Below are positions 1 through 64,000 of a DNA stretch of 64,000 nt, piece by piece. The stretch is from Cylindrospermum stagnale PCC 7417. Lineage in GTDB: Bacteria > Cyanobacteriota > Cyanobacteriia > Cyanobacteriales > Nostocaceae. Position 1 is the first letter of the stretch. Every line of letters begins with the position of its first letter. The notes beneath the pieces were generated by a model. It was not told where the DNA came from. It was given only the letters and a program-made list of their open reading frames with translations, and did not search any database. Made by a program: the position numbers and the translations under genes. The DNA lies in the NCBI RefSeq assembly GCF_000317535.1, contig NC_019757.1, positions 5,359,501 through 5,423,500 of the forward strand, in the 5' to 3' direction.

Positions 1-2
1 TT

Positions 3-134
3 GATTCATTGTTTATATGTCAGGAAACCCTAAGTAAACTACGACGGTGTGGTGTGAAACTTGCTAATACCAATAGAGTAGAAGCAATATCAGCCTTTGT
101 AGCGGAGGCGAGATTCGGTGTTATCTGTTGGTAA
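3..134 (+). CDS. C-terminal end of an unidentified protein (partial)
   Basis: An open frame enters from the left edge and reads 43 codons to a TAA at 132-134. The peptide contains LSKLRRCGVKLANTNRVEAI and ends in a short hydrophobic tail. It has a natural-looking amphipathic composition and no internal stop, which suggests the end of a real gene whose start lies outside the window. I do not recognise the family. It is convergent with the kinase gene that ends at 170. A chance open frame of this length is possible. Confidence 0.4.
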   Translation, partial: DSLFICQETLSKLRRCGVKLANTNRVEAISAFVAEARFGVICW

Positions 135-169
135 ATGGGGTTTTGATGATATTTTTGCACCCCTACGTA

Positions 170-1057
170 TTACTGATAAAATTTTTGATTAAAGTTATTA
201 ATTATTTCGTTCACCTGTATTGTGCGTAATTCGTTATCTAACTCTACTTTTAATTGTAATGCACTTTGATAACGCCATTCTACTCTTCTCCGTAACATAC
301 AAGAAATAATATATGCTAAATTTCCAAATCTTTCAATTAATGATTCAGCTATTTTTCTTGGTTGCCCTTCATTTATCAAATGATCAATTATTTGACGGTC
401 TAAATGTTGAGGGATAGGTTCTTGTCCTGTTAGTAATGTAAGTAGAATTAAACCTAGCTGGTAGATATCTGATTGAAAATCGGAGTAGCCATGTTTTAAA
501 ATTTCTGGAGGAACAGCATTAAAAAAACCAGTATTGGATACAATAGGAGAATATAAATTAGACTTCTTTTTAGATATTCCAAAATCAGCAATTTTTACAT
601 GATAATCAGGAAATAATAAAATATTTCTTAAAGTTAAATCTCTATGTATAACTGTAGATTTATGAATTTCAACTAAAGCTTCGCATAATTTATAACCTAT
701 CCAACAAACATGACTTGGATGAAAAGTCTTATGGATTTTCAAATATTTATCTAAACTCATTAAAGCTTTTTCCATAACTATTACTAACCTAGTAGTACTA
801 GTATAAGGATCGGTATCAATAAAAAAGTCATAAATTTTAACTATGTTTTGATGATCAAAGCCTATTTGATTTGAAATTTCATTAGCCCAAACTTGCAGAC
901 TTTTATCATCAGTAAAATGACAAATCTTAATAGCAACTGGAATTTGGTTGCTATCTATTCCTCCCCATACTTTTCCAAAACAACCTTCACCTAATTCTTC
1001 TGTTAAATAATACTTTATTTCTTTATCAGGATTTTTTAAAATATATTGGTTTTGCAT
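170..1057 (-). CDS. Stand-alone serine/threonine (Hanks-type) protein kinase
   Basis: Predicted cytosolic protein kinase of 295 residues consisting of a catalytic domain only. Visible motifs are the glycine loop GEGCFG near residues 23-28, the ATP-anchoring lysine in VAIK (about K44), a glutamate helix around residue 60, the catalytic loop HRD at 138-140, the metal-binding DFG at 158-160, and a PPE plus DIYQLG stretch in place of the usual APE/DxWxxG. There is no membrane segment or sensor domain after the kinase, unlike many cyanobacterial Pkn proteins. The catalytic loop reads HRDLTLRN, without the lysine of the Ser/Thr consensus HRDLKxxN. I chose the ATG at 1057 over an in-frame TTG at 1069. 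Substrate unknown. Confidence 0.85.
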   Translation of the reverse strand: MQNQYILKNPDKEIKYYLTEELGEGCFGKVWGGIDSNQIPVAIKICHFTDDKSLQVWANEISNQIGFDHQNIVKIYDFFIDTDPYTSTTRLVIVMEKALMSLDKYLKIHKTFHPSHVCWIGYKLCEALVEIHKSTVIHRDLTLRNILLFPDYHVKIADFGISKKKSNLYSPIVSNTGFFNAVPPEILKHGYSDFQSDIYQLGLILLTLLTGQEPIPQHLDRQIIDHLINEGQPRKIAESLIERFGNLAYIISCMLRRRVEWRYQSALQLKVELDNELRTIQVNEIINNFNQKFYQ

Positions 1058-1191
1058 AAATAACAACAATGTATAAAACTATCAAAAATATAACAAAGTG
1101 GCTAGTATGTGTCAATGGCCATTTGTTCAATAACTCTCTTCCTTTGCATCTTTGCGCCTTCGCGTGAGATAAATTCAAAAAATACAAATGT

Positions 1192-1566
1192 TTATGGTAT
1201 AGGAGCTTTTTTCGGATGTTTCCCCGCATAATAGACAATAACCTTTAATTGCTCCTCATCAGGAATATAAAATACTCTATCCCCGCTGGCAACTTCATAT
1301 TCCCAAGCTCCTTTGTAAACTTTACCCTTTAAGGGAAAAACACGCTTGAGTTGTCTAGTAGTTGGTGCATTACATAAATCTTCATAACAACGACAGCAGT
1401 TTTCTGGATAACGTTGCATCAAAGCTTCCCACTCTCGATTAACCCTTTTATTCTTAGCAACTACCAGCCAATTACTATTTGTATTAGACAATGTAGAAGC
1501 CGTCAGTTTTACTTCTGGCGGCTCCACATTATCTGTTAATAGATTTTCTGAAGGATTATCTGACAT
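1192..1566 (-). CDS. RelE/ParE-like toxin of a type II toxin-antitoxin pair
   Basis: Small basic protein of 124 residues. The C-terminal half has the RelE/ParE look: a helix with many Arg/Lys (NREWEALMQRYP, RQLKRVFPLKGK) followed by the strand series WEYEVASGDRVFYIPDEEQL and VIVYYAGKHP. RelE-type toxins are ribosome-dependent mRNA interferases, while ParE-type toxins act on gyrase, and the sequence does not settle which applies here. It lies 8 bases downstream of an antitoxin-like gene on the same strand, the usual antitoxin-first order. The ATG at 1566 is preferred to an in-frame TTG at 1578, which would overlap the antitoxin stop. The N-terminal 35 residues are low-complexity and may be an extension. 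Confidence 0.6.
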   Translation of the reverse strand: MSDNPSENLLTDNVEPPEVKLTASTLSNTNSNWLVVAKNKRVNREWEALMQRYPENCCRCYEDLCNAPTTRQLKRVFPLKGKVYKGAWEYEVASGDRVFYIPDEEQLKVIVYYAGKHPKKAPIP

Positions 1567-1574
1567 ACAAAAAT

Positions 1575-2069
1575 TCAAGCAGCACGGCTAATAGATGGCT
1601 GTGTTAATGGTATCTCATCAGTCTCATCATTAAAGGCTGCTGCTAGATCAGGACTGGTGATTGCGATCGCACTTTCATGCCATTCATGAATAATAGCATC
1701 AATCAAATCCCAAGCCTCATTAGAAGTATCAGTTAAGCGAAAAGCCTCACTTACCTCTTTAATAAAATCTTGCAATTCATCTGCATCAAATATGCTCAAC
1801 CATCCATAAGGATGCTCATAACCTATTTTTTGTCCTAACAATAACCGAAACGCAACCGATAACACCTCAAAAACAGCCTTACTTTGTGTTATCCCTTTCA
1901 CAAGATAAGCCATATCTACACGACGCAATAGCGCAAAAGATTGGTCATTGCGAGTAATTGTGATTGGATGTTCATAAGCTTTGTCTAGAATTCGTCCAGG
2001 TTGACGATTTAACTCAGTAGCTGTAACCAACTCATCTGAGTAAGCATTGCTAAAAATTGCCATTGACAT
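1575..2069 (-). CDS. Phd/YefM-like antitoxin with long C-terminal extension
   Basis: The first 60 residues read like a Phd/YefM antitoxin: a short N-terminal strand, then VTATELNRQPGRILDKA and ITITRNDQSFALLRR, the DNA-binding fold that normally autoregulates a toxin-antitoxin operon. The protein is 164 residues, about twice the usual Phd/YefM length. The additional acidic C-terminal 100 residues presumably include the toxin-neutralising part. The toxin gene follows at once. A second in-frame ATG at 2063 gives MAIFSNA and is equally plausible as the start. The DNA upstream (about 2080-2150) is AT-rich and contains TACGTACTATTATACGTAA, a possible promoter/operator with TACGTA repeats. Confidence 0.65.
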   Translation of the reverse strand: MSMAIFSNAYSDELVTATELNRQPGRILDKAYEHPITITRNDQSFALLRRVDMAYLVKGITQSKAVFEVLSVAFRLLLGQKIGYEHPYGWLSIFDADELQDFIKEVSEAFRLTDTSNEAWDLIDAIIHEWHESAIAITSPDLAAAFNDETDEIPLTQPSISRAA

Positions 2070-2176
2070 GATACCTGCGTTTTCCAGAAACGCTGACTTA
2101 AATTTGAAGATGATATTACGTACTATTATACGTAACCATTCTCATTTGTCAATAGGTAACATTACAAAAACCTTTG

Positions 2177-2367
2177 TTTCGGTTTTCATTTTTCCTTTGC
2201 GCGAAACGAAAATTAGAACTTTTTCAAGAACCAATTGGTAAAATATTATTAGAAAATCAACGCCTTTGTTTACTTGTCTTCGACTCAAAACGAGAGGTTA
2301 TCCTGCAATGGATACCTTAGATAATTATCGCCAAATCATTCAGAAAATATTATTTGCATTGGGTTAG
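2177..2367 (+). pseudogene. Decayed xisH-xisI pair (tail of xisH, first 19 codons of xisI)
   Basis: Reading + strand from about 2222 gives LFQEPIGKILLENQRLCLLV, then DSKREVILQWIP and a TAG at 2318-2320. This is the characteristic C-terminus of XisH proteins. An ATG at 2308 overlaps it in another frame and reads MDTLDNYRQIIQKILFALG before a TAG at 2365-2367. That is the N-terminus of XisI, which normally runs to about 110 residues. XisH/XisI are named for control of fdxN-element excision in heterocysts and are widespread paired genes in Nostocales. Both genes are broken here: xisH lacks its front and xisI its rear. Identification is from memory of the family ends. Confidence 0.7.
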
Positions 2368-2399
2368 ATTTTGCATTATTTATATAGAGATGTAGATAT

Positions 2400-2640
2400 T
2401 ACCAACAAACCCGCCTCAGAATTCATTCTGAGGCTAATATATAAAGTTAGCTAAAGCTGACTAAATTATGATGAATTGTAGTTCGGTAAATTCTTCTAGT
2501 CGGCTTCAGCCGACTTTTGCTATTAGACTGAGAATTCATTCTCAGGCGGTATGCTTTTGCTATTAGACTGAGAATTCATTCTCAGGCGGTATGCTTTAAC
2601 TCGAAACGAGAGGTTGTACTGCAAAGGTTAAATTTTTGCG
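2400..2640 (+). repeat. Palindromic direct repeats plus a second XisH-tail echo
   Basis: A 40-bp unit containing the palindrome CTGAGAATTCATTCTCAG occurs twice in direct tandem (about 2515-2554 and 2555-2594). A related palindrome, CCTCAGAATTCATTCTGAGG, lies at 2413-2432. Directly after the tandem copies, 2599-2637 reads NSKREVVLQR in one frame, nearly the same as the XisH tail DSKREVILQW seen 300 bases upstream. The stretch thus looks like a mixture of a mobile palindromic repeat and a second scrap of xisH. A weaker relative of the palindrome (CCTCAGAATCAATTCTGAG) sits near 21850. Confidence 0.65.
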
Positions 2641-2675
2641 TTTTTTCTTTGTGTCTTTGCGTGAAATAAAAATCT

Positions 2676-2795
2676 TCACCCCAAAGTCAAAATACCCTCT
2701 TGAAAATCCAGCACCAAACGCAAAAACTTTAACCATTCAGAACCTAATAAGACTTCTGTAATGTTATTCCCAATTTGATTTTTTCTAAAACTTGT
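2676..2795 (-). pseudogene. C-terminal remnant of a clan AA aspartic-protease-like gene
   Basis: The minus strand reads, after a stop, a run of about 39 codons containing NNITEVLLGSEWLKFLRLVL and DFQEGILTLG, ending in TGA at 2678-2676. The pattern (LLGS-W-L-F-LVLDF-G-LTL) matches the end of small retropepsin-like proteases common in cyanobacterial toxin-antitoxin-like gene pairs. The active-site DTG region is absent, so only the tail survives. About 20 bases further upstream, 2814-2930 minus strand is another open scrap (SQIATGRYANYEDVFSKVLK) that could be from the partner gene. I cannot name that one. Confidence 0.4.
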
Positions 2796-2985
2796 AAATG
2801 CAGCGGGTTATGTTTATAACGAAATAACCCTAAGCAACTTCAAAACCTTACTAAACACATCTTCATAATTCGCATATCTACCAGTAGCAATTTGAGATAC
2901 ACCTCTCAGGGTATAATTGTTACATAGGGATTGATTATATTGTAATTCCAGATAAGTAATTCAATCAAAAACTAATATTAACTCT

Positions 2986-4416
2986 ATGAAAATCGCACCT
3001 TTACCCCCCAACGAAACAGATAGGCTAAAAGCACTCGATAGTTATAAAATTCTTGATACTGCGGCGGAAAAGGGATTTGATGATCTAACTGCCTTGGCAG
3101 CGTATATTTGCGGTACTCCCATCGCCCTAGTTAGCTTAGTGGACGCAAATCGGCAATGGTTCAAATCAAGATTCGGCTTAGAAGCGACAGAAACCCCTAA
3201 AGAGTTGGCTTTCTGCGCCCATGCTATTTTGCAACCGCATGAGCCGCTGATTGTTACAAATACACTAGAAGATGAGCGGTTTGTTGATAACCCATTGGTA
3301 ACTACTAACCCCAAGATTCGCTTTTATGCAGGAACACCTCTAGTAACAGCGGATGGTTTTGCCCTCGGTACTTTATGCGCAATTGACACTATTCCTCGAA
3401 ATCTCAGTCCAGAACAAATTGAAGCGCTACGGAGGTTAGGTCGTCAAGTAATCACACAAATGGAACTAAGAATTAATTTAGTTAATTTAGAAAACAATAT
3501 TATCCAGCGTCAGCAAGTGGAAGAAAATTTACGCCGGAGTAATCAGAATCTTACCCACACCCTACAGAAGTTAAAGCATACTCAAGCAAAACTGATTCAT
3601 GGGGAGAAAATGTCCAGTCTAGGACAGCTAGTTGCTGGCATAGCCCATGAAATTAATAATCCGATCAATTTTATTTACGGCAATCTCAATCATGTTGGCG
3701 ATGATGTTCAAGATTTGCTCGATTTAGTACATCTTTATCAACTACACTATCCGGAACCAAATTCTGAGATTCAACAAAAATCTGAAGCTATTGATTTTTC
3801 TTATCTGGCTGAAGACCTTGCCAAAATCTTATCTTCTATGAAATTGGGTACTAATCGCATCCGGCAAATGGTGCTGTCGTTGCGTAACTTTTCCCGGTTA
3901 GATGAAGCCGAGAAGAAATCTGTTGATATTCATACAGGGATTGATAGCGCTCTATTAATTTTGCAGCATCGACTGGAGGCTAAAGGAGTGCATTCTGGTA
4001 TTCAAGTTATTAAAGAGTATGGCGCTCTCCCATTAGTCAATTGCTATCCTGGACATCTGAATCAAGTTTTCATGAATATCTTGAGTAATGCTATTGATGC
4101 TTTAGAGGAGTCATTAGTCAACAAGTCTGAGCAAAAGACTGAGTTGAAAATTCGGATTCGTACTGTATATTCTTCCTCAGGTTATGTTGTGGTGCGGATT
4201 GCTGATAATGGATTGGGTATTCCTGAGGCTATTCGTAAACGGATATTTGACCCGTTTTTTACGACTAAGCCAATAGGAAAGGGTACAGGTTTAGGACTTT
4301 CTATCAGTTATCAGATTGTGGTTAATAAGCATGGTGGTGTCTTTAAGTATTTATCAAAGCCGGGGAAAGGTACGGAGTTTTGGATTGAAATTCCTTGTGA
4401 TAAAGAGAATAACTAA
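2986..4416 (+). CDS. GAF-domain sensor histidine kinase
   Basis: A 476-residue soluble two-component sensor kinase. Residues about 20-165 form a GAF domain that begins with the [15 protein letters not shown]-type lead seen in many cyanobacterial kinases (here [17 protein letters not shown]) and contains CAHAILQ and FYAGTPL. A coiled linker (residues 165-205) precedes the HisKA segment [20 protein letters not shown], with the phosphoacceptor at H221. The ATPase domain follows, with the N-box [28 protein letters not shown] and GTGLGLSIS. No transmembrane segment or receiver domain is present, and no response regulator is adjacent. Its signal is unknown, and GAF domains of this group may or may not bind a ligand. 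Confidence 0.9.
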
Positions 4417-5035
4417 GCTGTGGAAGGTGCGTTTGATTTGTAATTAATGGTTGCACAGTAGGGGAGGTATAGGCAGCAGCATCAGAAACAGATTTTTCTG
4501 GCTCAGGGTGACACTCTATAATTAACCCATCAGCGCCACAAGCCACAGCAGCTCGCGCCACAGGAGCCACCAGTTCCCGTTTACCCACAGCATGGGAAGG
4601 ATCGACAATCACAGGTAAGTGAGTGATTTGCTTGAGAGCCGCCACATCTCCTAAATCCAGCACATTGCGGGTGTAATCGTCGAAGCTGCGAATACCTCTT
4701 TCGCACAACACCACATCAGGATTTCCGTGGCTGAGGATATATTCAGCCGCCATCACGAATTCTTCAATTGTCGCTGCTAAACCACGCTTGAGCAAAATCG
4801 GCTTTCCCGCTTGTCCCAAGGCTTTGAGCAAATCGAAGTTTTGCATATTGCGACTGCCAATTTGCAGCATATCAGCATGGGCGGCGACTAGTTCAATTTG
4901 GGAAATTGACATGACTTCGGTGACTACAGGGATATTGTAATGCGATCGCTGGAAAGCGGGCGCAAAGCGCCATCGTGGGAGCGGGTGCTGTTGCCCAACC
5001 ATCCTTTCAGCCAGCCTCGGCAACATACGCACCAT
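4343..5035 (-). pseudogene. 5'-truncated DAHP synthase (3-deoxy-7-phosphoheptulonate synthase)
   Basis: Residues 36-185 of this 230-codon frame match the C-terminal half of type I DAHP synthases, the first shikimate-pathway enzyme: [67 protein letters not shown] and [12 protein letters not shown]. The N-terminal half, including the phosphoenolpyruvate-binding GPCSVE and KPRTSPY motifs, is missing. The first 35 codons, apparently from repeat DNA, do not fit the family. After SVSDAAA the sequence also departs from the usual ending and overlaps the 3' end of the histidine kinase on the other strand. I read it as a truncated gene copy, not a working enzyme. Confidence 0.75.
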
Positions 5036-5462
5036 TGCACCCTAGCCAAAATTTCTAATCCTGCCTCCCCCATTCCCTAGCAAGAGTCAACGTTGTCAAT
5101 AGCCCCACAACAGCCAAAAAAACGATAGACTCATTACAAATGTCAAAATCAAGACTTTTTACCTGTTTGCGTAGACTACGCAGTATTGGGGATTGGGGAA
5201 ATCGCGGCCCCCACGTTCGGCACAGTGGGGCTTAGGGGTGTGGAGATTGCATATTGGGCAATTGGAGGAGACTTGAAAGAGACTTGATCCATAATTTCCC
5301 CTTACCTTGTCGCCTTGTCTGTCTTTTACCCCTCAAACAGTCCCCATGAGGTAATTGGTAACGGCAAGGATATCAAGATGAATGGTGAAATAGCTGACAA
5401 TTAATAATTTTTTCCAAATCATTATTGAATCGATCAACTTGTTAGAAGTACCAGTCTTAATT
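5036..5462. other. Gene-free stretch
   Basis: About 430 bases with no credible open frame. It contains a short palindromic bit (GCGTAGACTACGC at about 5168) and G-rich, AT-poor segments typical of Nostoc intergenic repeats. The last 100 bases presumably hold the promoter of the following gene, but I see no clear -35/-10 pair. Confidence 0.5.
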
Positions 5463-5954
5463 ATGCCCATTTCCAAAATTTTAGCCACACGTCTCGACCA
5501 ACATGGAGTTTACTCTTGCCCAGTTTGTCGGGTTGGAAAAATTTCCCCCATGCCATTGATGGAGGCTATGTCTTGTGACTTTTGCCAAGAGATTTTTACC
5601 GTCAATCTAGAACAACAGCAAATCAAGCTGCCTTCTAGACAACCTCCTTTAATTTGGCGTTGGACTGGCTTTAATTGGACAGAAGCCCAATTGGAAGGCG
5701 TAGACTTAGGTTGGGGTTACGGGCTAGCAGCAATTGCTTTTATTATCCTTCCCACTACTTTAATTGGCATCACAGCTTACTATTTTCCGCCAACTCCCAA
5801 CGCTCCTATTACCTGGATGCCATATATCTGGACAATACTCACTTTTTTGGCGCATTTAGCCATTATTATTTGGATATTTATTGAAATTTATCAAATTCCA
5901 GTTACAGCATATTTGAGAGCCATAACTCGCTGGAGAAGTGGCCTAATTAGGTGA
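5463..5954 (+). CDS. Conserved hypothetical membrane protein with N-terminal zinc-ribbon-like motif
   Basis: A 163-residue protein from ATG 5463 (an in-frame TTG at 5439 is less likely). The N-terminus has paired cysteines, YSCPVC at about residues 17-20 and SCDFC near 38-41, the arrangement of a small zinc ribbon. It is followed by a short soluble piece (residues 45-75) and two hydrophobic segments: GLAAIAFIILPTTLIGITAY at about 86-105 and IWTILTFLAHLAIIIWIFIE at about 119-138. Predicted to sit in a membrane with the zinc-ribbon in the cytoplasm. No function is known to me. It is monocistronic by spacing. Confidence 0.7.
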   Translation: MPISKILATRLDQHGVYSCPVCRVGKISPMPLMEAMSCDFCQEIFTVNLEQQQIKLPSRQPPLIWRWTGFNWTEAQLEGVDLGWGYGLAAIAFIILPTTLIGITAYYFPPTPNAPITWMPYIWTILTFLAHLAIIIWIFIEIYQIPVTAYLRAITRWRSGLIR

Positions 5955-6305
5955 AGGGGAGAATAATTAATCATATGTATCCAGCCAAGTTCTACAGCGC
6001 CTCGACACAAAATCTCCAGGGATTGCTAATCATCTGTGCCTTCCTTGTGGTTTCCTCATACTGGCTGGTTTGATTTTGTCTGCACAGTGTAAAATTGTTG
6101 CACCACAAAAAATAGTATAAAATTTGACTATAATTTAGTAACAGCTACCACTCAGCCAGCCAACTTGCCAAATTTATGGCAAATTATCGGAAAACAAAGT
6201 TAATTTTAGCTGAAATAGCCCAATAAAACAGGAATTATATCAATGATTAAGCCGATAGATGGCTGCATCACTCATAATTAATTTGATTGTCCACCAAAAT
6301 ATTGT
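5955..6305. other. Intergenic region upstream of the DnaJ-pentapeptide gene
   Basis: About 350 AT-rich bases without an open frame. It includes TTGCACCACAAAAAATAGTATAAAAT (about 6098-6122, quoted in two parts: TTGCACCAC and TAGTATAAAAT), which could serve as a promoter for the gene starting at 6306. There are no repeats of the families seen elsewhere. Confidence 0.35.
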
Positions 6306-6953
6306 ATGAGCGAGCTGGAGCGGTACTATAGAGTCTTGGAATTAGAGCCTGGGGCAACACTTGAAGAAGTTAACCAGGCTTACAAAGATTTAGTTTTTGT
6401 TTGGCACCCCGATCGCATTCCCAAAGACAATCTCCGCTTACAACAGAAAGCACAAGACAAACTCAAAGCAATTAATGAAGCTCGCGAAAAATTGCGCTCT
6501 TTAAAAATCAAGCATCAAACAACACATAGCTCAACGACGCCGCCGCAAAAAACACCAACGCCAACAAACTCTCCACCGCCCAAGCAAAACCAAGACTTGA
6601 GTGGCAAAGACTACAGTCGAGCAAACTTGAGCAATAAAGATTTATCTGGCAGAAATCTGAGTTATGCCAACTTGAGAGGTGCAGATCTCAGCGATACTTT
6701 TATGCACAAAGTTAATCTCAGAGGCGCGGATTTGTCAGAAGCAAATTTGTTTAGAGCTAATCTGCTTTTGGCTGACATGAGAGAAGTGAATTTACGCTCT
6801 GCTAATTTGATTGGCGCCGATCTCAGTGGTGCCGACTTGCGGGGGGCTGACTTGACGGGGGCGCGGATTCGTTCAGGCGATCGCCTGCTGGTGAAACTGA
6901 TTGGCGCTAACTTGGCTGGAGCAATTATGCCTGATGGCGCAATTCATCAGTGA
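6306..6953 (+). CDS. DnaJ-domain protein fused to pentapeptide repeats
   Basis: A 215-residue fusion. Residues 1-65 are a J domain (YYRVLELEPGATLEEVNQAY, then the HPD tripeptide at about 36-38), which stimulates the ATPase of an Hsp70 partner. A proline/threonine/glutamine-rich linker (about 75-98) follows. Residues 100-200 are pentapeptide repeats of the A(D/N)LXX type (for example LRGADLSEANLFRANLLLAD), a right-handed beta-helix that usually acts as a protein-interaction surface. No zinc finger or DnaJ C-terminal domain is present, so it is likely a targeting co-chaperone and not a general one. The substrate is unknown. Confidence 0.85.
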   Translation: MSELERYYRVLELEPGATLEEVNQAYKDLVFVWHPDRIPKDNLRLQQKAQDKLKAINEAREKLRSLKIKHQTTHSSTTPPQKTPTPTNSPPPKQNQDLSGKDYSRANLSNKDLSGRNLSYANLRGADLSDTFMHKVNLRGADLSEANLFRANLLLADMREVNLRSANLIGADLSGADLRGADLTGARIRSGDRLLVKLIGANLAGAIMPDGAIHQ

Positions 6954-7048
6954 ACTCAACCCTAGTTGGCAAAATGGCGAAAAAACCGAGTTGGCGGTAC
7001 CTGCAATATGCGAAACTTGGCAATATTACCTAAATATTCAGTTTCAAC

Positions 7049-7534
7049 ATGAGTAGCACAATATCTGACATCACCGTCAAGACAATCAACGGTGAGGATA
7101 AGCAGCTAAACGAGTACACTGGCAAGGTACTCTTAATTGTGAATGTGGCTTCCTACTGCGGTTATACCCCTCAATATGAGGGACTAGAAAAGTTAAACCA
7201 AAAGTACCGGCAAGCAGGGTTACGCATTTTAGGCTTCCCCTGCAATGATTTTGGAGCACAAGAACCAGGAAGCAATGAAGAGATTGTGCAATTTTGCACG
7301 AGCAAGTTTAGCGCTTCCTTTTCCATGTTTGATAAAGTTCATGCTAAAGGTTCCCAGCAGCATCCCCTTTATGCTCGACTTACCAATGCAGTTGAGCCAA
7401 CAGTTGAAGTTGCTTGGAACTTTGAAAAATTTTTAGTCAACAAGCAGGGCGAAGTCATAGCTCGATTTAAGAGCAGTGTCCAGCCAGATTCACCAGAATT
7501 AATTGCCATAATTGAAGAAGAATTAGCAAAATAG
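7049..7534 (+). CDS. Glutathione peroxidase family protein (cysteine type)
   Basis: A 161-residue thiol peroxidase that reduces hydrogen or lipid peroxides, most likely with thioredoxin or NADPH as donor as in other cyanobacterial Gpx-like enzymes. The catalytic set is visible: C37 in NVASYCGYT (cysteine, not selenocysteine), Q71 in FPCNDFGAQEPG, and W123-N124 in VAWNFEKF. The length is normal for the non-selenium family, and it lacks the oligomerisation loop of animal enzymes. There is no signal peptide, so it is cytosolic. It stands alone, with an AT-rich inverted repeat (AAATTCAAAA...TTTTGAATTT) just downstream that could end transcription. Confidence 0.93.
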   Translation: MSSTISDITVKTINGEDKQLNEYTGKVLLIVNVASYCGYTPQYEGLEKLNQKYRQAGLRILGFPCNDFGAQEPGSNEEIVQFCTSKFSASFSMFDKVHAKGSQQHPLYARLTNAVEPTVEVAWNFEKFLVNKQGEVIARFKSSVQPDSPELIAIIEEELAK

Positions 7535-7704
7535 TCAACCCCTAGGGGAAATTCAAAATTCAAATTTCAAAAGAGTTTATTTCATTTTGAATTTTTAATT
7601 TAGAATTTTGGCTCGAAGCGTAGCGATAGTCATTAGTTGAAAATTCTTGTACTATCGCCTCTTAAATCTGGGGAGTAATTTAATTTATTTGTGTCAGAAT
7701 TGTT

Positions 7705-8529
7705 ATGAATGTTGCAATCATTGGTTGTGGTTATGTCGGTTATACAGTTGCTCAATATTGGCAGCAAAAGTTAAATCTTGTTATCAGTGCAACCACAACA
7801 ACCCCTGAACGTGTCCCAGCACTCCAAGCAGTAGCTCAAAAAGTTATAGTTACCGAAGGGAATAACCTAGAAGGACTAAAATCTGTTTTACAAAATCAAG
7901 ATGTTGTCCTGTTAAGTGTGAGTGCAAAGGGTGCGAATGTCTATGAAGAAACTTATCTGCATACTGCCAAAAGTTTAGTTTCCATTTTGCCGCAGTTTCC
8001 CCGGATTAGCCAATTAATCTATACGGGAAGTTATTCGGTTTATGGGGATAGAAATGGTGTTTGGGTAGATGAAGAAACACCGCCAGCACCTCCTAATATT
8101 AATGCCCATATTCTCCTAAAAACTGAGGAAATTTTGCTCTCAGCAGCTAATGAAAATCTCCGTGTTTGTATCTTGCGTTTGGGGGGAATTTATGGCCCTG
8201 GTAGGGAACTGGTGAAAATATTTGGTCGAGCCGCTGGTACAACCCGTCCCGGTAATGGTGAGGATGTCACAAATTGGGTTCACTTGGATGATATTGTTGG
8301 TGCTATAGAGTTTGCCCGTCACCAACGTTTTCAAGGTATTTATAACTTGGTGGATGATGCACACCTCACCAGTCGAGAATTACTGGATACGGTGTTTACA
8401 AAACATGATTTGCCTAATGTTATATGGGATACGAATAATAAAATTCTCCGTCCATATAATACCTGGGTATCGAATCAAAAGCTAAAAGATGCAGGATACC
8501 AGTTTATTCATCCTCAGATGATTTTTTAG
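7705..8529 (+). CDS. NAD(P)-dependent epimerase/dehydratase family protein (YeeZ-like SDR)
   Basis: A 274-residue atypical extended SDR. The nucleotide-binding GCGYVG is at residues 7-12 (Rossmann fold), and YTGSYSVYGDRNGVWVDE around 112-129 is the hallmark stretch of this subfamily. GGIYGPGRELV and NWVHLDDIVGAIEFA follow. The substrate is unknown, and members are often annotated as sugar-nucleotide epimerase-like. It is followed after 22 bases by an alpha/beta hydrolase-fold gene on the same strand, which suggests an operon. Confidence 0.85.
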   Translation: MNVAIIGCGYVGYTVAQYWQQKLNLVISATTTTPERVPALQAVAQKVIVTEGNNLEGLKSVLQNQDVVLLSVSAKGANVYEETYLHTAKSLVSILPQFPRISQLIYTGSYSVYGDRNGVWVDEETPPAPPNINAHILLKTEEILLSAANENLRVCILRLGGIYGPGRELVKIFGRAAGTTRPGNGEDVTNWVHLDDIVGAIEFARHQRFQGIYNLVDDAHLTSRELLDTVFTKHDLPNVIWDTNNKILRPYNTWVSNQKLKDAGYQFIHPQMIF

Positions 8530-8551
8530 CAGATATTTAGCAGCTTGAATT

Positions 8552-9505
8552 ATGCGACCTTCCACTTTAACTAATACACCAGATGCGGCGGCATCTTCTA
8601 CCCAGTTTTATACTTGGCAAAACTATCGCTGTGCTTATGAACTTCATCAACCCATAAATTCAATACCAGAAAGCATCCCCTTGCTGTTAATTCATCCTAT
8701 TGGTGTGGGTTTATCGCGGCAATTTTGGCAGCGGTTTTGCCGTGAATGGTATCTCACAAATCACCTAAATCCCATTTATAACCCTGATTTAATGGGATGC
8801 GGTGAAAGTGATATGCCACGTCGGGCTTACACTCCAACTGATTGGGCAAAACAGTTGCAACACTTTTTACAAACAGTGGTGCAAAAACCTGTAATTTTAG
8901 TGGTGCAAGGTGCTCTATTTCCGGTAGCAATTGAATTGGTGCAATTGGAATCTAATTTGATTGCTGGTCTTGTACTCTCAGGTCCTCCTACTTGGTCAGT
9001 GATTACGAAGCAAGCGCCAGAAAGGCAGCAAAAATTAATTTGGAGCTTGCTTAATTCGCCTTTAGGAAATGCTTTTTATCGTTATGCGCGGACGCGAAAA
9101 TTTTTGCGTTCTTTCTCGACTGAAAGATTATTTGCTTCCAGTGATGCTGTCGATGAAGAATGGTTAAATGTTTTGGTTACCGGGGCTAAAAATATCGCCA
9201 GTCGCCATGCGGTATTTTCTTTTTTAGCTAGGTTTTGGCAACGAGATTACACTAGTGCGATCGCATCGATTAAGCAACCGACACTGGTAGTTATGGGGGA
9301 AACAGCCTCAAGTATCAGCAAAGAAGGTAAAAAAGCCAAACCAGATGACACCTTAGCTGAATACCTCGCGACTCTACCGCAGGGACGGGGGACGAAAATA
9401 ACTGGGCGGAATGTTTTACCTTATGAATCAACAGCTGCTTTTGTTGATGCGATCGCCTATGGTGGGGCTTCGCCCATCGCTCCATTCATCATTAAAAAAA
9501 CTTAG
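8552..9505 (+). CDS. Alpha/beta hydrolase-fold protein, catalytic triad apparently lost
   Basis: A 317-residue alpha/beta hydrolase fold: LLLIHPIGVGLSRQFWQRF (oxyanion-loop region, residues 46-65), NPDLMGCGESDMP, a central helix region, a cap, and LVVMGETASSI near residue 250. Where active members have GxSxGG, this protein reads VVQGALFPVAIE, so the nucleophile serine is replaced by alanine. The C-terminal GH of the histidine motif reads GRNVLPYES. It therefore looks non-catalytic, perhaps a binding or scaffold protein. The last 15 residues (GGASPIAPFIIKKT) come from a GC-rich palindromic repeat at 9461-9482. It is probably co-transcribed with the SDR gene just upstream. Confidence 0.8.
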   Translation: MRPSTLTNTPDAAASSTQFYTWQNYRCAYELHQPINSIPESIPLLLIHPIGVGLSRQFWQRFCREWYLTNHLNPIYNPDLMGCGESDMPRRAYTPTDWAKQLQHFLQTVVQKPVILVVQGALFPVAIELVQLESNLIAGLVLSGPPTWSVITKQAPERQQKLIWSLLNSPLGNAFYRYARTRKFLRSFSTERLFASSDAVDEEWLNVLVTGAKNIASRHAVFSFLARFWQRDYTSAIASIKQPTLVVMGETASSISKEGKKAKPDDTLAEYLATLPQGRGTKITGRNVLPYESTAAFVDAIAYGGASPIAPFIIKKT

Positions 9506-9574
9506 CCAACTGGCATTCAGAACAGTTCTCGCGTCATAGTAAGACTGGATTGATTTCTTCAGGAGCTAAATTTT

Positions 9575-10312
9575 ATGTTATCGAATCGCCGTGGGCAAAA
9601 AGTGCCTAATGTTACCTTTCGTACTCGTCAAAATGACAAGTGGGTAGATGTGACAACTGATGAGCTATTTGCTGATAAAACAGTTGTTGTTTTCTCCTTA
9701 CCAGGTGCTTTTACTCCGACTTGTTCATCAACTCATCTCCCTGGCTACAACGAATTGGCGAATGTTTTTAAAGAAAATGGCGTCAATGACATTATCTGTA
9801 TTTCTGTTAATGATGCCTTTGTGATGAACGAATGGGCAAAAGATCAAGAAGCATCAAATATCACGCTCATTCCCGATGGTAATGGTGAATTTACTGAAGG
9901 GATGGGAATGTTGGTGGATAAGTCAGACTTGGGCTTTGGTAAACGCTCCTGGCGCTACTCAATGCTGGTGAGAGACAGTGTAGTTGTCAATATGTTCATT
10001 GAGCCTGAAGAACCAGGAGACCCCTTTAAGGTGTCCGATGCCGAAACTATGCTCAAATTTATTAACCCCGCAGCAGTTAAGCCCAAACTTGTTTCTCTGT
10101 TTACCAAAGTGGGTTGTCCCTTCTGTGCCCGTGCTAAGGCTTTGCTGAAAGAACGTGGCATAGATTACGAAGAAATAGTTTTGGGTAAGGATGTCACTAC
10201 ACGCTCTTTACGGGCGGTTACAGGTGCAACTACAGTTCCCCAAGTCTTCGTTGATGGTGAATTAATTGGGGGTTCTGAGGCGCTAACAGCCTACCTGGCT
10301 GCTAAAAAATAG
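9575..10312 (+). CDS. Peroxiredoxin-glutaredoxin fusion protein
   Basis: A 245-residue hybrid peroxidase. Residues 1-165 are a Prx5-type peroxiredoxin with the peroxidatic cysteine C50 in PGAFTPTC. Residues 170-245 are a glutaredoxin with the CPFC redox pair (C181, C184), a TVPQVF cis-proline motif and GGSEAL for glutathione binding. The fusion lets glutathione reduce the peroxidase domain in cis. Such hybrids are known from Haemophilus and several cyanobacteria. It is cytosolic and appears to be transcribed alone. A palindromic dispersed repeat follows it at about 10330. Confidence 0.95.
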
Positions 10313-10329
10313 GTGTTGATTTAACGGAA

Positions 10330-10387
10330 CCTCACCCTGGTTCTGCGGTGCAAAACCTGTCCCTCTCCTTCACAAGGAGAGGGATGT
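10330..10387. repeat. CCTCACCCTGG-type dispersed palindromic repeat, copy 1
   Basis: This contains CCTCACCCTGGTTCTGC, AACCTGTCCCTCTCCTT and the hairpin CTCTCCTTCACAAGGAGAG. Other copies lie at 26529-26607, 35967-36027 and 39612-39692. It sits between the convergent prx-grx and ureC genes and could also act as a bidirectional terminator. Confidence 0.75.
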
Positions 10388-10416
10388 CTCTCAGAATTTG
10401 TCGAACTCGCGTTATT

Positions 10417-12168
10417 TTAAAACAAGAAATAACGCTGGGCCATGGGCAAATAGCTAGCAGGTTCACAGGTGATCAATTTTCCTTCCACCCTGACTTCATA
10501 AGTCTCGGCATCGACTTCAATTAGGGGGGTAGCGTCATTATGTTTCATATCTGCTTTCCTGATACTGCGTGTATTAGCAACTGCCTCTGTGCGAGTAGTT
10601 AAGCCAAGATGTTTAGGCACTTCTCTATTCAAAGCTTCTTGGGAAACAAAAGTAATTGAATTTGCCCCAATTGCCCCGCCAAAAGAGCCAAACATCGGAC
10701 GCATGTGAACGGGTTCGGGGGTGGAAATACTGGCGTTGGGATCGCCCATTTGTCCCCAAGCGATCATTCCTCCCTTAATCACAAGCTCTGGCTTGACTCC
10801 AAAAAAGGCTGGTTTCCACAAACACAAATCGGCTAACTTCCCGACTTCGACAGAACCGACATGGTTGGCAATTCCATGAGCGATCGCTGGGTTAATGGTG
10901 TATTTAGCGATGTAGCGCTTGGCTCTCAAGTTGTCGTTATTTGCACCATCAGAATTAAGGGGGCCTCTTTGGACTTTCATCTTATGGGCGGTTTGCCAAG
11001 TGCGAATAATCACTTCCCCGACTCTGCCCATGGCCTGGGAATCAGAAGACATGATGCTAATCACGCCCATATCCTGCAATATATCTTCAGCGGCAATTGT
11101 TTGGGGGCGTATTCTCGAATCGGCAAATTTGACATCTTCCTCAATGTTCGGGTCGAGGTGATGGCACACCATCAACATATCTTTGTGTTCTGCCAGAGTG
11201 TTAATGGTGTAGGGACGGGTGGGATTCGTCGAAGCTGGTAGAACGTAATTATAGCTACAGACTCTGAGTATATCAGGGGCATGACCGCCGCCAGCGCCTT
11301 CGGTATGGAAGGTGTGAATCACTCGTTCTTTAAAAGCTTTAATGGTGTCTTCGACAAACCCCGCTTCGTTGAGGGTGTCGGTGTGAATCGCCACTTGTAC
11401 GTCATAATCCTCGGCCACACTCAGGCAGTTATCAATCGCAGCTGGAGTAGATCCCCAATCTTCGTGTAGCTTTAAACCCATAGCACCAGCTTCAATTTGT
11501 TCGATTAAGGCTTCGGGTTTGCTGGTATTGCCTTTGCCAAAAAACCCGATGTTGATGGGGAAGGCGTCGGCTGCTTGTAACATCCGGTGAATGTTCCAAG
11601 GGCCAGGGGTGCAAGTGGTGGCGGTAGTTCCAGCGGCTGGGCCTGTACCGCCGCCAAGCATGGTTGTAGTTCCAGAGGCGATCGCAGTTTCGATTTGCTG
11701 GGGACAAATAAAGTGAATGTGGGTATCAATGGCCCCGGCTGTGACAATTCTGCCTTCTCCCGCTATCACTTCGGTGCCTGGGCCAATGATGATATCTACG
11801 CCGTCTTGGGTGTAGGGATTGCCGGCTTTGCCAATTTTGAATATTTTGCCGTTTCTAATGCCAATATCGGCTTTGACGATGCCCCACCAATCAAGAATCA
11901 AGGCGTTGGTAATGACTACATCTACGGCTTGGTTGACACCATCGCCAATCTTGGGAGAATTCCCTAAGATATCGGTGCCATTGATTAAGGGAGACTGTCC
12001 CATCCCATCCCGAATCACCTTACCGCCACCGAATTTAACTTCTTCGCCATAGGTGGTGAAGTCTTGTTCTACTTCAATAAATAACTCTGTATCTGCAAGT
12101 CGAACGCGATCGCCAACGGTAGGGCCAAACATGGCTGCATAGTTCCGTCGATTCATCCGATAACTCAT
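10417..12168 (-). CDS. ureC: Urease alpha (large, catalytic) subunit
   Basis: The catalytic subunit of nickel urease, which hydrolyses urea to ammonia and carbamate in the cytosol. The 583-residue product starts [20 protein letters not shown], typical of UreC. Nickel ligands are visible: the HIH pair in DTHIHFICP, the carbamylated lysine in [12 protein letters not shown], and histidines in [10 protein letters not shown] and [13 protein letters not shown]. The flap/active-site cysteine-histidine region VCHHLDPN follows. It is slightly longer than the usual 567-570 residues. It is the last gene of the ure cluster, 38 bases after ureF, and so is separated from ureA and ureB by four accessory genes. 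Confidence 0.97.
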
Positions 12169-12206
12169 ATTTTTTCCGCCTCAACAACTTAAAAAATTGC
12201 AAAATA

Positions 12207-12905
12207 CTAACTGGCAAATAACCGATGATCCAATTTTTGATGTCGCATTTGGGCAATATCAATCATCGGTGTACAAGACCACATTTGGTCTAATCTCAAA
12301 GCAGCCGCCCTCAAGTAGGCTGCTTCAATATCTGGTGCTAGTTGGAGCAGGACTTGTTGCGCTTGGAGATGTCCGATAACGCTCAAGCGAATGGCAGCCC
12401 CCAATAAACCCGTCACAAAACTATGGAAAAAAGCTAGCACTGTATCCCGTTCTTCCAACCCTGCTGCCCTAGCAACTACAGCAAATATAATCGGATGTAA
12501 GCAGTTAATTATACCTTCAGCCGCTTCTCGATTTAGGGTTTCTAATTGAGCATCTGGCCAAGTTGTACTAGCAACCATCAGCAAGGCGCGTCCGCTTTTA
12601 CGCCCGGTTTCACGAGTTTTTTCGACTAAGTTTTGGGCAAATAGTTGAGCATCTGCCTCTCGCACTGCTTCTAAATCTGCCATCGCACTTCCTCGATAGG
12701 CATGGATTAAAGCCACTGCATCCGTTGGCCCTACTTTGTTTTGCAATAGTAGTTGCAGAAAAATTTGTAAGTCTTTGGCATCGCGCAGTTGACCGAATTG
12801 CACCAAAGATTCTAGTCCGTGAGATAGGGTATAAGAACCAGAGGGGAAAAAAGAATCGGACAGTTGCATGAAAGCGAGTTGTTGACTAATCGGAGATTGA
12901 CTCAT
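12207..12905 (-). CDS. ureF: Urease accessory protein UreF
   Basis: A 232-residue UreF, which with UreD and UreG forms the GTP-dependent complex that loads nickel into urease. Recognisable stretches are [11 protein letters not shown]-type [20 protein letters not shown] at residues 14-33 and [15 protein letters not shown] near 165-180. The ATG overlaps the ureE stop by one base (TGATG), which indicates translational coupling. It is predicted cytosolic. Confidence 0.95.
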
Positions 12906-13420
12906 CAGTGGTGATGGTGCTGTTCGGTGTGTTGGGAAAAGTTAAGCTGTTCGTGAGGCGATCGCCATTCATAGTCGATTTGTAGTCCAGGAATCTGAAA
13001 ATGGCGGATGGTGGTTTCTATTACTTCTGCTTCTGCTGCTAGCTCGATGTATATCTGATGACCTTTGACGAGGATCGGCCAGTGGTGATTACCGAGCACG
13101 TGACCTAAATGAATTAGGTCAATTGCGCGATGATCGCTCTCTGGTGCGTTAAAAGTCAGTACCATCACTTTTTGCTCTTGCAAATGAATTAGTAATAAGT
13201 TACTCTCTTCTGTCGCAAAAACATCTCCTTCTCGCAATTGCCAATCTCGGCTTTTAATAATCCCGATATCAATTCCTGAAGTGGAGCAAGTGTGGATTCG
13301 TCCTTTGGGGCTATCGGTTGGCTTGAGATAAACTTCTAAAAAATGTTCTTTTTCTATCCTTTGAAATAAGCTAGCATTCTCTTTTAAATTTCCAAGGTAA
13401 GTTTTTGCTAATTCAGTCAT
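12905..13420 (-). CDS. ureE: Urease accessory protein UreE (nickel metallochaperone)
   Basis: A 171-residue nickel-delivery chaperone. The N-terminal half is the peptide-binding-like domain ([20 protein letters not shown]). The second domain carries [11 protein letters not shown], with the conserved metal-binding histidine. The C-terminus ends in a short histidine tail (HTEQHHHH), suitable for nickel storage. It overlaps ureF by one base. Upstream, a 197-base gap with repeat-like sequence separates it from ureD. Confidence 0.95.
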
Positions 13421-13617
13421 ATAGCAATTTTATTTGATTCGTGAAAAGTTTATTGTTTTAACTAATCGCCAAGACGCCCGCGCGCAGCGATGCCCGTAGG
13501 GCTGTAGAACGCCAAGGTAAAGAAAGGAAGGTGAGAGGTTACTAGTTTTACATTGGATTTTAAATTTAGGGAATTATTCTCTTTTATCTGGTTTCTTGGA
13601 AGAGGGATATCAGATAA
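13421..13617. other. Gap between ureD and ureE with a GC-rich repeat scrap
   Basis: About 200 bases. The piece GCCAAGACGCCCGCGCGCAG and the following GATGCCCGTAGGGCTGTAG (13471-13507) resemble the GC-rich dispersed repeats of Nostoc genomes. No open frame is visible. Insertion of a repeat within the urease operon probably widened this gap. Confidence 0.5.
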
Positions 13618-14460
13618 TTAAGGTTGATGACCTAGACGGCGTACACAATTTAAGGCGTACTGCAAATAGTCTTTGAGTCCCCCAGTTCCAGTGGCTATGG
13701 CTCTAATTAATAAGCCTTTGTGATTGGGTAAAATGGAGGTGGCTACAGTTGTACTATGGCAATTAGCGGCTTCTATGTCTTCTAAGCTGGCACTGAGTAA
13801 CGCCAGGTCTGCTTCTGGTTGAATTATTATCACATTGCACAAGATAGATGCTCTAGCAAATAAATCGCTGTTTTTGAAAGGATTGAGTTTTCCTTCTAAA
13901 CGCATAGCATCGGTAAACCAGAGCTTGTTTTCTAAAGAAGTAACTTGTAGACGACTGAAATAGTGGTTAAATTCATAAAATTCCCCACGGGCTAGCCTTC
14001 CCGGTACAATTATTTCGCTATAAAATAGTTTGGCGGTGGGATGACACTTGATGTTGAGCGTTTGCTCTAAAGTGGCATCTCTAAAGAGAATGATCGGTTC
14101 GGGGACAAACTCTAAACTTGCTCCTGCTTGAAGTTCGATATCATAATGTGCGATCGCTTTTGAGCCAGCAATAGGCATAGGATGCACTTTGGTCGCAGAT
14201 TGGTCTGTGAGGTGAAGCTGAGTTTCAGCAGTGAGTTGTAAGGAAATATTTAGCTCGTCATTTGCGAGTAACCCTGGAGAGCTACTAGTAATATAAAGGT
14301 GAGCCTGCCGGGTATTCTCTGGCTGATGGCGGAAGGTGCGAGAGATGCCCAAGGGATAGGCTGTATACTGATGAGTAACTATCGTCTGACCGTCGCGGTC
14401 GCACTCCAGTTTTAGCTCTAAGTTTTTGGTTTGTTTGAAAGTTTCCAAGGTAACAACCAA
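13618..14460 (-). CDS. ureD: Urease accessory protein UreD (UreH)
   Basis: A UreD of about 280 residues, the scaffold that binds the urease apoenzyme and recruits UreF and UreG. Family stretches are visible: YPLGISRTF, YITSSSPGLLANDELNISLQ, QLHLTDQSATKVHPM and FVPEPIILFRDA. There is no ATG. A perfect AGGAGG at 14467-14472 sits six bases before a TTG at 14460, so I start there. The TTG at 14466 lies directly against the ribosome-binding site. The gene begins about ten bases after the ureG stop, so the two are tightly coupled. Confidence 0.93.
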   Translation of the reverse strand: MVVTLETFKQTKNLELKLECDRDGQTIVTHQYTAYPLGISRTFRHQPENTRQAHLYITSSSPGLLANDELNISLQLTAETQLHLTDQSATKVHPMPIAGSKAIAHYDIELQAGASLEFVPEPIILFRDATLEQTLNIKCHPTAKLFYSEIIVPGRLARGEFYEFNHYFSRLQVTSLENKLWFTDAMRLEGKLNPFKNSDLFARASILCNVIIIQPEADLALLSASLEDIEAANCHSTTVATSILPNHKGLLIRAIATGTGGLKDYLQYALNCVRRLGHQP

Positions 14461-14470
14461 TAACAACCTC

Positions 14471-15103
14471 CTAGCTGGCTATAGCGTCCGGACTGCGAAA
14501 CAGAACAGTCTCCAAAATGAAATTCACCACTTGATTTAATCCCTCTCCCGTCTTGCAATTAGTATAGGCAATCGGTTTCCCCCGGCGGTATAAAGGGGCT
14601 TGTTGACGGATTAAATCCAAGTCAGCACCTACATAAGGAGCAATATCAATCTTATTGATTACCACTAAATCAGCTTGTGCAAAGCCAGGGCCTTTTTTGC
14701 GGGGGATATCATCTCCCGCACCGACATCAATCACAAAAATATAGGAGTCTACCAAGTCATAGCTAAAGGTAGAGGCCAGATTGTCACCTCCACTTTCAAT
14801 AAAAATGATGTCTAATTGAGGATAAAGCAGTTCTAGATCCTTCACCGCTAGCAGGTTCATCGTGGGGTCTTCGCGAATCGCTGTATGTGGACAGCTACCC
14901 GTTTCCACGCCAATAATCCTTTCAGGGGGCAGAAATCCGCGACTTTTCAGACGGTCTGCATCTTCAGTTGTGAGTAAGTCATTAGTGACAACTGCGACTT
15001 CAATGCCTTGGTTCATTAACAAGGGGACGATGCATTCTAGCAGCGCTGTTTTCCCACTACCTACCGGGCCTCCAACTCCCAGTCTAGCTACTGATTTTGC
15101 CAT
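14471..15103 (-). CDS. ureG: Urease accessory GTPase UreG
   Basis: A 210-residue SIMIBI-class GTPase that powers nickel insertion into urease. The P-loop GGPVGSGKTALLE is at residues 11-23, the metal-binding CPH is in ETGSCPHTAIREDP, and the Walker B-like IFIESGGDNLAS and the guanine motif VINKIDIAPYVGAD follow. The length is normal for the family. It is upstream of ureD in the same operon. Confidence 0.97.
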   Translation of the reverse strand: MAKSVARLGVGGPVGSGKTALLECIVPLLMNQGIEVAVVTNDLLTTEDADRLKSRGFLPPERIIGVETGSCPHTAIREDPTMNLLAVKDLELLYPQLDIIFIESGGDNLASTFSYDLVDSYIFVIDVGAGDDIPRKKGPGFAQADLVVINKIDIAPYVGADLDLIRQQAPLYRRGKPIAYTNCKTGEGLNQVVNFILETVLFRSPDAIAS

Positions 15104-15219
15104 AGTTAATTTCCTTGTCTGAGTTTATGATCAACGGCTAAATGTTGAATTAGTGTCTAAGTAAGTAGGCGAAAATAGATCAAACTTTGTTAAGGAATGT
15201 AGAAAAATTAACTTAGCTC

Positions 15220-15265
15220 GTAGTAAGGACTTTAGTCCTGTGTTGAGGACTAAAGTCCTCACTAC
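15220..15265. repeat. GTAGTAAG dispersed palindromic repeat (copy in the ureB-ureG gap)
   Basis: GTAGTAAGGACTTTAGTCCT is followed by GAGGACTAAAGTCCTCACTAC, an extended inverted repeat. Related copies are at 30862-30923 and 36572-36621 with changed inner arms but the same GTAGTAAG...CTTACTAC ends. In the 176-base gap between ureB and ureG it could form a hairpin in the urease mRNA. Confidence 0.75.
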
Positions 15266-15279
15266 AAACTTTTAATTAT

Positions 15280-15660
15280 TTACGATGCACTACTTAATTG
15301 GTTGTTAACTAATCCATTAAAACCATAAATTTTGCGCTCACCAGCGAAGGGAATTAACTCAACTTGTGTTGCATCTTCATCCATCGGTTCAAATCTAACG
15401 GCTGTCCCGGCGGGAATATTTAAACGTCTGCCTAGGGTAGGATCGTTATCGCTGTAGCGAATAATTTTATCGAGTTTTCTATCTCCTTGTTCATACTTTA
15501 CGTGAGAAAATTCTAGATCAGAATTAACTTCATAAAAGTGGAAATGAGAACCAACTTGAATCGGGCGATCGCCTTTATTCGCCACGACAATTTTGATCAT
15601 GTCTCGCCCTTGATTGAGTTCGATGTCGCCGGGTTGAGTAATTATTTCGCCTGGAATCAT
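15280..15660 (-). CDS. ureB: Urease beta subunit
   Basis: A 126-residue structural subunit of the UreABC heterotrimer. Typical features are the start [48 protein letters not shown] and [10 protein letters not shown] near the end. It lies 56 bases downstream of ureA. A 176-base gap with a palindromic repeat follows before ureG. Confidence 0.97.
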
Positions 15661-15716
15661 GGTTAATTCAATTTTTTTTGTTTTTGGATGGATAGAGCTT
15701 TCTTTAAGTTGCCAAA

Positions 15717-16046
15717 CTAAGAACGTACTAAGGGAACAATTGATTTACAAATTGGTTCGTGTACGGTGACTAATTTCGTCCCGTCGGGAAAGGTAGCTTC
15801 TACTTGCACTTCATGAATCATTTCCGGAATGCCTTCCATCACATCTTCTCTTCCCAAGAGAGTCTTGCCATAACTCATCAATTCTTCTACGGTTTTTCCT
15901 TCTCTTGCCCCTTCTAAAATCGCCGCAGAGATATAGGCTATTGCTTCGGGATAATTCAGCCTTAAGCCTTTGTTCCTGCGTCTTTCTGCTACTAAAGCAG
16001 CAGTAAAAATCAGAAGTTTATCTTTTTCTTGAGGAGATAATTGCAT
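15717..16046 (-). CDS. ureA: Urease gamma subunit
   Basis: A 109-residue small subunit of urease. It begins [20 protein letters not shown] and contains [25 protein letters not shown] and [18 protein letters not shown], all typical UreA stretches. Members usually end near residue 100; here a short PLVRS tail extends it. It is the first gene of the cluster, so the promoter should lie in 16047-16317, shared with the divergent sbtA. Confidence 0.97.
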
Positions 16047-16317
16047 AGACGTCTTGCCTGAATTTCACTTGGATTTGACAAACTTCAAGTTTTAAGTTCG
16101 ATTGCTGAAAATCTTAAGTAGGTAGGCACTTTGAAAGCCAAATATGTTGAGATCTGCCTGAATTCAGCCTGATTTATAGATTACATACCTTTACATAGCT
16201 GTGTCTTTTTTAGCCTGACCACCGACAACAGTATATGATTATCGATGCAGTTGTCACTTTTTGTGCAACACTTATTCATACAGAATTTTTTAATTAAAAC
16301 ATTAGAGGAGTGGCGGA
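16047..16317. promoter_or_regulatory. Divergent ureA / sbtA promoter region
   Basis: A 271-base AT-rich spacer between divergently transcribed ureA and sbtA. GAGGAG at 16304-16309 is the sbtA ribosome-binding site (about 11 bases before its ATG). I looked for an NtcA-type GTA-N8-TAC site and found no clean match. Any regulator binding here could link urea use and bicarbonate uptake, but that is inference. Confidence 0.5.
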
Positions 16318-17289
16318 ATGGATGTCAGCTTGATTGTGTCTAACATCTTGAATCCACCTGTCTTGGCATTCTTCATGGGGATGCTGGCGGTTTTTGTCAA
16401 GTCGGATCTAGAAATTCCCCCACCAATCCCTAAGCTATTCTCCCTTTATTTATTATTTGCCATTGGGTTTAAGGGCGGTGTGGAACTGGTTAAAAGTGGC
16501 ATCAGTCAGGAAGTGATTCTCAGTCTTTTGGCAGCCGTTTTCATGGCGTGTATTGTCCCCGTTTATACGTTCTTTATTCTGAAAATCAAACTTGACGTTT
16601 ATAATGCAGCCGCGATCGCATCTACCTATGGTTCAATCAGTGCTGTGACCTTTATTACGGCTAGTTCCTTCCTGACGCAACTGGGCATACCCTTTGATGG
16701 CTATATGGTAGCAGCCCTGGCCTTGATGGAATCTCCAGCAATTATCATCGGTCTGATCTTGGTAAATGTCTTCACGGCTAATGAAGGTAAGCGAGAGTTT
16801 GTTTGGTCAGAAGTTTTACGAGAAGCTTTCCTCAATAGTTCCGTGTTTCTGCTAATTGGTAGCCTGGTGATGGGACTCCTGACTGGAGAACATGGTTGGG
16901 TGGTGTTGAAACCCTTTACACAGGATATGTTTTACGGCGTCCTCACGTTCTTTTTGTTAGATATGGGACTGCTGGCTGCCCAAAGAATCAAAGATTTGCA
17001 AAAAACAGGTGTTTTTCTGATCTTGTTTGCCATCCTCATCCCCATTGTCAACGCCGCGATTGCCCTAGCGATCGCTAAAATTATTGGTATGCCTCAGGGG
17101 GATACCCTTTTATTCGCTGTGCTGTGTGCCAGTGCTTCTTACATCGCAGTCCCCGCAGCTATGCGGCTAACTGTTCCCGAAGCCAACCCTAGTTTGTATG
17201 TTTCCACTGCCTTAGCAGTGACATTCCCTTTCAATATTATTGTGGGTATCCCACTTTATTTATACGGCATCAATATATTTTGGAGTTGA
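16318..17289 (+). CDS. sbtA: Sodium-dependent bicarbonate transporter SbtA family
   Basis: A 323-residue inner-membrane protein with about ten hydrophobic segments. SbtA imports bicarbonate with sodium in the cyanobacterial carbon-concentrating mechanism. Typical stretches are NPPVLAFFMGMLAVF with the nearby charged DLEIPPPIPKLFSLYLLFAI, then AAAIASTYGSISAVTFITAS and ALMESPAIIIGL, and in the second half LCASASYIAVPAAMRL. It is shorter than the 374-residue Synechocystis protein, mainly in the central cytosolic loop. It is immediately followed by the PII-like gene sbtB. It may be a lower-affinity paralogue, which the sequence cannot decide. Confidence 0.88.
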   Translation: MDVSLIVSNILNPPVLAFFMGMLAVFVKSDLEIPPPIPKLFSLYLLFAIGFKGGVELVKSGISQEVILSLLAAVFMACIVPVYTFFILKIKLDVYNAAAIASTYGSISAVTFITASSFLTQLGIPFDGYMVAALALMESPAIIIGLILVNVFTANEGKREFVWSEVLREAFLNSSVFLLIGSLVMGLLTGEHGWVVLKPFTQDMFYGVLTFFLLDMGLLAAQRIKDLQKTGVFLILFAILIPIVNAAIALAIAKIIGMPQGDTLLFAVLCASASYIAVPAAMRLTVPEANPSLYVSTALAVTFPFNIIVGIPLYLYGINIFWS

Positions 17290-17293
17290 GATT

Positions 17294-17602
17294 ATGCGGT
17301 TAGTTAAACGGATAGAAATCTTTGCTAATTATGTCGAACTCGGTAAAATTTTAGAGTCTTTAGAAAAGTCAGGCATACCAGGACATACAGTGATTAAGAA
17401 TGTGACTGGCAAAGGTAGGGGGGGAACAGCCAGCGATGATTTCGCCATGACATTGCTAGACAACATTTATATTATCGCTTTCTTTCCTCCTGAAAAATTA
17501 CCGCTGGTGGAAGTAAATATTAGAAACACTCTAAATAAGTTTGGTGGGACTTGCTTTATTTCCGATGCCATGGAACTGGAAACAACCAAGTGTGTTAGTT
17601 AA
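17294..17602 (+). CDS. sbtB: PII-like regulator SbtB of the bicarbonate transporter
   Basis: A 102-residue PII-fold protein starting MRLVKRIEIFANYVELGKIL, with the flexible T-loop region KNVTGKGRGGTASDDF and the strand NIYIIAFFPPEKLP. SbtB trimers bind adenine nucleotides (cAMP, ADP, AMP) and gate SbtA. The start is four bases after the sbtA stop, so the two are translationally coupled. The protein ends CVS and lacks the CGPEGC redox loop found at the C-terminus of some SbtB proteins. The ATG at 17294 is chosen because an upstream in-frame ATG lies inside sbtA. Confidence 0.85.
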   Translation: MRLVKRIEIFANYVELGKILESLEKSGIPGHTVIKNVTGKGRGGTASDDFAMTLLDNIYIIAFFPPEKLPLVEVNIRNTLNKFGGTCFISDAMELETTKCVS

Positions 17603-17777
17603 GTAAACCTGAAAATATTAATATCACCCAACAGATTGAAGTCTATCGGTGGGAAATGGCTTGATCAACGATATTCTTTGCTTGCAGTATAATTATGGAG
17701 GCAATAGCTAAGAGCAACGGAAGAATTTGAGTATATATAATTGATTAGCCTATCCACAGATATAGAGGAAAACCACT

Positions 17778-18011
17778 GTGCAATCAATTCAAGAAAAGAT
17801 TGTAGAAAAAATACAACTCCTACCCGAAGAGGCTCTAACTCAAGTGCTGGATTTAGTAGAGTCTTTAACCCAGAAGACTCCAAAAAAGCCTGTAGGTGTC
17901 CCAGGTAAACAACTGTTGCAATTTGCTGGGTCGATTAGAGCAGATGACTTAGAACTGATGGCAAAGGCAATTGAGGCAGACTGCGGTAAGGTTGATTTAG
18001 ATGAATGGTAG
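17778..18011 (+). CDS. VapB-like antitoxin (DUF2281-type)
   Basis: A 77-residue acidic protein: a helical N-terminus (QEKIVEKIQLLPEEALTQVL), a proline/lysine linker and a C-terminal tail FAGSIRADDLELMAKAIEAD, the arrangement of cyanobacterial DUF2281 antitoxins that precede PIN toxins. It starts with GTG (or an alternative initiation codon) and overlaps the toxin gene by 11 bases. It probably neutralises the toxin through its C-terminal tail. Confidence 0.75.
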   Translation: MQSIQEKIVEKIQLLPEEALTQVLDLVESLTQKTPKKPVGVPGKQLLQFAGSIRADDLELMAKAIEADCGKVDLDEW

Positions 18012-18390
18012 GTTTTTGTTAGACACTAATATCATTATTGCTCTGTTTCAGAGGGATACATCAGTTCAGGAAAACATAGCGCAAACTGAACAGGTGTTTG
18101 TATCCAGTACTGTGGTGGGTGAACTTTACTATGGTGTCTATAAGTCTAGACGAGTGACAGCTAACTTAACACGCATAGAGGAATTTGTTGCTAAAACTTC
18201 TGTACTTGAGTGTGACCTAGTTACAGCCCAGCAATATGGGGAAATCAAAAATTTTCTCAGAGAGAAGGGACGACCAATTCCTGAGAATGATATTTGGATT
18301 GCTGCTGTTACCAAGCAGTATGAATTAACTTTAGTATCACGGGATAAGCACTTCAGCGAAATTGACGGGTTGTTCTTGGTAAGTTGGTAA
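18001..18390 (+). CDS. VapC-like PIN-domain toxin (ribonuclease)
   Basis: A 129-residue PIN domain protein. The metal-binding acids of the family are in place: D8 in LLDTNIII, E41 in VVGELYYGV, D97 in ENDIWIAA and D115 in SRDKHF. VapC toxins cleave tRNA or rRNA when released from the antitoxin. Its ATG overlaps the antitoxin end by 11 bases, the standard vapBC coupling. It is the second toxin-antitoxin pair in the window. Confidence 0.88.
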   Translation: MNGRFLLDTNIIIALFQRDTSVQENIAQTEQVFVSSTVVGELYYGVYKSRRVTANLTRIEEFVAKTSVLECDLVTAQQYGEIKNFLREKGRPIPENDIWIAAVTKQYELTLVSRDKHFSEIDGLFLVSW

Positions 18391-18538
18391 GGTGAAGCCT
18401 AATTTATATTCTCTCAATAGAGTGCGCCATCGCACAAAACCGCCCCTCACCCCAGAACCTGACAGCATTTTTCTCCCATCAACGGAAAACTGATTAAAAT
18501 ACTCAAGGCGAAAACTTATACCCTTGTGTAAATCAATC

Positions 18539-19693
18539 ATGAAAAACTTTGCTTTTTACAATCCAGTTAAAATCCTGTTTGGTAAAGGTCAAATCGCCAA
18601 TATTGCTGCGGAAATTCCGGCAGATGCCAAAATTCTCATCACCTACGGCGGCGGTAGCATCAAAGCCAATGGCGTCTATGACCAAGTAAAATCGGCGTTA
18701 GCTGGCCGGAATGTCTTTGAGTTTGGCGGAATTGAACCAAATCCTCATCTAGAAACTCTCTTAAAAGCAGTTGAGTTAATCCGGAAAGAAGGTATCGATT
18801 TTCTATTAGCTGTAGGTGGCGGTTCTGTTGTTGATGGGACTAAATTTATTGCTGCTGCGGTGTTCTTTGAAGGCGACCCTTGGGATATCTTGGCAAAGAA
18901 CGCACCTGTGACTGCGGCTTTACCCTTCGGTGCGGTGTTGACCCTCCCAGCTACCGGTTCGGAAATGAATGACGGCTCGGTTGTTACCAAGTGGGAAACC
19001 AAAGATAAGTTATTTTTCGCTAGTTCCCAGGTGTTTCCTCGCTTCTCTGTTCTCGACCCGGAGACAACTTACTCCCTACCTCCAAGGCAAATTGGCAACG
19101 GCATTGTTGATGCTTACACTCATGTGATGGAACAGTATTTGACTTATCCAGCAAATGCGCCACTGCAAGACCGGATGGCGGAGTCAATACTGAAAACCCT
19201 GATAGAAGAAGGGCCAAAAACCTTGGCTAATCCTCAAGATTATGATGCGCGGGCAAATTTGGTGTGGTCGGCAACGATGGCGCTAAATGGTCTAATTGGT
19301 GCAGGTGTACCCCAAGATTGGACAACGCACATGATTGGCCATGAGTTGACGGCGTTGCATGGGTTAGATCATGCTCAAACTTTGGCGGTTGTGTTACCTA
19401 GCACCCTGACCATTAGACGCGATCGCAAATGGCAAAAGCTGCTACAGTATGCTGAAAGGGTTTGGGGCATCGTCGATGGCGATCAAGAACAACGGGTTAA
19501 TGATGCGATCGCTAAAACTCGCAACTTCTTTGAGTCTGTAGGTGTCCGCACTCGTTTATCTGACTATGGTGTTGGACTCGATAGCATTCCAGCAATCATC
19601 AAGAATTTAGAAAAGCATGGTATGACAGCTTTAGGCGAATACGAAGATGTTAATCCTCAAGTAGTCGAGCAGATTTTAGCTCTCTGTGCCTAG
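18539..19693 (+). CDS. Iron-containing alcohol dehydrogenase (YqhD-like)
   Basis: A 384-residue group III alcohol dehydrogenase that likely reduces aldehydes with NAD(P)H. It starts MKNFAFYNPVKILFGKGQIA. The nucleotide-binding GGGS motifs (YGGGSIKANG and AVGGGSVVDGTKF) and the metal-site region VDAYTHVMEQY with HMIGHELTALHGLDHAQTL are visible. YqhD-type members use NADPH and detoxify short aldehydes. It lies 105 bases upstream of the TetR gene. A perfect hairpin at 19706-19726 follows its stop. An in-frame GTG at 18524 is the less likely start. Confidence 0.9.
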   Translation: MKNFAFYNPVKILFGKGQIANIAAEIPADAKILITYGGGSIKANGVYDQVKSALAGRNVFEFGGIEPNPHLETLLKAVELIRKEGIDFLLAVGGGSVVDGTKFIAAAVFFEGDPWDILAKNAPVTAALPFGAVLTLPATGSEMNDGSVVTKWETKDKLFFASSQVFPRFSVLDPETTYSLPPRQIGNGIVDAYTHVMEQYLTYPANAPLQDRMAESILKTLIEEGPKTLANPQDYDARANLVWSATMALNGLIGAGVPQDWTTHMIGHELTALHGLDHAQTLAVVLPSTLTIRRDRKWQKLLQYAERVWGIVDGDQEQRVNDAIAKTRNFFESVGVRTRLSDYGVGLDSIPAIIKNLEKHGMTALGEYEDVNPQVVEQILALCA

Positions 19694-19705
19694 GAATTCA
19701 CTGTA

Positions 19706-19726
19706 GGTCAGGCGTCTCGCCTGACC
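19706..19726 (+). terminator. Hairpin after the alcohol dehydrogenase gene
   Basis: GGTCAGGCG-TCT-CGCCTGACC is a perfect 9-bp stem. It is followed by CTTACAAAACCC and not a T run, so it may be a factor-dependent terminator or mRNA stabiliser, or a dispersed repeat. Confidence 0.45.
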
Positions 19727-19773
19727 CTTACAAAACCCTTGACTGTAAATTATTGATCATGCTAATCTCAATC

Positions 19774-19789
19774 AGACCAATCGGTCGGT
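19774..19789. promoter_or_regulatory. Probable TetR operator 1 (autoregulation)
   Basis: AGACCAATCGGTCGGT contains GACC-N4-GGTC. It lies 10 bases before the TetR start codon and matches the site at 20496-20509 in front of the thioesterase gene. TetR-family repressors of the LmrA/NemR type bind AGACC...GGTCT palindromes. Confidence 0.7.
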
Positions 19790-19798
19790 AACACTTCA

Positions 19799-20386
19799 AT
19801 GTCTAAAGGTGACGAAACAAAAACTAGAATTCTTCAACAAGCGGCTGAACTGTTTAACCAACAGGGATATGCAGGAGCGTCAATTTCTGACATTATGCGT
19901 GTAACTGGATTACAGAAAGGAGGAATTTACAATCACTTCAAAAACAAAGATGAGTTAGCACTACAGGCTTTTGAGTTTGCAGTTGCCAGTGTCAGTCAGC
20001 ATACTAGAGCAGTATTGCGAAGCAAACGCCATGCAGTTGAACGCCTTTTAGGAATCATTGATGTATTTCGTAGCTTTGTAGATAATCCACCGATTAAAGG
20101 AGGGTGTCCACTGTTAAATACTGCTGTTGAAAGTGATGATACTCATCCTGCACTGCGAGAACTTGCTCAACAAGCGATGAACTCTTGGCGGCATCTAATT
20201 TGTTTAATTATTAACAAAGGAATTGATCAAGGTGAAATTCGCCCTGATGTCGATGCTGATCAAGTTGCAACTATCATGATTGCCACCCTAGAAGGAGCGA
20301 TGATGATGAGCAAGTTATATGGAGATACAATTCACATGGAAAGAGCAGTTAATCACCTAAATGAGTATATAAAAACTCACCTTTAG
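19799..20386 (+). CDS. TetR-family transcriptional repressor
   Basis: A 195-residue regulator. The N-terminal helix-turn-helix is in GASISDIMRVTGLQKGGIYN followed by HFKNKDEL (residues 25-52). The ligand domain has GGCPLLNTAVESDD, as in AcuR/NemR/LmrA-type repressors, where a cysteine near this position can sense electrophiles. GACC-N4-GGTC operators stand in front of this gene and the next one. Neighbours (aldehyde-reducing dehydrogenase upstream, thioesterase and glutathione transferase downstream) suggest a response to reactive carbonyls or lipid-derived compounds. Confidence 0.9.
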   Translation: MSKGDETKTRILQQAAELFNQQGYAGASISDIMRVTGLQKGGIYNHFKNKDELALQAFEFAVASVSQHTRAVLRSKRHAVERLLGIIDVFRSFVDNPPIKGGCPLLNTAVESDDTHPALRELAQQAMNSWRHLICLIINKGIDQGEIRPDVDADQVATIMIATLEGAMMMSKLYGDTIHMERAVNHLNEYIKTHL

Positions 20387-20495
20387 TTTCAGGTTTTATA
20401 TGTCTGCTAATTATCAAATAAGCAATAAAAGCAGTTCGTGATTTTATCTGTATACCTTCCCAAGTTTGAATCAGCTTAATTTTTTACCAATTAAC

Positions 20496-20509
20496 AGACC
20501 GAACGGTCT
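20496..20509. promoter_or_regulatory. Probable TetR operator 2 (before the thioesterase gene)
   Basis: AGACCGAACGGTCT has 6-bp perfect arms around AA, 26 bases upstream of the thioesterase start. It shares GACC-N4-GGTC with the site upstream of the TetR gene. AT-rich TATATT follows at 20510, a possible -10 element, so the site is well placed for repression. Confidence 0.75.
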
Positions 20510-20535
20510 TATATTTTGCCTGCACAGGAGCAATC

Positions 20536-20970
20536 ATGTTAGTAACTAACAACTTACACAGACCATTAGAAATAGAATTAGTCATACCTGTCAGGACATA
20601 CGATATTGATTTTGTGGGGATTGTCAGCAACATTGTTTATATCAGATGGCTAGAGGATTTACGCCTAAAGTTTTTAGATGAACACTGGCAACTTGGGCAA
20701 CAACTAGAGCAGGGATATGCACCGATTTTGGCAGGTACTCAAATTGAATATAAACAACCAATTAAGCTGAACGACAAAGTAATTGGGCGTTTATGGCTAA
20801 GTAAATTAGGGCAACTAAAGTGGACTGTGCAAGCCGAAATTTTATCTAACAACAAATTGGCAGCGATAGCTATTCAAAAAGGTGCATTTGTCAGTTTAGA
20901 AAACGGTCGCCCTGTTCCTATTCCAATGAAAATGCAGAATAAATATGCTGAGTCTCAGCAAGTTATTTAG
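20536..20970 (+). CDS. Acyl-CoA/ACP thioesterase family protein (4HBT hot-dog fold)
   Basis: A 144-residue hot-dog thioesterase. The 4HBT motif YDIDFVGIVSNIVYIRWLED (residues 19-38) carries the catalytic aspartate D22 or nearby. The rest (IEYKQPIKLNDKVIGRLWLS) fits the fold. It hydrolyses an unidentified acyl thioester. It is the first gene after the TetR operator and probably cotranscribed with the glutathione transferase 60 bases downstream. Confidence 0.85.
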   Translation: MLVTNNLHRPLEIELVIPVRTYDIDFVGIVSNIVYIRWLEDLRLKFLDEHWQLGQQLEQGYAPILAGTQIEYKQPIKLNDKVIGRLWLSKLGQLKWTVQAEILSNNKLAAIAIQKGAFVSLENGRPVPIPMKMQNKYAESQQVI

Positions 20971-21031
20971 AAAAATTGAGTAGTTCACTAGCATTTTATT
21001 TCCGTTCAATTAACTTTACAAAGAATTACCC

Positions 21032-21706
21032 ATGCTGAAATTCTACTACAATCCCATTTCGCCCAATGCTCGCCGTGTATGGATAACCTTACTTGAAAAA
21101 GAGATTCCCTTTGAACCAATTTTAATGAACTTGGATGGAGACCAATTAAAACCAGACTTTTTAGCAATTAATCCGTTTCACCATATTCCGGTTGTCATCG
21201 ATAATGGTTTTCGTTTGGTAGAATGTTTGGCAATTCTAGACTATTTAGAAGCCAAGCACCCGAAACCTGCATTGTTACCTCAAGAACCTCAGGCATTAGC
21301 AACAGTTAAAATGGTGCAAATGCTCACAGCTAATGAATTATTTCCTCAAGTAATTTCTCTAATTTGTGAAAGTGAAAACTCGCCACAATTTGCCAAAGCA
21401 AAGCAGCATATCGATACAGTACTGAAATTTTTTACAGAGTTATTGGGTAACTCACCTTACTTTGGTAGCGAACAGTTAACCCTAGCAGATATTGTTGCTG
21501 GCAATGCTGTGCTTTCTTTACCTAATTTGGGTTTTACTCTTGATGATTACCCTGAGATAAATAAATGGTCTCAGCGCTTGATGCAGCGTCCAGTATGGCA
21601 GAAAACTAAATTGAGCGATGAAGATTTTGCACAATTCAAGCGGCGAGTAAGAGTTTTGGTGAAGTTGCGTAGACGTGAGTTTAGTCGGGGAAAAACTGCA
21701 AAATAG
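21032..21706 (+). CDS. Glutathione S-transferase
   Basis: A 224-residue cytosolic GST. The N-terminal thioredoxin-like domain shows KFYYNPISPNARRVWITLLE (residues 3-22) and the cis-proline HIPVVIDNG, then ECLAILDYLEAKHP. The C-terminal helical domain carries LTLADIVAGNAVL, the conserved N-capping segment. It conjugates or isomerises electrophiles using glutathione, consistent with the TetR/dehydrogenase neighbourhood. Confidence 0.92.
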   Translation: MLKFYYNPISPNARRVWITLLEKEIPFEPILMNLDGDQLKPDFLAINPFHHIPVVIDNGFRLVECLAILDYLEAKHPKPALLPQEPQALATVKMVQMLTANELFPQVISLICESENSPQFAKAKQHIDTVLKFFTELLGNSPYFGSEQLTLADIVAGNAVLSLPNLGFTLDDYPEINKWSQRLMQRPVWQKTKLSDEDFAQFKRRVRVLVKLRRREFSRGKTAK

Positions 21707-22122
21707 GGCGTTGCTGATTGTGAGGATCATTGCTGTAGAGACAATTGATGAATTGCCTCTACAAAAGGGGTTTTAATTTCGCAAATATCCTTTATTCATC
21801 CTTGATTTCAGCAACGCCCAAAATAGTAGGGCTATTTCCTTCTCAACAACCGCCTCAGAATCAATTCTGAGTCTAATAGTAAAAGTCGTCTAAAGACGAT
21901 TGAAGGAAAGTTTACAGTGCGTTTTAACGGACTTTAGTTATTAGCCCAAAACTATAGATATCTCCGACAAAGAATGTAGAGACGTTCCATGTAACGTCTC
22001 TACGAGGGTTCTGGATGACGCATATTTAATGTTTGGAGATGTCTTATGGCTAACGCCACGCTTCGCTATCAGTTCAGGGTGGGTTATGTCTAGAACGAAA
22101 TAGCCCCGCCCAAAAAAGTAGT
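21707..22122. other. Repeat-bearing intergenic region
   Basis: About 415 bases. It contains a hairpin pair AGAGACAATTGATGAATTG...CTCT near 21736, a CCTCAGAATCAATTCTGAG palindrome near 21850, and a GTAGAGACGTT-type repeat (next entry). GCCACGCTTCGCTATCAG (22053) resembles the small GCGATAGCGAAGC repeat family. No real gene is visible. Confidence 0.6.
21976..22003. repeat. GTAGAGACGTT dispersed palindromic repeat, copy 1
   Basis: A 28-bp near-perfect inverted repeat, GTAGAGACGTTCCATG then TAACGTCTCTAC. Copies are at 24966-24993, 37652-37679, 41099-41126 and 41152-41179. The flank AGGGTTCTGGATGACGCATA is shared, inverted, with the copy at 41099, so the mobile unit is longer than the palindrome. 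Confidence 0.85.
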
Positions 22123-22851
22123 TCATGGATAAACTCCAGGCTTCTGGAGAATTTGCCGTTGAGATGCAGTCAAATCGGGGTAATCGTCAGAATTATAGTA
22201 ATACCTTGCCCAAGCAGATGGCTGAGGGGAATATTTATAAAACAGTGTCCGGCGCTCATTTTCACCTCGCCAGGGAAGAGTACCGTGAGTTAAAGCTTCA
22301 GTAAATATAATGGCACTTCCTGCCTTGACAGTTACCGCCTGTACACAAGCACTAGGAGACTGGAGGTCAAACCATTCTTTTGGGAAAGGCAGATTACTCT
22401 TGTGGCTACCAGGAACGCAGCCAAATCCCCCTTCTCCCGGATGCACATCATTTAGCTCGTAAGCAACGGCAGTTAAGCCATTATAGATTCTGCCATTTTT
22501 GAACAGGTAATACTGGCAAGGATCATAGGGAGTTCCACCTCCATGCAGATGGCAGCCAATGGGGCCAATACCTTGACGGATGATGTGAACATAGTCATGA
22601 TCTAGGCGAAATTGCTCTCCCAGCAATTCTGATAAATAGGGAGTGATGCGGGGTTGATCTATTAACTCTCGGAAAGGCTTGCCCCAAGGCAGCAGACTAT
22701 CGAAACGCAAAAATGATGCTTCTGAGTCATTTTTGCGGACAATCTGCTGATCTAGTATTGCCTGAAGGGCTGCAATTTGGTCAATGTTGAGTGCATTTTC
22801 AATTATCAAGAAGCCTTGTAAGTCAAATAGATAACGTTCAAACTCAGTCAT
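22123..22851 (-). CDS. Phytanoyl-CoA dioxygenase (PhyH)-like oxygenase
   Basis: About 242 residues from ATG 22851 (an upstream ATG at 22953 would add 34 poorly fitting residues). It is an Fe(II)/2-oxoglutarate oxygenase of the PhyH type: LFDLQGFLIIENALNIDQIA at the start, then HIIRQGIGPIGCHLHGG (metal-ligand region), GEGGFGCVPGSHKSNLPFP and the second histidine in FTEALTHGTLPW with the 2-oxoglutarate arginine after it (RRTLFYKY). The family hydroxylates small metabolites, and the substrate is unknown here. It is monocistronic. Confidence 0.85.
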   Translation of the reverse strand: MTEFERYLFDLQGFLIIENALNIDQIAALQAILDQQIVRKNDSEASFLRFDSLLPWGKPFRELIDQPRITPYLSELLGEQFRLDHDYVHIIRQGIGPIGCHLHGGGTPYDPCQYYLFKNGRIYNGLTAVAYELNDVHPGEGGFGCVPGSHKSNLPFPKEWFDLQSPSACVQAVTVKAGSAIIFTEALTHGTLPWRGENERRTLFYKYSPQPSAWARYYYNSDDYPDLTASQRQILQKPGVYP

Positions 22852-23217
22852 GGAAATTGTTGCTTGATGAGAAATTTCAACTTTGTCCGTCCGAACCAGC
22901 CAATGGCTGCCACATTTGCAGGATAGCCTTTTCCTTATCTTGTGATAAACCACTGGGATATTCTGTTTTTTAAAGCGGTGAAGTCACCCTTGAGGCGATC
23001 GCCAACCAATTTTTCTACATTAGGATATAAGCTGCTGTTGGTCTGCCCTCGATTGAATAGAGTTACCTGATAATTTAAGAAAGGTAAAAAAATTGTAGCT
23101 CAGTAATCAGCTTTTACATAAGTGTAGTATTTTCCATACCACGGAGAAAAATTTCATCTATCATTGGTGGTAAGCAGTCCCAGCAAAGTAAAATTCGGTG
23201 AGACTAAGTATTGAAAT
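22852..23217. other. Intergenic region between divergent PhyH-like and trmFO genes
   Basis: About 365 bases with no open frame of interest. The first 100 bases could encode an N-terminal extension of the PhyH-like protein containing CKCGSHW, but this does not resemble the family. Promoters for both flanking genes must lie here. Confidence 0.4.
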
Positions 23218-24540
23218 ATGGAACAACAACCGATACAAGTGATTGGAGGTGGATTAGCTGGGACAGAAGCAGCGTGGCAAATAGCCCAAGCTGGAGTGCC
23301 GGTAATTCTCCATGAAATGCGCCCTAAACGTTTTAGCCCCGCTCACCATACAGAACATTTGGCAGAATTAGTCTGTAGTAATTCTTTTGGGGCAATGGCA
23401 AGCGATCGCGCGGCAGGATTATTACATGAAGAACTACGCCAGCTTAATTCCATCGTCATTGCCAAAGCTGATGAACACGCAGTCCCCGCTGGTGGGGCGT
23501 TAGCGGTGGATAGAGGACAATTTGGCCAAGATTTGACAGAAACACTTTCCAGCCATCCTCTAGTTGAATTTCGCCGGGGAGAAGTACCGACTGTTCCCGA
23601 AGGAATTGTGGTTTTGGCAAGTGGCCCTTTAACCAGTCCCGACTTAGCAGAAGATTTACGCCGCTTCACCGGGATGGAATATCTCAGCTTTTTTGATGCT
23701 GCTAGCCCGATTATTGTCGGTGAATCGATCAATCAGGATATTGCTTTCATGGCTTCTCGCTATGATAAAGGCGAAGCGGCTTATCTCAATTGCCCGATGA
23801 ATAAAGAGCAATATCTGCACTTTCGGGAAGAACTCTGCAAAGCTGAACAAATTGAACTTAAGGGTTTTGAACGGGAAACGGCGAAATTTTTTGAAGCCTG
23901 TCTGCCCATAGAAGAACTGGCGCATCGGGGAGAAGATACCATGCGTTATGGCCCCTTGAAGCCAGTAGGATTGTCTGACAGCCGCACGGGAGAGCGTCCT
24001 TATGCTGTGATTCAGCTGCGCCAAGAAGACAAAGCCGGTCAACTTTGGAATATGGTAGGATTTCAAACTAATCTGCGTTGGGGTGAGCAAAAACGCATAT
24101 TTCAGTTAATTCCCGGTTTGGAAAATGCCGAATTTGTGCGGTTAGGTGTGATGCACCGCAATACTTTTCTGAATGCACCGCAGCTGATGTCTACAACTCT
24201 GCAATTTAAGCAGCGTCCGACTTTGTTAGCTGCTGGGCAGTTGATTGGCACTGAAGGCTACACCGCAGCGGCTGCGGGTGGCTGCTTGGCGGGAATTAAT
24301 GCTGCACGGCTAGCTTTGGGCAAAGAACCATTGAGTCTGCCACCGACAACAATGATGGGGGCGCTGTTTGAGTTCATCAGTTCAGCTTCGCCTAAGCATT
24401 TCCAACCAATGCCGCCTAATTTTGGGATTGTGCCAGATTTGGGTGTGAGAACCAAAAGTAAACCCGAAAAATACGGAAAATATCGCGATCGCTCTTTGGC
24501 TGATTTGGCAAGTTGGAAAACAGCCAATTTAGCCGTTTAG
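23218..24540 (+). CDS. trmFO: TrmFO, folate-dependent tRNA (uracil-54-C5)-methyltransferase
   Basis: A 440-residue FAD enzyme that makes ribothymidine at position 54 of tRNA using methylenetetrahydrofolate. The Rossmann motif [19 protein letters not shown] is at residues 8-26, followed by LHEMRP, the family stretch [12 protein letters not shown] with its conserved cysteine, the C-terminal [15 protein letters not shown], and FGIVPDLG. Length and motifs are normal. A hairpin at 24548-24588 follows the stop. Confidence 0.97.
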
Positions 24541-24547
24541 CTGGATG

Positions 24548-24588
24548 AGGAGAAGGATTTACGAATTTTCTCTAAATGTCCTTCTCCT
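24548..24588. terminator. Bidirectional hairpin between trmFO and the 24.6-kb gene
   Basis: AGGAGAAGGA and TCCTTCTCCT form a 10-bp stem with a 21-base AT-rich loop. It lies between convergent genes; one arm overlaps the last codons of the minus-strand gene. No strong T run follows. Confidence 0.4.
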
Positions 24589-24868
24589 TGATCGTGACTA
24601 TTCCATGTATGCCCAACGCCGCGATCGCACCCCCCAGCAATCCCCAAGTGCCATCGGCAAATACATTGATCCGATGGGCTAAAGCGCGATGATAGGCAAA
24701 CTCTAACTTTCTCTCATTGGTATTTGTTGCCTCTGCTAACTCTTTTACATAACTTTCAGCTTTTATCAGTGCTTTGTAATCTGTGCCAAAGTAGTAAAGC
24801 GATATAGCCAGCACGATTAAACCTGGTGTAATCACCGAAATTACCAGAATGCCAATACGTGTATTCAT
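24572..24868 (-). CDS. Small conserved membrane protein, function unknown
   Basis: A 98-residue protein from ATG 24868 (the TTG/ATG at 24889 is less likely). Two hydrophobic segments are visible: IGILVISVITPGLIVLAISL (residues 4-23) and a glycine/alanine-rich C-terminal one, WGLLGGAIAALGIHGIV (about 74-90). Between them lies a charged helix. It is probably an inner-membrane protein with a periplasmic or cytosolic loop. I do not recognise the family. Confidence 0.6.
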   Translation of the reverse strand: MNTRIGILVISVITPGLIVLAISLYYFGTDYKALIKAESYVKELAEATNTNERKLEFAYHRALAHRINVFADGTWGLLGGAIAALGIHGIVTIKEKDI

Positions 24869-24965
24869 CCGCTGATTTACCTCTTGCAAAAGTCAATTTT
24901 ATGGAAATCGAACCACAGATGCACCACGAGATTTACACGTGATGAATATAAGACATAGAACCCCT

Positions 24966-24993
24966 GTAGAGACTTTGCATGCAACGTCTCTAC
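24966..24993. repeat. GTAGAGACGTT dispersed palindromic repeat, copy 2
   Basis: GTAGAGACTTTGCATG then CAACGTCTCTAC. It shares the right flank ATTCTTTTCCACCAGAAGTC with the copy at 37652 (there ATTCTTTCCCACCAGATGTC). Confidence 0.8.
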
Positions 24994-25164
24994 ATTCTTT
25001 TCCACCAGAAGTCTCATATATCTGCTCAGTGCTGACATAGCAGGACTGTTTGTGTTACAACTTGGCAGGCTTTCTTTGATATTTTGTGTGTTTGAGTGGG
25101 TGAATCGGATTTTGGGAATAATCCTTATGGTGTTTTTGACCATCGCTTTAGTCAATCTCTCAGC

Positions 25165-26370
25165 ATGAGAGCGCCATTTTTAGGAAAAAAGAGAATTTTT
25201 TACTGGTTGCATCTGGCATTGTGCTGCATTCTGTGCTTGAACTTGACAATATCGCCAGTATATGCTGCTCCAGCTTCAGTTGATAATCTGCGACAACAGC
25301 AGCAACAAATTAAGCAGCAGCGGCAGAATGTAGTTAAGGAACGCGATCGCTTAACTAATCTGCAACAAGAAGCGCAAAAGAACTTCACAGGTATCCAGCA
25401 AAATCTGCAAACGACTAATAGCCAGATTCAAGACAGCGAGTTACGCTTACGCCTAGCTAATGCACGCCTCCAGCAGTTAGAAGCTGATTTAGTGACGGCG
25501 GAAAGTTTATATCAAGAACGGCAAATAGCAACGGTGGCACGTTTGCGCTTTATTCAGCGATCGCCAGCTTCTCAAGGATGGGCTGTTTTGCTGCAAAGCC
25601 AAGATATCAGTGATTTTATCAGCCGTCGTCATCAGTTGAAGTTGGTTTATCAGGCAGATCAAAAGATTTTGGTGAAACTGACTGAACAAGCAAACTTGTT
25701 AACTCAGCAGAAAACTGATGTGGAAGGGCAAAAAAACGAAATTGCCTTGATTAGGCAGCAATTATTGGTGCAAAAAGCCGATTATCAAACTCAGGGAGAG
25801 TTACAAGCCGAATTGATTCAACGCCTAAATAGCGATCGCCTCGCGTTGACAGCAGCGCAAAACCAACTAGATAAAGATTCCCAAAGTCTGGAAGTTGTGA
25901 TTCAACAAAAGGTAGCCGAAGCCAAAGCTAGAGAAGAAGCAGAAGCGCAAGCCAAAACCGGCAGCAAAAGCGTGATAATTCGCGGAACTGGGGCGTTTGC
26001 ATATCCCAGCGACGCATCCACTAGCAGTTCCTTTGGTTGGCGGGTTCATCCCATTCTCGGTTATCGTCGCTTTCATTCAGGGTTGGATTTTGCTGCTGGT
26101 TATGGTAGTACAATTCGGGCAGCAGATTCAGGAACAGTGATTTTTGCCGGCTGGTATGGTGGTTATGGCAGGGCTGTAATTATCAATCACGGCAGAGGCA
26201 TGACGACACTTTATGCACACAGCAGCGAGTTGTACGTTTCTGAAGGACAATCTGTACAACGGGGACAAGCGATCGCTGCTGTCGGTTCCACAGGTTTTTC
26301 CACAGGCCCCCACCTGCATTTTGAAGTGCGTCGCAATGGTACACCTGTTAATCCTGCTGATTTTCTCTAA
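25165..26370 (+). CDS. Murein hydrolase activator (EnvC/NlpD-like), coiled coil + M23 LytM domain
   Basis: A 401-residue exported protein. A signal peptide (YWLHLALCCILCLNLTISPV, cleavage after YAAPA) is followed by a long glutamine-rich coiled coil (residues 45-285) and a C-terminal M23/LytM domain (about 300-401). The LytM zinc motifs are intact: HSGLD (HxxxD) and HLHFE (HxH). It is likely involved in peptidoglycan splitting at the division septum, either as a hydrolase or as an amidase activator. The start is ATG 25165; the longer upstream frame lacks a signal sequence. Confidence 0.9.
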   Translation: MRAPFLGKKRIFYWLHLALCCILCLNLTISPVYAAPASVDNLRQQQQQIKQQRQNVVKERDRLTNLQQEAQKNFTGIQQNLQTTNSQIQDSELRLRLANARLQQLEADLVTAESLYQERQIATVARLRFIQRSPASQGWAVLLQSQDISDFISRRHQLKLVYQADQKILVKLTEQANLLTQQKTDVEGQKNEIALIRQQLLVQKADYQTQGELQAELIQRLNSDRLALTAAQNQLDKDSQSLEVVIQQKVAEAKAREEAEAQAKTGSKSVIIRGTGAFAYPSDASTSSSFGWRVHPILGYRRFHSGLDFAAGYGSTIRAADSGTVIFAGWYGGYGRAVIINHGRGMTTLYAHSSELYVSEGQSVQRGQAIAAVGSTGFSTGPHLHFEVRRNGTPVNPADFL

Positions 26371-26403
26371 TCCCAAAAACTATGCTATAATAGAAAAGTG
26401 CAT

Positions 26404-26476
26404 GGGCGCGTGGCTCAGTGGATAGAGCAACAGGTTCCGGTCCTGTGGATCGGGGGTTCGAATCCCTCCGCGCTCG
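26404..26476 (+). tRNA. tRNA-Arg (anticodon CCG)
   Basis: A 73-nt cloverleaf: acceptor GGGCGCG/CGCGCTC with one G-U pair and discriminator G, D-arm GCTCAGTGGATAGAGC, anticodon arm ACAGG-TTCCGGT-CCTGT with CCG at positions 34-36, and T-arm GGGGG-TTCGAAT-CCCTC. No CCA is encoded. It reads the arginine codon CGG. A CCTCACCCTG repeat follows it. Confidence 0.95.
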
Positions 26477-26831
26477 TTTTTTAAACAACCGAAAAAAATC
26501 CCCCCAACCCCCCTTAAAAAAGGGGGAAACCTCACCCTGTCCTAACGGACATCCCTCTCCTTCACAAGGAGAGGGACAGGTTTTGCACAGCAAAACCAGG
26601 GTGAGGTCTTTCCGTGAACTTAATGACTTTTCAACCATCCTCTAACTCTCTTGATACCCCCTTAAAAGGTTGTCACCACAGGCGGGGAAATCTTCTTTTA
26701 GTATTTATACGTAAAATTGAAAACCCTATTCTTAAACTTGCACCCACCGCGAAAGTAGTATACTTCTATCGGCATTTTTATTGCCTATCGGAATAATTCG
26801 TCTACAAATAAGGAATTTTGGGGCTAATCTT
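26477..26831. other. Gene-free stretch after tRNA-Arg, holding a dispersed repeat
   Basis: About 355 bases. It contains C-rich CCCCCCAACCCCCCTTAAAA, the palindromic CCTCACCCTG repeat and AT-rich sequence up to the cNMP-binding gene. No real open frame was seen. Confidence 0.6.
26529..26607. repeat. CCTCACCCTGG-type dispersed palindromic repeat, copy 2 (long form)
   Basis: A 79-bp inverted repeat with ACCTCACCCTG at the left end and CAGGGTGAGGT at the right, and the central hairpin CTCTCCTTCACAAGGAGAG. The left part (CTAACGGACATCCC) differs from the right (GACAGGTTTTGC), so the two halves are related but not identical. Confidence 0.8.
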
Positions 26832-27209
26832 ATGTTAAGTCCTGTAGTAACGCTGAGTATCTTTCAAAAACAACCAGGACCTAAAGCCTTTTCGGCAGGT
26901 GACATTATCTTTGAAGAAGGACAACCTGGTGATTTGATGTACGGAATTTTGGAAGGAGAGGTTGAGGTAGTTGTCAATAACCAAGTTGTGGAGACAATTG
27001 CAGCCAGCGAAGTTTTTGGTGCGGGGGTACTGGTGGGGGTAAAAAATAGAACTTATACCGCTATTGCTAAGACTGACTGCAAGCTGGCTTATATTGATGA
27101 ATCTGCGTTTCTCTTTGCTGTTCAGGAAACACCCACTTTTGCGCTGAAGGTGATGAAGAGTTATTCTGAACGCCTAAGCCGTGTGGAACATCAGCTTTCC
27201 AGTTTATAA
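26832..27209 (+). CDS. Cyclic nucleotide-binding-domain protein (no output domain)
   Basis: A 125-residue single cNMP-binding domain. It shows the jelly-roll stretch FSAGDIIFEEGQPGDLMYGI then LEGEVEV, and FGAGVLVG in the phosphate-binding cassette region, but without the FGE...R..T/A-A motif that grips cAMP, so ligand binding is doubtful. No helix-turn-helix or enzyme domain follows. Cyanobacteria carry such stand-alone domains as presumed signalling modules. An upstream ATG at 26781 gives a poor extension. Confidence 0.75.
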   Translation: MLSPVVTLSIFQKQPGPKAFSAGDIIFEEGQPGDLMYGILEGEVEVVVNNQVVETIAASEVFGAGVLVGVKNRTYTAIAKTDCKLAYIDESAFLFAVQETPTFALKVMKSYSERLSRVEHQLSSL

Positions 27210-27464
27210 TACCTCGTTCCCAGCCGACCGCTGGGAATGCCTCCGGGGGGTTCTACCTCCAGTCTAGGGGGTGAATAAAATAATTTTGTCTCGCGCAAAG
27301 GCGCAAAGGTACAAAGGAAGAAAAAGATGTTTAAGGCGGTTAGAAACCGCGTCTACACAGGCAAAACCCACCTGGGTTTCAAATACTTAATTTTCCTTAG
27401 TCCACGGAGGTGGACTTCGTTTGTGTAGCCGCGAATTCTATTCGCCCTGGCTCTTTTGTTGGGT
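27210..27464. other. Intergenic repeat scraps
   Basis: About 255 bases with GCGCAAAGGCGCAAAG and palindromic GTTAGAAACCGCGTCTAC...GTGTAGCCGCGAATTC stretches common in Nostoc spacers. No open frame. Confidence 0.5.
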
Positions 27465-27716
27465 GTTCGATAAGCTTAAGATAGCGATGCGTTACTTTTG
27501 TTAAGTGTTAGATAAGCTTAAAATAACGATGCGTTGCTTTTGTTGGGCGTTCGATAAGCTTAAGATAGCGATGCGTTGCTTTTGTTGGGTGTTCGATAAG
27601 CTTAAGATAGCGATGCGTTGCTTTTGTTGGGTGTTCGATAAGCTTAAGATAGCGATGCGTTACTTTTGTTGGGTGTTCGATAAGCTTAAGATAGCGATGC
27701 GTTACACTACGCGACA
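27465..27716 (+). repeat. 42-bp tandem minisatellite, six copies
   Basis: Units begin at 27465, 27507, 27549, 27591, 27633 and 27675, exactly 42 bp apart. The unit starts GTTCGATAAGCTTAAGATAG and continues CGATGCGTTRCTTTTGTTGGGT. Copies 3-6 differ at one or two positions; copies 1-2 are more diverged. Because 42 is divisible by 3, open frames appear on both strands but they have no coding character. Confidence 0.95.
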
Positions 27717-27746
27717 ACACACTCTACTTTGCTATGATTTATTTAT

Positions 27747-30407
27747 CTAAAGATTGCCATCAGGCTGATGAGTATCGCGCAAATATTGCAGGCTTTTACG
27801 GAAGGTAATAGTATTAGGATGATTTATCCCTAGCCGTAGTTCAGCAATCTCTAAAGCTTGGATGTACAAAAGTTTGGCTTCACTGTACTTTCCTTGAAAA
27901 TAGTAGAGTCCAGCCAAATTATTTAGGCTAGTTGCGACTGAGGGGTGTGATTCTCCCAGCAGTCGTTTTTTCAATTCCAAAGCTTGGATGTACAAAGGTT
28001 CGGCTTCGCTGTACCTTCCTTGAGAATTGTAGAGTAATGCCAAATTATTCAGGCTAGTTGCAACATCGGGGTGTGCTTCTACCAGCAGGCGTTTAATCAA
28101 TTTCAAAGCTTGGATGTACAAAGGTTCGGCTTCGCTGTACCTTCCTTGAGAATAGTAGAGTCTAGCCAGATTATTCAGACTAGCTGCGATATTGGGGTGT
28201 GATTCTCCCAGCAGGGATTTTCTCAATTCTAAGGCTTGGATAAACAAAGGTTCGGCGTCACTGTATTTTCCTTGAGAATTATAGAGAAAAGCCAGATTAT
28301 TCAAGCTAGTTGCAACATCGGGGTGTGATTCTCCCAGCAAGCGTTTACTCAATTTCAAAGCTTGGATATACAAAGGTTCGGCTTCACTATACTTTCCTTG
28401 AAAATAGTAGAGTAATGCCAGATTATTCAGGCTAGCTGCGACATTGGGGTGTGATTCTCCCAGCAGGCGTTTACTCAATTCTAAAGCTTGGATATACAAA
28501 ACTTCGGCTTCGCTGTATTTTCCTTGAGAAGTGTAGAGTGCAGCCATATTATTCAGGCTAGATGCAACATCGGGGTGTGATTCTCCCAGCAAGCGTTTTC
28601 TCAATTCTAAAGCTTGAATGTACAAAAATTCAGCTTCACTGTACTTTCCTTGGAATTCGTAAAGTCCAGCCAGATTATTTAGGCTAGTTGCGACGTCGGG
28701 GTGTGATTCTCCCAGCAGCCGTTTTCTTAATTCTAAAGCTTGGATGTACAAAGGTTTGGCTTCACTGTACTTTCCTTGAGAAGTGTAGAGTGCAGCCAAA
28801 TTATTTAGGCTAGATGCGACATCGGGGTGAGATTCTCCCAGCAGGCGTTTACTCAATTCCAAAGTTTGGATATACAAAACTTCGGCTTCGCTGTATTTTC
28901 CTTGAGAATAGTAGAGTCCAGCCAGATTATTTAGGCTAGTTGCGATATCGGGGTGTGATTCTCCTAGCAGCCGTTTACTCAATTCTAAAGCTTGGATGTA
29001 CAAAGGTTCAGCTTCACTGTACCTTCCTTGAGATTTGTAGAGTCCAGCTAAATTATTCAGGCTAGATGCGACAGAGGGGTGTGATTCTCCCAAGCGTTTT
29101 CTAGCAATTGATAAACATTGTTCACGCCAAGGTAAGGCTTGCTGATATGCTCCTTGTCCTTCATATAATCTACCTAAGCCAACAAAAGGCCAGATTAAAT
29201 CTTCATCACTTAACGAATTTTGTTGAACGGTTGCAGCTTCACCAAGGTGAGGAATATCAAGGGTGAATGAGGCGATTTGTTCTTGAGTGGGTGTTTGAGG
29301 AATTTCCTGCGCTACTGCTACCACAACTCGACAAAAATCGCGCTTTAGTTCATCAGCATCAGTTAATTCTTCTCGTTTACCGCGCATAAATTCTCGAATT
29401 AGTTGATGTAGTTGATAACTTTCTCCACCAATATCCTCCAGCAAACTCAAATTCACTAAAAAATCATCTCGCAAATCTTCTAAATCTTCTGCTTCTACAT
29501 CAGCTAGACACTGTTCTACCAAATTCCAAGGGATAGGCGCTAAAGCAAAAACACTCAGCAGACAAGCTAATTGTTGCGCTTGCTTGTCTAATTCTTGCCA
29601 ACTCAACTCAAATGCTGCTTGTACACCCCGCTTTGCTGTCATCTCTGGGGATGTTTCTGTGAGTGAACGATGTTTTAAACCTAACCTTTCCCGCATTTGG
29701 GCCAGAGACAAGTTATTTTTGCGTTTTAAATATCGTCCCACCAACTCTAAACCCAAAGGCAAAAATCCTAAGTCTGCACAAAGTTGTTTCGCTTCTTCTA
29801 TTTCTCTCTTGATTCGTTCATCCCCAAGATAAGAAACCAGCAAATCTAAAGCTGGTGTTTCATCCAAAACTTTTAAAGATAACTGCTGAAAAGATTCGCC
29901 TAACCACTTAACCCTAGTGGTGATGAGAACTTTAAACTTAAACTTTGGCAAACTTGGCGGTAAATATGCTTCGACTTGCTGATATGTTGAAACATCATCC
30001 AGCACCACCAGCACTTCACCCTCTGGCCATTGTCGCCAGCAGTAATTAATCTTAGCTGGTAAATCTAAATCTTCTGGTAACTGTAAACCTAACTCTTGTC
30101 TCGCAAACTGCAAAATCTGAATTCCCACATCTTCATTCCGCACCCGCAACCAGCAAACACCGCCAGGATATGTACTTTGCTCCCAATGATGCAACGCATA
30201 TTGCAGCGCTAATTCTGTTTTACCTACACCACTCATCCCAGCGACAGCAGTTATCGCTACTCGTTCTGTCTGCTGTAACTGCTGGTGTAGGTTTGCGAGT
30301 GCTTCATCACGTCCGACAAATTTAATTACACCACTGCGGCGCAGGTTTTGCGGTATTCCAGTGTGGGAATTTGACTTTACCTGTTCCCGTTCAGGCGTCT
30401 GTAGTCA
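27747..30407 (-). pseudogene. NB-ARC ATPase with tetratricopeptide repeats; rear part of a gene split by an in-frame stop
   Basis: A STAND-type signalling protein part. The frame is open from just after a TGA at 30407-30405 to 27747. Reading: IPQNLRRSGVIKFVGRDEAL, Walker A GMSGVGKTELAL, Walker B VLVVLDDVSTY, LITTRVKWLG and LGFLPLGLELVGRYL, a winged-helix region, then TPRs. Ten nearly identical 42-residue kinesin-light-chain-type TPRs (each like SLNNLAGLYYSQGKYSEAE) and one diverged copy fill the C-terminal half. From the TGA to the first ATG (30236, inside the P-loop) there is no ATG, GTG or TTG, so no complete protein can begin here. It is in frame with the 134-codon gene upstream; one TGA separates them. 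Defence or signalling role inferred. Confidence 0.75.
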
Positions 30408-30809
30408 GAAGTTAAGAGTATTACCAGAAATAGTATTATTTCCACCTTTAATATTTATCCCTTGCCAATTTTCAATAATCGTTTTAGTTAATTGCGGTTG
30501 TGCTTCAGTGGCTACAGTTTCCACCGCTTGAGCAATTTCTGGGTCTTTTTTCGCTGCTTCCTCAACTTGTTGCCCAATCAGCACGGCTTGGCCGTAATCT
30601 AGAGGTTGGGTTTGTGCCTGTTCTATGGCTTTCGCTGTCTCTGGTTGCTTGCGCTTCAACAGAGAAAATAACTTACCACCAGCCTCTAAAGTCTTTTCCC
30701 CCAAGATTTCCCCAGTTTTTTCAATGGCTTTGGTAATGACCAAAGTGGCGATCTGCGCTTCGCAGCAGCGCTTCGCTATCGCAGATGCTGTCAGTGAAAC
30801 AGGTTCCAT
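30405..30809 (-). pseudogene. N-terminal part of the split NB-ARC/TPR gene
   Basis: 134 codons, ending NNTISGNTLNF then TGA. It begins MEPVSLTASAIA, then KRCCEAQ, then IATLVITKAIEKTGEILG, followed by a helical segment and the conserved-looking linker INIKGGNNTISGNTLNF that in related cyanobacterial proteins leads into the NB-ARC domain. It is likely an effector-associated or membrane-proximal domain, function unknown. The next codons after the TGA stay in frame with the NB-ARC part. The extra residues KRCCEAQ are encoded by a GCGATAGCGAAGC-type repeat at 30748-30782. The piece could still be translated alone. Confidence 0.65.
30748..30782. repeat. Small palindromic repeat inserted in frame into coding DNA
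   Basis: On the + strand GCGATCTGCGCTTCGCAG then CAGCGCTTCGCTATCGC, an imperfect palindrome. It encodes the additional KRCCEAQ in the protein. Similar pieces (CGAAGCGTAGCGATAG at 7613, GCCACGCTTCGCTATC at 22053) occur elsewhere. Confidence 0.65.
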
Positions 30810-30861
30810 ATTATAATTTAGTTAAAATGGGGACTTTACTGGTATCTATTCTACCTTGTTC

Positions 30862-30923
30862 GTAGTAAGCGCTTCAGCGCTTTTACCTTTAACTGCACCG
30901 GAAAGCACTGAAGTGCTTACTAC
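30862..30923. repeat. GTAGTAAG dispersed palindromic repeat
   Basis: GTAGTAAGCGCTTCAGCGCTT and, 20 bases on, AAGCACTGAAGTGCTTACTAC. The ends match the copies at 15220 and 36572; the inner palindrome differs. It lies between the split NB-ARC gene and the methyltransferase gene. Confidence 0.75.
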
Positions 30924-30931
30924 AAACTGAA

Positions 30932-31837
30932 TTATTCCAAATGAGTGCTGTAGGCGCTAAAACCATAAGCCAACTTGGCTCTTTCAGCATCTGATGATGG
31001 CTTCAAACTTCTATTAATTGATTTAGCAAACGGCACCGGAATCGCTTTGATTATTTCCGGAAAAATTGCATATTCTTTCGTTGGTTCCACAGTGTATTGT
31101 GGACACTTCGCCTTCATTCCCGCAGTCGCTAACATTTCGTCAATTTCAGCCGCTGAATATTGCTTGAGATAAACAGGGTTTTTGCTAAATACGTTGATAT
31201 TTCTGATAAAATTATGGACAAGGTGCGAAGGACAATCTTTGTTATGAAAAGAATGATTGAAAACGAAAATTCCACCGGGTTTGAGAACGCGAGCTATTTC
31301 TGCCATCAGGTTTCTTAACTGGGCATCTGGAATATGCATAAAAACGCAGTTAGAAATGACCAAATCTATAGAATTATCTGCTAAAGGCAAAATTTCCGCA
31401 GAATTGCAAATTAAGTTAAATTCCGCATCAGGGAAAAAATTATATTCTTGCTTAACCTTGACTAACCGCCGCAACAAAGGTTCAGAAATATCAATTCCAT
31501 AATATTTCTGACAACGGAGATTTTTATCTATAGAGAGATGCAAAGGAGCGCGACCATAACCACAACCAAGCTCTAAAATAGAATCAACAGATTTATTTTG
31601 AGGAAACTTATCCCAAGTGCCGCCAGGTCTGCCACCTAACAGAGTGTAATCTTGTTTGATGGGCGATGCTTCCGTAACTTTCTCAATTTTTTGGGAACCA
31701 TAGTAGGTTTTACCAATTCTGTCCCATGTTTGCTTGTGCTTAGTTTCATTTAACTGTGCATAATCGCTGGGAAAATAAATACCATCTCTCAATTCAAAAT
31801 TATTCAAACTATATTGAGCATTGGCGGCTGCACTCAT
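30932..31837 (-). CDS. SAM-dependent class I methyltransferase
   Basis: A 301-residue methyltransferase with the SAM motif ILELGCGYGRAPLHLS (residues 88-103), the acidic loop YYGIDISEPLLRRL, motif II-like DLVISNCVFMHIPD and RVLKPGGIFVFNHSF. The fold is the UbiE/Coq5-like group. The substrate is unknown. It is monocistronic. Confidence 0.9.
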   Translation of the reverse strand: MSAAANAQYSLNNFELRDGIYFPSDYAQLNETKHKQTWDRIGKTYYGSQKIEKVTEASPIKQDYTLLGGRPGGTWDKFPQNKSVDSILELGCGYGRAPLHLSIDKNLRCQKYYGIDISEPLLRRLVKVKQEYNFFPDAEFNLICNSAEILPLADNSIDLVISNCVFMHIPDAQLRNLMAEIARVLKPGGIFVFNHSFHNKDCPSHLVHNFIRNINVFSKNPVYLKQYSAAEIDEMLATAGMKAKCPQYTVEPTKEYAIFPEIIKAIPVPFAKSINRSLKPSSDAERAKLAYGFSAYSTHLE

Positions 31838-31998
31838 AAAATTATTCCTGACGATAAATTAAGTCTGTCTTCTGTTATACTCTCAACTCAGCATTAACAG
31901 CAAGCGCTTTTAACAAGTATACATAGCTGACTGCTGATATCAAGACCGTCTAATAACTGCCCCTAATCCGCTCTTTGCCAGACTACGGTGTACACACA

Positions 31999-32141
31999 AG
32001 TCTCTCTCGATACAAGATATGGCTCACTTATCTCCTTTGGCACACGACCATATCAATATGCTAGGGCGCTACCACTTTAATTTACCTGAGTCCTTGAAGA
32101 ATTTGGGAATGCGTCTTTTGCGTTCTGATACTTCTTTGTAA
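31999..32141 (+). pseudogene. Remnant of a transposase C-terminus (Tn3-like)
   Basis: Open reading of about 45 codons containing HLSPLAHDHINMLGRYHFNL ending in TAA at 32139-32141. The LSPL-x-HINMLGRY pattern is what I recall from the extreme C-terminus of Tn3-family transposases (LSPx...H...GxY). No catalytic part or terminal inverted repeat is found around it. The identification is moderate; it could be another DDE enzyme. Confidence 0.4.
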
Positions 32142-32474
32142 GCATTGTGGACTGAAACTCATTTCCAGTAAGGCTTTCAGCCTTAGCGTAAGTTTCTGCG
32201 CGATTGCTGATGCTGTTGGCGAAAGTGTTACAAGTTTTCCTATAGGCGTGTTGCACATCTAAAAGAGCAACGATAAATTAAGGATATGATCTTTGTAATA
32301 CGTTTAGATACATTTATATTTCATTCGCTATGTTGATTGCTACCAAAACGCCAATACCTGAAATTAACTGAATTTACTATGATTTGATAATTTACGAAGT
32401 CCTGAATTTAACTCAACTTTGAATTTAAAAAACCAAGCACAATTACAAGTAAATAAATTTACAGTGACAAATGT
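32142..32474. other. Gene-free AT-rich stretch before the amide hydrolase gene
   Basis: About 330 bases with no gene. It holds AAGGCTTTCAGCCTTAGCGT at about 32170, a small hairpin (AAGGCTTTCAGCCTT), and long A+T runs nearer 32400-32460 that probably contain the promoter of the next gene. Confidence 0.45.
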
Positions 32475-33935
32475 ATGAAACGTTACATCAGAAGTTTTTC
32501 ATTGGCTATACCGTTTCTATTGGTTGGAATTGCCGCACTAGTAGCCTGCGATTTCACACAAGAAGGCTTTAATATTCATCAAGCACTGAGCAACTCGATG
32601 AATGATTTGCACCTTGGATTAATACCAGTAGTATTACTTGGTTGTACCCGTGCAATATATGTTGCTAACGAGGAAACAAAATCAATTTTTACCATGCGTA
32701 GCATGGACTGGGCTGATCCAAATATGTCCATAAGTTTATGGGCATCACCTAGAAATAGCTATCGGACAGGTGTTGGTGAAAGTGATGAGGGTTACCCGTT
32801 AACATGGGAATCTAAGTATAAGAGCCTCGTTGTATGTAATTATGGAAAGTCTACGACTGATGGCATCAACGAGGAGGGCTTAGTTGCCAATCTGCTTTTT
32901 CTAGCACAAGCTGACTACACGCATGATGAACAGTCCAATAAGCCGCGTTTACCGATTAGTGGTTTGGCACAGTATGTACTGGACAACTATGCAAACGTCC
33001 AAGAAGCTGTAGATGGGTTAAAGGAGGAGCCATTTTTTATTGTGACTTCTGACATAGCCTTAGCAACATTAGACAGAGAAAACAGTAAATTCAAAGTAAG
33101 TACTAAAAACATAGTTTTACATTTGTCTATTTCAGATTCTCAAGGAAATTCGGCAGTCTTACAATACGTGACCGACGAGCAAACCAAGAAATCTAAATTA
33201 GTAGTGTACCACTTTCAACAGGACAAAAAAGATAAAGGCAAAGACACGGTCTCTGTCATGACTAACTCGCTGTATGAAGAGCAATTAGAACTTTTAAAGA
33301 GATTTCAAAATGAGGATGGAGAGTTTGATTGGGCAGGTAAAAATAAATCCTTTAGCTGGGATAAGCTCATGTCTAATTCAGGTTTTGAGCTGACTCCGCC
33401 AATGAATGGAGCTAATATTCGATTTCTCCGCGCCTCGTTCTACAGCAATAGAATGGACAAAATCGATAACAATTACCAAAATCAAAGACCATTCATTGAT
33501 GAGACTAACAGAGTTCTTGGTAACCCCGAATCTTATAGTATATGGGTTGATAAGTGGTCACAAAACGAAGGTGTCGCTAGAGCTTTTTCGTTGATTCGTA
33601 ATCTGTCAACGCCTTTAAATATTCAGGGAATAAATAATAACCCATTCCTTTCTTCTACACTGTGGCGTACTGTTATAGATCATAAGAAAAATCGCTATTT
33701 CTTTGAATCAACTAGGGGTTTATGTCCACTATATGTTGATCTCGACGAATTCTTTAAGGATTTAGAGACAGTGAAAAAGCTTGATATTTTGCTGTCGCCA
33801 ACAAAAAAGGGTGATCAAGGGATTGACCTACTGGAGGATCAACTAAACAAAGGAATAAAGATAGGCAAGGTTAATCATGAGTTTGTTGAGGTCGAAGATA
33901 ATAAATGGTTTTATTTTGACTATCAGAAGTCGTGA
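32475..33935 (+). CDS. Linear amide C-N hydrolase (penicillin V acylase/choloylglycine hydrolase family), lipoprotein-like
   Basis: A 486-residue Ntn-hydrolase-fold protein. A signal sequence (AIPFLLVGIAALVAC, residues 11-25) ends in a lipobox-like LVAC, suggesting a lipoprotein. The candidate nucleophile is C57 in LLGCTRAIYVANEE, followed by the family pair FTMRSMDWADPNMS, NEEGLVANLLFL and SNSGFELTPPMN. Such enzymes use an N-terminal cysteine to split amide bonds in penicillins, bile salts or N-acyl homoserine lactones. An internal cysteine 56 residues from the start would need processing. It is larger than typical (about 330-350), with insertions. The gene is AT-richer than its neighbours. 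Confidence 0.75.
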   Translation: MKRYIRSFSLAIPFLLVGIAALVACDFTQEGFNIHQALSNSMNDLHLGLIPVVLLGCTRAIYVANEETKSIFTMRSMDWADPNMSISLWASPRNSYRTGVGESDEGYPLTWESKYKSLVVCNYGKSTTDGINEEGLVANLLFLAQADYTHDEQSNKPRLPISGLAQYVLDNYANVQEAVDGLKEEPFFIVTSDIALATLDRENSKFKVSTKNIVLHLSISDSQGNSAVLQYVTDEQTKKSKLVVYHFQQDKKDKGKDTVSVMTNSLYEEQLELLKRFQNEDGEFDWAGKNKSFSWDKLMSNSGFELTPPMNGANIRFLRASFYSNRMDKIDNNYQNQRPFIDETNRVLGNPESYSIWVDKWSQNEGVARAFSLIRNLSTPLNIQGINNNPFLSSTLWRTVIDHKKNRYFFESTRGLCPLYVDLDEFFKDLETVKKLDILLSPTKKGDQGIDLLEDQLNKGIKIGKVNHEFVEVEDNKWFYFDYQKS

Positions 33936-34030
33936 CGAAGAAACTAGGGTTAAGATAAAGCGCTTTTTGTCAATCAATTAAAATACTCAAAAATTTCTCC
34001 ATAAAAATGATAATCGTGTATGGGGAATAA

Positions 34031-34063
34031 GGGGAGGAGACGAGGAATGCTCGCCTTCTCCCC
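34031..34063 (+). terminator. Hairpin downstream of the amide hydrolase gene
   Basis: GGGGAGGAGACGAG and CTCGCCTTCTCCCC pair at 12 of 14 positions around a short AATG loop, then TGAGCTTTAATTATT. A weak rho-independent terminator at best. Confidence 0.4.
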
Positions 34064-34149
34064 TGAGCTTTAATTATTATTATCTTCAAAGTGTTTGACT
34101 GGTTAAATATAGGACTTATATCCTCGATTCACAAATATTATTACCATAG

Positions 34150-34356
34150 GTCGTGGCCGATTTATATCGCCGAAGATGGAGAATTGAAGAAGCTTTATAC
34201 ACGATTAAACGATTAAGTATGGGCTACTTGGTTATTTTATGCCGTGCCAAAGAAAATCAAGATTTAGGAGTAGTTAAAGCGCTGCGAAAGCCAGTCTTCA
34301 ATCTGGATTTATCCCCTTTTGCCGCACCCTCGCAGACGTTAGTGCAATTATCTTAA
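34150..34356 (+). pseudogene. Remnant of an IS4-family-type transposase
   Basis: The frame reads VADLYRRRWRIEEALYTIKR, containing the Y-(2)-R-(3)-E-(6)-K signature of IS4 transposases (Y, R, E and K at correct spacing). About 20 residues later comes ENQDLGVVKALRKP, recalling the extreme end of the same protein. Between and before them the rest of the transposase is missing. Short terminal inverted repeats were not found. It is a deletion remnant. Confidence 0.6.
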
Positions 34357-34429
34357 CTTCTCACGAATGGGGGGGTGGGGGACTGTTTCAGATACATTGG
34401 TTAAGAAACTGCAATAATGAGAGGCTGGG

Positions 34430-35941
34430 ATGACAGAAGGTTCACAACAAAAACGGGTGATAGTTGTGGGTGCCGGTTGGGCTGGTTTAGGGGCTACCTA
34501 CCATTTGGCGAAACAAGGTTATGATGTGACACTTTTAGAAGCAGGCCCTTATCCTGGTGGATTGGTGGCGGGGTGGCAAACTGCGGCTGGGAAGTCTGTA
34601 GAAGCGGGTATTCATGGCTTCTGGTATCCCTACAGAAATATATTTGCTCTTATTAATGAGTTAGGAATTAATCCCTTTACTACTTGGACTCGTTCGGCAC
34701 AATATTCGCCAGCAGGTTTGGAAGTTGAATCACCAATTTTTCAAGATTTACCGCGACTTCCTACGCCGCTGGGAACTTTTCTTTATACTCAGTTTCAGCG
34801 GTTGCCATTAGTTGACCGTCTCAGCGCTTTACCTTTGCTTTATGCTGTGGTTGATTTTGACAATTCTGATGAGGCTTGGCGACGTTATGATTTTGTAACC
34901 GCCCGTGAATTGTTTAAAGATTTTGGTGTTTCGGCACGGCTTTATAAAGAAGCTTTTGAACCTATGCTATTGGTGGGTTTATTTGCCCCTGGTGAACAAT
35001 GTTCTGCTGCTGCTACTTTAGGGATGCTTTACTTTTTTATTCTTGCTCATCAACCGGATTTTGATGTGGTTTGGTGTCGGGGAACTGTGGGGGAAAAAAT
35101 ATTTCGTCCTTGGGTAAAACGTTTAGAAGAAGCTGGTGCGAAAGTTTTACCCAAGCGCCGAGTTACGGATGTAATTGTTGATAGTCAACAACGGGCTACA
35201 GGTGTTGTTTGCGGTGATGAAGTATTTGATGCTGATGCTGTGATTTTTGCAGTTAGCGTTACGGGGATGAAAAAAATTGTTTCAACTAGCCCTAGTCTAC
35301 AAAGCTGTGAAGAATTCCGCAATTTGAGCAATTTAGGGGCTATTGATGTTTTAGCAACTCGGCTGTGGTTTGACCGCAAAATCGATATTCCTCGTCCTTC
35401 TAATGCTTGCTTTGGGTTTGATGAAACTACAGGCTGGACGTTTTTTGATTTGAATGCTTTACATGATGAATATCAAAATGAACTGGGAACGGTGATTGAA
35501 GCTGATTTCTATCATGCAAATCAGTTTCTCGGTTTGAGTGATGAGGAAATTGTGGGGATAGTTCAGGGTTATTTGGCAACTTGTGTACCAGGGTTTCGAG
35601 AAGCTAAGGTGATAGATAGTAGTGTGATTCGCTTACCAAATGCGGTAACTCATTTTGCACCGGGTAGTTATCGTTATATGTTGCCTGCAAAGACGAGTTT
35701 TGAGAATGTGTTTATGAGTGGTGACTGGATTGTTAGCCGTCACGGTTCTTGGTCGCAAGAAAAGGCTTATGTGACTGGTTTGGAGGCGGCAAATTCGGTG
35801 ATTTCTTATTTAGGAAAGGGTTCGCCTGCTGAGATTTTAGCAGTTGAGGAGGACGAAGTGCATATTCAAGCGGCGCGATCGCTCAACGAAACAGCCAGAC
35901 ACTTGGTCAAATCCATCTTACCGGACTTTTGGTTGCCGTAA
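34430..35941 (+). CDS. FAD-dependent amine oxidase/carotenoid desaturase-like protein
   Basis: A 503-residue flavoprotein. The dinucleotide-binding motif VVGAGWAGLGATYHLAKQGY (residues 12-31) and LLEAGPYPGGLVAG are followed by a domain typical of phytoene/zeta-carotene desaturases and related isomerases (HGFWYPYRNIFALINELG, WCRGTVGEKIFRPWVKRL). FMSGDWIVSRHGSWSQEKAY near the end is the C-terminal FAD motif. It is predicted peripheral to membranes and to act on a hydrophobic polyene or related compound. Which carotenoid step, if any, cannot be read from the sequence. Confidence 0.8.
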   Translation: MTEGSQQKRVIVVGAGWAGLGATYHLAKQGYDVTLLEAGPYPGGLVAGWQTAAGKSVEAGIHGFWYPYRNIFALINELGINPFTTWTRSAQYSPAGLEVESPIFQDLPRLPTPLGTFLYTQFQRLPLVDRLSALPLLYAVVDFDNSDEAWRRYDFVTARELFKDFGVSARLYKEAFEPMLLVGLFAPGEQCSAAATLGMLYFFILAHQPDFDVVWCRGTVGEKIFRPWVKRLEEAGAKVLPKRRVTDVIVDSQQRATGVVCGDEVFDADAVIFAVSVTGMKKIVSTSPSLQSCEEFRNLSNLGAIDVLATRLWFDRKIDIPRPSNACFGFDETTGWTFFDLNALHDEYQNELGTVIEADFYHANQFLGLSDEEIVGIVQGYLATCVPGFREAKVIDSSVIRLPNAVTHFAPGSYRYMLPAKTSFENVFMSGDWIVSRHGSWSQEKAYVTGLEAANSVISYLGKGSPAEILAVEEDEVHIQAARSLNETARHLVKSILPDFWLP

Positions 35942-35966
35942 TCAGCAAAAATGCCGTAGGCAAAGA

Positions 35967-36027
35967 ACCTCACCCTGGTTCTGCTACGCATAACCTGTCC
36001 CTCTCCTTGTGAAGGAGAGGGATGTCT
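35967..36027. repeat. CCTCACCCTGG-type dispersed palindromic repeat, copy 3
   Basis: ACCTCACCCTGGTTCTGCT, ACCTGTCCCTCTCCTTGTG, AAGGAGAGGGATGTCTG. The 3' half of the gene before ends 26 bases earlier. The hairpin CCCTCCCC...GGGGGTGGGG directly after (36051-36086) may be an additional terminator. Confidence 0.75.
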
Positions 36028-36094
36028 GTTAAGACTCTTTGAGGTTTTGTCTCCCCTCCCCGCTGTTTCCTGGAGGGGGTGGGGTGACATTGCT

Positions 36095-36535
36095 TTATTT
36101 GGCTTTTTGCTTGATGTGTCGCCCAAGAAGTCCTTGCTGAATCCAGTTTAGACATTCATATTCTGATGTGAATAATTTGGGCGCTGCAATATTATTTAGC
36201 AATTCTGGTGGATAGTGGTCATAAAAATATTTACCCCCTTCTTGGAAGACAATAATCAAATTATGGCGGTAAACATAGCGAGATTTAAAGCTATCTCCTT
36301 GAGAGACAAAATCTGAATGTTGCTCAATATGTTCTTTGGCAATATCAACTATATTATTGATGCTACTGCCATAAACTTTAGCTGGATTGTCTGCTTTGTG
36401 GAATTGGCTTTTATGTCCAATTTCTGCCAATAATTTATACGAATAAATTTCGTGATTATCTGCTGTGCCAAAAACAAAGGGAATGATGAGATATCCTTTA
36501 TATGAGACTGAGTTTTCATAAAGAAGACGACTCAT
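36095..36535 (-). CDS. Conserved hypothetical protein (cyanobacterial)
   Basis: A 146-residue soluble protein starting MSRLLYENSVSYKGYLIIPF. It has mixed alpha/beta composition, several aromatic clusters (YVYRHNLIIVFQEGGKYFYD) and no membrane segment, signal or nucleotide motif. I do not recognise the family, but the composition, clean start and the AGGAGG-like upstream sequence (AACAGGAGGTTGATATG) support a real gene. The AGGAGG lies 7 bases before the ATG. Confidence 0.7.
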   Translation of the reverse strand: MSRLLYENSVSYKGYLIIPFVFGTADNHEIYSYKLLAEIGHKSQFHKADNPAKVYGSSINNIVDIAKEHIEQHSDFVSQGDSFKSRYVYRHNLIIVFQEGGKYFYDHYPPELLNNIAAPKLFTSEYECLNWIQQGLLGRHIKQKAK

Positions 36536-36571
36536 ATCAACCTCCTGTTTAAATGGATGGTAAGCAAGTTC

Positions 36572-36621
36572 GTAGTAAGGACTTTAGTCCTGATTTTTCT
36601 AAGCACTTTAGTGGTTACTAC
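36572..36621. repeat. GTAGTAAG dispersed palindromic repeat
   Basis: GTAGTAAGGACTTTAGTCCT, then after a short AT loop AAGCACTTTAGTGGTTACTAC. The left arm is the same as the copy at 15220. Confidence 0.7.
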
Positions 36622-36716
36622 AAACCCTTAAAACTGTCTTAACAAAGTACTAAGTTTTTTAGAAAAGTATGGCAATAACTATTATCGCTTTTTTTGAGAT
36701 AAGTCAGCAGGAAATA

Positions 36717-37580
36717 TCAGCAATTTTCAAATAAATTGAGTTGAGTGGGGGGATGGTCGGGGTTATGACTTGGTAGAGGTGGAATTGCTGCGCCACTTTG
36801 TTCTAATAGCTGTTGGAAGTAAAGGGCTGTGCTAGGCGATCGCTCTTCTGTTGGACAATGAACAAAGAAATAAATTCGCACACCCGTCTGCAACCATTGC
36901 TGTATCTGCGTTACCCACTCTTCCATAAACGGCTGATTGACTGACAAATTGGGATGAGAGATAAACCGAATCAGGGTGAAAGGTGCTGTTACACTGAACT
37001 GCACAGGAACTTTGGGTTTACGCCGTTCTGATTCTAATTGGGGGTCATCGTCTCCAGTATAGACAGGACGCGAGTCTAACAACACCCTGCCCACGCCTAA
37101 TTTTTCTAAAAGTGCGGTCAAATTACTCGCATGAGGTTCTCTGAACCAGTCGCGATGGCGAACTTCTAGGGCTAGGGGTGCATCTGTGCGCGGCCAAGCT
37201 GACAAAAAGGCGGTTAAATCATCAAGCAAAGTTGGTGGGTAGCTTGGTGGTAATTGGGCAAACATCGGCCCAAGATGCTTACCTAAAGGGCGCATTCCCT
37301 CCAGAAATTTTAAAGCATCAGGGATGTATGGTTGCAGTAAGCCTTGATGGGTAATATCTCGCGGCAATTTCAAGCAAAATTCAAAGCCTGGGGGTGTAAC
37401 GCTTGCCCAACGGCTGACAGTTTCTTGATTAGGGACGGCGTAGAAAGTGGTATTGCCCTCAACTGTGGTGAACCGACGACTGTAGACACGCAGAAAGTCT
37501 GTGGTGCGAGTGCCTTGGGGATAAATTTCGCCCACCCAACCTTTATATGCCCAAACTGCACAACCGATAAAAAAGTTCAC
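36717..37580 (-). CDS. DUF72 (YecE-like) TIM-barrel protein
   Basis: A 287-residue DUF72 protein. The start MNFFIGCAVWAYKGWVGEIY and VEGNTTFYAVP, FEFCLKLPRDITH, and LALEVRHRDWF are the recognised stretches of this TIM-barrel family, related to endonuclease IV-like folds but of unknown function. It is soluble and stands alone. A GTAGAGACGTT palindrome is 70 bases upstream. Confidence 0.88.
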   Translation of the reverse strand: MNFFIGCAVWAYKGWVGEIYPQGTRTTDFLRVYSRRFTTVEGNTTFYAVPNQETVSRWASVTPPGFEFCLKLPRDITHQGLLQPYIPDALKFLEGMRPLGKHLGPMFAQLPPSYPPTLLDDLTAFLSAWPRTDAPLALEVRHRDWFREPHASNLTALLEKLGVGRVLLDSRPVYTGDDDPQLESERRKPKVPVQFSVTAPFTLIRFISHPNLSVNQPFMEEWVTQIQQWLQTGVRIYFFVHCPTEERSPSTALYFQQLLEQSGAAIPPLPSHNPDHPPTQLNLFENC

Positions 37581-37651
37581 AAAACTGCACGCTTTGATGT
37601 GTTTTCTTTAATTGTACAACTTGGTTCTTGCTTGGATACAACAAGCACACT

Positions 37652-37679
37652 GTGGAGACGTTGCATGCAACGTCTCTAC
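37652..37679. repeat. GTAGAGACGTT dispersed palindromic repeat, copy 3
   Basis: GTGGAGACGTTGCATG then CAACGTCTCTAC. It lies between the DUF72 gene and modBC, which are both on the minus strand. Confidence 0.85.
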
Positions 37680-37749
37680 ATTCTTTCCCACCAGATGTCT
37701 TGTGTTCATCTGTGGTAACTTTTTCCTAAAATCGACTGTTATAAAAAAT

Positions 37750-39555
37750 CTAATCTTCCATCAATATCAACCGTAGAGAATCTAAACGCAGATACCAGGG
37801 GAAAGGCTGGTCTTTGAGGGTTGCCCATTTTTCCTTAAACACCTCGGCTTGAAGGTGGTAATCTTGGTTATTTGTAGGCGGAGAATGCAATTTGAGAAAC
37901 AGCGTCATTCGGTGGGGCGTTTCGATGGTGGATGCTAGCCAGCAGTTAAAGGTATTTTCCCGATTTGTGTCATTTGTGAAGCTGATTTGATGGGCGCGAA
38001 TTCCTAGATAAGATAAAGATTCGGGGATTGGTTCTGTAACTTGCAAAGTGCAACCCCAGTCGATTGCTTCTACTTCATCAGATGATTTAGCTATAGCTTG
38101 GGAGAAGTTCTTACAGCCTGTTAATTGAGCTACGCTATAGGTGGCAGGATGCTGGAAAATTTCTTGTTTCGAGCCATAATGAACGGCTTTTCCCTGATCT
38201 AACACCAACAGATTTGGGCAAAGTCGATAAGCTTCTTCTAGGTTATGGGTGACAAAGAGGGTTGCACCTTGATAAGTTGTTAGGGTTGCCATCATTTGCT
38301 GTTCTAGTTGGCTTCGCAAGTGGGTATCGAGTGCGGAAAATGGCTCATCTAACAGGAGTGCTTGCGGTTGACTAGCTAAAGCCCTAGCCAGTGCTACCCG
38401 TTGCTGTTGTCCCCCTGAGAGTTGGTGCGGATAGCGATCGCCTAATTCTGGCAATTGTACAGTGAAAAGTTGCTCCTCTACCTGTAATCGCCTACTACCA
38501 GCAGATAAACCCTTGGGTAAACCAAAGGCGATGTTTTGGGCTACAGTCATGTGAGGGAAAAGGGCGTAATTCTGCAATAAAAAGCCAATTTGGCGATCGC
38601 GTGACGGTAAATTAATCTTCTTATCTGCATCAAACAATACTCGCCCATTCAACACAATTCGCCCAGATGTGGGAGTTTCAATCCCCGCAATACAGCGCAA
38701 AATCATACTTTTACCAGCCCCAGAACCCCCCAACAATCCCAAAGGTTGCTCATCGCTGTTAAAGGATACTTGCAATTCAAAGCCAGGAAGTTTTTTGTTA
38801 ATCTCGACAATCAAGCCAGCATTGTTCAGGGGTAAAGGCTGACGGGGGAAAGTTGCAGACGAACCACCCCGTCCACTTTCTCGCCCTTTTCCCCCTTGCC
38901 GGCGGAGTTCTTGCCAAAAATTTACAGCTATAATTCCAGATAGGGAAATCGTCATAATTGCGATCGCCCAAAACCAAGCTTCATTCATCTCCCCCGCTTC
39001 CACCGCAAAGTAAATCGCCATCGGGATAGTTTGAGTTTGTCCGGGAATATTGCCAGCTAACATCAAAGTAGCGCCAAATTCACCCAACGCACGGGCAAAA
39101 GCCAGAGTAGTTCCCGCCACAATTCCGGGGAATGCTAAAGGTAAACTAATCTGCCAAAAAATAGTTGATTCAGAAGCCCCAAGGGTTCTAGCTACCCGCA
39201 GAAAATTCCCATCAATTTGTTCAAAAGCTCCCAAAGCCGTCTTGTACATCAAAGGAAAAGCCACAACTGTAGCAGCAATCACCGCGCCATACAAAGTAAA
39301 AACAATCGAAAAATCAAAACGCTCCATTAGCTTACCGACCGGGCCATTTTTACCAAACAGCAGCAGCAATAAAAAACCCACAACCGTCGGCGGTAAAATC
39401 AGCGGCGCGACAAATATTCCCTCAATCAGCGATTTCCCTTTACCACCATATCCCAACATCCAATAGGCAGCAGCAATCCCCAGAAAAAAAGTGATAAATG
39501 TCGCCAATGAAGCAGTTTTCAGCGATATCCACAAAGGAGATAAATCAAGTGGCAT
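37750..39555 (-). CDS. modBC: Fused molybdate ABC transporter permease-ATPase ModBC
   Basis: A 601-residue fusion. Residues 1-215 are the ModB permease with five or six membrane segments and the EAA-like loop (RVARTLGASESTIFWQISLP). After a charged linker rich in G, R and S (215-240), residues 248-470 are the ModC ATPase: Walker A GGSGAGKSM, Q-loop, signature LSGGQQQRVALARAL and Walker B ALLLDEPFSALD. The end is a molybdate-binding TOBE-like region (LQVTEPIPESLSYLGIRAHQ). It imports molybdate for nitrogenase and nitrate reductase. A modBC fusion has been described in Anabaena variabilis. The modA gene lies 143 bases upstream on the same strand. Confidence 0.95.
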   Translation of the reverse strand: MPLDLSPLWISLKTASLATFITFFLGIAAAYWMLGYGGKGKSLIEGIFVAPLILPPTVVGFLLLLLFGKNGPVGKLMERFDFSIVFTLYGAVIAATVVAFPLMYKTALGAFEQIDGNFLRVARTLGASESTIFWQISLPLAFPGIVAGTTLAFARALGEFGATLMLAGNIPGQTQTIPMAIYFAVEAGEMNEAWFWAIAIMTISLSGIIAVNFWQELRRQGGKGRESGRGGSSATFPRQPLPLNNAGLIVEINKKLPGFELQVSFNSDEQPLGLLGGSGAGKSMILRCIAGIETPTSGRIVLNGRVLFDADKKINLPSRDRQIGFLLQNYALFPHMTVAQNIAFGLPKGLSAGSRRLQVEEQLFTVQLPELGDRYPHQLSGGQQQRVALARALASQPQALLLDEPFSALDTHLRSQLEQQMMATLTTYQGATLFVTHNLEEAYRLCPNLLVLDQGKAVHYGSKQEIFQHPATYSVAQLTGCKNFSQAIAKSSDEVEAIDWGCTLQVTEPIPESLSYLGIRAHQISFTNDTNRENTFNCWLASTIETPHRMTLFLKLHSPPTNNQDYHLQAEVFKEKWATLKDQPFPWYLRLDSLRLILMED

Positions 39556-39611
39556 TGTTCAAATTATGATTATTTAACTAATTGCGAAATTGCGGCATCT
39601 ACAGCGCTCAA

Positions 39612-39692
39612 AACCTCACCTTGTCCTGCCTCAAATCCCTCTCCTTACGAAGGAGAGGGACAGGTTTTGCATAGCAAAACCAGGGTGAGGTC
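39612..39692. repeat. CCTCACCCTGG-type dispersed palindromic repeat, copy 4 (long form)
   Basis: AACCTCACCTTGTCCTGCC at the left, CTCTCCTTACGAAGGAGAG in the middle, and CAGGTTTTGCATAGCAAAACC and AGGGTGAGG at the right. It lies in the modA-modBC gap and could form a large hairpin in the shared transcript. Confidence 0.8.
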
Positions 39693-39698
39693 TCTACA

Positions 39699-40496
39699 CT
39701 ATTTAGCTACAATAAAACCAGATTTTTTCAATACAGCCTTAGCTTGACTACCGGATAAAAACTGGACAAACTCTTTAGCCGCCGCCACATTTTTACTACG
39801 TTTAATCACAGCTACCGGATAGACAATTGGCGAGTGATATTTATCATCAGCCGCAACTACAACTTTTACCTTGTCAGAAATTTTGGCGTCGGTGGCGTAA
39901 ACTAAACCCGCATCAGCATTACCACTTTCTACCACCGCCAGAACCTGACGCACATTATTAGCTAAAACCAATTTAGACTTGACTTTATTAAAAATACCCA
40001 ACTTCTTTAAAACCTGCTCACCATATTGCCCCGCGGGAACACTTCTAGGTTCACCAATAGCGATTTTTTTGATTTTCGCATCCGTCAAATTGTAGAAGCT
40101 AGAGACGCCAACAACATTCTTCGGCACAATCAACACCAAACGGTTATTTGCCAGATTGGTACGAGTACCCGCAACCAACAGTCCTTTTTGTTCCAAAGCA
40201 TCAACTTGCTTTTTAGCCGCAGAGATAAAAACATCAGCCGGCGCACCTTGCTCAATTTGTTGCTGCAAAGCACCAGAAGCGCCAAAATTATAAGTAATGT
40301 TGACATTCGGTTTACTTTGTTGGTAGAGAGGCTTAATTTCACTCAGCGCCTCTTTCAAACTAGCAGCGGCGGACACGAGGATGTTGGCATTAGACTGTGC
40401 TAATACAGGAGAAGGTGTAACCAACGGCAAGCCAATCGCTAGAAGCAAGTTAGCAACTACTATACCCAAAAAGACTAAAATTTGTCTGCTTTTCAT
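39699..40496 (-). CDS. modA: Molybdate-binding periplasmic protein ModA
   Basis: A 265-residue periplasmic binding protein. A signal peptide (LVFLGIVVANLLLAIGLPLV, cleaved after VLAQS) precedes LVSAAASLKEALSEI, in which the serines bind molybdate oxygen atoms. NITYNFGASGALQQQIEQGA, PADVFISAAKKQVD and VESGNADAGLVYATDA are typical. It delivers molybdate to ModBC downstream. The divergent gene 100 bases away encodes a DNA-binding/TOBE protein. Confidence 0.96.
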   Translation of the reverse strand: MKSRQILVFLGIVVANLLLAIGLPLVTPSPVLAQSNANILVSAAASLKEALSEIKPLYQQSKPNVNITYNFGASGALQQQIEQGAPADVFISAAKKQVDALEQKGLLVAGTRTNLANNRLVLIVPKNVVGVSSFYNLTDAKIKKIAIGEPRSVPAGQYGEQVLKKLGIFNKVKSKLVLANNVRQVLAVVESGNADAGLVYATDAKISDKVKVVVAADDKYHSPIVYPVAVIKRSKNVAAAKEFVQFLSGSQAKAVLKKSGFIVAK

Positions 40497-40573
40497 AAAA
40501 AAACTCTGCTTAGATGAAATTCTGCTTTAGAAGATGCACGCTTGGTAGGATTGTATCAAGATTACCAAGTATG

Positions 40574-40590
40574 TACCAATTAAATTGGTA
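40574..40590. promoter_or_regulatory. Perfect 17-bp palindrome in the modA / RHH-TOBE divergent region
   Basis: TACCAATT-A-AATTGGTA is a perfect inverted repeat ending 5 bases before the ATG of the RHH-TOBE gene and starting 78 bases before modA. A nearby half-site TTACCAAG (40562-40569) reads as an additional arm. Its position suggests an operator for the adjacent DNA-binding protein, repressing its own gene and possibly modA. Confidence 0.7.
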
Positions 40591-40595
40591 ACATT

Positions 40596-41027
40596 ATGCC
40601 ACGAAAAGAACAAGGATGGGTCACATTTCAAACATCAGAAGAGGAGCGAAAGATTCTGGAAGAGTTCTGCCAGCAGTCACATCGCACCAAAACTGAGATT
40701 TTGCGGGAACTGGTGCGTGGTCTTAATCAATACTCGTCACCACCAATAGCATTACCAACCGAACCGGAGTCAGCGGCGGAAATTCCTCAAAGCAAAACTA
40801 GTAGTGAAAAGAAACCTTTAAAAGTTAGCTCCCGGAATGTGCTGAAGGGAATCGTCAAACGAGTGACAACAGGAGCCGTGAATACGGAGATTACCCTAGA
40901 AATTGTTCACAGAGTTGAGTTAACCTCGATGATTACCAGAGTCTCAGCTGAGGAGTTAGAACTGACTGAGGGAACAGAAGCTTATGCGGTGATTAAATCT
41001 AACGATATTGTGATTGCTAGAGAATAG
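40596..41027 (+). CDS. Ribbon-helix-helix plus TOBE (molbindin) protein, candidate molybdate-responsive regulator
   Basis: A 143-residue fusion. The N-terminus (GWVTFQTSEEERKILEEFCQ, then SHRTKTEILRELVRGL) is a ribbon-helix-helix-like DNA-binding segment. A proline/serine-rich linker (residues 50-78) leads to a single TOBE/Mop domain (SRNVLKGIVKRVTTGAVNTE, ITRVSAEELELTEG, AYAVIKSNDIVIARE), the fold that binds molybdate or tungstate. It is divergent from modA-modBC with a palindrome between. In ModE the DNA-binding domain is a winged helix and there are two TOBE copies; this is a different architecture that could play the same role. The function is inferred. Confidence 0.8.
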   Translation: MPRKEQGWVTFQTSEEERKILEEFCQQSHRTKTEILRELVRGLNQYSSPPIALPTEPESAAEIPQSKTSSEKKPLKVSSRNVLKGIVKRVTTGAVNTEITLEIVHRVELTSMITRVSAEELELTEGTEAYAVIKSNDIVIARE

Positions 41028-41098
41028 TTGATAAATATGGCGGTTATTGATGGAATAGACATCTGGTAAAAATTAAATATGCCTCATCCAGAACCCTT

Positions 41099-41179
41099 GT
41101 AGAGACGTTACATGGAACGTCTCTACAATCTTTTTTGGAGATAATTAATGGGTAGAGAAGTTGTATGCAACATCTCTAC
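41099..41179. repeat. GTAGAGACGTT dispersed palindromic repeats, copies 4 and 5
   Basis: Two neighbouring 28-bp palindromes, 41099-41126 (GTAGAGACGTTACATG then GAACGTCTCTAC) and 41152-41179 (GTAGAGAAGTTGTATG then CAACATCTCTAC), 25 bases apart. The first shares its left flank with the copy at 21976, inverted. Confidence 0.8.
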
Positions 41180-41199
41180 ACAATCATTTTTAAAACAAA

Positions 41200-41481
41200 T
41201 TAAGACTCAACTTTGACACCTTTCCAAAAGCCAATATAACCTTCAATATTCTTGGCTTTTTCCTTGGTGCTGGGATAGTACCAAGCAGCATCTTTGTTAA
41301 CTTGTCCATCAACTTCAACACTGTAGTAACTAGCGACACCTTTCCAAAAACAAGTGGTGTGGGTGTCACTTTCTCTTAAATATTGTCTGTTAACGGTGTC
41401 AGCAGGGAAGTAATGATTTCCTTCTACGACTACGGTATCGTTGCTTTCGGCTAAAACAGCGCCGTTCCAAATTGCTTTCAT
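41200..41481 (-). CDS. DUF427 domain protein
   Basis: A 93-residue small beta-rich protein from ATG 41481 (MKAIWNGAVLAESNDTVVVE). It includes NHYFPADTVNRQYL and HTTCFWKGVASYYSVEVDG, which mark the DUF427 family, with a tail YYPSTKEKAKNIEGYIGFWK. The function is unknown. An upstream alternative start at 41523 adds residues not typical of the family. Confidence 0.85.
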   Translation of the reverse strand: MKAIWNGAVLAESNDTVVVEGNHYFPADTVNRQYLRESDTHTTCFWKGVASYYSVEVDGQVNKDAAWYYPSTKEKAKNIEGYIGFWKGVKVES

Positions 41482-41561
41482 AAGTGAGTTTGAGAATAAA
41501 CATGACACTTCACATTTTGACACTTCTACAGCTTGAAGGAAATCCCCCTAAATTTACCCTA

Positions 41562-42248
41562 TTAACCGATTATCTTATTAGACTTAGTAAATCGACGTTT
41601 TAAGATAAATCCAAATCCAATACCGATTGAGAGTCCAAAAATGTTCGCAGGTTCAGGAACAGGCTGGCTAGCTTGACTAGCTTGACCGACAATTAAATTA
41701 TTAACAGTAGGCCAAACAAACTCGTCGGTGTTTATTTCTGTTGTGGAAGCAACTAAACTTGTTAAAGGAGTCCCATCATCAGAAATAAAGCCAAAAAAGT
41801 TAGTGGTACTATTAGTTGTAATAGATTGAGATGAACTTCCTTCATTTACTGAAGCAGTTATAATACCCGGAATTAGAGCGCCGTCAATCTCACTTCCAAA
41901 AAAGAAACCGCCGATTGCCGTAATCGTAGGACTAAAATTGGAAAAAATTATAGGATCTGTAGACTCATCGGTCGATAACCAGTGATCGCTGCCACTACCA
42001 GCAGGGAAAAAATCGTTCGCTGCTGAAGCACTATAAGAATAAGTTCCATTACTAAAATTAATGGGGCTTAAAGTGGCAGTGTCGAGTGGCACGGATTCAA
42101 AAGTCTCTAAATAGTAATCAGGGTAGATGGCATTAAGAAAACTTGCTTGATCGGTATAAGTAATAATCACCGCTTGAGCAGGATTAGCTACAAGCATGAT
42201 GGAAGTTGCAAGGCTGCTTAGAGTGATGACTTTAGTGAGAAATTTCAT
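41562..42248 (-). CDS. PEP-CTERM sorting-domain protein
   Basis: A 228-residue exported protein. A signal peptide (VITLSSLATSIMLVANPAQA) is followed by a low-complexity, Ser/Thr-rich beta body. The C-terminus has VPEP, a hydrophobic segment (NIFGLSIGIGFGFIL) and KRRF, the PEP-CTERM anchor used for exosortase processing. The role is unknown, probably in extracellular polysaccharide or surface structures. No exosortase gene is nearby in this window. Confidence 0.9.
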   Translation of the reverse strand: MKFLTKVITLSSLATSIMLVANPAQAVIITYTDQASFLNAIYPDYYLETFESVPLDTATLSPINFSNGTYSYSASAANDFFPAGSGSDHWLSTDESTDPIIFSNFSPTITAIGGFFFGSEIDGALIPGIITASVNEGSSSQSITTNSTTNFFGFISDDGTPLTSLVASTTEINTDEFVWPTVNNLIVGQASQASQPVPEPANIFGLSIGIGFGFILKRRFTKSNKIIG

Positions 42249-43112
42249 TGGTTAAATATCCTCAAACATTTCTATATAAACCGCATTGGGCAGGTAATGG
42301 CATAAATGCCCTATGTTTTTAAACGCGCCAAATTCGGTATTTTAAAGGTATAGTACCATTTTATTAGATACAAAAGTATACGGTATTTACTACTGAGCCT
42401 AGGGCGTGTATAAGAGGGATACAGCCTCTATTGTTCTCAATTCCTCTAAGAGGATGTCTGAAAAGTTATTTGTGACAACTCAAACAGTAGTAGATCCCCC
42501 TAAATCCACGCCAGTCGCTCATGGGGAGCCACTGCGTTGGGGAGGCAGCGCTCGACTAGGGTTAAGAGGCATAAAGCGACTGCCGTCGGAGGAGCCGACT
42601 TGTTCGCGCTGTGGCGTGGAGACAAGACAGTTCTGCGCGCTGGCTCCCCAGGACTTGGGGGACTTTGAGAAGTTTTGCCCCCCTTGTTCAGGGGAGCCAC
42701 TGCGTTGGACGGGTTTCCCGGCTTAAAGCAAGTGGCGTGGGTAGGGGGGATCTCGATCAATTTTGATACGAATCAGACATCCTTAGTCCTAAGGGTTTTA
42801 GCCTTTCTTGATCAGAGTCTTCAACTTCCGCTTTCGGCAATGTTTTACAAGATGGGATAAATAAGCGCGAAGCTTTCAGTCTGGTGAAAGCCTTACTCAG
42901 TATACTTTTTTCTTATATGGACAAAGGCGAGCCGTTGAATTTGTTACAAAAAGGTTTTGGGGGTTAGGTTTCCGAGGTTTTGATTGGACTTATTGAGAAT
43001 GAAATAGCCCTGTCTATCATTGTAGCTAGAGTTCCCCATTCCCCAAGGTGAGCTAAAATCCTGGTATCTTCATAACTACCCCTCGCAGATTTTTCCCAAA
43101 AAAGCGATCGCT
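42249..43112. other. Gene-free, repeat-rich stretch before recQ
   Basis: About 860 bases. The middle (42510-42725) is GC-rich with direct copies of GGGGAGCCACTGCGTTGG at 42523 and 42691 and many inverted repeats, a pattern of dispersed Nostoc repeats. Open frames across it (both strands) are artefacts of this. The end (43020-43110) carries the recQ promoter and the HIP1 site AGCGATCGC just before its ATG. Confidence 0.7.
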
Positions 43113-45284
43113 ATGCTTCAGTATCCCAAACTCGAACAAGCGCTGAAATATCACTTCGGCTATGACCAATTCCGCCCCGGACAACGGCAAATTATCGAAG
43201 ATGCGCTGCAAAATCGGGATTTACTGATTATCATGCCGACCGGTGGTGGTAAATCTCTGTGCTTTCAGTTACCTGCACTCCTCAAACCAGGTTTAACGGT
43301 GGTGGTTTCCCCATTAATTGCTTTGATGCAAGACCAAGTGGAAGCACTGCGAACTAATAACATCTCTGCCACTTTCCTTAATAGTAGTCTGAACGCCTTC
43401 AAAGTGCGATCGCGTGAAGAAGCTCTTCTCCAAGGTAAAATTAAACTCCTCTACGTCGCCCCGGAACGTCTTTTGAGTGAAAGATTTCTTCCCCTGCTGG
43501 ATTTAGTTAAAGAAAAAATCGGCATTTCTACCTTTGCAATCGATGAAGCGCACTGCGTCTCTGAGTGGGGACACGACTTTCGTCCAGAATACCGCCAAAT
43601 GAAATCTCTGCGGAAGCGTTATCCTGATGTCCCTACCCTCGCTCTCACCGCCACAGCTACAGATCGCGTCCGTGCAGATATTATCCAACAATTAGGGCTA
43701 AAGCAACCAAGTATCCACATCGCCAGCTTTAACCGCCAAAACCTTTATTATGAAGTTCGGACTAAAACTAAAACTGCTTATGCTGAATTATTAGGAATAA
43801 TTCGAGAAAATCAAGGTTCAGGAATTATTTATTGTTTAACCCGTAAAAAAGTTGATGAACTAACTCTTAAATTGCAACATGATAAAATTTCTGTTTTGTC
43901 TTATCATGCCGGATTAACTGATGATGAACGCTCAAAAAATCAAACCCGTTTTATTCGCGATGATGTGCGGGTGATGGTGGCAACAATCGCCTTTGGCATG
44001 GGAATTAATAAGCCAGATGTGCGGTTTGTAATTCACTATGATTTACCGCGTAATTTAGAAAGTTATTATCAAGAATCAGGTAGGGCGGGAAGGGATGATG
44101 AACCTTCTCGATGTACGCTTTTTTTCAGTTTTAGTGATATTAAAACTATTGAATGGAGTATTAACCAAAAAACCGACCCCCAAGAACAGTTGATTTCTAA
44201 ACAACAACTACGTCAGGTAATTGATTATGCTGAAGGGACAGATTGTCGGCGGACAATTCAATTAGGTTATTTTGGCGAACGGTTTCCGGGGAATTGCGGT
44301 AACTGTGATAATTGCCTTTATCCTAAACCAGTGCAAGACTGGACAATTGAAGCGATGAAGTTTTTATCTTGTGTAGCCCGTTGTAAAGAAAGATTTGGCA
44401 TGCTGCACATTATTGATGTGTTGCGGGGTGGGAAAAACCAGAAAATTACCCAAAATGAGCATGATTTGCTTTCTACCTACGGTATTGGCAAAGATAAAAC
44501 TTTAGACGAATGGCGGATGCTGGGGCGATCGCTTTTACATCAAGGTTTACTAGAACAAACTGCCGATGGTTACTCGGTTTTGAAGCTCAACGCCCTCAGT
44601 TGGGAAGTGATGAAGCGACAACGGACAGTCTCGATAGCTGTGCCTGTAGCGCAAAAGGTGACTTGGGAAGAAGGGAGTACGAAAGCTGCGGAAGCGGAAG
44701 TTTTGGTGCAAAGATTGCGATCGCTCCGCAAACAACTGGCTGACGAGCAATCTGTCCCCCCCTACGTCATCTTTCATGATTCTACCCTGAAATTAATGTC
44801 TCAGGTACAACCTCAAACCTTAATTGATTTCGGCAAACTTTCGGGCGTCGGTAGTCACAAATTAGCCCAATATGGCGAGAAGTTTCTGGCAGAAATTAAA
44901 GCCTATCGTCGGGAACAAGGTTTACCAGAACAAAAAGTAGAATATCTACCATCTTATCACTCACCATCTGACAATTCACCTTCATACACCGAATTACAAA
45001 CTTTACAATTACATCAGCAAGGTTTAAGCGTCACCGAAATTGCCAGACAACGAGACATCCGCACCACTACAGTTATCCGTCACCTTTCCGATTTAATTCA
45101 GAAAAATCAACAAGTAGATTTTAATCTGTTAGTTCCCCCAGAAAAACAGCAAAAAATTTGGCAAGTTTTAGAAACTCTTGGTGATATCTCGCTGACGCCA
45201 ATTAAAGAATATCTTGGTGATAATTATAGCTACGATGAAATTCGCCTAGTCAGGGGAAAGTGGCGGCGAGAAAATCGTAAGTAA
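43113..45284 (+). CDS. recQ: ATP-dependent DNA helicase RecQ
   Basis: A 723-residue helicase that unwinds DNA 3' to 5' in recombination and repair. The motifs are TGGGKSLCFQLP (Walker A), DEAHCVSEWGHDF (DEAH box), LALTATAT, the zinc-binding cysteines in GNCGNCDNC with the upstream CRRTIQLGYFGERFPG, and an RQC winged helix. An HRDC-like domain follows (YVIFHDSTLKLMSQVQPQTL), then a helix-turn-helix-like tail (QGLSVTEIARQRDIRTTTVI), which some cyanobacterial RecQ proteins carry. Confidence 0.96.
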   Translation: MLQYPKLEQALKYHFGYDQFRPGQRQIIEDALQNRDLLIIMPTGGGKSLCFQLPALLKPGLTVVVSPLIALMQDQVEALRTNNISATFLNSSLNAFKVRSREEALLQGKIKLLYVAPERLLSERFLPLLDLVKEKIGISTFAIDEAHCVSEWGHDFRPEYRQMKSLRKRYPDVPTLALTATATDRVRADIIQQLGLKQPSIHIASFNRQNLYYEVRTKTKTAYAELLGIIRENQGSGIIYCLTRKKVDELTLKLQHDKISVLSYHAGLTDDERSKNQTRFIRDDVRVMVATIAFGMGINKPDVRFVIHYDLPRNLESYYQESGRAGRDDEPSRCTLFFSFSDIKTIEWSINQKTDPQEQLISKQQLRQVIDYAEGTDCRRTIQLGYFGERFPGNCGNCDNCLYPKPVQDWTIEAMKFLSCVARCKERFGMLHIIDVLRGGKNQKITQNEHDLLSTYGIGKDKTLDEWRMLGRSLLHQGLLEQTADGYSVLKLNALSWEVMKRQRTVSIAVPVAQKVTWEEGSTKAAEAEVLVQRLRSLRKQLADEQSVPPYVIFHDSTLKLMSQVQPQTLIDFGKLSGVGSHKLAQYGEKFLAEIKAYRREQGLPEQKVEYLPSYHSPSDNSPSYTELQTLQLHQQGLSVTEIARQRDIRTTTVIRHLSDLIQKNQQVDFNLLVPPEKQQKIWQVLETLGDISLTPIKEYLGDNYSYDEIRLVRGKWRRENRK

Positions 45285-45292
45285 TTCTTATA

Positions 45293-47980
45293 TCACCATT
45301 TACCACAATCCTTGGGATTCTCAGGTGGTAAACCCAGTGTATTCCGAAATTCTGGCTCATAGCAAGCTTGTTGCCAATCGTCAGCGTTTTTAACTTGCTC
45401 TGGTGTTAGATTTTTGGCACCAGCGAGGTCGGCACCAGAGAGTTTGGCAAAATAGAGGTTAGCACCAGCGAGGTCAGCACCAGCGAGGTTAGCACCAGCG
45501 AGGACTGCACCAGAAAGATTGGTACCAGAAAGATTGGTACCAGAAAGATTGGTACTTTTGAAAGCGGCACGTTCGAGGTTGGCACGTTCGAGGTTGGCAC
45601 CAAACAGGTTGGCACCAGACAGGTCAACACGATAGAGGTTAGTACCTTGAAGCGGAATATTATTGAGGTCAACACCAAGTTTTACCAGTTCTTGTAGTGC
45701 TAAGATTCGTGCTGGACTTTTTTCTTGTCCTTTAGCTTTCTCAACCGTATCCCACTGCTGACTAATTTGGATTTGTCTAGTGGTAACACGGCCTAAATAT
45801 ATAGCGAGAATAACTAAAGGAACGAACCCAAAACCAAGCAAACGGAGGCGATTATTTTGTCTATATCTGCGGCTTTGTTTAATCAACTCACCAGCTAAAT
45901 TCGACAAACCAAAGTTGACAGCTTCCTTTTTTTGAAAAACTATAGCGTCGTCTAAGGGTTTACCTTGCAGCAGATAACCTTTAGCCTTGTGATGATCTCG
46001 CCATTTTTCTGCTGCTCCTTCAATTTCCCGTATTTGCAGCAACATCTTTCTGTCAGCATCTAACCAACTTCTCAACAAGCCCCAATGGCGAATTAAAGCT
46101 TCATGGGCAACATCAACTACTGCCACTCTTGCAGATGTTCCTCCCTTTTCCACTATATCAGTAGTCACAATCAGCTTTTCATCCGCCAAACGCTGAACAA
46201 CTTCGTTAATAACTTCTGCCGGATATTTTTGATTAATTAAATCCTGTTGGAGTACCCGTCTGCGAGTGTCTTCTGTACCTTCTCCCAACTGAGTCAGGCT
46301 TAAAAAAATGTGCCGTACTGCTGCTTGTTGCAATTCTGAAAATGATTCGTACACCTCAGTAGCACGTTTTTCCAGCGTCCCCATGACACCACCCAGCTTG
46401 GCATAAGTGTTCACCCGCAAGCAGTTATCACTCCGCTGATTCCACAATTCGGTCAAAGTATATTGCAACAGTGGTAGATATCCTGGGGCGTTTTGGACAT
46501 CCTTTAAAATTTGCTCAACTAATTCCGGTTCAACTTCTAAGTCAGCCAAATTGGCTGGTTTAATAATTGCTTCTCTCAATTCTTGCTCGGACATGGGTGT
46601 AACTGTCACCAGATTTTCCTGAATATGTCGTGCTAGTCCGCTATATTCTTGTTCCGCACACTTACCAAAGAAATCTGCCCGCATGGTCAGCACAAGACAA
46701 AGTTTGTTGTCATGACGTTGCAAGACACCCATCAAGCATTCAAAAAATTTCTTTCTTCTTTCAATATCTTGGCAGAGAGTAAAAGCTTCTTCAAATTGGT
46801 CTGCCACCAGTACGACTCGTTGGGTATTAGCAACGTCAATCAATTGCCTTAACCCATCAGCACCTCTATTTACCAATTCTTCTGCCCTAGCTAGTTGAGA
46901 TGCCCGGTCAACATCTGACAATCCCCCATCCACAAATGTTAGGGCTAAATTTTGCAACGGGTTCTGTCCAGGGCGAAAAATCTTAATCTGCCAACTATCG
47001 CTACCAGATAGTCGCCTTCCTTGCTTTAATTCATACAATAAACCAGCCCTGACAACACTTGATTTCCCATTGCCGGAAGCCCCTAATACTGCGAGAAAAT
47101 TACCTACTCGTAGTTTTTCTAACAATTGGTCAGTCAGTGCTGTGCGCCCATAAAAATATTTTGCATCTTCTTCGGTGCAATCAAAATATTCTAAACCCTT
47201 GTAAGGACAGGTAGTTTGCCCTGATGTCACCCTAGATTCACTGGTTGATGCTGTCCCCCTCCGAGTAAGCTGAATCGGTTCACCAGAATTAGCAAAAATT
47301 GGACGTTGGGGAAAGCTGTTATTTTGCTGGCTTAAAAGTTCTATTGAAGTATAGTTAGTTACCCATTGCTCTGATTTTGGTTCCAACCCTTTGAGTAATG
47401 CCGATGTTAAAAGGCTATGTTGATTACCAATTTCCTCGTATGCAACTTCAAAAGCACGAGATGCGGCAATAAAACAGCGATCGCGTCCTTTACCTCTATC
47501 ACCTGGGTCAGCCTCGGTAAAATTCAGTACCTCGCCGCTATAGCAGCAATCTAAAACAACGATTTGCTGGCGCACAGAACTCTCTTGCAGTAAGCGACGC
47601 AACCATTGCAGAGATAATCCCCAATTGCCGGATAAGGGGTTCACATCACTTGTGGCTAAATATCCTTCTTCTACACCTATGTCTTCCCGTAAACCATGTC
47701 CTGAAAAATATAGCAGAGCCGTATCTGGGGGATGACCTTCTGGTTTAAATAGTTGGACTATAGCTTTTTTGAGATCAGAATGAGCTACCTTCGCCTGTTT
47801 ACCAACCCGAATAGTGTTATTTTCTTTATTTTTAACAGCAGGTAGCCGAGTCACCTTAAAGTCGCCGTACTTTTCCAGTAATTGGGCAATGGCTTCTGCA
47901 TCCTGTGCAGGTGCTTGCAGAGTGTTTAAGCCTTCGTAGCTGTAACTATTAATTCCGACTACTAAAGCATCCCGGCTCAT
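45293..47980 (-). CDS. Caspase-like peptidase - nSTAND ATPase - pentapeptide-repeat protein
   Basis: An 895-residue protein from ATG 47980 (MSRDALVVGINSYSYEGLNT; the ATG at 48019 only adds a poor extension). Residues 1-235 are a caspase/metacaspase fold: the catalytic histidine H95 in YFSGHG and cysteine C146 in LDCCYSG. An nSTAND-type ATPase follows (PYKGLEYF, YFYGRTALTDQLL, Walker A GASGNGKSSVVRAG, Walker B VVLVADQFEEAF), then one membrane segment (LLGFGFVPLVILAIYLGRV). The C-terminus carries pentapeptide repeats (for example NLSGTNLSGTNLSG). Such architectures occur in prokaryotic cell-death or phage-defence systems. A Trypco1-like gene is divergently adjacent. Confidence 0.92.
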   Translation of the reverse strand: MSRDALVVGINSYSYEGLNTLQAPAQDAEAIAQLLEKYGDFKVTRLPAVKNKENNTIRVGKQAKVAHSDLKKAIVQLFKPEGHPPDTALLYFSGHGLREDIGVEEGYLATSDVNPLSGNWGLSLQWLRRLLQESSVRQQIVVLDCCYSGEVLNFTEADPGDRGKGRDRCFIAASRAFEVAYEEIGNQHSLLTSALLKGLEPKSEQWVTNYTSIELLSQQNNSFPQRPIFANSGEPIQLTRRGTASTSESRVTSGQTTCPYKGLEYFDCTEEDAKYFYGRTALTDQLLEKLRVGNFLAVLGASGNGKSSVVRAGLLYELKQGRRLSGSDSWQIKIFRPGQNPLQNLALTFVDGGLSDVDRASQLARAEELVNRGADGLRQLIDVANTQRVVLVADQFEEAFTLCQDIERRKKFFECLMGVLQRHDNKLCLVLTMRADFFGKCAEQEYSGLARHIQENLVTVTPMSEQELREAIIKPANLADLEVEPELVEQILKDVQNAPGYLPLLQYTLTELWNQRSDNCLRVNTYAKLGGVMGTLEKRATEVYESFSELQQAAVRHIFLSLTQLGEGTEDTRRRVLQQDLINQKYPAEVINEVVQRLADEKLIVTTDIVEKGGTSARVAVVDVAHEALIRHWGLLRSWLDADRKMLLQIREIEGAAEKWRDHHKAKGYLLQGKPLDDAIVFQKKEAVNFGLSNLAGELIKQSRRYRQNNRLRLLGFGFVPLVILAIYLGRVTTRQIQISQQWDTVEKAKGQEKSPARILALQELVKLGVDLNNIPLQGTNLYRVDLSGANLFGANLERANLERAAFKSTNLSGTNLSGTNLSGAVLAGANLAGADLAGANLYFAKLSGADLAGAKNLTPEQVKNADDWQQACYEPEFRNTLGLPPENPKDCGKW

Positions 47981-48109
47981 ATTAAAAATTTGAATATTAA
48001 TTATTTTTAATTCTAGCAATTTGGATTTGTTTTCTCAATTTATAAGCAACAAAATTCTCCAAATTTTGTGGTAAATATTCAAGCATCCCTATCCCACCAA
48101 ATTCTAGCT
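47981..48109. promoter_or_regulatory. Divergent promoter of the caspase-STAND and Trypco1 genes
   Basis: 129 AT-rich bases between the two divergent start codons, with TTAAAAATTTGAATATTAAT and TTATTTTTAATTC blocks. It is the likely shared control region. No known operator was recognised. Confidence 0.5.
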
Positions 48110-48499
48110 ATGACTCAACTTGCACCGTTTCAATTAGAAGATGGTACTGTTATATACATTGAGGCTAACGAAGAAGTAGCAGCACCTTCGGTTAACAGTC
48201 AAATTGCTACAGAGGAAGAAGAATCTCTTGATGCTAAAGGATGGAATCCTGTTGCTGTCAAACAGCAAATGGCACAAAATTTCCAAGCTATTCAGGGAAC
48301 TATTCGCGCTTATACGACTCAATCTTTGCAAGCTTTTAAGGATATTGAAATTGGTAATATCCGCAAAGTAACTTTAGAGTTTGGTTTAAAAATCGGTGGT
48401 GAAGCTGGTATTCCTTATGTAACTAAAGGTACTGCGGAAAGTAACCTGAAGATTACAGTAGAGTGTGGCTTTAATAACGAATCTCAGAAAAAGCCTTAG
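48110..48499 (+). CDS. Trypco1-like (CU044_2847 family) small protein
   Basis: A 129-residue protein, start ATG 48110 (an upstream GTG at 48068 is less likely). It begins MTQLAPFQLEDGTVIYIEAN. The C-terminal half, SLQAFKDIEIGNIRKVTLEF then GLKIGGEAGIPYVTKGTAES, is what I recognise as the trypsin-co-occurring domain 1, a small domain that recurs beside trypsin- or caspase-like proteases and STAND ATPases in bacterial conflict systems. It is soluble and may act as a regulator or adaptor of the neighbouring protein. Identification is from pattern memory. Confidence 0.75.
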   Translation: MTQLAPFQLEDGTVIYIEANEEVAAPSVNSQIATEEEESLDAKGWNPVAVKQQMAQNFQAIQGTIRAYTTQSLQAFKDIEIGNIRKVTLEFGLKIGGEAGIPYVTKGTAESNLKITVECGFNNESQKKP

Positions 48500-48508
48500 T
48501 CTCTGCTA

Positions 48509-48556
48509 AACCTCTCTTTTCAGGAGAGGTTCAGTTGTTGTACCCCCTTTAGGGGG
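48509..48556. terminator. Paired hairpins between convergent Trypco1 and SDR genes
   Basis: AACCTCTC-TTTTCA-GGAGAGGTT (48509-48531) and then ACCCCCTTTAGGGGGC (48542-48556). These two stems lie in the short space between the convergent stops and could end both transcripts. Confidence 0.6.
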
Positions 48557-48558
48557 CA

Positions 48559-49311
48559 CTACTGCGCGGTAAAACCACCATCAATGGCTAGAGATTGACC
48601 AGTCACGAAGCTGGCCCCATCTGAACAAAGCCAGGTAACGGCGCTAGCAATCTCTTCAGACTTACCTAAACGACCAATGGGATGTAAAGCCATGATTTTG
48701 ATTTTGCCTTCCTCACCAAAACCACGATCTACCATATCTGTCTCAATCGTACCAGGACAGACGGCGTTAATTCTGATGTTGTCTTTAGCGTGTTCTAAGG
48801 CTAGTGATTTGGTCAAACCAATTACACCGTGCTTACTAGCAGCGTAAATGGAAATATTGGCAAAGCCAATTAAGCCGGCGATGGATGAGTTATTGACAAT
48901 TGCGCCTCCACCTTGCTTCAACATTTGCGGGATTTGATACTTCATCGACAACCAAACCCCTTTGAGATTGGTATCGATGGTATGGTTCCAATTTTCCTCT
49001 GTTTGTTCAATGCCAGGTCCGAAAATTCCTTCAGTACCCGCATTATTAAAGGCATAGTCGAGACGACCGTAAGTAGCAACTGTTTGAGCGATTAAGTTTT
49101 CCACTTCAACTGCTTGAGTGATATCAGTTTGCACAAACTTAGCTTCACCACCAATAGCTTGAATCAGTGCGACGGTTTCTTCGCTCTCTTTGATTCTGCG
49201 ACTTGCAATCACTACCTTTGCACCCTTTTGGGCAAAAGCTAATGCAGCAGCTCTACCGATGCCAGAACTGCCACCTGTGACTAGAGCCACCTTGTTATCA
49301 AATTCTGCCAT
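48559..49311 (-). CDS. Short-chain dehydrogenase/reductase (SDR) family oxidoreductase
   Basis: A 250-residue classical SDR. The cofactor motif TGGSSGIGRAAALAFA is at residues 12-27, NNAGTEG at about 90, catalytic serine S142 in NNSSIAG, and Y155-K159 in IYAASKHG. It is NAD(P)-dependent and most resembles glucose dehydrogenase/ketoreductase-like members. The substrate is unknown. Start MAEFDNKVALVTG. Confidence 0.92.
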   Translation of the reverse strand: MAEFDNKVALVTGGSSGIGRAAALAFAQKGAKVVIASRRIKESEETVALIQAIGGEAKFVQTDITQAVEVENLIAQTVATYGRLDYAFNNAGTEGIFGPGIEQTEENWNHTIDTNLKGVWLSMKYQIPQMLKQGGGAIVNNSSIAGLIGFANISIYAASKHGVIGLTKSLALEHAKDNIRINAVCPGTIETDMVDRGFGEEGKIKIMALHPIGRLGKSEEIASAVTWLCSDGASFVTGQSLAIDGGFTAQ

Positions 49312-49531
49312 TTTAAAATGCCTTGAAATTGACCTTTTTAAGTATCTTATTTATTGTGGTGTATCAAACATTAATTTTGGCAGCAAGTTTTGCTAGGTTC
49401 TACTAGACTAGGAGAGCCAGATGCCTGAATAGGCAAGCTGTCTGCAAGGTTAAAAAGAAGTTAGATGCTAACACAAGGAAGGCGATGTCAAGTTTTGCCC
49501 CCATCAAGACAATCGCCTTCATCAGGCTATA
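49312..49531. other. Intergenic region
   Basis: About 220 bases without a gene. AAGGCGATGTC and GACAATCGCCTT (49480-49519) pair as an imperfect hairpin after the stop of the small peptide gene read on the minus strand. Confidence 0.4.
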
Positions 49532-49681
49532 TTAGGAGAAACTGGGGATTTCAGAGCTAGACTCTGGCGGTTGCGCGGTGTTTTTAATTTTGGCAGCTAT
49601 GATTATAGATAGCAGCTTAGGTAATGCCAGGCAGGCAACAGTATTTAACAACGTCAAGACTATACCATCTATCAAACTCAT
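49532..49681 (-). CDS. Small membrane peptide, paralogue of the 50.2-kb gene (49 aa)
   Basis: A 49-codon frame with the ATG at 49681 and a strong AGGGAGGG ribosome-binding sequence 8 bases upstream. The product starts MSLIDGIVLTLLNTVACLAL and continues PKLLSIIIAAKIKN, a single hydrophobic segment with a short polar tail (PPESSSEIPSFS). It shares NTVACLALPKLLSI exactly with the 78-residue frame 300 bases away. Two adjacent copies of the same small protein, preserved at the protein level, suggest a real gene family. The function is unknown; a membrane-bound micropeptide is the simplest reading. Confidence 0.7.
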   Translation of the reverse strand: MSLIDGIVLTLLNTVACLALPKLLSIIIAAKIKNTAQPPESSSEIPSFS

Positions 49682-49991
49682 AGTTTAGCCCTCCCTGGTA
49701 AATAATTTGTGGTGACTATTTATAAGTTTGACGCATAGTTAGTGCGAAGGATTACATCCAAGCTTTTGAATTTCTTTTACAGGTTATAAGTGAAATAAAT
49801 ATATTTACACATTGTGATCTCTAGCAGAATATCTAGATTGAATTGTAAAAAAATATTAATGCTAAACAGTAATAGGTAAATGGGCAGTCTAAACTTACCA
49901 ATTACCTGTTACAGAGAGAGCAGATTTTGGCTATAATTTTCCCATCGAAAACCCCAAATATCGAATCTGTATTTTGCCTCTCAATAGTTGG
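49682..49991. other. AT-rich spacer between the two small peptide genes
   Basis: About 310 bases, strongly AT-rich. No gene was recognised. It would contain the promoter of the 49-aa peptide gene, which is transcribed leftwards. Confidence 0.45.
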
Positions 49992-50228
49992 TCAACTGGG
50001 AGAACACCTGGCACAGAATTTAGGGCTGAATTTACAGTATTGACTACCAGTTACGGCGTAAACAGTACAGTAGGGAAAACTGGTAATTCCGACTCTGGCT
50101 ATTTGTGACTCAGAACCCATTGCCGATGGTTCAGGAGATTTGGTTTTCGGAGCGAGAAGGATAGATAGAAGCTTGGGGAGTGCCAGACAAGCAACAGTGT
50201 TGATTAGTGTCAGGAAGATCGCATCCAT
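49992..50228 (-). CDS. Small membrane peptide, longer paralogue (78 aa)
   Basis: 78 codons starting MDAIFLTLINTVACLALPKL. The N-terminal 28 residues are a membrane segment nearly the same as the neighbouring 49-residue peptide (NTVACLALPKLLSI shared). The tail has KTKSPEPSAMGSESQ and then a cysteine-rich stretch (PYCTVYAVTGSQYCKF, FCARC). The tail could be a readthrough into non-coding DNA after loss of an earlier stop. Function unknown. Confidence 0.6.
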   Translation of the reverse strand: MDAIFLTLINTVACLALPKLLSILLAPKTKSPEPSAMGSESQIARVGITSFPYCTVYAVTGSQYCKFSPKFCARCSPS

Positions 50229-50487
50229 TATACTTATAGGTAATCACCCATTGTAGAAATTAGGTGGTCGCTGTGTTTAGCTGCAAACCAAATTTTAGCA
50301 ACTGATTAGAAAGCAATCTATTGCTTGCAGTTTATATAAATGAATATTATCATAAATTTTTGTAAAAATAACCGTTGAATTCGCGCAATTGTTATACACA
50401 GTAGGCAATGTGGATATTCAAGACAATTATTTGAGCGCGATCTCGAAATAAACTGGAAAAACTTTCAATTTTATTCAGCAACGTATT

Positions 50488-52464
50488 ATGTCAAAAACCC
50501 AAAAAGCATCTTCTGTGCTATCTAACTTCACAAAGAGAGAACTTCTGGCAATACAAAGTTTGGTCGATTACACCAATGTAGAGTCACTACCAGAAGTTTG
50601 GCCCGTGACAGCCAAGGCATTTGGTAATCAGGTTGCCCTCCGCAACCCCCACGCGAAACCAGAAGTAGTGGTTACTTATACTCAGTTAGCAGAGCAAATG
50701 CAACAATTTGCCGCTGGGTTGCAGGCTTTGGGATTTAAACAGGGGGATAGCATCTCCCTAATTGCTGACAACAGCCCCCGGTGGTTTATTGCCGATCAAG
50801 GTATCATGACGGCTGGGGTAGTGAATGCAGTGCGTAGCGCCCAAGCGGAACGAGAAGAGTTGCTGTTTATTATTGCCAATAGTGACAGTACTGCGCTAGT
50901 AGTCGAAGATTTAAAGACACTCAATAAACTGCAGCAGGGACTGAACGATCTACCAATTCAACTGGTAATTTTACTTTCGGATGAAACCCCACCGACTGAC
51001 GAATTCATCAAAGTGCTGAATTTTTCACAGTTGATGGAAGTTGGGGCAAAGCATAATTTTGTGCCAGTTAAGCAAAACGACGACACCTTAGCAACTTTAA
51101 TTTATACTTCTGGCACTACCGGCAAACCCAAGGGTGTAATGCTGTCTCACGGCAATTTGCTGCACCAAGTAAAGGCACTGGGGGCAGTAGTGCAACCGCA
51201 AGTGGGAGACAAAGTCCTCAGCATCCTTCCCAGTTGGCACAGCTACGAACGCAGTGGTGAGTATTTCTTGCTTTCTCAAGGCTGTGAGCAAATTTACACA
51301 AACTTACGCTCTGTCAAAGCAGATTTGAAAAAATTTAAACCCCGGTTCATGATAGCTGTACCCCGCCTCTGGGAATCGATTTATGAAGGTGTGCAAAAGC
51401 AGTTTCGTGAACAGCCAGCAAACAAGCAACGCCTGATTAAGTTTTTACTGGGTATAAGTGAGAAATACATCAAAGCGGGGCGAATTGCTGAAAATTTGAG
51501 TTTAGAGCATCTTGATGCCTCAACATTCGAGCGATTAGCATCGAGGATACTAGCATCTGCTTTGTTTCCCTTCCACGCACTGGGAGAACGGCTGGTTTAT
51601 GCCAAGGTACGGGAAGCAACGGGAGGAAGAATCAAGTATGTGATTAGCGGCGGTGGTGCGCTTCCTAAGCACATAGATAACTTTTTTGAAATTACCGGTG
51701 TGGAGATTTTAGTCGGCTATGGCTTGACGGAAACTTCTCCTGTTACCCATGCGCGTCGTCCTTGGCGCAATTTTCGGGGAACAGCAGGGCAGCCAATTCC
51801 CGGCACAGAAGCTAAAATTGTTGATCCTGAAAGCAGAAAGCCTCTAGCAGCTAGAGAGCGAGGCTTGGTACTGCTGAGGGGACCACAAATTATGCAAGGC
51901 TATTATCAAAATCCGGAAGCGACAGCGAAAGCAATTGACGCTGAGGGTTGGTTTGATAGCGGTGATTTGGGTTGGTTGACACCGGAAAATGATTTGGTGC
52001 TGACTGGCAGGGCAAAGGATACGATTGTGTTGACCAATGGGGAAAATATCGAGCCGCAGCCAATAGAGGATGCTTGTTTGCGATCGCCCTACGTTGATCA
52101 GATTATGCTTGTGGGACAAGATCAGCGCTGCATCGGCGCCATCATCGTTCCCAATATCGAAGCTTTAGAAAAATGGGCAGAAGGTCAAAATCTGACTTTG
52201 AGTATTCAGTCGGAGAATATTACTGCCTCACCCGGTCAAAAAATTAACTTGGAGAGTACAATAATCCAGGATTTATTTCGGCAAGAATTGAATCGAGAAG
52301 TGCAAAACCGTCCAGGCTATCGAGCAGATGATCGCATTAATCGATTCAAACTAATTGTGGAACCGTTTTCTATGGAAAATGGCTTAATGACACAAACGCT
52401 GAAAATCCGGCGACACGTCGTCATGGAACGCTATCGCGATACCATTGACGGAATGTTTGCCTGA
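50488..52464 (+). CDS. AMP-dependent long-chain fatty acid-CoA/ACP ligase family protein
   Basis: A 658-residue adenylate-forming enzyme. Motif LIYTSGTTGKPKGVMLSHGN is the AMP/phosphate loop, YGLTETSPVTHARR and WFDSGDLGWL the adenylate-binding motifs, and LTGRAKDTIVLTNGENIEPQ the hinge/C-terminal lysine region. In cyanobacteria such enzymes (Aas/FadD) recycle free fatty acids released from membranes by acyl-ACP or acyl-CoA synthesis. It is cytosolic or peripheral. The YlqD-like gene begins near its end. Confidence 0.93.
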   Translation: MSKTQKASSVLSNFTKRELLAIQSLVDYTNVESLPEVWPVTAKAFGNQVALRNPHAKPEVVVTYTQLAEQMQQFAAGLQALGFKQGDSISLIADNSPRWFIADQGIMTAGVVNAVRSAQAEREELLFIIANSDSTALVVEDLKTLNKLQQGLNDLPIQLVILLSDETPPTDEFIKVLNFSQLMEVGAKHNFVPVKQNDDTLATLIYTSGTTGKPKGVMLSHGNLLHQVKALGAVVQPQVGDKVLSILPSWHSYERSGEYFLLSQGCEQIYTNLRSVKADLKKFKPRFMIAVPRLWESIYEGVQKQFREQPANKQRLIKFLLGISEKYIKAGRIAENLSLEHLDASTFERLASRILASALFPFHALGERLVYAKVREATGGRIKYVISGGGALPKHIDNFFEITGVEILVGYGLTETSPVTHARRPWRNFRGTAGQPIPGTEAKIVDPESRKPLAARERGLVLLRGPQIMQGYYQNPEATAKAIDAEGWFDSGDLGWLTPENDLVLTGRAKDTIVLTNGENIEPQPIEDACLRSPYVDQIMLVGQDQRCIGAIIVPNIEALEKWAEGQNLTLSIQSENITASPGQKINLESTIIQDLFRQELNREVQNRPGYRADDRINRFKLIVEPFSMENGLMTQTLKIRRHVVMERYRDTIDGMFA

Positions 52465-52507
52465 TAATTCCACCTGCAAAGTATTAAGAGTGAACGTGAA
52501 CCCTTTT

Positions 52508-52957
52508 ATGGATGTCTCTAACCCTCAATTGCTTCTGAAACGCGTCGTTAATGTCAAAGTGATCGTCACTCCCCTCTGGAAAGATGAAGTACAACAGCAG
52601 CTGCAAACCCAGATCAACCAACTTGATCAGCAACTGCAACAACTAGACATCGAAGGACAACGGGCGATCTCCGCAATTCAAAAGCAGAGTCTACAACCAC
52701 CTGGACCCCAGACCATCCAACAAATCGACAATATTCAACTTCAGGTGAATCAAAAGAAAAGTGAATTTTTAGAGCAGAAAAATCAATTGCTGCAAAACCT
52801 TCAGCAAGTGCAGTTTCTGGAGTCGGATCAGGAAGTCAACCAGTTTCAAATGGAAGGCTTTTTCCGGGTAGAACCGGGTGATAACCTGATTAGCAAAATG
52901 CAGGTCGAAATTGTTCTACGTGACGGCATTGTAGAAGAAATTCGCGGCGATATCTAA
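52508..52957 (+). CDS. YlqD-like protein
   Basis: A 149-residue protein from ATG 52508 (MDVSNPQLLLKRVVNVKVIV). A beta start is followed by a glutamine-rich coiled coil (LQTQINQLDQQLQQLDIEGQ) and a C-terminal beta domain (FFRVEPGDNLISKMQVEIVL). This is the YlqD arrangement, found in Firmicutes and cyanobacteria, function unknown. A longer frame from 52445 overlaps the ligase gene; the proposed start avoids this. Confidence 0.8.
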   Translation: MDVSNPQLLLKRVVNVKVIVTPLWKDEVQQQLQTQINQLDQQLQQLDIEGQRAISAIQKQSLQPPGPQTIQQIDNIQLQVNQKKSEFLEQKNQLLQNLQQVQFLESDQEVNQFQMEGFFRVEPGDNLISKMQVEIVLRDGIVEEIRGDI

Positions 52958-53019
52958 ATTAGTCATTAGTCATTAGTCATTAGCAACTGACTACTGACTA
53001 CTGACTACTGACTACTGAC
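52958..53019. repeat. TTAGTCA heptameric short tandem repeats
   Basis: TTAGTCATTAGTCATTAGTC followed by inverted-type ACTGACTACTGACTACTGAC. The array supplies the stop codon of the minus-strand gene that follows. It is a typical STRR of Nostoc-group genomes. Confidence 0.9.
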
Positions 53020-53545
53020 ATTTTTCGGTTAACTTTTTGTGAGAGCTACTCCCGGTCCAACATTGTACCTGGGAGCCAGCCCAGATAATTTGCCACATTG
53101 GGCGTGAGCTAACTAAAAGCGATCGCCCAAAGGTTGTCATCTCGACTCGATATTTAATTGCACCAACTGATTTTGATTTATCATCAGCCGGCTTGATTTG
53201 CGTAATCGTCACTGAAGCCTGATTGCGTTGGGGATAAACTACCTCTACCTTTCTTGTTCCTACCACTGATGCCACACCCTCAAAGGCATTCAGAGCCAGG
53301 GTAGCGGGATCGCTGCCTTGGAGAGCAGAATTTATACTTTCTAGAGGTATAGTTTTATAATCAGAACGCTCTGGGTAGTCTAGAAAAGCCTGAGACTGCT
53401 GCACCACAGTTAATTGTTGCTGTTTCGCCTCCTTCATGCCGACAATCAGTGCAGATGGCTGGCGTTGGGTCATATAAACTCCAGCACCAGCAGTGGCAAA
53501 AATACTGAGTATCAAAATCAAAAACAAATTTAATTTTGCCGACAT
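53012..53545 (-). CDS. Conserved hypothetical exported or anchored protein
   Basis: A 177-residue protein with an N-terminal signal anchor (LNLFLILILSIFATAGAGVYM). The body is mixed alpha/beta (PLESINSALQGSDPATLALN, VEVVYPQRNQASVTITQIKP, IKYRVEMTTFGRSLLVSSRP) without recognised motifs. It is likely in the periplasm or thylakoid lumen, tethered to the membrane. The stop codon and last codons are created by the adjacent tandem repeat (ending TEKCQ-stop), so the original C-terminus may have differed. Confidence 0.65.
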   Translation of the reverse strand: MSAKLNLFLILILSIFATAGAGVYMTQRQPSALIVGMKEAKQQQLTVVQQSQAFLDYPERSDYKTIPLESINSALQGSDPATLALNAFEGVASVVGTRKVEVVYPQRNQASVTITQIKPADDKSKSVGAIKYRVEMTTFGRSLLVSSRPMWQIIWAGSQVQCWTGSSSHKKLTEKCQ

Positions 53546-54025
53546 AGAATTAAAGGGAATTTACAAACCTGTTTATTACCAATAGTTATGAGAATCTCCT
53601 GTGTTTGGAGAAGAGTGTTGAATATAAATACTACATATAGCAATCCCAGTATTGACAGTAAGAGCATGGGACTCTTTCTTGGGGACTCTTTACTGGGTAA
53701 GGGGTATTAGTTTTTACCAATTACCAATTACCAATTACCAATTACCAATTACCAATTACCAATTACCAATTACCAATTTCAGTCAACAGCCAATATGATG
53801 GATATTGACTAACCATTGAAGATTGCTATATATGTAGACATTTGGTTCGTCTTTAGGTTCCAGGGTTCATCGGTCAGTCGATTGGGCAAGCGTCAACAGT
53901 ACCACACACAAGAGCGCCCCCAATCTAAAGTATAAAATCTCAAATCTAAACGTCTCGGGCCAAGATACAATTCGATCTGGCAAAAGCTGTTAAAGTCCAT
54001 AAACTATTGATTCTGAAACCACCCT
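53546..54025. other. Gene-free stretch with a tandem ATTACCA array before the PDH E2 gene
   Basis: About 480 bases. About 53714-53778 is a nine-fold (ATTACCA) heptamer array. Upstream and downstream are unremarkable AT-rich sequences. Possible promoter elements for the E2 gene lie after 53900. Confidence 0.6.
53714..53778 (+). repeat. ATTACCA heptamer tandem array
   Basis: TTACCAATTACCAATTACCA and so on, about nine perfect heptamers. Such STRR arrays are common in heterocystous cyanobacteria and vary in copy number between strains. Confidence 0.95.
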
Positions 54026-55342
54026 ATGAGCATTAACGAAGTATTTATGCCGGCGCTGAGTTCCACCATGACCGAAGGCAAAATTGTCTCCTGGGTGAAA
54101 TCGCCAGGGGACAAAGTGGAAAAAGGCGAAACAGTGGTGGTTGTCGAGTCAGATAAGGCAGATATGGATGTGGAATCCTTTTATGAGGGATATCTGGCCC
54201 ATATTTTAGTCCCAGCAGGTGAAACCGCCCCTGTGGGATCAGCGATCGCCTTTATAGCAGAAACCGAAGCTGAAATCGCCACTGCTAAGTCCCTAGCCAA
54301 CTCAGGAGACGCCGCTGCAACCCCTGTCTCATCCCCCGCACCCGTCGCTGCCACCGCAACAGTGGCAACACCAGCCTCTCAAAATGGTTCTAATCACCGG
54401 GAAGGACGGGTCGTAGTTTCACCCCGCGCCCGCAAGTTAGCCAAAGAACTCAAAGTTGATTTGAATACCCTTAAAGGCAGTGGCCCCTACGGTCGGATTG
54501 TCGCCGAGGACGTGGAGGGAACTGTCAAAAAAGACAAGCCACCTGCTGCTGTTACCCCGGCACCAGTACCCACTCCAACTGTCATCCCAGTTGCACCGCC
54601 AGCACCCCCAGCACCGTCAACACCAGCACCAGCACCAGCAGCCACTCCAGCGATCAGCAGTTCTGTTGCTGGTCAGGTAGTGCCTCTGACTACCCTGCAA
54701 AATGCAGTAGTCAGGAGTATGGTGGCTAGCCTATCTGTACCCGTCTTCCGTGTGGGTTACACAATTACCACCGATGGGCTAGACAAGCTTTACAAGCAGA
54801 TTAAATCCAAAGGGGTGACGATGACAGCCCTACTGGCAAAAGCCGTGGCGGTGACATTACAAAAACACCCACTGCTCAATGCTAGCTACTCAGACCAGGG
54901 AATTGTTCATCATTCTGACATCAACATTTCTGTAGCTGTGGCGATGGATGATGGCGGATTAATTACACCCGTGTTGCAGAATGCAGACATAGTCGATATT
55001 TATTCTCTATCTCGTACTTGGAAATCTTTGGTAGAAAAAGCTAGAGCTAAACAACTACAACCCCAAGAGTATAACAGCGGCACTTTTACTCTGTCGAACT
55101 TGGGAATGTTTGGTGTGGATACGTTTGATGCGATTTTGCCACCTGGACAAGGTTCAATTTTAGCGATCGGCGCCTCCCGCCCGCAAGTGGTAGCCACAGC
55201 CGACGGTTTATTTGGTGTGCGACAACAAATGCAAGTTAATATCACCGCTGATCACCGGATTATTTACGGTGCTGATGCTGCGGCATTCTTGAGAGATTTA
55301 GCGAAATTGATTGAAACGAATCCTCAATCTTTGACACTTTAA
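54026..55342 (+). CDS. Pyruvate dehydrogenase E2, dihydrolipoamide acetyltransferase
   Basis: A 438-residue E2. Residues 1-80 form one lipoyl domain with the lipoylated lysine in VESDKADMD. A proline/alanine linker with a peripheral-subunit-binding domain (VSPRARKLAKELKVDLNTLK then GSGPYGRIVAEDV) follows. Another Pro/Ala-rich linker leads to the catalytic domain (VPLTTLQNAVVRSMVASLSV to the end). The active-site signature reads ADHRIIYGADAA, as in plastid-type E2 (D replaced by Y in the usual HxxxDG). It makes acetyl-CoA with E1 and E3. A strong terminator follows. Confidence 0.95.
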   Translation: MSINEVFMPALSSTMTEGKIVSWVKSPGDKVEKGETVVVVESDKADMDVESFYEGYLAHILVPAGETAPVGSAIAFIAETEAEIATAKSLANSGDAAATPVSSPAPVAATATVATPASQNGSNHREGRVVVSPRARKLAKELKVDLNTLKGSGPYGRIVAEDVEGTVKKDKPPAAVTPAPVPTPTVIPVAPPAPPAPSTPAPAPAATPAISSSVAGQVVPLTTLQNAVVRSMVASLSVPVFRVGYTITTDGLDKLYKQIKSKGVTMTALLAKAVAVTLQKHPLLNASYSDQGIVHHSDINISVAVAMDDGGLITPVLQNADIVDIYSLSRTWKSLVEKARAKQLQPQEYNSGTFTLSNLGMFGVDTFDAILPPGQGSILAIGASRPQVVATADGLFGVRQQMQVNITADHRIIYGADAAAFLRDLAKLIETNPQSLTL

Positions 55343-55377
55343 AAGAAAGCGTTAAGAAACTCAGCATAATTTAGTTT

Positions 55378-55413
55378 AAGACTTGAAGTTTTTTGACTTC
55401 AAGTCTTTTTTTA
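55378..55413 (+). terminator. Rho-independent terminator of the PDH E2 gene
   Basis: AAGACTTGAAGT-TTTTTG-ACTTCAAGTCTT is a perfect 12-bp stem followed by TTTTTT. It lies 36 bases after the stop codon. Confidence 0.9.
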
Positions 55414-55485
55414 CGTTAAGTGGGATGATAAATTCCATGGCCATGTCATCGGCCAAATATAGAAATACCTCTATAATGTCCTGAA

Positions 55486-57372
55486 ATGACCGTTAAAGCC
55501 TGGGGAAAATCTCTTCGAGACATACTGAAACACCCACGACGCTCGATTCTAGAAAACAATTTCCTGAATCCTTACGTATTGACTGCTCTGTTTTCAATAG
55601 GATTATGGCAAGTAGGTGCTTGGCAATCCCTAGAGCTACTAGGATTTAATTTATTGTTCCGCACGCGCAATTATCTACCTCATTCGAGTTGGGATTCGCG
55701 GATTGCCGTAATTGCGATTGACGATGCTACATTGCGACAGTATGGGCAGTTTCCGCTGGCACGCGATCGCTATACTCAGTTACTGGAAACTCTATCTGCC
55801 GCTCCTCCAGCAGTTATCGGCTTTGATATTCTGCTGACCGAGCCTAGCAGTCAAGACGCGAAACTAGCCGAAGCAATGGCTTTCAACGGTCAGGTTGTCT
55901 TAGCGATCGCACCCAGTTTGCAGAAACAGACCCTTCGTCCAGTGCCAGTCCTGGATCGCGTTACCGCCAAAGGGCACATTGCCAGCAATGCCGATCTCGA
56001 TGGAGTAACGCGTCAATACTGGCTCTACATCGATCAAGTTCCCTCCCTCAGCATGACGTTGTTGCAAGCATACAACAATAGCTTGCAGCAAACCTTTACC
56101 GCAGATACCACTAACTCCACAAAATCGCTCATTGCCTTACCACCTCTCCAATCAGGAGAGACAGTACAATCAGTGTGGATTAACTGGGTAGCGCCAACTC
56201 AGGGAGAGCGGGGAATCCCCACCTATTCCTTTGCCGATATTGTCCAAGGCAAGGTAGATACAGCCAAACTAAAGAACAAAATTTTGCTGGTCGGGCTGAC
56301 TGCGACCGGAGCAAACGATCCCTTAAAAACTCCATTCGAGCAAACACCACCAACATCTGGTGTCTACCTGCACGCCGCTATCATCGATAATCTACTCAAC
56401 AACCGACTGTTGCAACGCTTACCCCAGGAATTTGAACTCTTGCTATTATTCGGTTTTGGCATTGGTTCGGGTCTGATACTAGCTCCTTTGAAATTTCACA
56501 AACGAATTCTTCTTCTAGGGCTGCTGCCTGTTACTTGGTTCAGTTTATCAGTGTCAGCTCTGTTCCTAAACAATCTCTGGTTGCCTACCGCAGCTCCCAT
56601 CGGCACGATTTTCTTGGCCGGTCTGAGTGTTCAGTGGCAAGAACAAAGAGAAAAACAACAATTGATGAGTTTGTTCGCTCGTCATGTTTCCCAGGAAACA
56701 GCGACAATGATCTGGCAGCATCGGGACGAAATTTTCCAAAACGGTCAATTGGATGCTAAAGAAATGGTAGCAACGGTTTTATTTACCGATATTCGCAGCT
56801 TTACCACGATTTCTGAGGGGATGAAACCACGAGAGTTGCTCGACTGGTTAAACTCATATTTGGGTGCTATGGCTGAGTGCATTCAAGAGCATCATGGAGT
56901 AGTTGATAAATACATTGGGGATGGTGTGATGGCTGTTTTTGGCATTCCCTTTCCCCACACGCGAGCCGAGGAAATTCAGCAAGATGCTATTGATGCCGTC
57001 TCTGCTGCCATCTCTATGCAGGAACGATTAGTATTATTGAACGCAGAATTAGAACGCCTTGGCAAACCTACCATTACCATCGGCATTGGAATTCATACAG
57101 GCCCATTGGTTGCTGGCAGCATTGGCGGCTCTCAAAGATTGAATTATTCCGTCTTGGGAGATGCTGTGAATATTGCGGCTCGTTTGGAACAACTCAACAA
57201 AAACACGAAAGAGGAAAATCCTTATAACATCTTAGTCAGCGAAACAACGTTTGAGCTGATCAAGCAGCATTTTCATACCCAAAAAGTACAGCAGTTGCAG
57301 CTGCGCGGACGGCAACAATCAACAATGATTTACTCGATCACCGGATTGCTAGATTCATCTGAGCGGTACTGA
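55486..57372 (+). CDS. CHASE2-domain adenylate/guanylate cyclase
   Basis: A 628-residue membrane sensor cyclase. An N-terminal membrane segment and an extracellular CHASE2 domain (WDSRIAVIAIDDATLRQYGQ then FPLARDRYTQLL, IGFDILLTEPSS) are followed by three transmembrane helices (about residues 320-390). The class III cyclase domain follows (about 425-610), with ATVLFTDIRSFTTISEGMKP, the metal aspartates in FTDIRSF and DKYIGDGVMAVFG, and GDAVNIAARLE. It is probably an adenylate cyclase (lysine-type purine selectivity not established). Confidence 0.93.
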   Translation: MTVKAWGKSLRDILKHPRRSILENNFLNPYVLTALFSIGLWQVGAWQSLELLGFNLLFRTRNYLPHSSWDSRIAVIAIDDATLRQYGQFPLARDRYTQLLETLSAAPPAVIGFDILLTEPSSQDAKLAEAMAFNGQVVLAIAPSLQKQTLRPVPVLDRVTAKGHIASNADLDGVTRQYWLYIDQVPSLSMTLLQAYNNSLQQTFTADTTNSTKSLIALPPLQSGETVQSVWINWVAPTQGERGIPTYSFADIVQGKVDTAKLKNKILLVGLTATGANDPLKTPFEQTPPTSGVYLHAAIIDNLLNNRLLQRLPQEFELLLLFGFGIGSGLILAPLKFHKRILLLGLLPVTWFSLSVSALFLNNLWLPTAAPIGTIFLAGLSVQWQEQREKQQLMSLFARHVSQETATMIWQHRDEIFQNGQLDAKEMVATVLFTDIRSFTTISEGMKPRELLDWLNSYLGAMAECIQEHHGVVDKYIGDGVMAVFGIPFPHTRAEEIQQDAIDAVSAAISMQERLVLLNAELERLGKPTITIGIGIHTGPLVAGSIGGSQRLNYSVLGDAVNIAARLEQLNKNTKEENPYNILVSETTFELIKQHFHTQKVQQLQLRGRQQSTMIYSITGLLDSSERY

Positions 57373-57633
57373 TTTAATCAGCCTAGATGTTACATCCTGG
57401 ATTCTCCAGTTTTTTGGTATCCTTCGCCAAACCCATCAAGATGGTTTTTATATCCTCAAAAACTTTTTGCCACAGAACCGCCAGTTCTGACAATTTCGTA
57501 TTTGCAATCAAAACTGTGGTAGATAAATAATAGTACTTACTTCTACTGAAGTTTGTTGATATAATTATTACAGAACCCAGAAATTTAACAATTCCTGTGG
57601 TTCTCGAAAAAACTGTGACAATTGGGTGAGACG

Positions 57634-58023
57634 GTGAAGAGGTATCTGATTACAGGAATAGTTGCAACTGTTTTAGGGGAAACTTTATTGTGCAAGGCTT
57701 GGGCGCAGCGACCCAATTGCATTCCTAAAAGCTTGCCTGAAGTTACCAACTCCGTCAATAGTTTCCGGCAGAGTGATGTGATCGTCATTGGCAGCGCGCC
57801 AGACCGTCCATACGTGGTTGTTGTTCCTGGCGAATCAGATAAAGTGTTAAATGTTGTCAGGAGCTATATTTCCGACGCATTTCTGACACAGCACAGGCGT
57901 GGCACCTATGTATATGCTGGAGGATTTTCCAAGAGGCAAGAGGCAGAGTGCTTGTCTCTTTTGTTGCGATCGCACAAGCTAGATGCGCGAGTTGTCTATT
58001 TCCCCAGCAAGATTAATCAGTAG
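57634..58023 (+). CDS. Exported small protein with SPOR-like fold
   Basis: A 129-residue protein with a signal sequence (YLITGIVATVLGETLLCKAWA) and a mature domain: PYVVVVPGESDKVLNVVRSY and GTYVYAGGFSKRQEAECLSL then LLRSHKLDARVVYFP. This YAGGF...A..L....L.ARVVYFP pattern is SPOR-like (glycan-binding repeat). The start codon is probably GTG 57634, or TTG 57622. Periplasmic; the function is unknown, but cell-division SPOR domains bind denuded peptidoglycan. Confidence 0.7.
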   Translation: MKRYLITGIVATVLGETLLCKAWAQRPNCIPKSLPEVTNSVNSFRQSDVIVIGSAPDRPYVVVVPGESDKVLNVVRSYISDAFLTQHRRGTYVYAGGFSKRQEAECLSLLLRSHKLDARVVYFPSKINQ

Positions 58024-58080
58024 AAAATAATTTACTGGATTGCGAAGAAACTATTTTGATAAACAATTAAAAATTAAAAA

Positions 58081-58914
58081 ATGAAAACTTGGTGGCGTTG
58101 TAACTTTATTTTTGTGCTATTTGGGCTAGTCGGTACCTTACGTGCCTCCGCCGCAGATGATCGATTACAAGTCAGTGTCAATCGCTGGCTAGAGGTGCGC
58201 CGTCCCATTGGGCAAGTGCTGTATTCCCGTGGGCAGACATCCCAACCGGCTCGTAACGGCATGCGACTTCAAGCAGTTGGGGATGCCATCAGTACTAAGC
58301 AAAATTCTAGTGCCGTTCTGGCAATAGATACAGGGACTGGACTAATTAATGTATCACAAAATACAAATGTAAATGTCCAGAAACTTTTGACAGGAAGGGG
58401 AGGTGAACGGATAACGCAACTTCAGGTAAAGACTGGGCAAGTTCGTCTGCAAGTTCGTCCATTCACTCATTCAGCCTCGCGTTTAGAGATTCACACCCCT
58501 GCCGGGGTTGCCGGAGTCCGGGGCACTGAGTTTGGTGTGAGTGTACAGCAGAATGGCAAAATGGGCGTGGCAACCTTGAAGGGTGGCGTAGCTACCAATG
58601 CTCAAGGGCAGACAGTTCTGGTAGATGCTGGGTTCCAAAATCTGACGATTCCGGGAGAGCCTCCTTCTACCCCAGTTCCTTTGCGGGAAGATACTCGGCT
58701 GAACATCCGTAAACTCGTAGCCAAAGCTAGCCTTGTGCAAATTGTCGGTAGTGTTGATCCGGTGAACCTGTTGGCGATCGCTAAACAGCCCCAAAACACT
58801 GACAAGAATGGCAATTTTGACATTACTGTCCCTCTACTCCCTAACCGCCGAGTAGAAGCTGTTGTGGTCACTCCCTTAGGAAAAAAGCAATTGTATGAAC
58901 TGGCAGTTCCTTAA
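58081..58914 (+). CDS. FecR-domain protein
   Basis: A 277-residue exported protein. A signal peptide (CNFIFVLFGLVGTLRASA) is followed by LEVRRPIGQVLYSRG, QLQVKTGQVRLQVRPF, LEIHTPAGVAGVRGTEFGVS and TLKGGVATNAQGQTVLVDAG, the beta-helical FecR signature. The remainder is beta-rich (a possible Big/Ig-like end). It is thought to be a periplasmic sensor or structural protein. It starts about 60 bases after the SPOR-like gene on the same strand, so the two may be co-transcribed. Confidence 0.88.
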   Translation: MKTWWRCNFIFVLFGLVGTLRASAADDRLQVSVNRWLEVRRPIGQVLYSRGQTSQPARNGMRLQAVGDAISTKQNSSAVLAIDTGTGLINVSQNTNVNVQKLLTGRGGERITQLQVKTGQVRLQVRPFTHSASRLEIHTPAGVAGVRGTEFGVSVQQNGKMGVATLKGGVATNAQGQTVLVDAGFQNLTIPGEPPSTPVPLREDTRLNIRKLVAKASLVQIVGSVDPVNLLAIAKQPQNTDKNGNFDITVPLLPNRRVEAVVVTPLGKKQLYELAVP

Positions 58915-58931
58915 GTTGGGTATTTACAGTA

Positions 58932-58948
58932 GGTGGGCATTGCCCACC
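58932..58948. terminator. Hairpin between convergent FecR and rtcB genes
   Basis: GGTGGGC-ATT-GCCCACC, a 7-bp GC-rich stem, followed by CAATAAATTT. It could act in both directions. Similar GGTGGGCATTGCCCACC palindromes are widespread in cyanobacterial spacers. Confidence 0.5.
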
Positions 58949-58956
58949 CAATAAAT

Positions 58957-60138
58957 TTAACCCTTGACACAAAGAACTTGCTTCAGAGTTGCCACAACTT
59001 CAACCAAATCTGCTTGATTTTCCATCACCTGTTCTATGGGTTTATATGCACCGGGAATTTCATCCAAAACCCCCGTATCTTTGCGGCATTCTACACCCTG
59101 AGTTTGCTCAATTAAATCATCAAGTGTGTAGACATTTTTTGCCTTATTTCTAGACATCAAACGCCCAGCACCATGAGAACAAGAGCAAAAGCTGTGAGCA
59201 TTTCCTTTACCTTTAACAATGAAAGATTTTGCTCCCATTGAACCAGGGATAATGCCATAGTCTTCAGTTTGGGCGCGGACTGCACCTTTGCGAGTCACAT
59301 ACACATCTTCGCCAAAATGTATTTCTTTTTCGGCGTAATTGTGATGACAATTTACCTCTAATAAAGGTTTAGTTGCCTTTCCTCCCGCTAAATGTTTTTC
59401 GACAATGCGCTTAAATCGCGCCATCATCACATCACGGTTAACACGGGCATAGTCTTGTGACCATTGCAAATCATGCCAGTATGCTTGGAATTCTGGTGTA
59501 CCAGCCACAAAGTGAGCTAAATCTGGGTCAGGAAGTTTATTACCAGCCATTTTAGCTAACTCTTTGGCTGTATTAATATGGCATTGTGCAAGATTATTGC
59601 CGATGTGCCGCGAACCAGAATGCAACATTAACCAAACTTGATTTTCTGTATCGACACAAACTTCAATAAAGTGATTTCCTCCTCCAAGAGAACCCATTTG
59701 TTTCATTGCTTTGCCTTGTAAGTCTTGCACCCCTCGATGCAAGTCAGAAAAATCGCCCCAGCGTTGCCAGTTGGTAACAGATTTTTCTACTTCTTTGTTT
59801 TCGTTGAATCCTGTAGGAATTGCTGCTTCAATATCCAAGCGGATTTTCTTGAGTTTGCCTTCGAGTTGTTCACCAGTAAATGGAGTTTTGATGGCACTCA
59901 TACCGCAACCAATATCCACGCCGACAGCGGCAGGCATAATCGCTTCTTTTGTGGCAATTACAGAACCGACTAATGCACCTTTACCGAGATGAACATCTGG
60001 CATTAATGCAATATGTTTAAACACAAATGGCAGCGATGCCATATTTTTTGCCATCTTGGTTTCGTCTGATCCCAAGGAGTGATTCGCCCAAGATAAAACA
60101 GGCGTTGGTGTGGTAATTTCTAACTTTTCGTAGGGCAT
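58957..60138 (-). CDS. rtcB: RNA-splicing ligase RtcB
   Basis: A 393-residue RtcB, a manganese/GTP-dependent ligase joining 2',3'-cyclic phosphate to 5'-OH RNA ends in tRNA splicing and RNA repair. Motifs: MPDVHLGKGALVGSVIAT, VGVDIGCGMSAIKT (metal-binding cysteine), GSLGGGNHFIEV, LHSGSRHIG, LEVNCHHNY, SMGAKSFIVKG and the guanylylated histidine region SFCSCSHGAGR. It lacks an adjacent archease or RtcR. Start MPYEKLEITTPTP. Confidence 0.95.
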   Translation of the reverse strand: MPYEKLEITTPTPVLSWANHSLGSDETKMAKNMASLPFVFKHIALMPDVHLGKGALVGSVIATKEAIMPAAVGVDIGCGMSAIKTPFTGEQLEGKLKKIRLDIEAAIPTGFNENKEVEKSVTNWQRWGDFSDLHRGVQDLQGKAMKQMGSLGGGNHFIEVCVDTENQVWLMLHSGSRHIGNNLAQCHINTAKELAKMAGNKLPDPDLAHFVAGTPEFQAYWHDLQWSQDYARVNRDVMMARFKRIVEKHLAGGKATKPLLEVNCHHNYAEKEIHFGEDVYVTRKGAVRAQTEDYGIIPGSMGAKSFIVKGKGNAHSFCSCSHGAGRLMSRNKAKNVYTLDDLIEQTQGVECRKDTGVLDEIPGAYKPIEQVMENQADLVEVVATLKQVLCVKG

Positions 60139-61520
60139 AATTATCTCTTTTGGAAATTATTTTTTTGGGAATTTTTAGGGCTGAATGTTCAATTTCATGT
60201 TTGTAATTTAGCTAGTTATCACAATTGAAATTTTGTATAACACTTGCAAATGTATTGCAATTGTAGTATACTGTATTATAAATGTCAACCAATTGCTGGC
60301 GGGAGAAGAGCAGATTTTTGGGGATGTATTAAAATCTGTAAAGAAGATCTTGTCATTTTCAGTAGCTTATAAGCATGTTGGCTGAAAACCCAAACAGTTT
60401 TTAGGTTTCAACTGCTGTTAAGTCGGGGATTCAGGAACCCAGGAAAAATTTTTATCAGAAAAATTTGATACTTCGGGCTTCCATTCCGGTTCTGTGTCTA
60501 TCCACAAATAATCTTAAATTACATGGGTACAAATATTCTGCTATAGCAATCCTACGTGATTCATAAACACACGCGCAGGCTAGAAGCCAGCACTACAAGC
60601 TTTTTCAGCCAACTCCATTCACAACTCAAATATTCTGCTATTAATGACTGTATTCATTGCCCCATAAAGATTACAGCCTATATTAGTATATCTGCAACAG
60701 GTAACTTGAGTTTAGGGTGCGGAATCTGGGTTACAAATATTCTATCCTCTTCATCTGTCTGAAGTGAGGGATCTATCTGAAGTGAGGGGCATCTTTGCCT
60801 CCGGCTGATCTCCTGTCCTTTCAGCCACTACTGTTGCTTGACGCCATTGTGCTAACGTCAAGTTTTCCGCTTCTGTTCAGACTACTATTAATGGGGCAGC
60901 ATTCAGTTACACCCTGAATATGAAAATCCTATCTCTATTTTATATTTAATTGCAACGATCTACTTATCAGGCATTTCGTGAAATCTTATCAATGCAGGGT
61001 GTGGGGTTGTGTCTAGGACGTAAATTACTACCCTCTTTCCCCCTGATCCCTTTTCCCATGACTATATATATCTGATAGTTATCATTGCAAAAAATCTATA
61101 AACTTCTTGCTTGTGCTAATTAATTAACTCAAAAAACACCTCATCATAGATTAAATATAATAGTCATTATAAGTAGCAATCTATAGAATAGAGACTTTGG
61201 AAATAATTTAGGCAAATATATAAGTTTTTACTTATATATCTAATCTAATATTTATTTAATAATTCCGGTTCAGAATTGACAACTTTCACAAAAAAACCTG
61301 TAAACTAATTTCAATTAGCTGAGTGATGTCTCTTGGTCACACCCCGTCAAGAAATTAAACCAAGTTTCTAGGTATACAAGCAAGCCTTTTTTGCGTAAAA
61401 ATGGCTGACTTTTAATGCCTAGATATAGCGGTAAATCTCAATAGCAAAGCAAAGAGCTTATTTTTTTCTTTGCCCGAATTTTCATGTTTAAAAAACCAAA
61501 TTGTGAGTTAAGGAAATGTT
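60139..61520. other. 1.4-kb gene-free region before the bicarbonate/nitrate transporter operon
   Basis: No gene of confidence. Near 60768-60888 on the minus strand about 40 codons read in part ENLTLAQWRQATVVAERTGD, a possible gene scrap with a 17-18-bp direct repeat ATCTGTCTGAAGTGAGGG at its end. From 61060 on the DNA is very AT-rich. TTGACA at 61275 with TGTAAACTAAT following could be a promoter, which would give a leader of about 200 bases before the first gene. No known riboswitch was recognised. Confidence 0.5.
61275..61307 (+). promoter_or_regulatory. Possible promoter of the transporter operon
   Basis: TTGACA followed after 17-19 bases by TGTAAACTAAT. It is reasonable as a housekeeping-type promoter. 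The spacing is not exact, so the call is tentative. Confidence 0.35.
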
Positions 61521-62903
61521 ATGACAGAATTTTTTAATCAAGTTCCTCGCCGTAAATTTATTGTTACAGCGGTCGCATCAGCAGGTGCTGTGTTCCTGAA
61601 AGGCTGTTTAGGAAATCCACCTGAACCTGGTGGTAATGCTGGCACTTCGACAACATCCTCCGTTCAACCAGCAGCTAATATTAGCCCAGAACAACAACCC
61701 GAAACGATCAAAGCCAAACTTGGATATATCCCCATTGTTGAATCTGCACCTCTAATTATTGCTAAAGAAAAAGGATTTTTTGCTAAATATGGAATGTACG
61801 ATGTTGAACTTTCTAAACAAGCTTCTTGGGGTTCAGCAAGAGACAACGTAGAAATTGGTTCTGCTGGTGGTGGTATTGATGGCGGTCAATGGCAAATGCC
61901 CATGCCACACTTAATTACAGAAGGTAAAATTACCAAAGGGAATAAACCGATTCCCATGTATGTCTTGGCGCAGTTAGTTACACATGGTAACGGAATTGCG
62001 ATCGCTAACAAGCATCTAGGGAAAGGTATCAGCTTAAAACTCGATGGTGCTAAACCCTTATTAGCCCAACTCAAATCTTCCACGCCCTTCACCGCCGCCT
62101 TTACCTTCCCCCATGTTAACCAAGACTTGTGGATTCGTTACTGGTTAGCAGCAAGTGGAATCGACCCAGATGCAGATGTCAAATTGCTGACAGTACCTGC
62201 GGCGCAAACCGTAGCCAACATGAAAACTGGCACAATGGATGCTTTCAGCACCGGCGACCCCTGGCCATTTCGCCTCGTTAACGACAAAATTGGCTTCATG
62301 GCCGCATTAACTGCCGAAATTTGGAAAAATCATCCCGAAGAATATTTTGCTATGAGAGGCGATTGGGTTGACCAAAATCCCAAAGCCACAAAAGCCCTAC
62401 TTAAAGGGATCATGGAAGCCCAGCAATGGCTAGATAACTTTGAAAACCGCCAAGAAGCAGCGCAAATTCTGGCTGCTAAAAAGTATTTTAGCTTATCTTC
62501 ACCAGAAGTTCTTGCTGACCCATTCCAAGGTAAATATGACATGGGTGATGGTCGCCAAATTGATGATAAATCAATGGCTGCTTATTACTGGAAAGATGAA
62601 AAAGGCAGTGTTTCTTATCCTTACCAAAGTCATGATTTGTGGTTTATCACAGAAAACGTGCGCTGGGGATTTTTGCCCAAAGATTATCTAGACAATGGTG
62701 CAGCCAAAGCTAAAGAATTAATCAAAAAAGTTAACCGCGAAGATATTTGGAAAGAAGCTGCTAAAGAACTTGGAGTACCTGCTGCTGATATTCCCACCAG
62801 TACATCTCGTGGAGTAGAAAGTTTTTTTGATGGGATTAAATTTGACCCTGCGAAGCCAGAAGAATATCTCAAGAATCTGAAAATAAAAAAAGTTGGTGTT
62901 TAG
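61521..62903 (+). CDS. cmpA: CmpA/NrtA-type substrate-binding lipoprotein (bicarbonate favoured)
   Basis: A 460-residue binding protein. It has a twin-arginine-like start ([20 protein letters not shown]) ending in a lipobox (LKGC). The mature part begins [20 protein letters not shown] and contains [20 protein letters not shown] then [16 protein letters not shown]. Nitrate (NrtA) and bicarbonate (CmpA) binders are close relatives. [13 protein letters not shown] and HPEE in place of HPEK point to CmpA; I recall that the lysine of NrtA is replaced by a glutamate there. A bicarbonate role would fit the SbtA/SbtB genes in the window. Confirmation needs alignment. Confidence 0.7.
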
Positions 62904-62933
62904 TCATTAGTCATTGGTTATTAGTCATTAGTA
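62904..62933 (+). repeat. TAGTCATT heptamer-like repeats between cmpA and cmpB
   Basis: TAGTCATTAGTCATTGGTTA then TTAGTCATTAG: STRR units in the intergenic gap of the operon, just before the ribosome-binding GAGGAG at 62939. Confidence 0.8.
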
Positions 62934-62936
62934 AAT

Positions 62937-63794
62937 TTGAGGAGAACAACATCTATGACATTAGCCCAAAAACGTTCCACAAGTCCTAAATTTGATAATA
63001 GTTTTTTATCAAGTTTGCAAAAGCAATTTCCTAATCTTGTTCCTCCAGTTATTGCGATCCTCATCTTCTTAGCCATTTGGCAACTATTTTCTTGGACTCC
63101 AGGTGCTACACTACCAGGCCCAATAAAAGTTGTTCAAGACACTTGGATCTTGATTTTGTATCCCTTCTACGACAAAGGAGGAACTGACAAAGGTCTTTTT
63201 TGGCAAATCTTAGCCAGTCTGCAACGGGTGGCTATTAGCTATACATTAGCGGCAATTGTTGGTATTGGCTTGGGTGTTTTGATTGGTGTCAATCAAACTA
63301 TGTCAAAGGCTTTAGATCCGCTGTTTCAGTTACTTAGAACTGTACCACCTTTGGCTTGGGTGCCTATTTCCTTAGCAGCTTTACGCCAAAACGAACCAGC
63401 AGCATTATTCGTAATTTTCATCACCGCCATTTGGCCGATTCTAATTAACACTGCGGTAGGTGTAACTCAAATTCCCCAAGATTACAACAACGTTGCTAAA
63501 GTGCTGCAACTAAGCCGGAAAGAGTACTTTTTTAACATTCTCATTCCCTCGGCATTACCCTACATTTTTACTGGGTTAAGAATTGCCATTGGTTTGGCTT
63601 GGTTGGCAATTATTGCAGCGGAAATTGTCATGTCCGGTATTGTAGGAATTGGCTTTTTTATCTGGGATGCTTATCAAAATAACAACGTCAGTGAAGTTAT
63701 TTTAGCTCTAGTTTATATCGGTGTTGTTGGTCTAATACTAGATAAACTCATGGTAGCGCTGCAAAACTGGATTTTACCTACTGAACAAAAATAG
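62937..63794 (+). CDS. cmpB: CmpB/NrtB-type ABC transporter permease
   Basis: A permease of about 280 residues (most likely start ATG 62955, MTLAQKRSTSPKF, after GAGGAG; an in-frame upstream start at 62937 is possible but lacks a ribosome-binding site). Six membrane segments are visible, with LVPPVIAILIFLAIWQLFSW, ILASLQRVAISYTLAAIVGI, RTVPPLAWVPISLAALRQNE (the conserved cytoplasmic-loop region) and IFTGLRIAIGLAWLAIIAAE. It is the pore of the bicarbonate or nitrate ABC importer and pairs with the binding protein upstream. An ATPase gene follows. Confidence 0.8.
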   Translation: MRRTTSMTLAQKRSTSPKFDNSFLSSLQKQFPNLVPPVIAILIFLAIWQLFSWTPGATLPGPIKVVQDTWILILYPFYDKGGTDKGLFWQILASLQRVAISYTLAAIVGIGLGVLIGVNQTMSKALDPLFQLLRTVPPLAWVPISLAALRQNEPAALFVIFITAIWPILINTAVGVTQIPQDYNNVAKVLQLSRKEYFFNILIPSALPYIFTGLRIAIGLAWLAIIAAEIVMSGIVGIGFFIWDAYQNNNVSEVILALVYIGVVGLILDKLMVALQNWILPTEQK

Positions 63795-63795
63795 A

Positions 63796-63967
63796 GATTG
63801 GGTAATGGGTAATGGGTAATGGGTAATGGGTAATAGGTAATGGGTAATGGGTAATTTTTTGAATCCCAAATCCCAAATATCAAATCCTAAATTCAAAATT
63901 CCTAATACCCAATTACCAATTACCAATTACCAATTACCAATCACCAATTACCAATTACCCATTACCG
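63796..63967 (+). repeat. GGGTAAT and ATTACCA heptamer arrays between cmpB and cmpC
   Basis: About eight GGGTAAT units (63800-63857) and, after a short spacer, about eight ATTACCA units (63909-63966). The two blocks are roughly complementary (ATTACCC is the reverse of GGGTAAT), so the transcript could fold. Confidence 0.85.
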
Positions 63968-63973
63968 AATAAT

Positions 63974-64000
63974 ATGTCTATATTTGTTGGCGTTGAGCAA
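63974..64000 (+). CDS. Start of the next gene, ABC transporter ATPase (partial)
   Basis: ATG 63974 reads MSIFVGVEQ to the window edge. Its position after the permease suggests the first of the two ATPase genes (CmpC/NrtC), whose family members begin with a similar MxxFVxVD/E lead. Only nine codons are present, so the call rests mainly on context. Confidence 0.45.

Follow-up and report, generated by a model that had tools for sequence, protein, structure and literature searches.

A conserved head-to-head gene pair of caspase-nSTAND1 and Trypco1 in cyanobacteria, a candidate two-gene caspase switch

Antiphage STAND proteins such as Avs and bNACHT are arranged as effector, NTPase and sensor, a layout shared by the protein analysed here, for which a role in defence is putative. 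Conflict systems of the VMAP/MoxR-vWA type, described from multicellular bacteria (Kaur 2020, PMC7159879), likewise place a Trypco1 gene beside a peptidase gene, but in the sections of that paper drawn on here Trypco1 or Trypco2 accompanies trypsin and the VMAP caspases accompany an alpha/beta-hydrolase, the Trypco-trypsin and hydrolase-caspase pairs being mutually exclusive. Two-gene systems of EACC1 or EACC2 with a caspase (parts of PMC7159879 and PMC8195603) combine a constant component with a caspase of variable C-terminus, partly bearing transmembrane helices, and in Canu loci a caspase acts with a partner protein by activating a neighbouring nuclease (part of PMC12799240). Cyanobacterial metacaspases and orthocaspases fused to WD40, NACHT/AAA_16 or pentapeptide modules have been catalogued, and the excerpts used of PMC2853523 and PMC8283722 report no neighbour gene for such fusions. 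Trypco1/2 and caspase-like genes have been described near some DGR loci (part of PMC10907252), and the portions of PMC10907252, PMC7159879 and PMC8195603 concerning Trypco1 and caspases do not remark on the pair treated below, which their supplements may list.

Within the window, the whole 64,000-nucleotide stretch of DNA that was analysed, from the filamentous cyanobacterium Cylindrospermum stagnale PCC 7417, the caspase open reading frame (45293-48019, minus strand) opens at TTG 48019, but translation most likely begins at ATG 47980, which relatives have as well, giving a protein of 895 residues that begins MSRDALVVGIN (45293..47980, minus strand). The architecture is the one catalogued for fused cyanobacterial orthocaspases, with all features on the minus strand: a Peptidase_C14 caspase domain (47369..47968; Pfam 55.0 bits, cut-off 21.4), an nSTAND1 NTPase domain (45980..47206; 412.6 bits, cut-off 27.1), a single transmembrane segment at residues 714-732 (45785..45841; hydropathy, KD 2.07) and pentapeptide repeats (45416..45640; 71.9 bits, cut-off 20.2), which are predicted with a pLDDT of about 90. 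The p20 fold and His-Cys dyad of Peptidase C14 and orthocaspases are present, the top fold match being the MALT1 paracaspase, and, with residues numbered from ATG 47980, the catalytic H95 (SGHG; codon 47696-47698) and C146 (DCCYSG; codon 47543-47545) are invariant in a 25-row caspase alignment (A3). Walker A and B motifs lie inside the nSTAND1 match: the P-loop GASGNGKS (residues 300-307) is invariant in the same alignment save at position 304, and DQFEE (residues 394-398) is invariant throughout. Profiles, alignment and hydropathy thus agree with the domain assignments of the preliminary description, which had listed the two catalytic residues, the P-loop, Walker B, one membrane segment and the pentapeptide repeats.

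The gene facing this caspase, reported there as a divergent Trypco1-like gene of 129 residues lying 129 bases away, encodes a true Trypco1 protein (48110..48499, plus strand; ATG 48110 to stop 48499), scoring 81.3 bits against Pfam PF19493 (cut-off 24.6) and 95.4 bits against NCBIfam NF041216 (cut-off 23) with a query that carried 14 extra upstream residues. The 129-nt gap (47981..48109) is presumed to hold a promoter region read in both directions. Octamers resembling TTCCGTAA occur in as many as 17 of the 73 distinct intergenic sequences versus 7 after a simple letter shuffle, these sequences being related to one another, and are absent from the intergenic region of the window itself. Compared with the Trypco1-trypsin pairs of VMAP/MoxR-vWA systems (PMC7159879, as far as cited), the window combines Trypco1 with a caspase-STAND protein and the genes are divergent rather than tandem. 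None of the 15 ORFs of at least 180 aa at window positions 32475-62903, all of which were scanned, had a MoxR or vWA Pfam match, and membership in the VMAP/MoxR-vWA ternary system was rejected for want of an adjacent MoxR AAA+ or vWA gene. Assignment to the EACC1 two-gene system was also rejected, since the caspase_w_EACC1 profile (NF047832) scored 100 bits, short of its 140-bit cut-off, and the partner is Trypco1, a family different from the partners in EACC1/EACC2-caspase systems. Unlike Canu loci (PMC12799240, in part), this one holds no nuclease.

To place the pair in its family, we counted matches to the window caspase domain (E 1e-20) and the window Trypco1 (E 1e-5) in 145 genomes of the window's family with no selection of regions, taking genes within 3 kb as neighbours, and obtained 138 and 83, respectively; Trypco1 was present in 116 of the 145 genomes. 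A Trypco1 gene lay within 3 kb of 57 of the 138 caspase matches and was divergent in all 57, with a gap of 98-276 nt in 56 and 1,081 nt in one. Chance adjacency was ruled out, as about 0.06 neighbours would be expected against the 57 observed, a crude figure that ignores kinship of the genomes, whose pairing counts are not independent. Pairing varied with caspase identity to the window (25/30 at 61% or more, 1/53 at 45-60% and 31/55 below 45%), and the five unpaired caspases in the highest class are one at a contig edge (G092), one short piece in G061, two short pieces in G139 and one in G138. One assembly with 38% contamination (G086) contributes caspases counted twice, as unpaired. The preliminary description had named two findings that would refute it, a lack of Trypco1 similarity in profile searches and a pair that is not conserved, and both are contradicted by the profile scores and the neighbourhood survey; the pair is a conserved module of the sort described, for STAND effectors and Trypco domains, as conflict or cell-death systems. 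Among aligned partner caspases the catalytic His was kept in 96/96 and the Cys in 95/96 (exception L248), with 3 of 99 rows gapped; the partner list of 98 rows includes short fragments and one false pair (L108, a Trypco1 preceding a trypsin), without which 95 loci remain.

A second view came from 80 Trypco1 regions among the matches listed, of which 29 had a long window-like span and 51 were chosen mainly by rank, so that they are not a random sample. Head-to-head caspase genes, some of them interrupted by a frame break or the end of a contig, were found in 23 of the 29 long-span regions; in the remainder the caspase was apparently disrupted by an insertion (L068), absent (L071, L077, L082, L083) or cut off by a contig edge (L085). 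Most of the other 51 had a same-strand trypsin gene downstream of Trypco1, partly as trypsin-nSTAND1, while L137 and L138 faced a caspase. A scan of genome contigs with 16 aligned Trypco1 sequences gave 137 relatives, of which the best 80 came from cyanobacteria, for the most part of filamentous genera, with two exceptions: Desulfococcaceae HSG9 (L250) and a Planctomycetaceae MAG (L257) that is probably misbinned, because its Trypco1 domain is identical to that of Nodosilinea L256. Partners among these best 80 comprised 50 head-to-head caspase/nSTAND genes (a few truncated), one caspase/nSTAND gene in tandem and overlapping with Trypco1 (L250), and 19 head-to-head 2TM-type proteins forming one HMM family (PF13239 in 6/6 scanned; another ORF intervening in 3/19); seven had no partner, with disrupted remnants in L213 and L233, and three more lay at a contig edge. 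The L060-L088 and L180-L259 sets overlap in organisms, and 57 is accordingly the pair count to use. In a phylum-wide draw of 292 genomes, 34 matched the Trypco1 profile from alignment A2 at E 1e-6.

Phylogenetic analysis of 152 Trypco1 rows, resting on 122 columns and with several long branches, separated (branch support 97/96) a side of 105 rows (73 caspase, 19 2TM, 9 without partner, 3 edge and 1 tandem caspase) from a side of 47 (40 trypsin, 4 MoxR and 3 without partner). Caspase-linked Trypco1 thus forms a partner-specific subfamily apart from the trypsin- and MoxR-linked ones. In a rapid tree of 128 caspase rows (SH-aLRT alone, 48 open forks) the Trypco1-paired caspases fell into three groups, the mislabelled L108 aside, and caspases with another partner were sister to the window's group, a join with support 83.

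That other partner is a helical-looking, unnamed family of about 160 aa, here called LALLL from its N-terminus, which stands head-to-head with the sister-clade caspases lacking Trypco1 and gave no profile match in domain scans apart from a weak chance match. Across the 145 genomes, again with no region selection, 34 of 38 LALLL matches were head-to-head with a caspase match, and the 138 caspase matches divided into 57 with Trypco1, 34 with LALLL, none with both and 47 with neither; the last included fragments, second copies of tandem arrays and caspases preceded by a different gene, for example one for a same-strand membrane protein in L272-L277. In 16 of 27 loci LALLL adjoined a conserved gene of about 480 aa, and in 8 of 27 ORFs LALLL formed the N-terminal part of a protein of 717-854 aa, with a CHAT protease match in all eight. 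The arrangement is most simply read from the tree as a swap of Trypco1 for LALLL in the sister caspase clade.

Around the caspase, the remaining parts of the protein change. By crude patterns, the C-termini of 67 Trypco1-paired caspases, from redundant organisms, were pentapeptide (25), WD40 (16), histidine kinase (2) or unclassed (24), the unclassed holding at least one pentapeptide protein recognized by Pfam (L080) and two histidine kinases (L160, L162); profiles confirmed the WD40 and kinase ends in L070, L072, L160 and L162. A transmembrane segment after nSTAND1 was scored in 43 of the 67. The NTPase itself is nSTAND1 or, in four of four scanned members of one clade (L245, L254, L257, L259), NB-ARC, two of these four also matching APAF1_C and one carrying HEAT repeats. 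Because both NTPase and C-terminus change around them, caspase and Trypco1 are the constant pair, with Trypco1 following the caspase rather than the NTPase. Median identity to the window across 28 pentapeptide-type relatives was 0.71 for the caspase, 0.67 for nSTAND1, 0.18 for the linker, 0.41 for the transmembrane region and 0.47 for the pentapeptide part.

The C-terminal end of STAND proteins is normally a sensor or scaffold, and the pentapeptide end is better read in this way, since the same caspase core also bears WD40, histidine-kinase or other ends. This interchangeability tells against the pentapeptide output suggested in the preliminary description. Some pentapeptide proteins bind DNA enzymes, and pentapeptide ends are common here (at least 25 among the 67 partners scored, plus L080 by Pfam), so that an effector set free by the caspase, for example a DNA mimic, could be imagined; with WD40 or histidine-kinase ends on at least 18 of the 67 partners and the lower identity of the pentapeptide part relative to the caspase fitting a sensor, we regard this as very improbable.

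Purifying selection acts on Trypco1 itself (dN/dS 0.07-0.24 over 24 paired-gene comparisons). Profile scans assigned it to no family of toxins or enzymes above cut-off, and a weak PADLOC match to JetA (E 0.0055) was ascribed to chance. Its AlphaFold model from a 59-row alignment reached a pLDDT of 57, and since Foldseek of that model against the PDB returned nothing under E 0.7, we make no claim as to fold; the Trypco1 profile likewise gave a single, chance-level match among PDB sequences (E 0.69). Trypco1 may work without the caspase, as it persists in genomes lacking a cognate-clade caspase (L071, L210, L234, L244) at dN/dS 0.09-0.13, pairwise values that include time before caspase loss. 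Such retention is no more than suggestive of an antitoxin-like asymmetry, with dN/dS at 0.25 in L189 and 0.47-0.54 in L208, and with a disturbed N-terminus in L130.

A feature of the Trypco1 sequence bears on whether the protein regulates the caspase or is cut by it. K43-G44 (48236..48241, plus strand) stands out at the end of a variable, acidic loop of low pLDDT as a candidate cleavage site, with K/R in 57 of 59 and G in 57 of 59 rows of alignment A2 (K/R 67/73 and G 60/73 across all caspase-linked tree rows); conservation of the dyad does not extend to trypsin- or MoxR-linked Trypco1. Cleavage follows Arg in paracaspases and Arg or Lys in metacaspases, and orthocaspases are presumed to be specific for basic residues (PMC8283722, in the part cited); the window caspase, with MALT1 as its top fold match, would by inference cut after basic residues too. 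In Canu, the nuclease encoded next to the caspase is activated by it (PMC12799240, likewise in part). Trypco1 could then act as a gated pro-effector or plug whose disordered loop is cleaved behind K43 once the STAND protein fires, in analogy to the protease-activated partners of Canu and AVAST loci. We consider this substrate role possible but doubtful: K-G also occurs in all 19 Trypco1 proteins that face a 2TM-type protein rather than a caspase (among the best 80 of 137), several distant caspase-linked Trypco1 have YG, YKD or YR there, the dyad could be a helix cap, and a pro-effector sits uneasily with the lack of toxin or enzyme matches above cut-off.

The genomic setting shows the two genes present or absent together. 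RecQ (43113-45284) and an SDR gene (48559-49311) flank the cassette, and in the other two genomes of the genus they are neighbours with no cassette between them (identities 98% and 88% for RecQ, 90% and 82% for SDR), where the 3,271-bp stretch holding both genes (45287..48557) is missing; in alignment to G028, similarity ends at 45286 and restarts at 48558. The cassette appears to have been gained or lost as a unit, with gain and loss indistinguishable, no clear target duplication at its edges and a GC content of 0.424 against 0.423 for the window. Flanks of 23 loci formed eight context groups by single linkage, a lower bound. The window's own genome contains no second caspase match at E 1e-20 and one decayed Trypco1-trypsin-nSTAND1 locus. 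Twelve neighbouring ORFs of at least 180 aa, up to about 13 kb away in each direction, besides caspase, RecQ and SDR, are transport, metabolic, signalling or unassigned, and the 15 ORFs of this size at 32475-62903 include no defence island. In PADLOC, RecQ matched DpdF and a CHASE2 cyclase matched PycC, both of which look generic.

This metabolic neighbourhood, the persistence of Trypco1 without caspase and the lack of a viral relative among 21 viral-contig pattern matches would suit a co-regulated pair serving mainly internal regulation (stress, differentiation or filament cell death) rather than phage defence. The patchy presence (one of three genomes of the genus), variable C-termini and partner exchange nevertheless resemble conflict systems, and we think a mainly internal function unlikely.

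From what was read in the sequences (domains, catalytic residues, head-to-head conservation, the Trypco1 subfamily and presence or absence as a unit), we infer, with about an even chance of being right, a two-gene NLR-like caspase switch in which Trypco1 is the dedicated partner of the caspase and most likely its regulator. The variable C-terminal repeats, here pentapeptides, would sense or scaffold; the nSTAND1 NTPase would change state and oligomerise at the membrane, joining the paracaspase- or orthocaspase-like N-terminal domains into an active form; and the activated protease would cleave proteins after basic residues and thereby arrest or kill the cell, possibly in defence. Trypco1, made from the shared divergent promoter region, may bind the caspase domain as a holding inhibitor or assembly cofactor. 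Layout and the precedents of STAND proteins, Canu and EACC (parts of PMC7159879, PMC8195603, PMC10907252 and PMC12799240) speak for a caspase that is gated by the NTPase at the membrane, and a regulatory Trypco1 is preferred because it is retained when NTPase and sensor change and because its slot can be taken by an unrelated small protein. On the other side stand the 47 of 138 caspases without either partner in these searches, the caspase-less Trypco1, the 19 relatives facing 2TM proteins, and the lack of a defence island around the window's pair and of a viral relative among the viral-contig matches. A bolder extension, rather improbable, would make Trypco1 and LALLL interchangeable, caspase-specific gatekeepers at a single head-to-head slot and also substrates of the caspase, with cutting of the K-G loop or release of LALLL-CHAT, a second protease, as the committed step of a two-step proteolytic death cascade built on nSTAND1 or APAF1-type NTPases.

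Trypco1 has so far been named and explained by trypsin, with the caspases of VMAP systems paired with alpha/beta-hydrolases (PMC7159879, in the sections drawn on). The large subfamily dedicated to caspases goes beyond this trypsin rule and shows that Trypco1 tracks the protease, not the NTPase, and the compactness of the two-gene system lets the role of Trypco1 be tested directly. The relatives that join a caspase to NB-ARC and likewise have Trypco1 as partner, two of them with an APAF1_C match, unite an apoptosome-like domain set within one bacterial polypeptide.

A second Trypco1-trypsin-nSTAND1-FGE-like locus in the genome of Cylindrospermum stagnale (L284, 4636-7052; C2, about 6604640) is decayed, its Trypco1 gene carrying an internal stop and its trypsin and NTPase being truncated. 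Within the window, the CHASE2-adenylate/guanylate cyclase gene at 55486-57372, which PADLOC Pycsar cyclase models also match, probably encodes an ordinary signalling cyclase.

Among the best 80 of 137 Trypco1 relatives, 19 loci within L196-L258, hosted by Leptolyngbya/Nodosilinea-type cyanobacteria, placed a 2TM-domain protein head-to-head with Trypco1. Four loci (L071, L210, L234 and L244) held the caspase-linked kind of Trypco1 in genomes that lacked a caspase of that clade; dN/dS for these genes was still ~0.1.

Elsewhere, caspase-STAND genes faced, head-to-head, the divergent gene of an unnamed, helical-looking family of ~160 aa, LALLL (L144, 4001-4510, and 26 further loci within L141-L158 and L260-L279), which was fused to a CHAT protease domain in 8 of these 27. 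Adjoining LALLL genes was a conserved 'YPTLDLFLYDLR' gene of ~480 aa (L144, 2232-3710, and 15 further loci), the single member scanned having no Pfam or NCBIfam match.

Caspase-nSTAND1-histidine kinase fusions were divergent from Trypco1 at L160 (5313-8183) and L162 (5477-8350). Caspase and NB-ARC were joined in a single protein, with Trypco1 head-to-head, at L254 (99-4037), L259 (55-4872), L245 (1302-5921) and L257 (736-4797), the last two also matching APAF1_C; the combination of domains is apoptosome-like.
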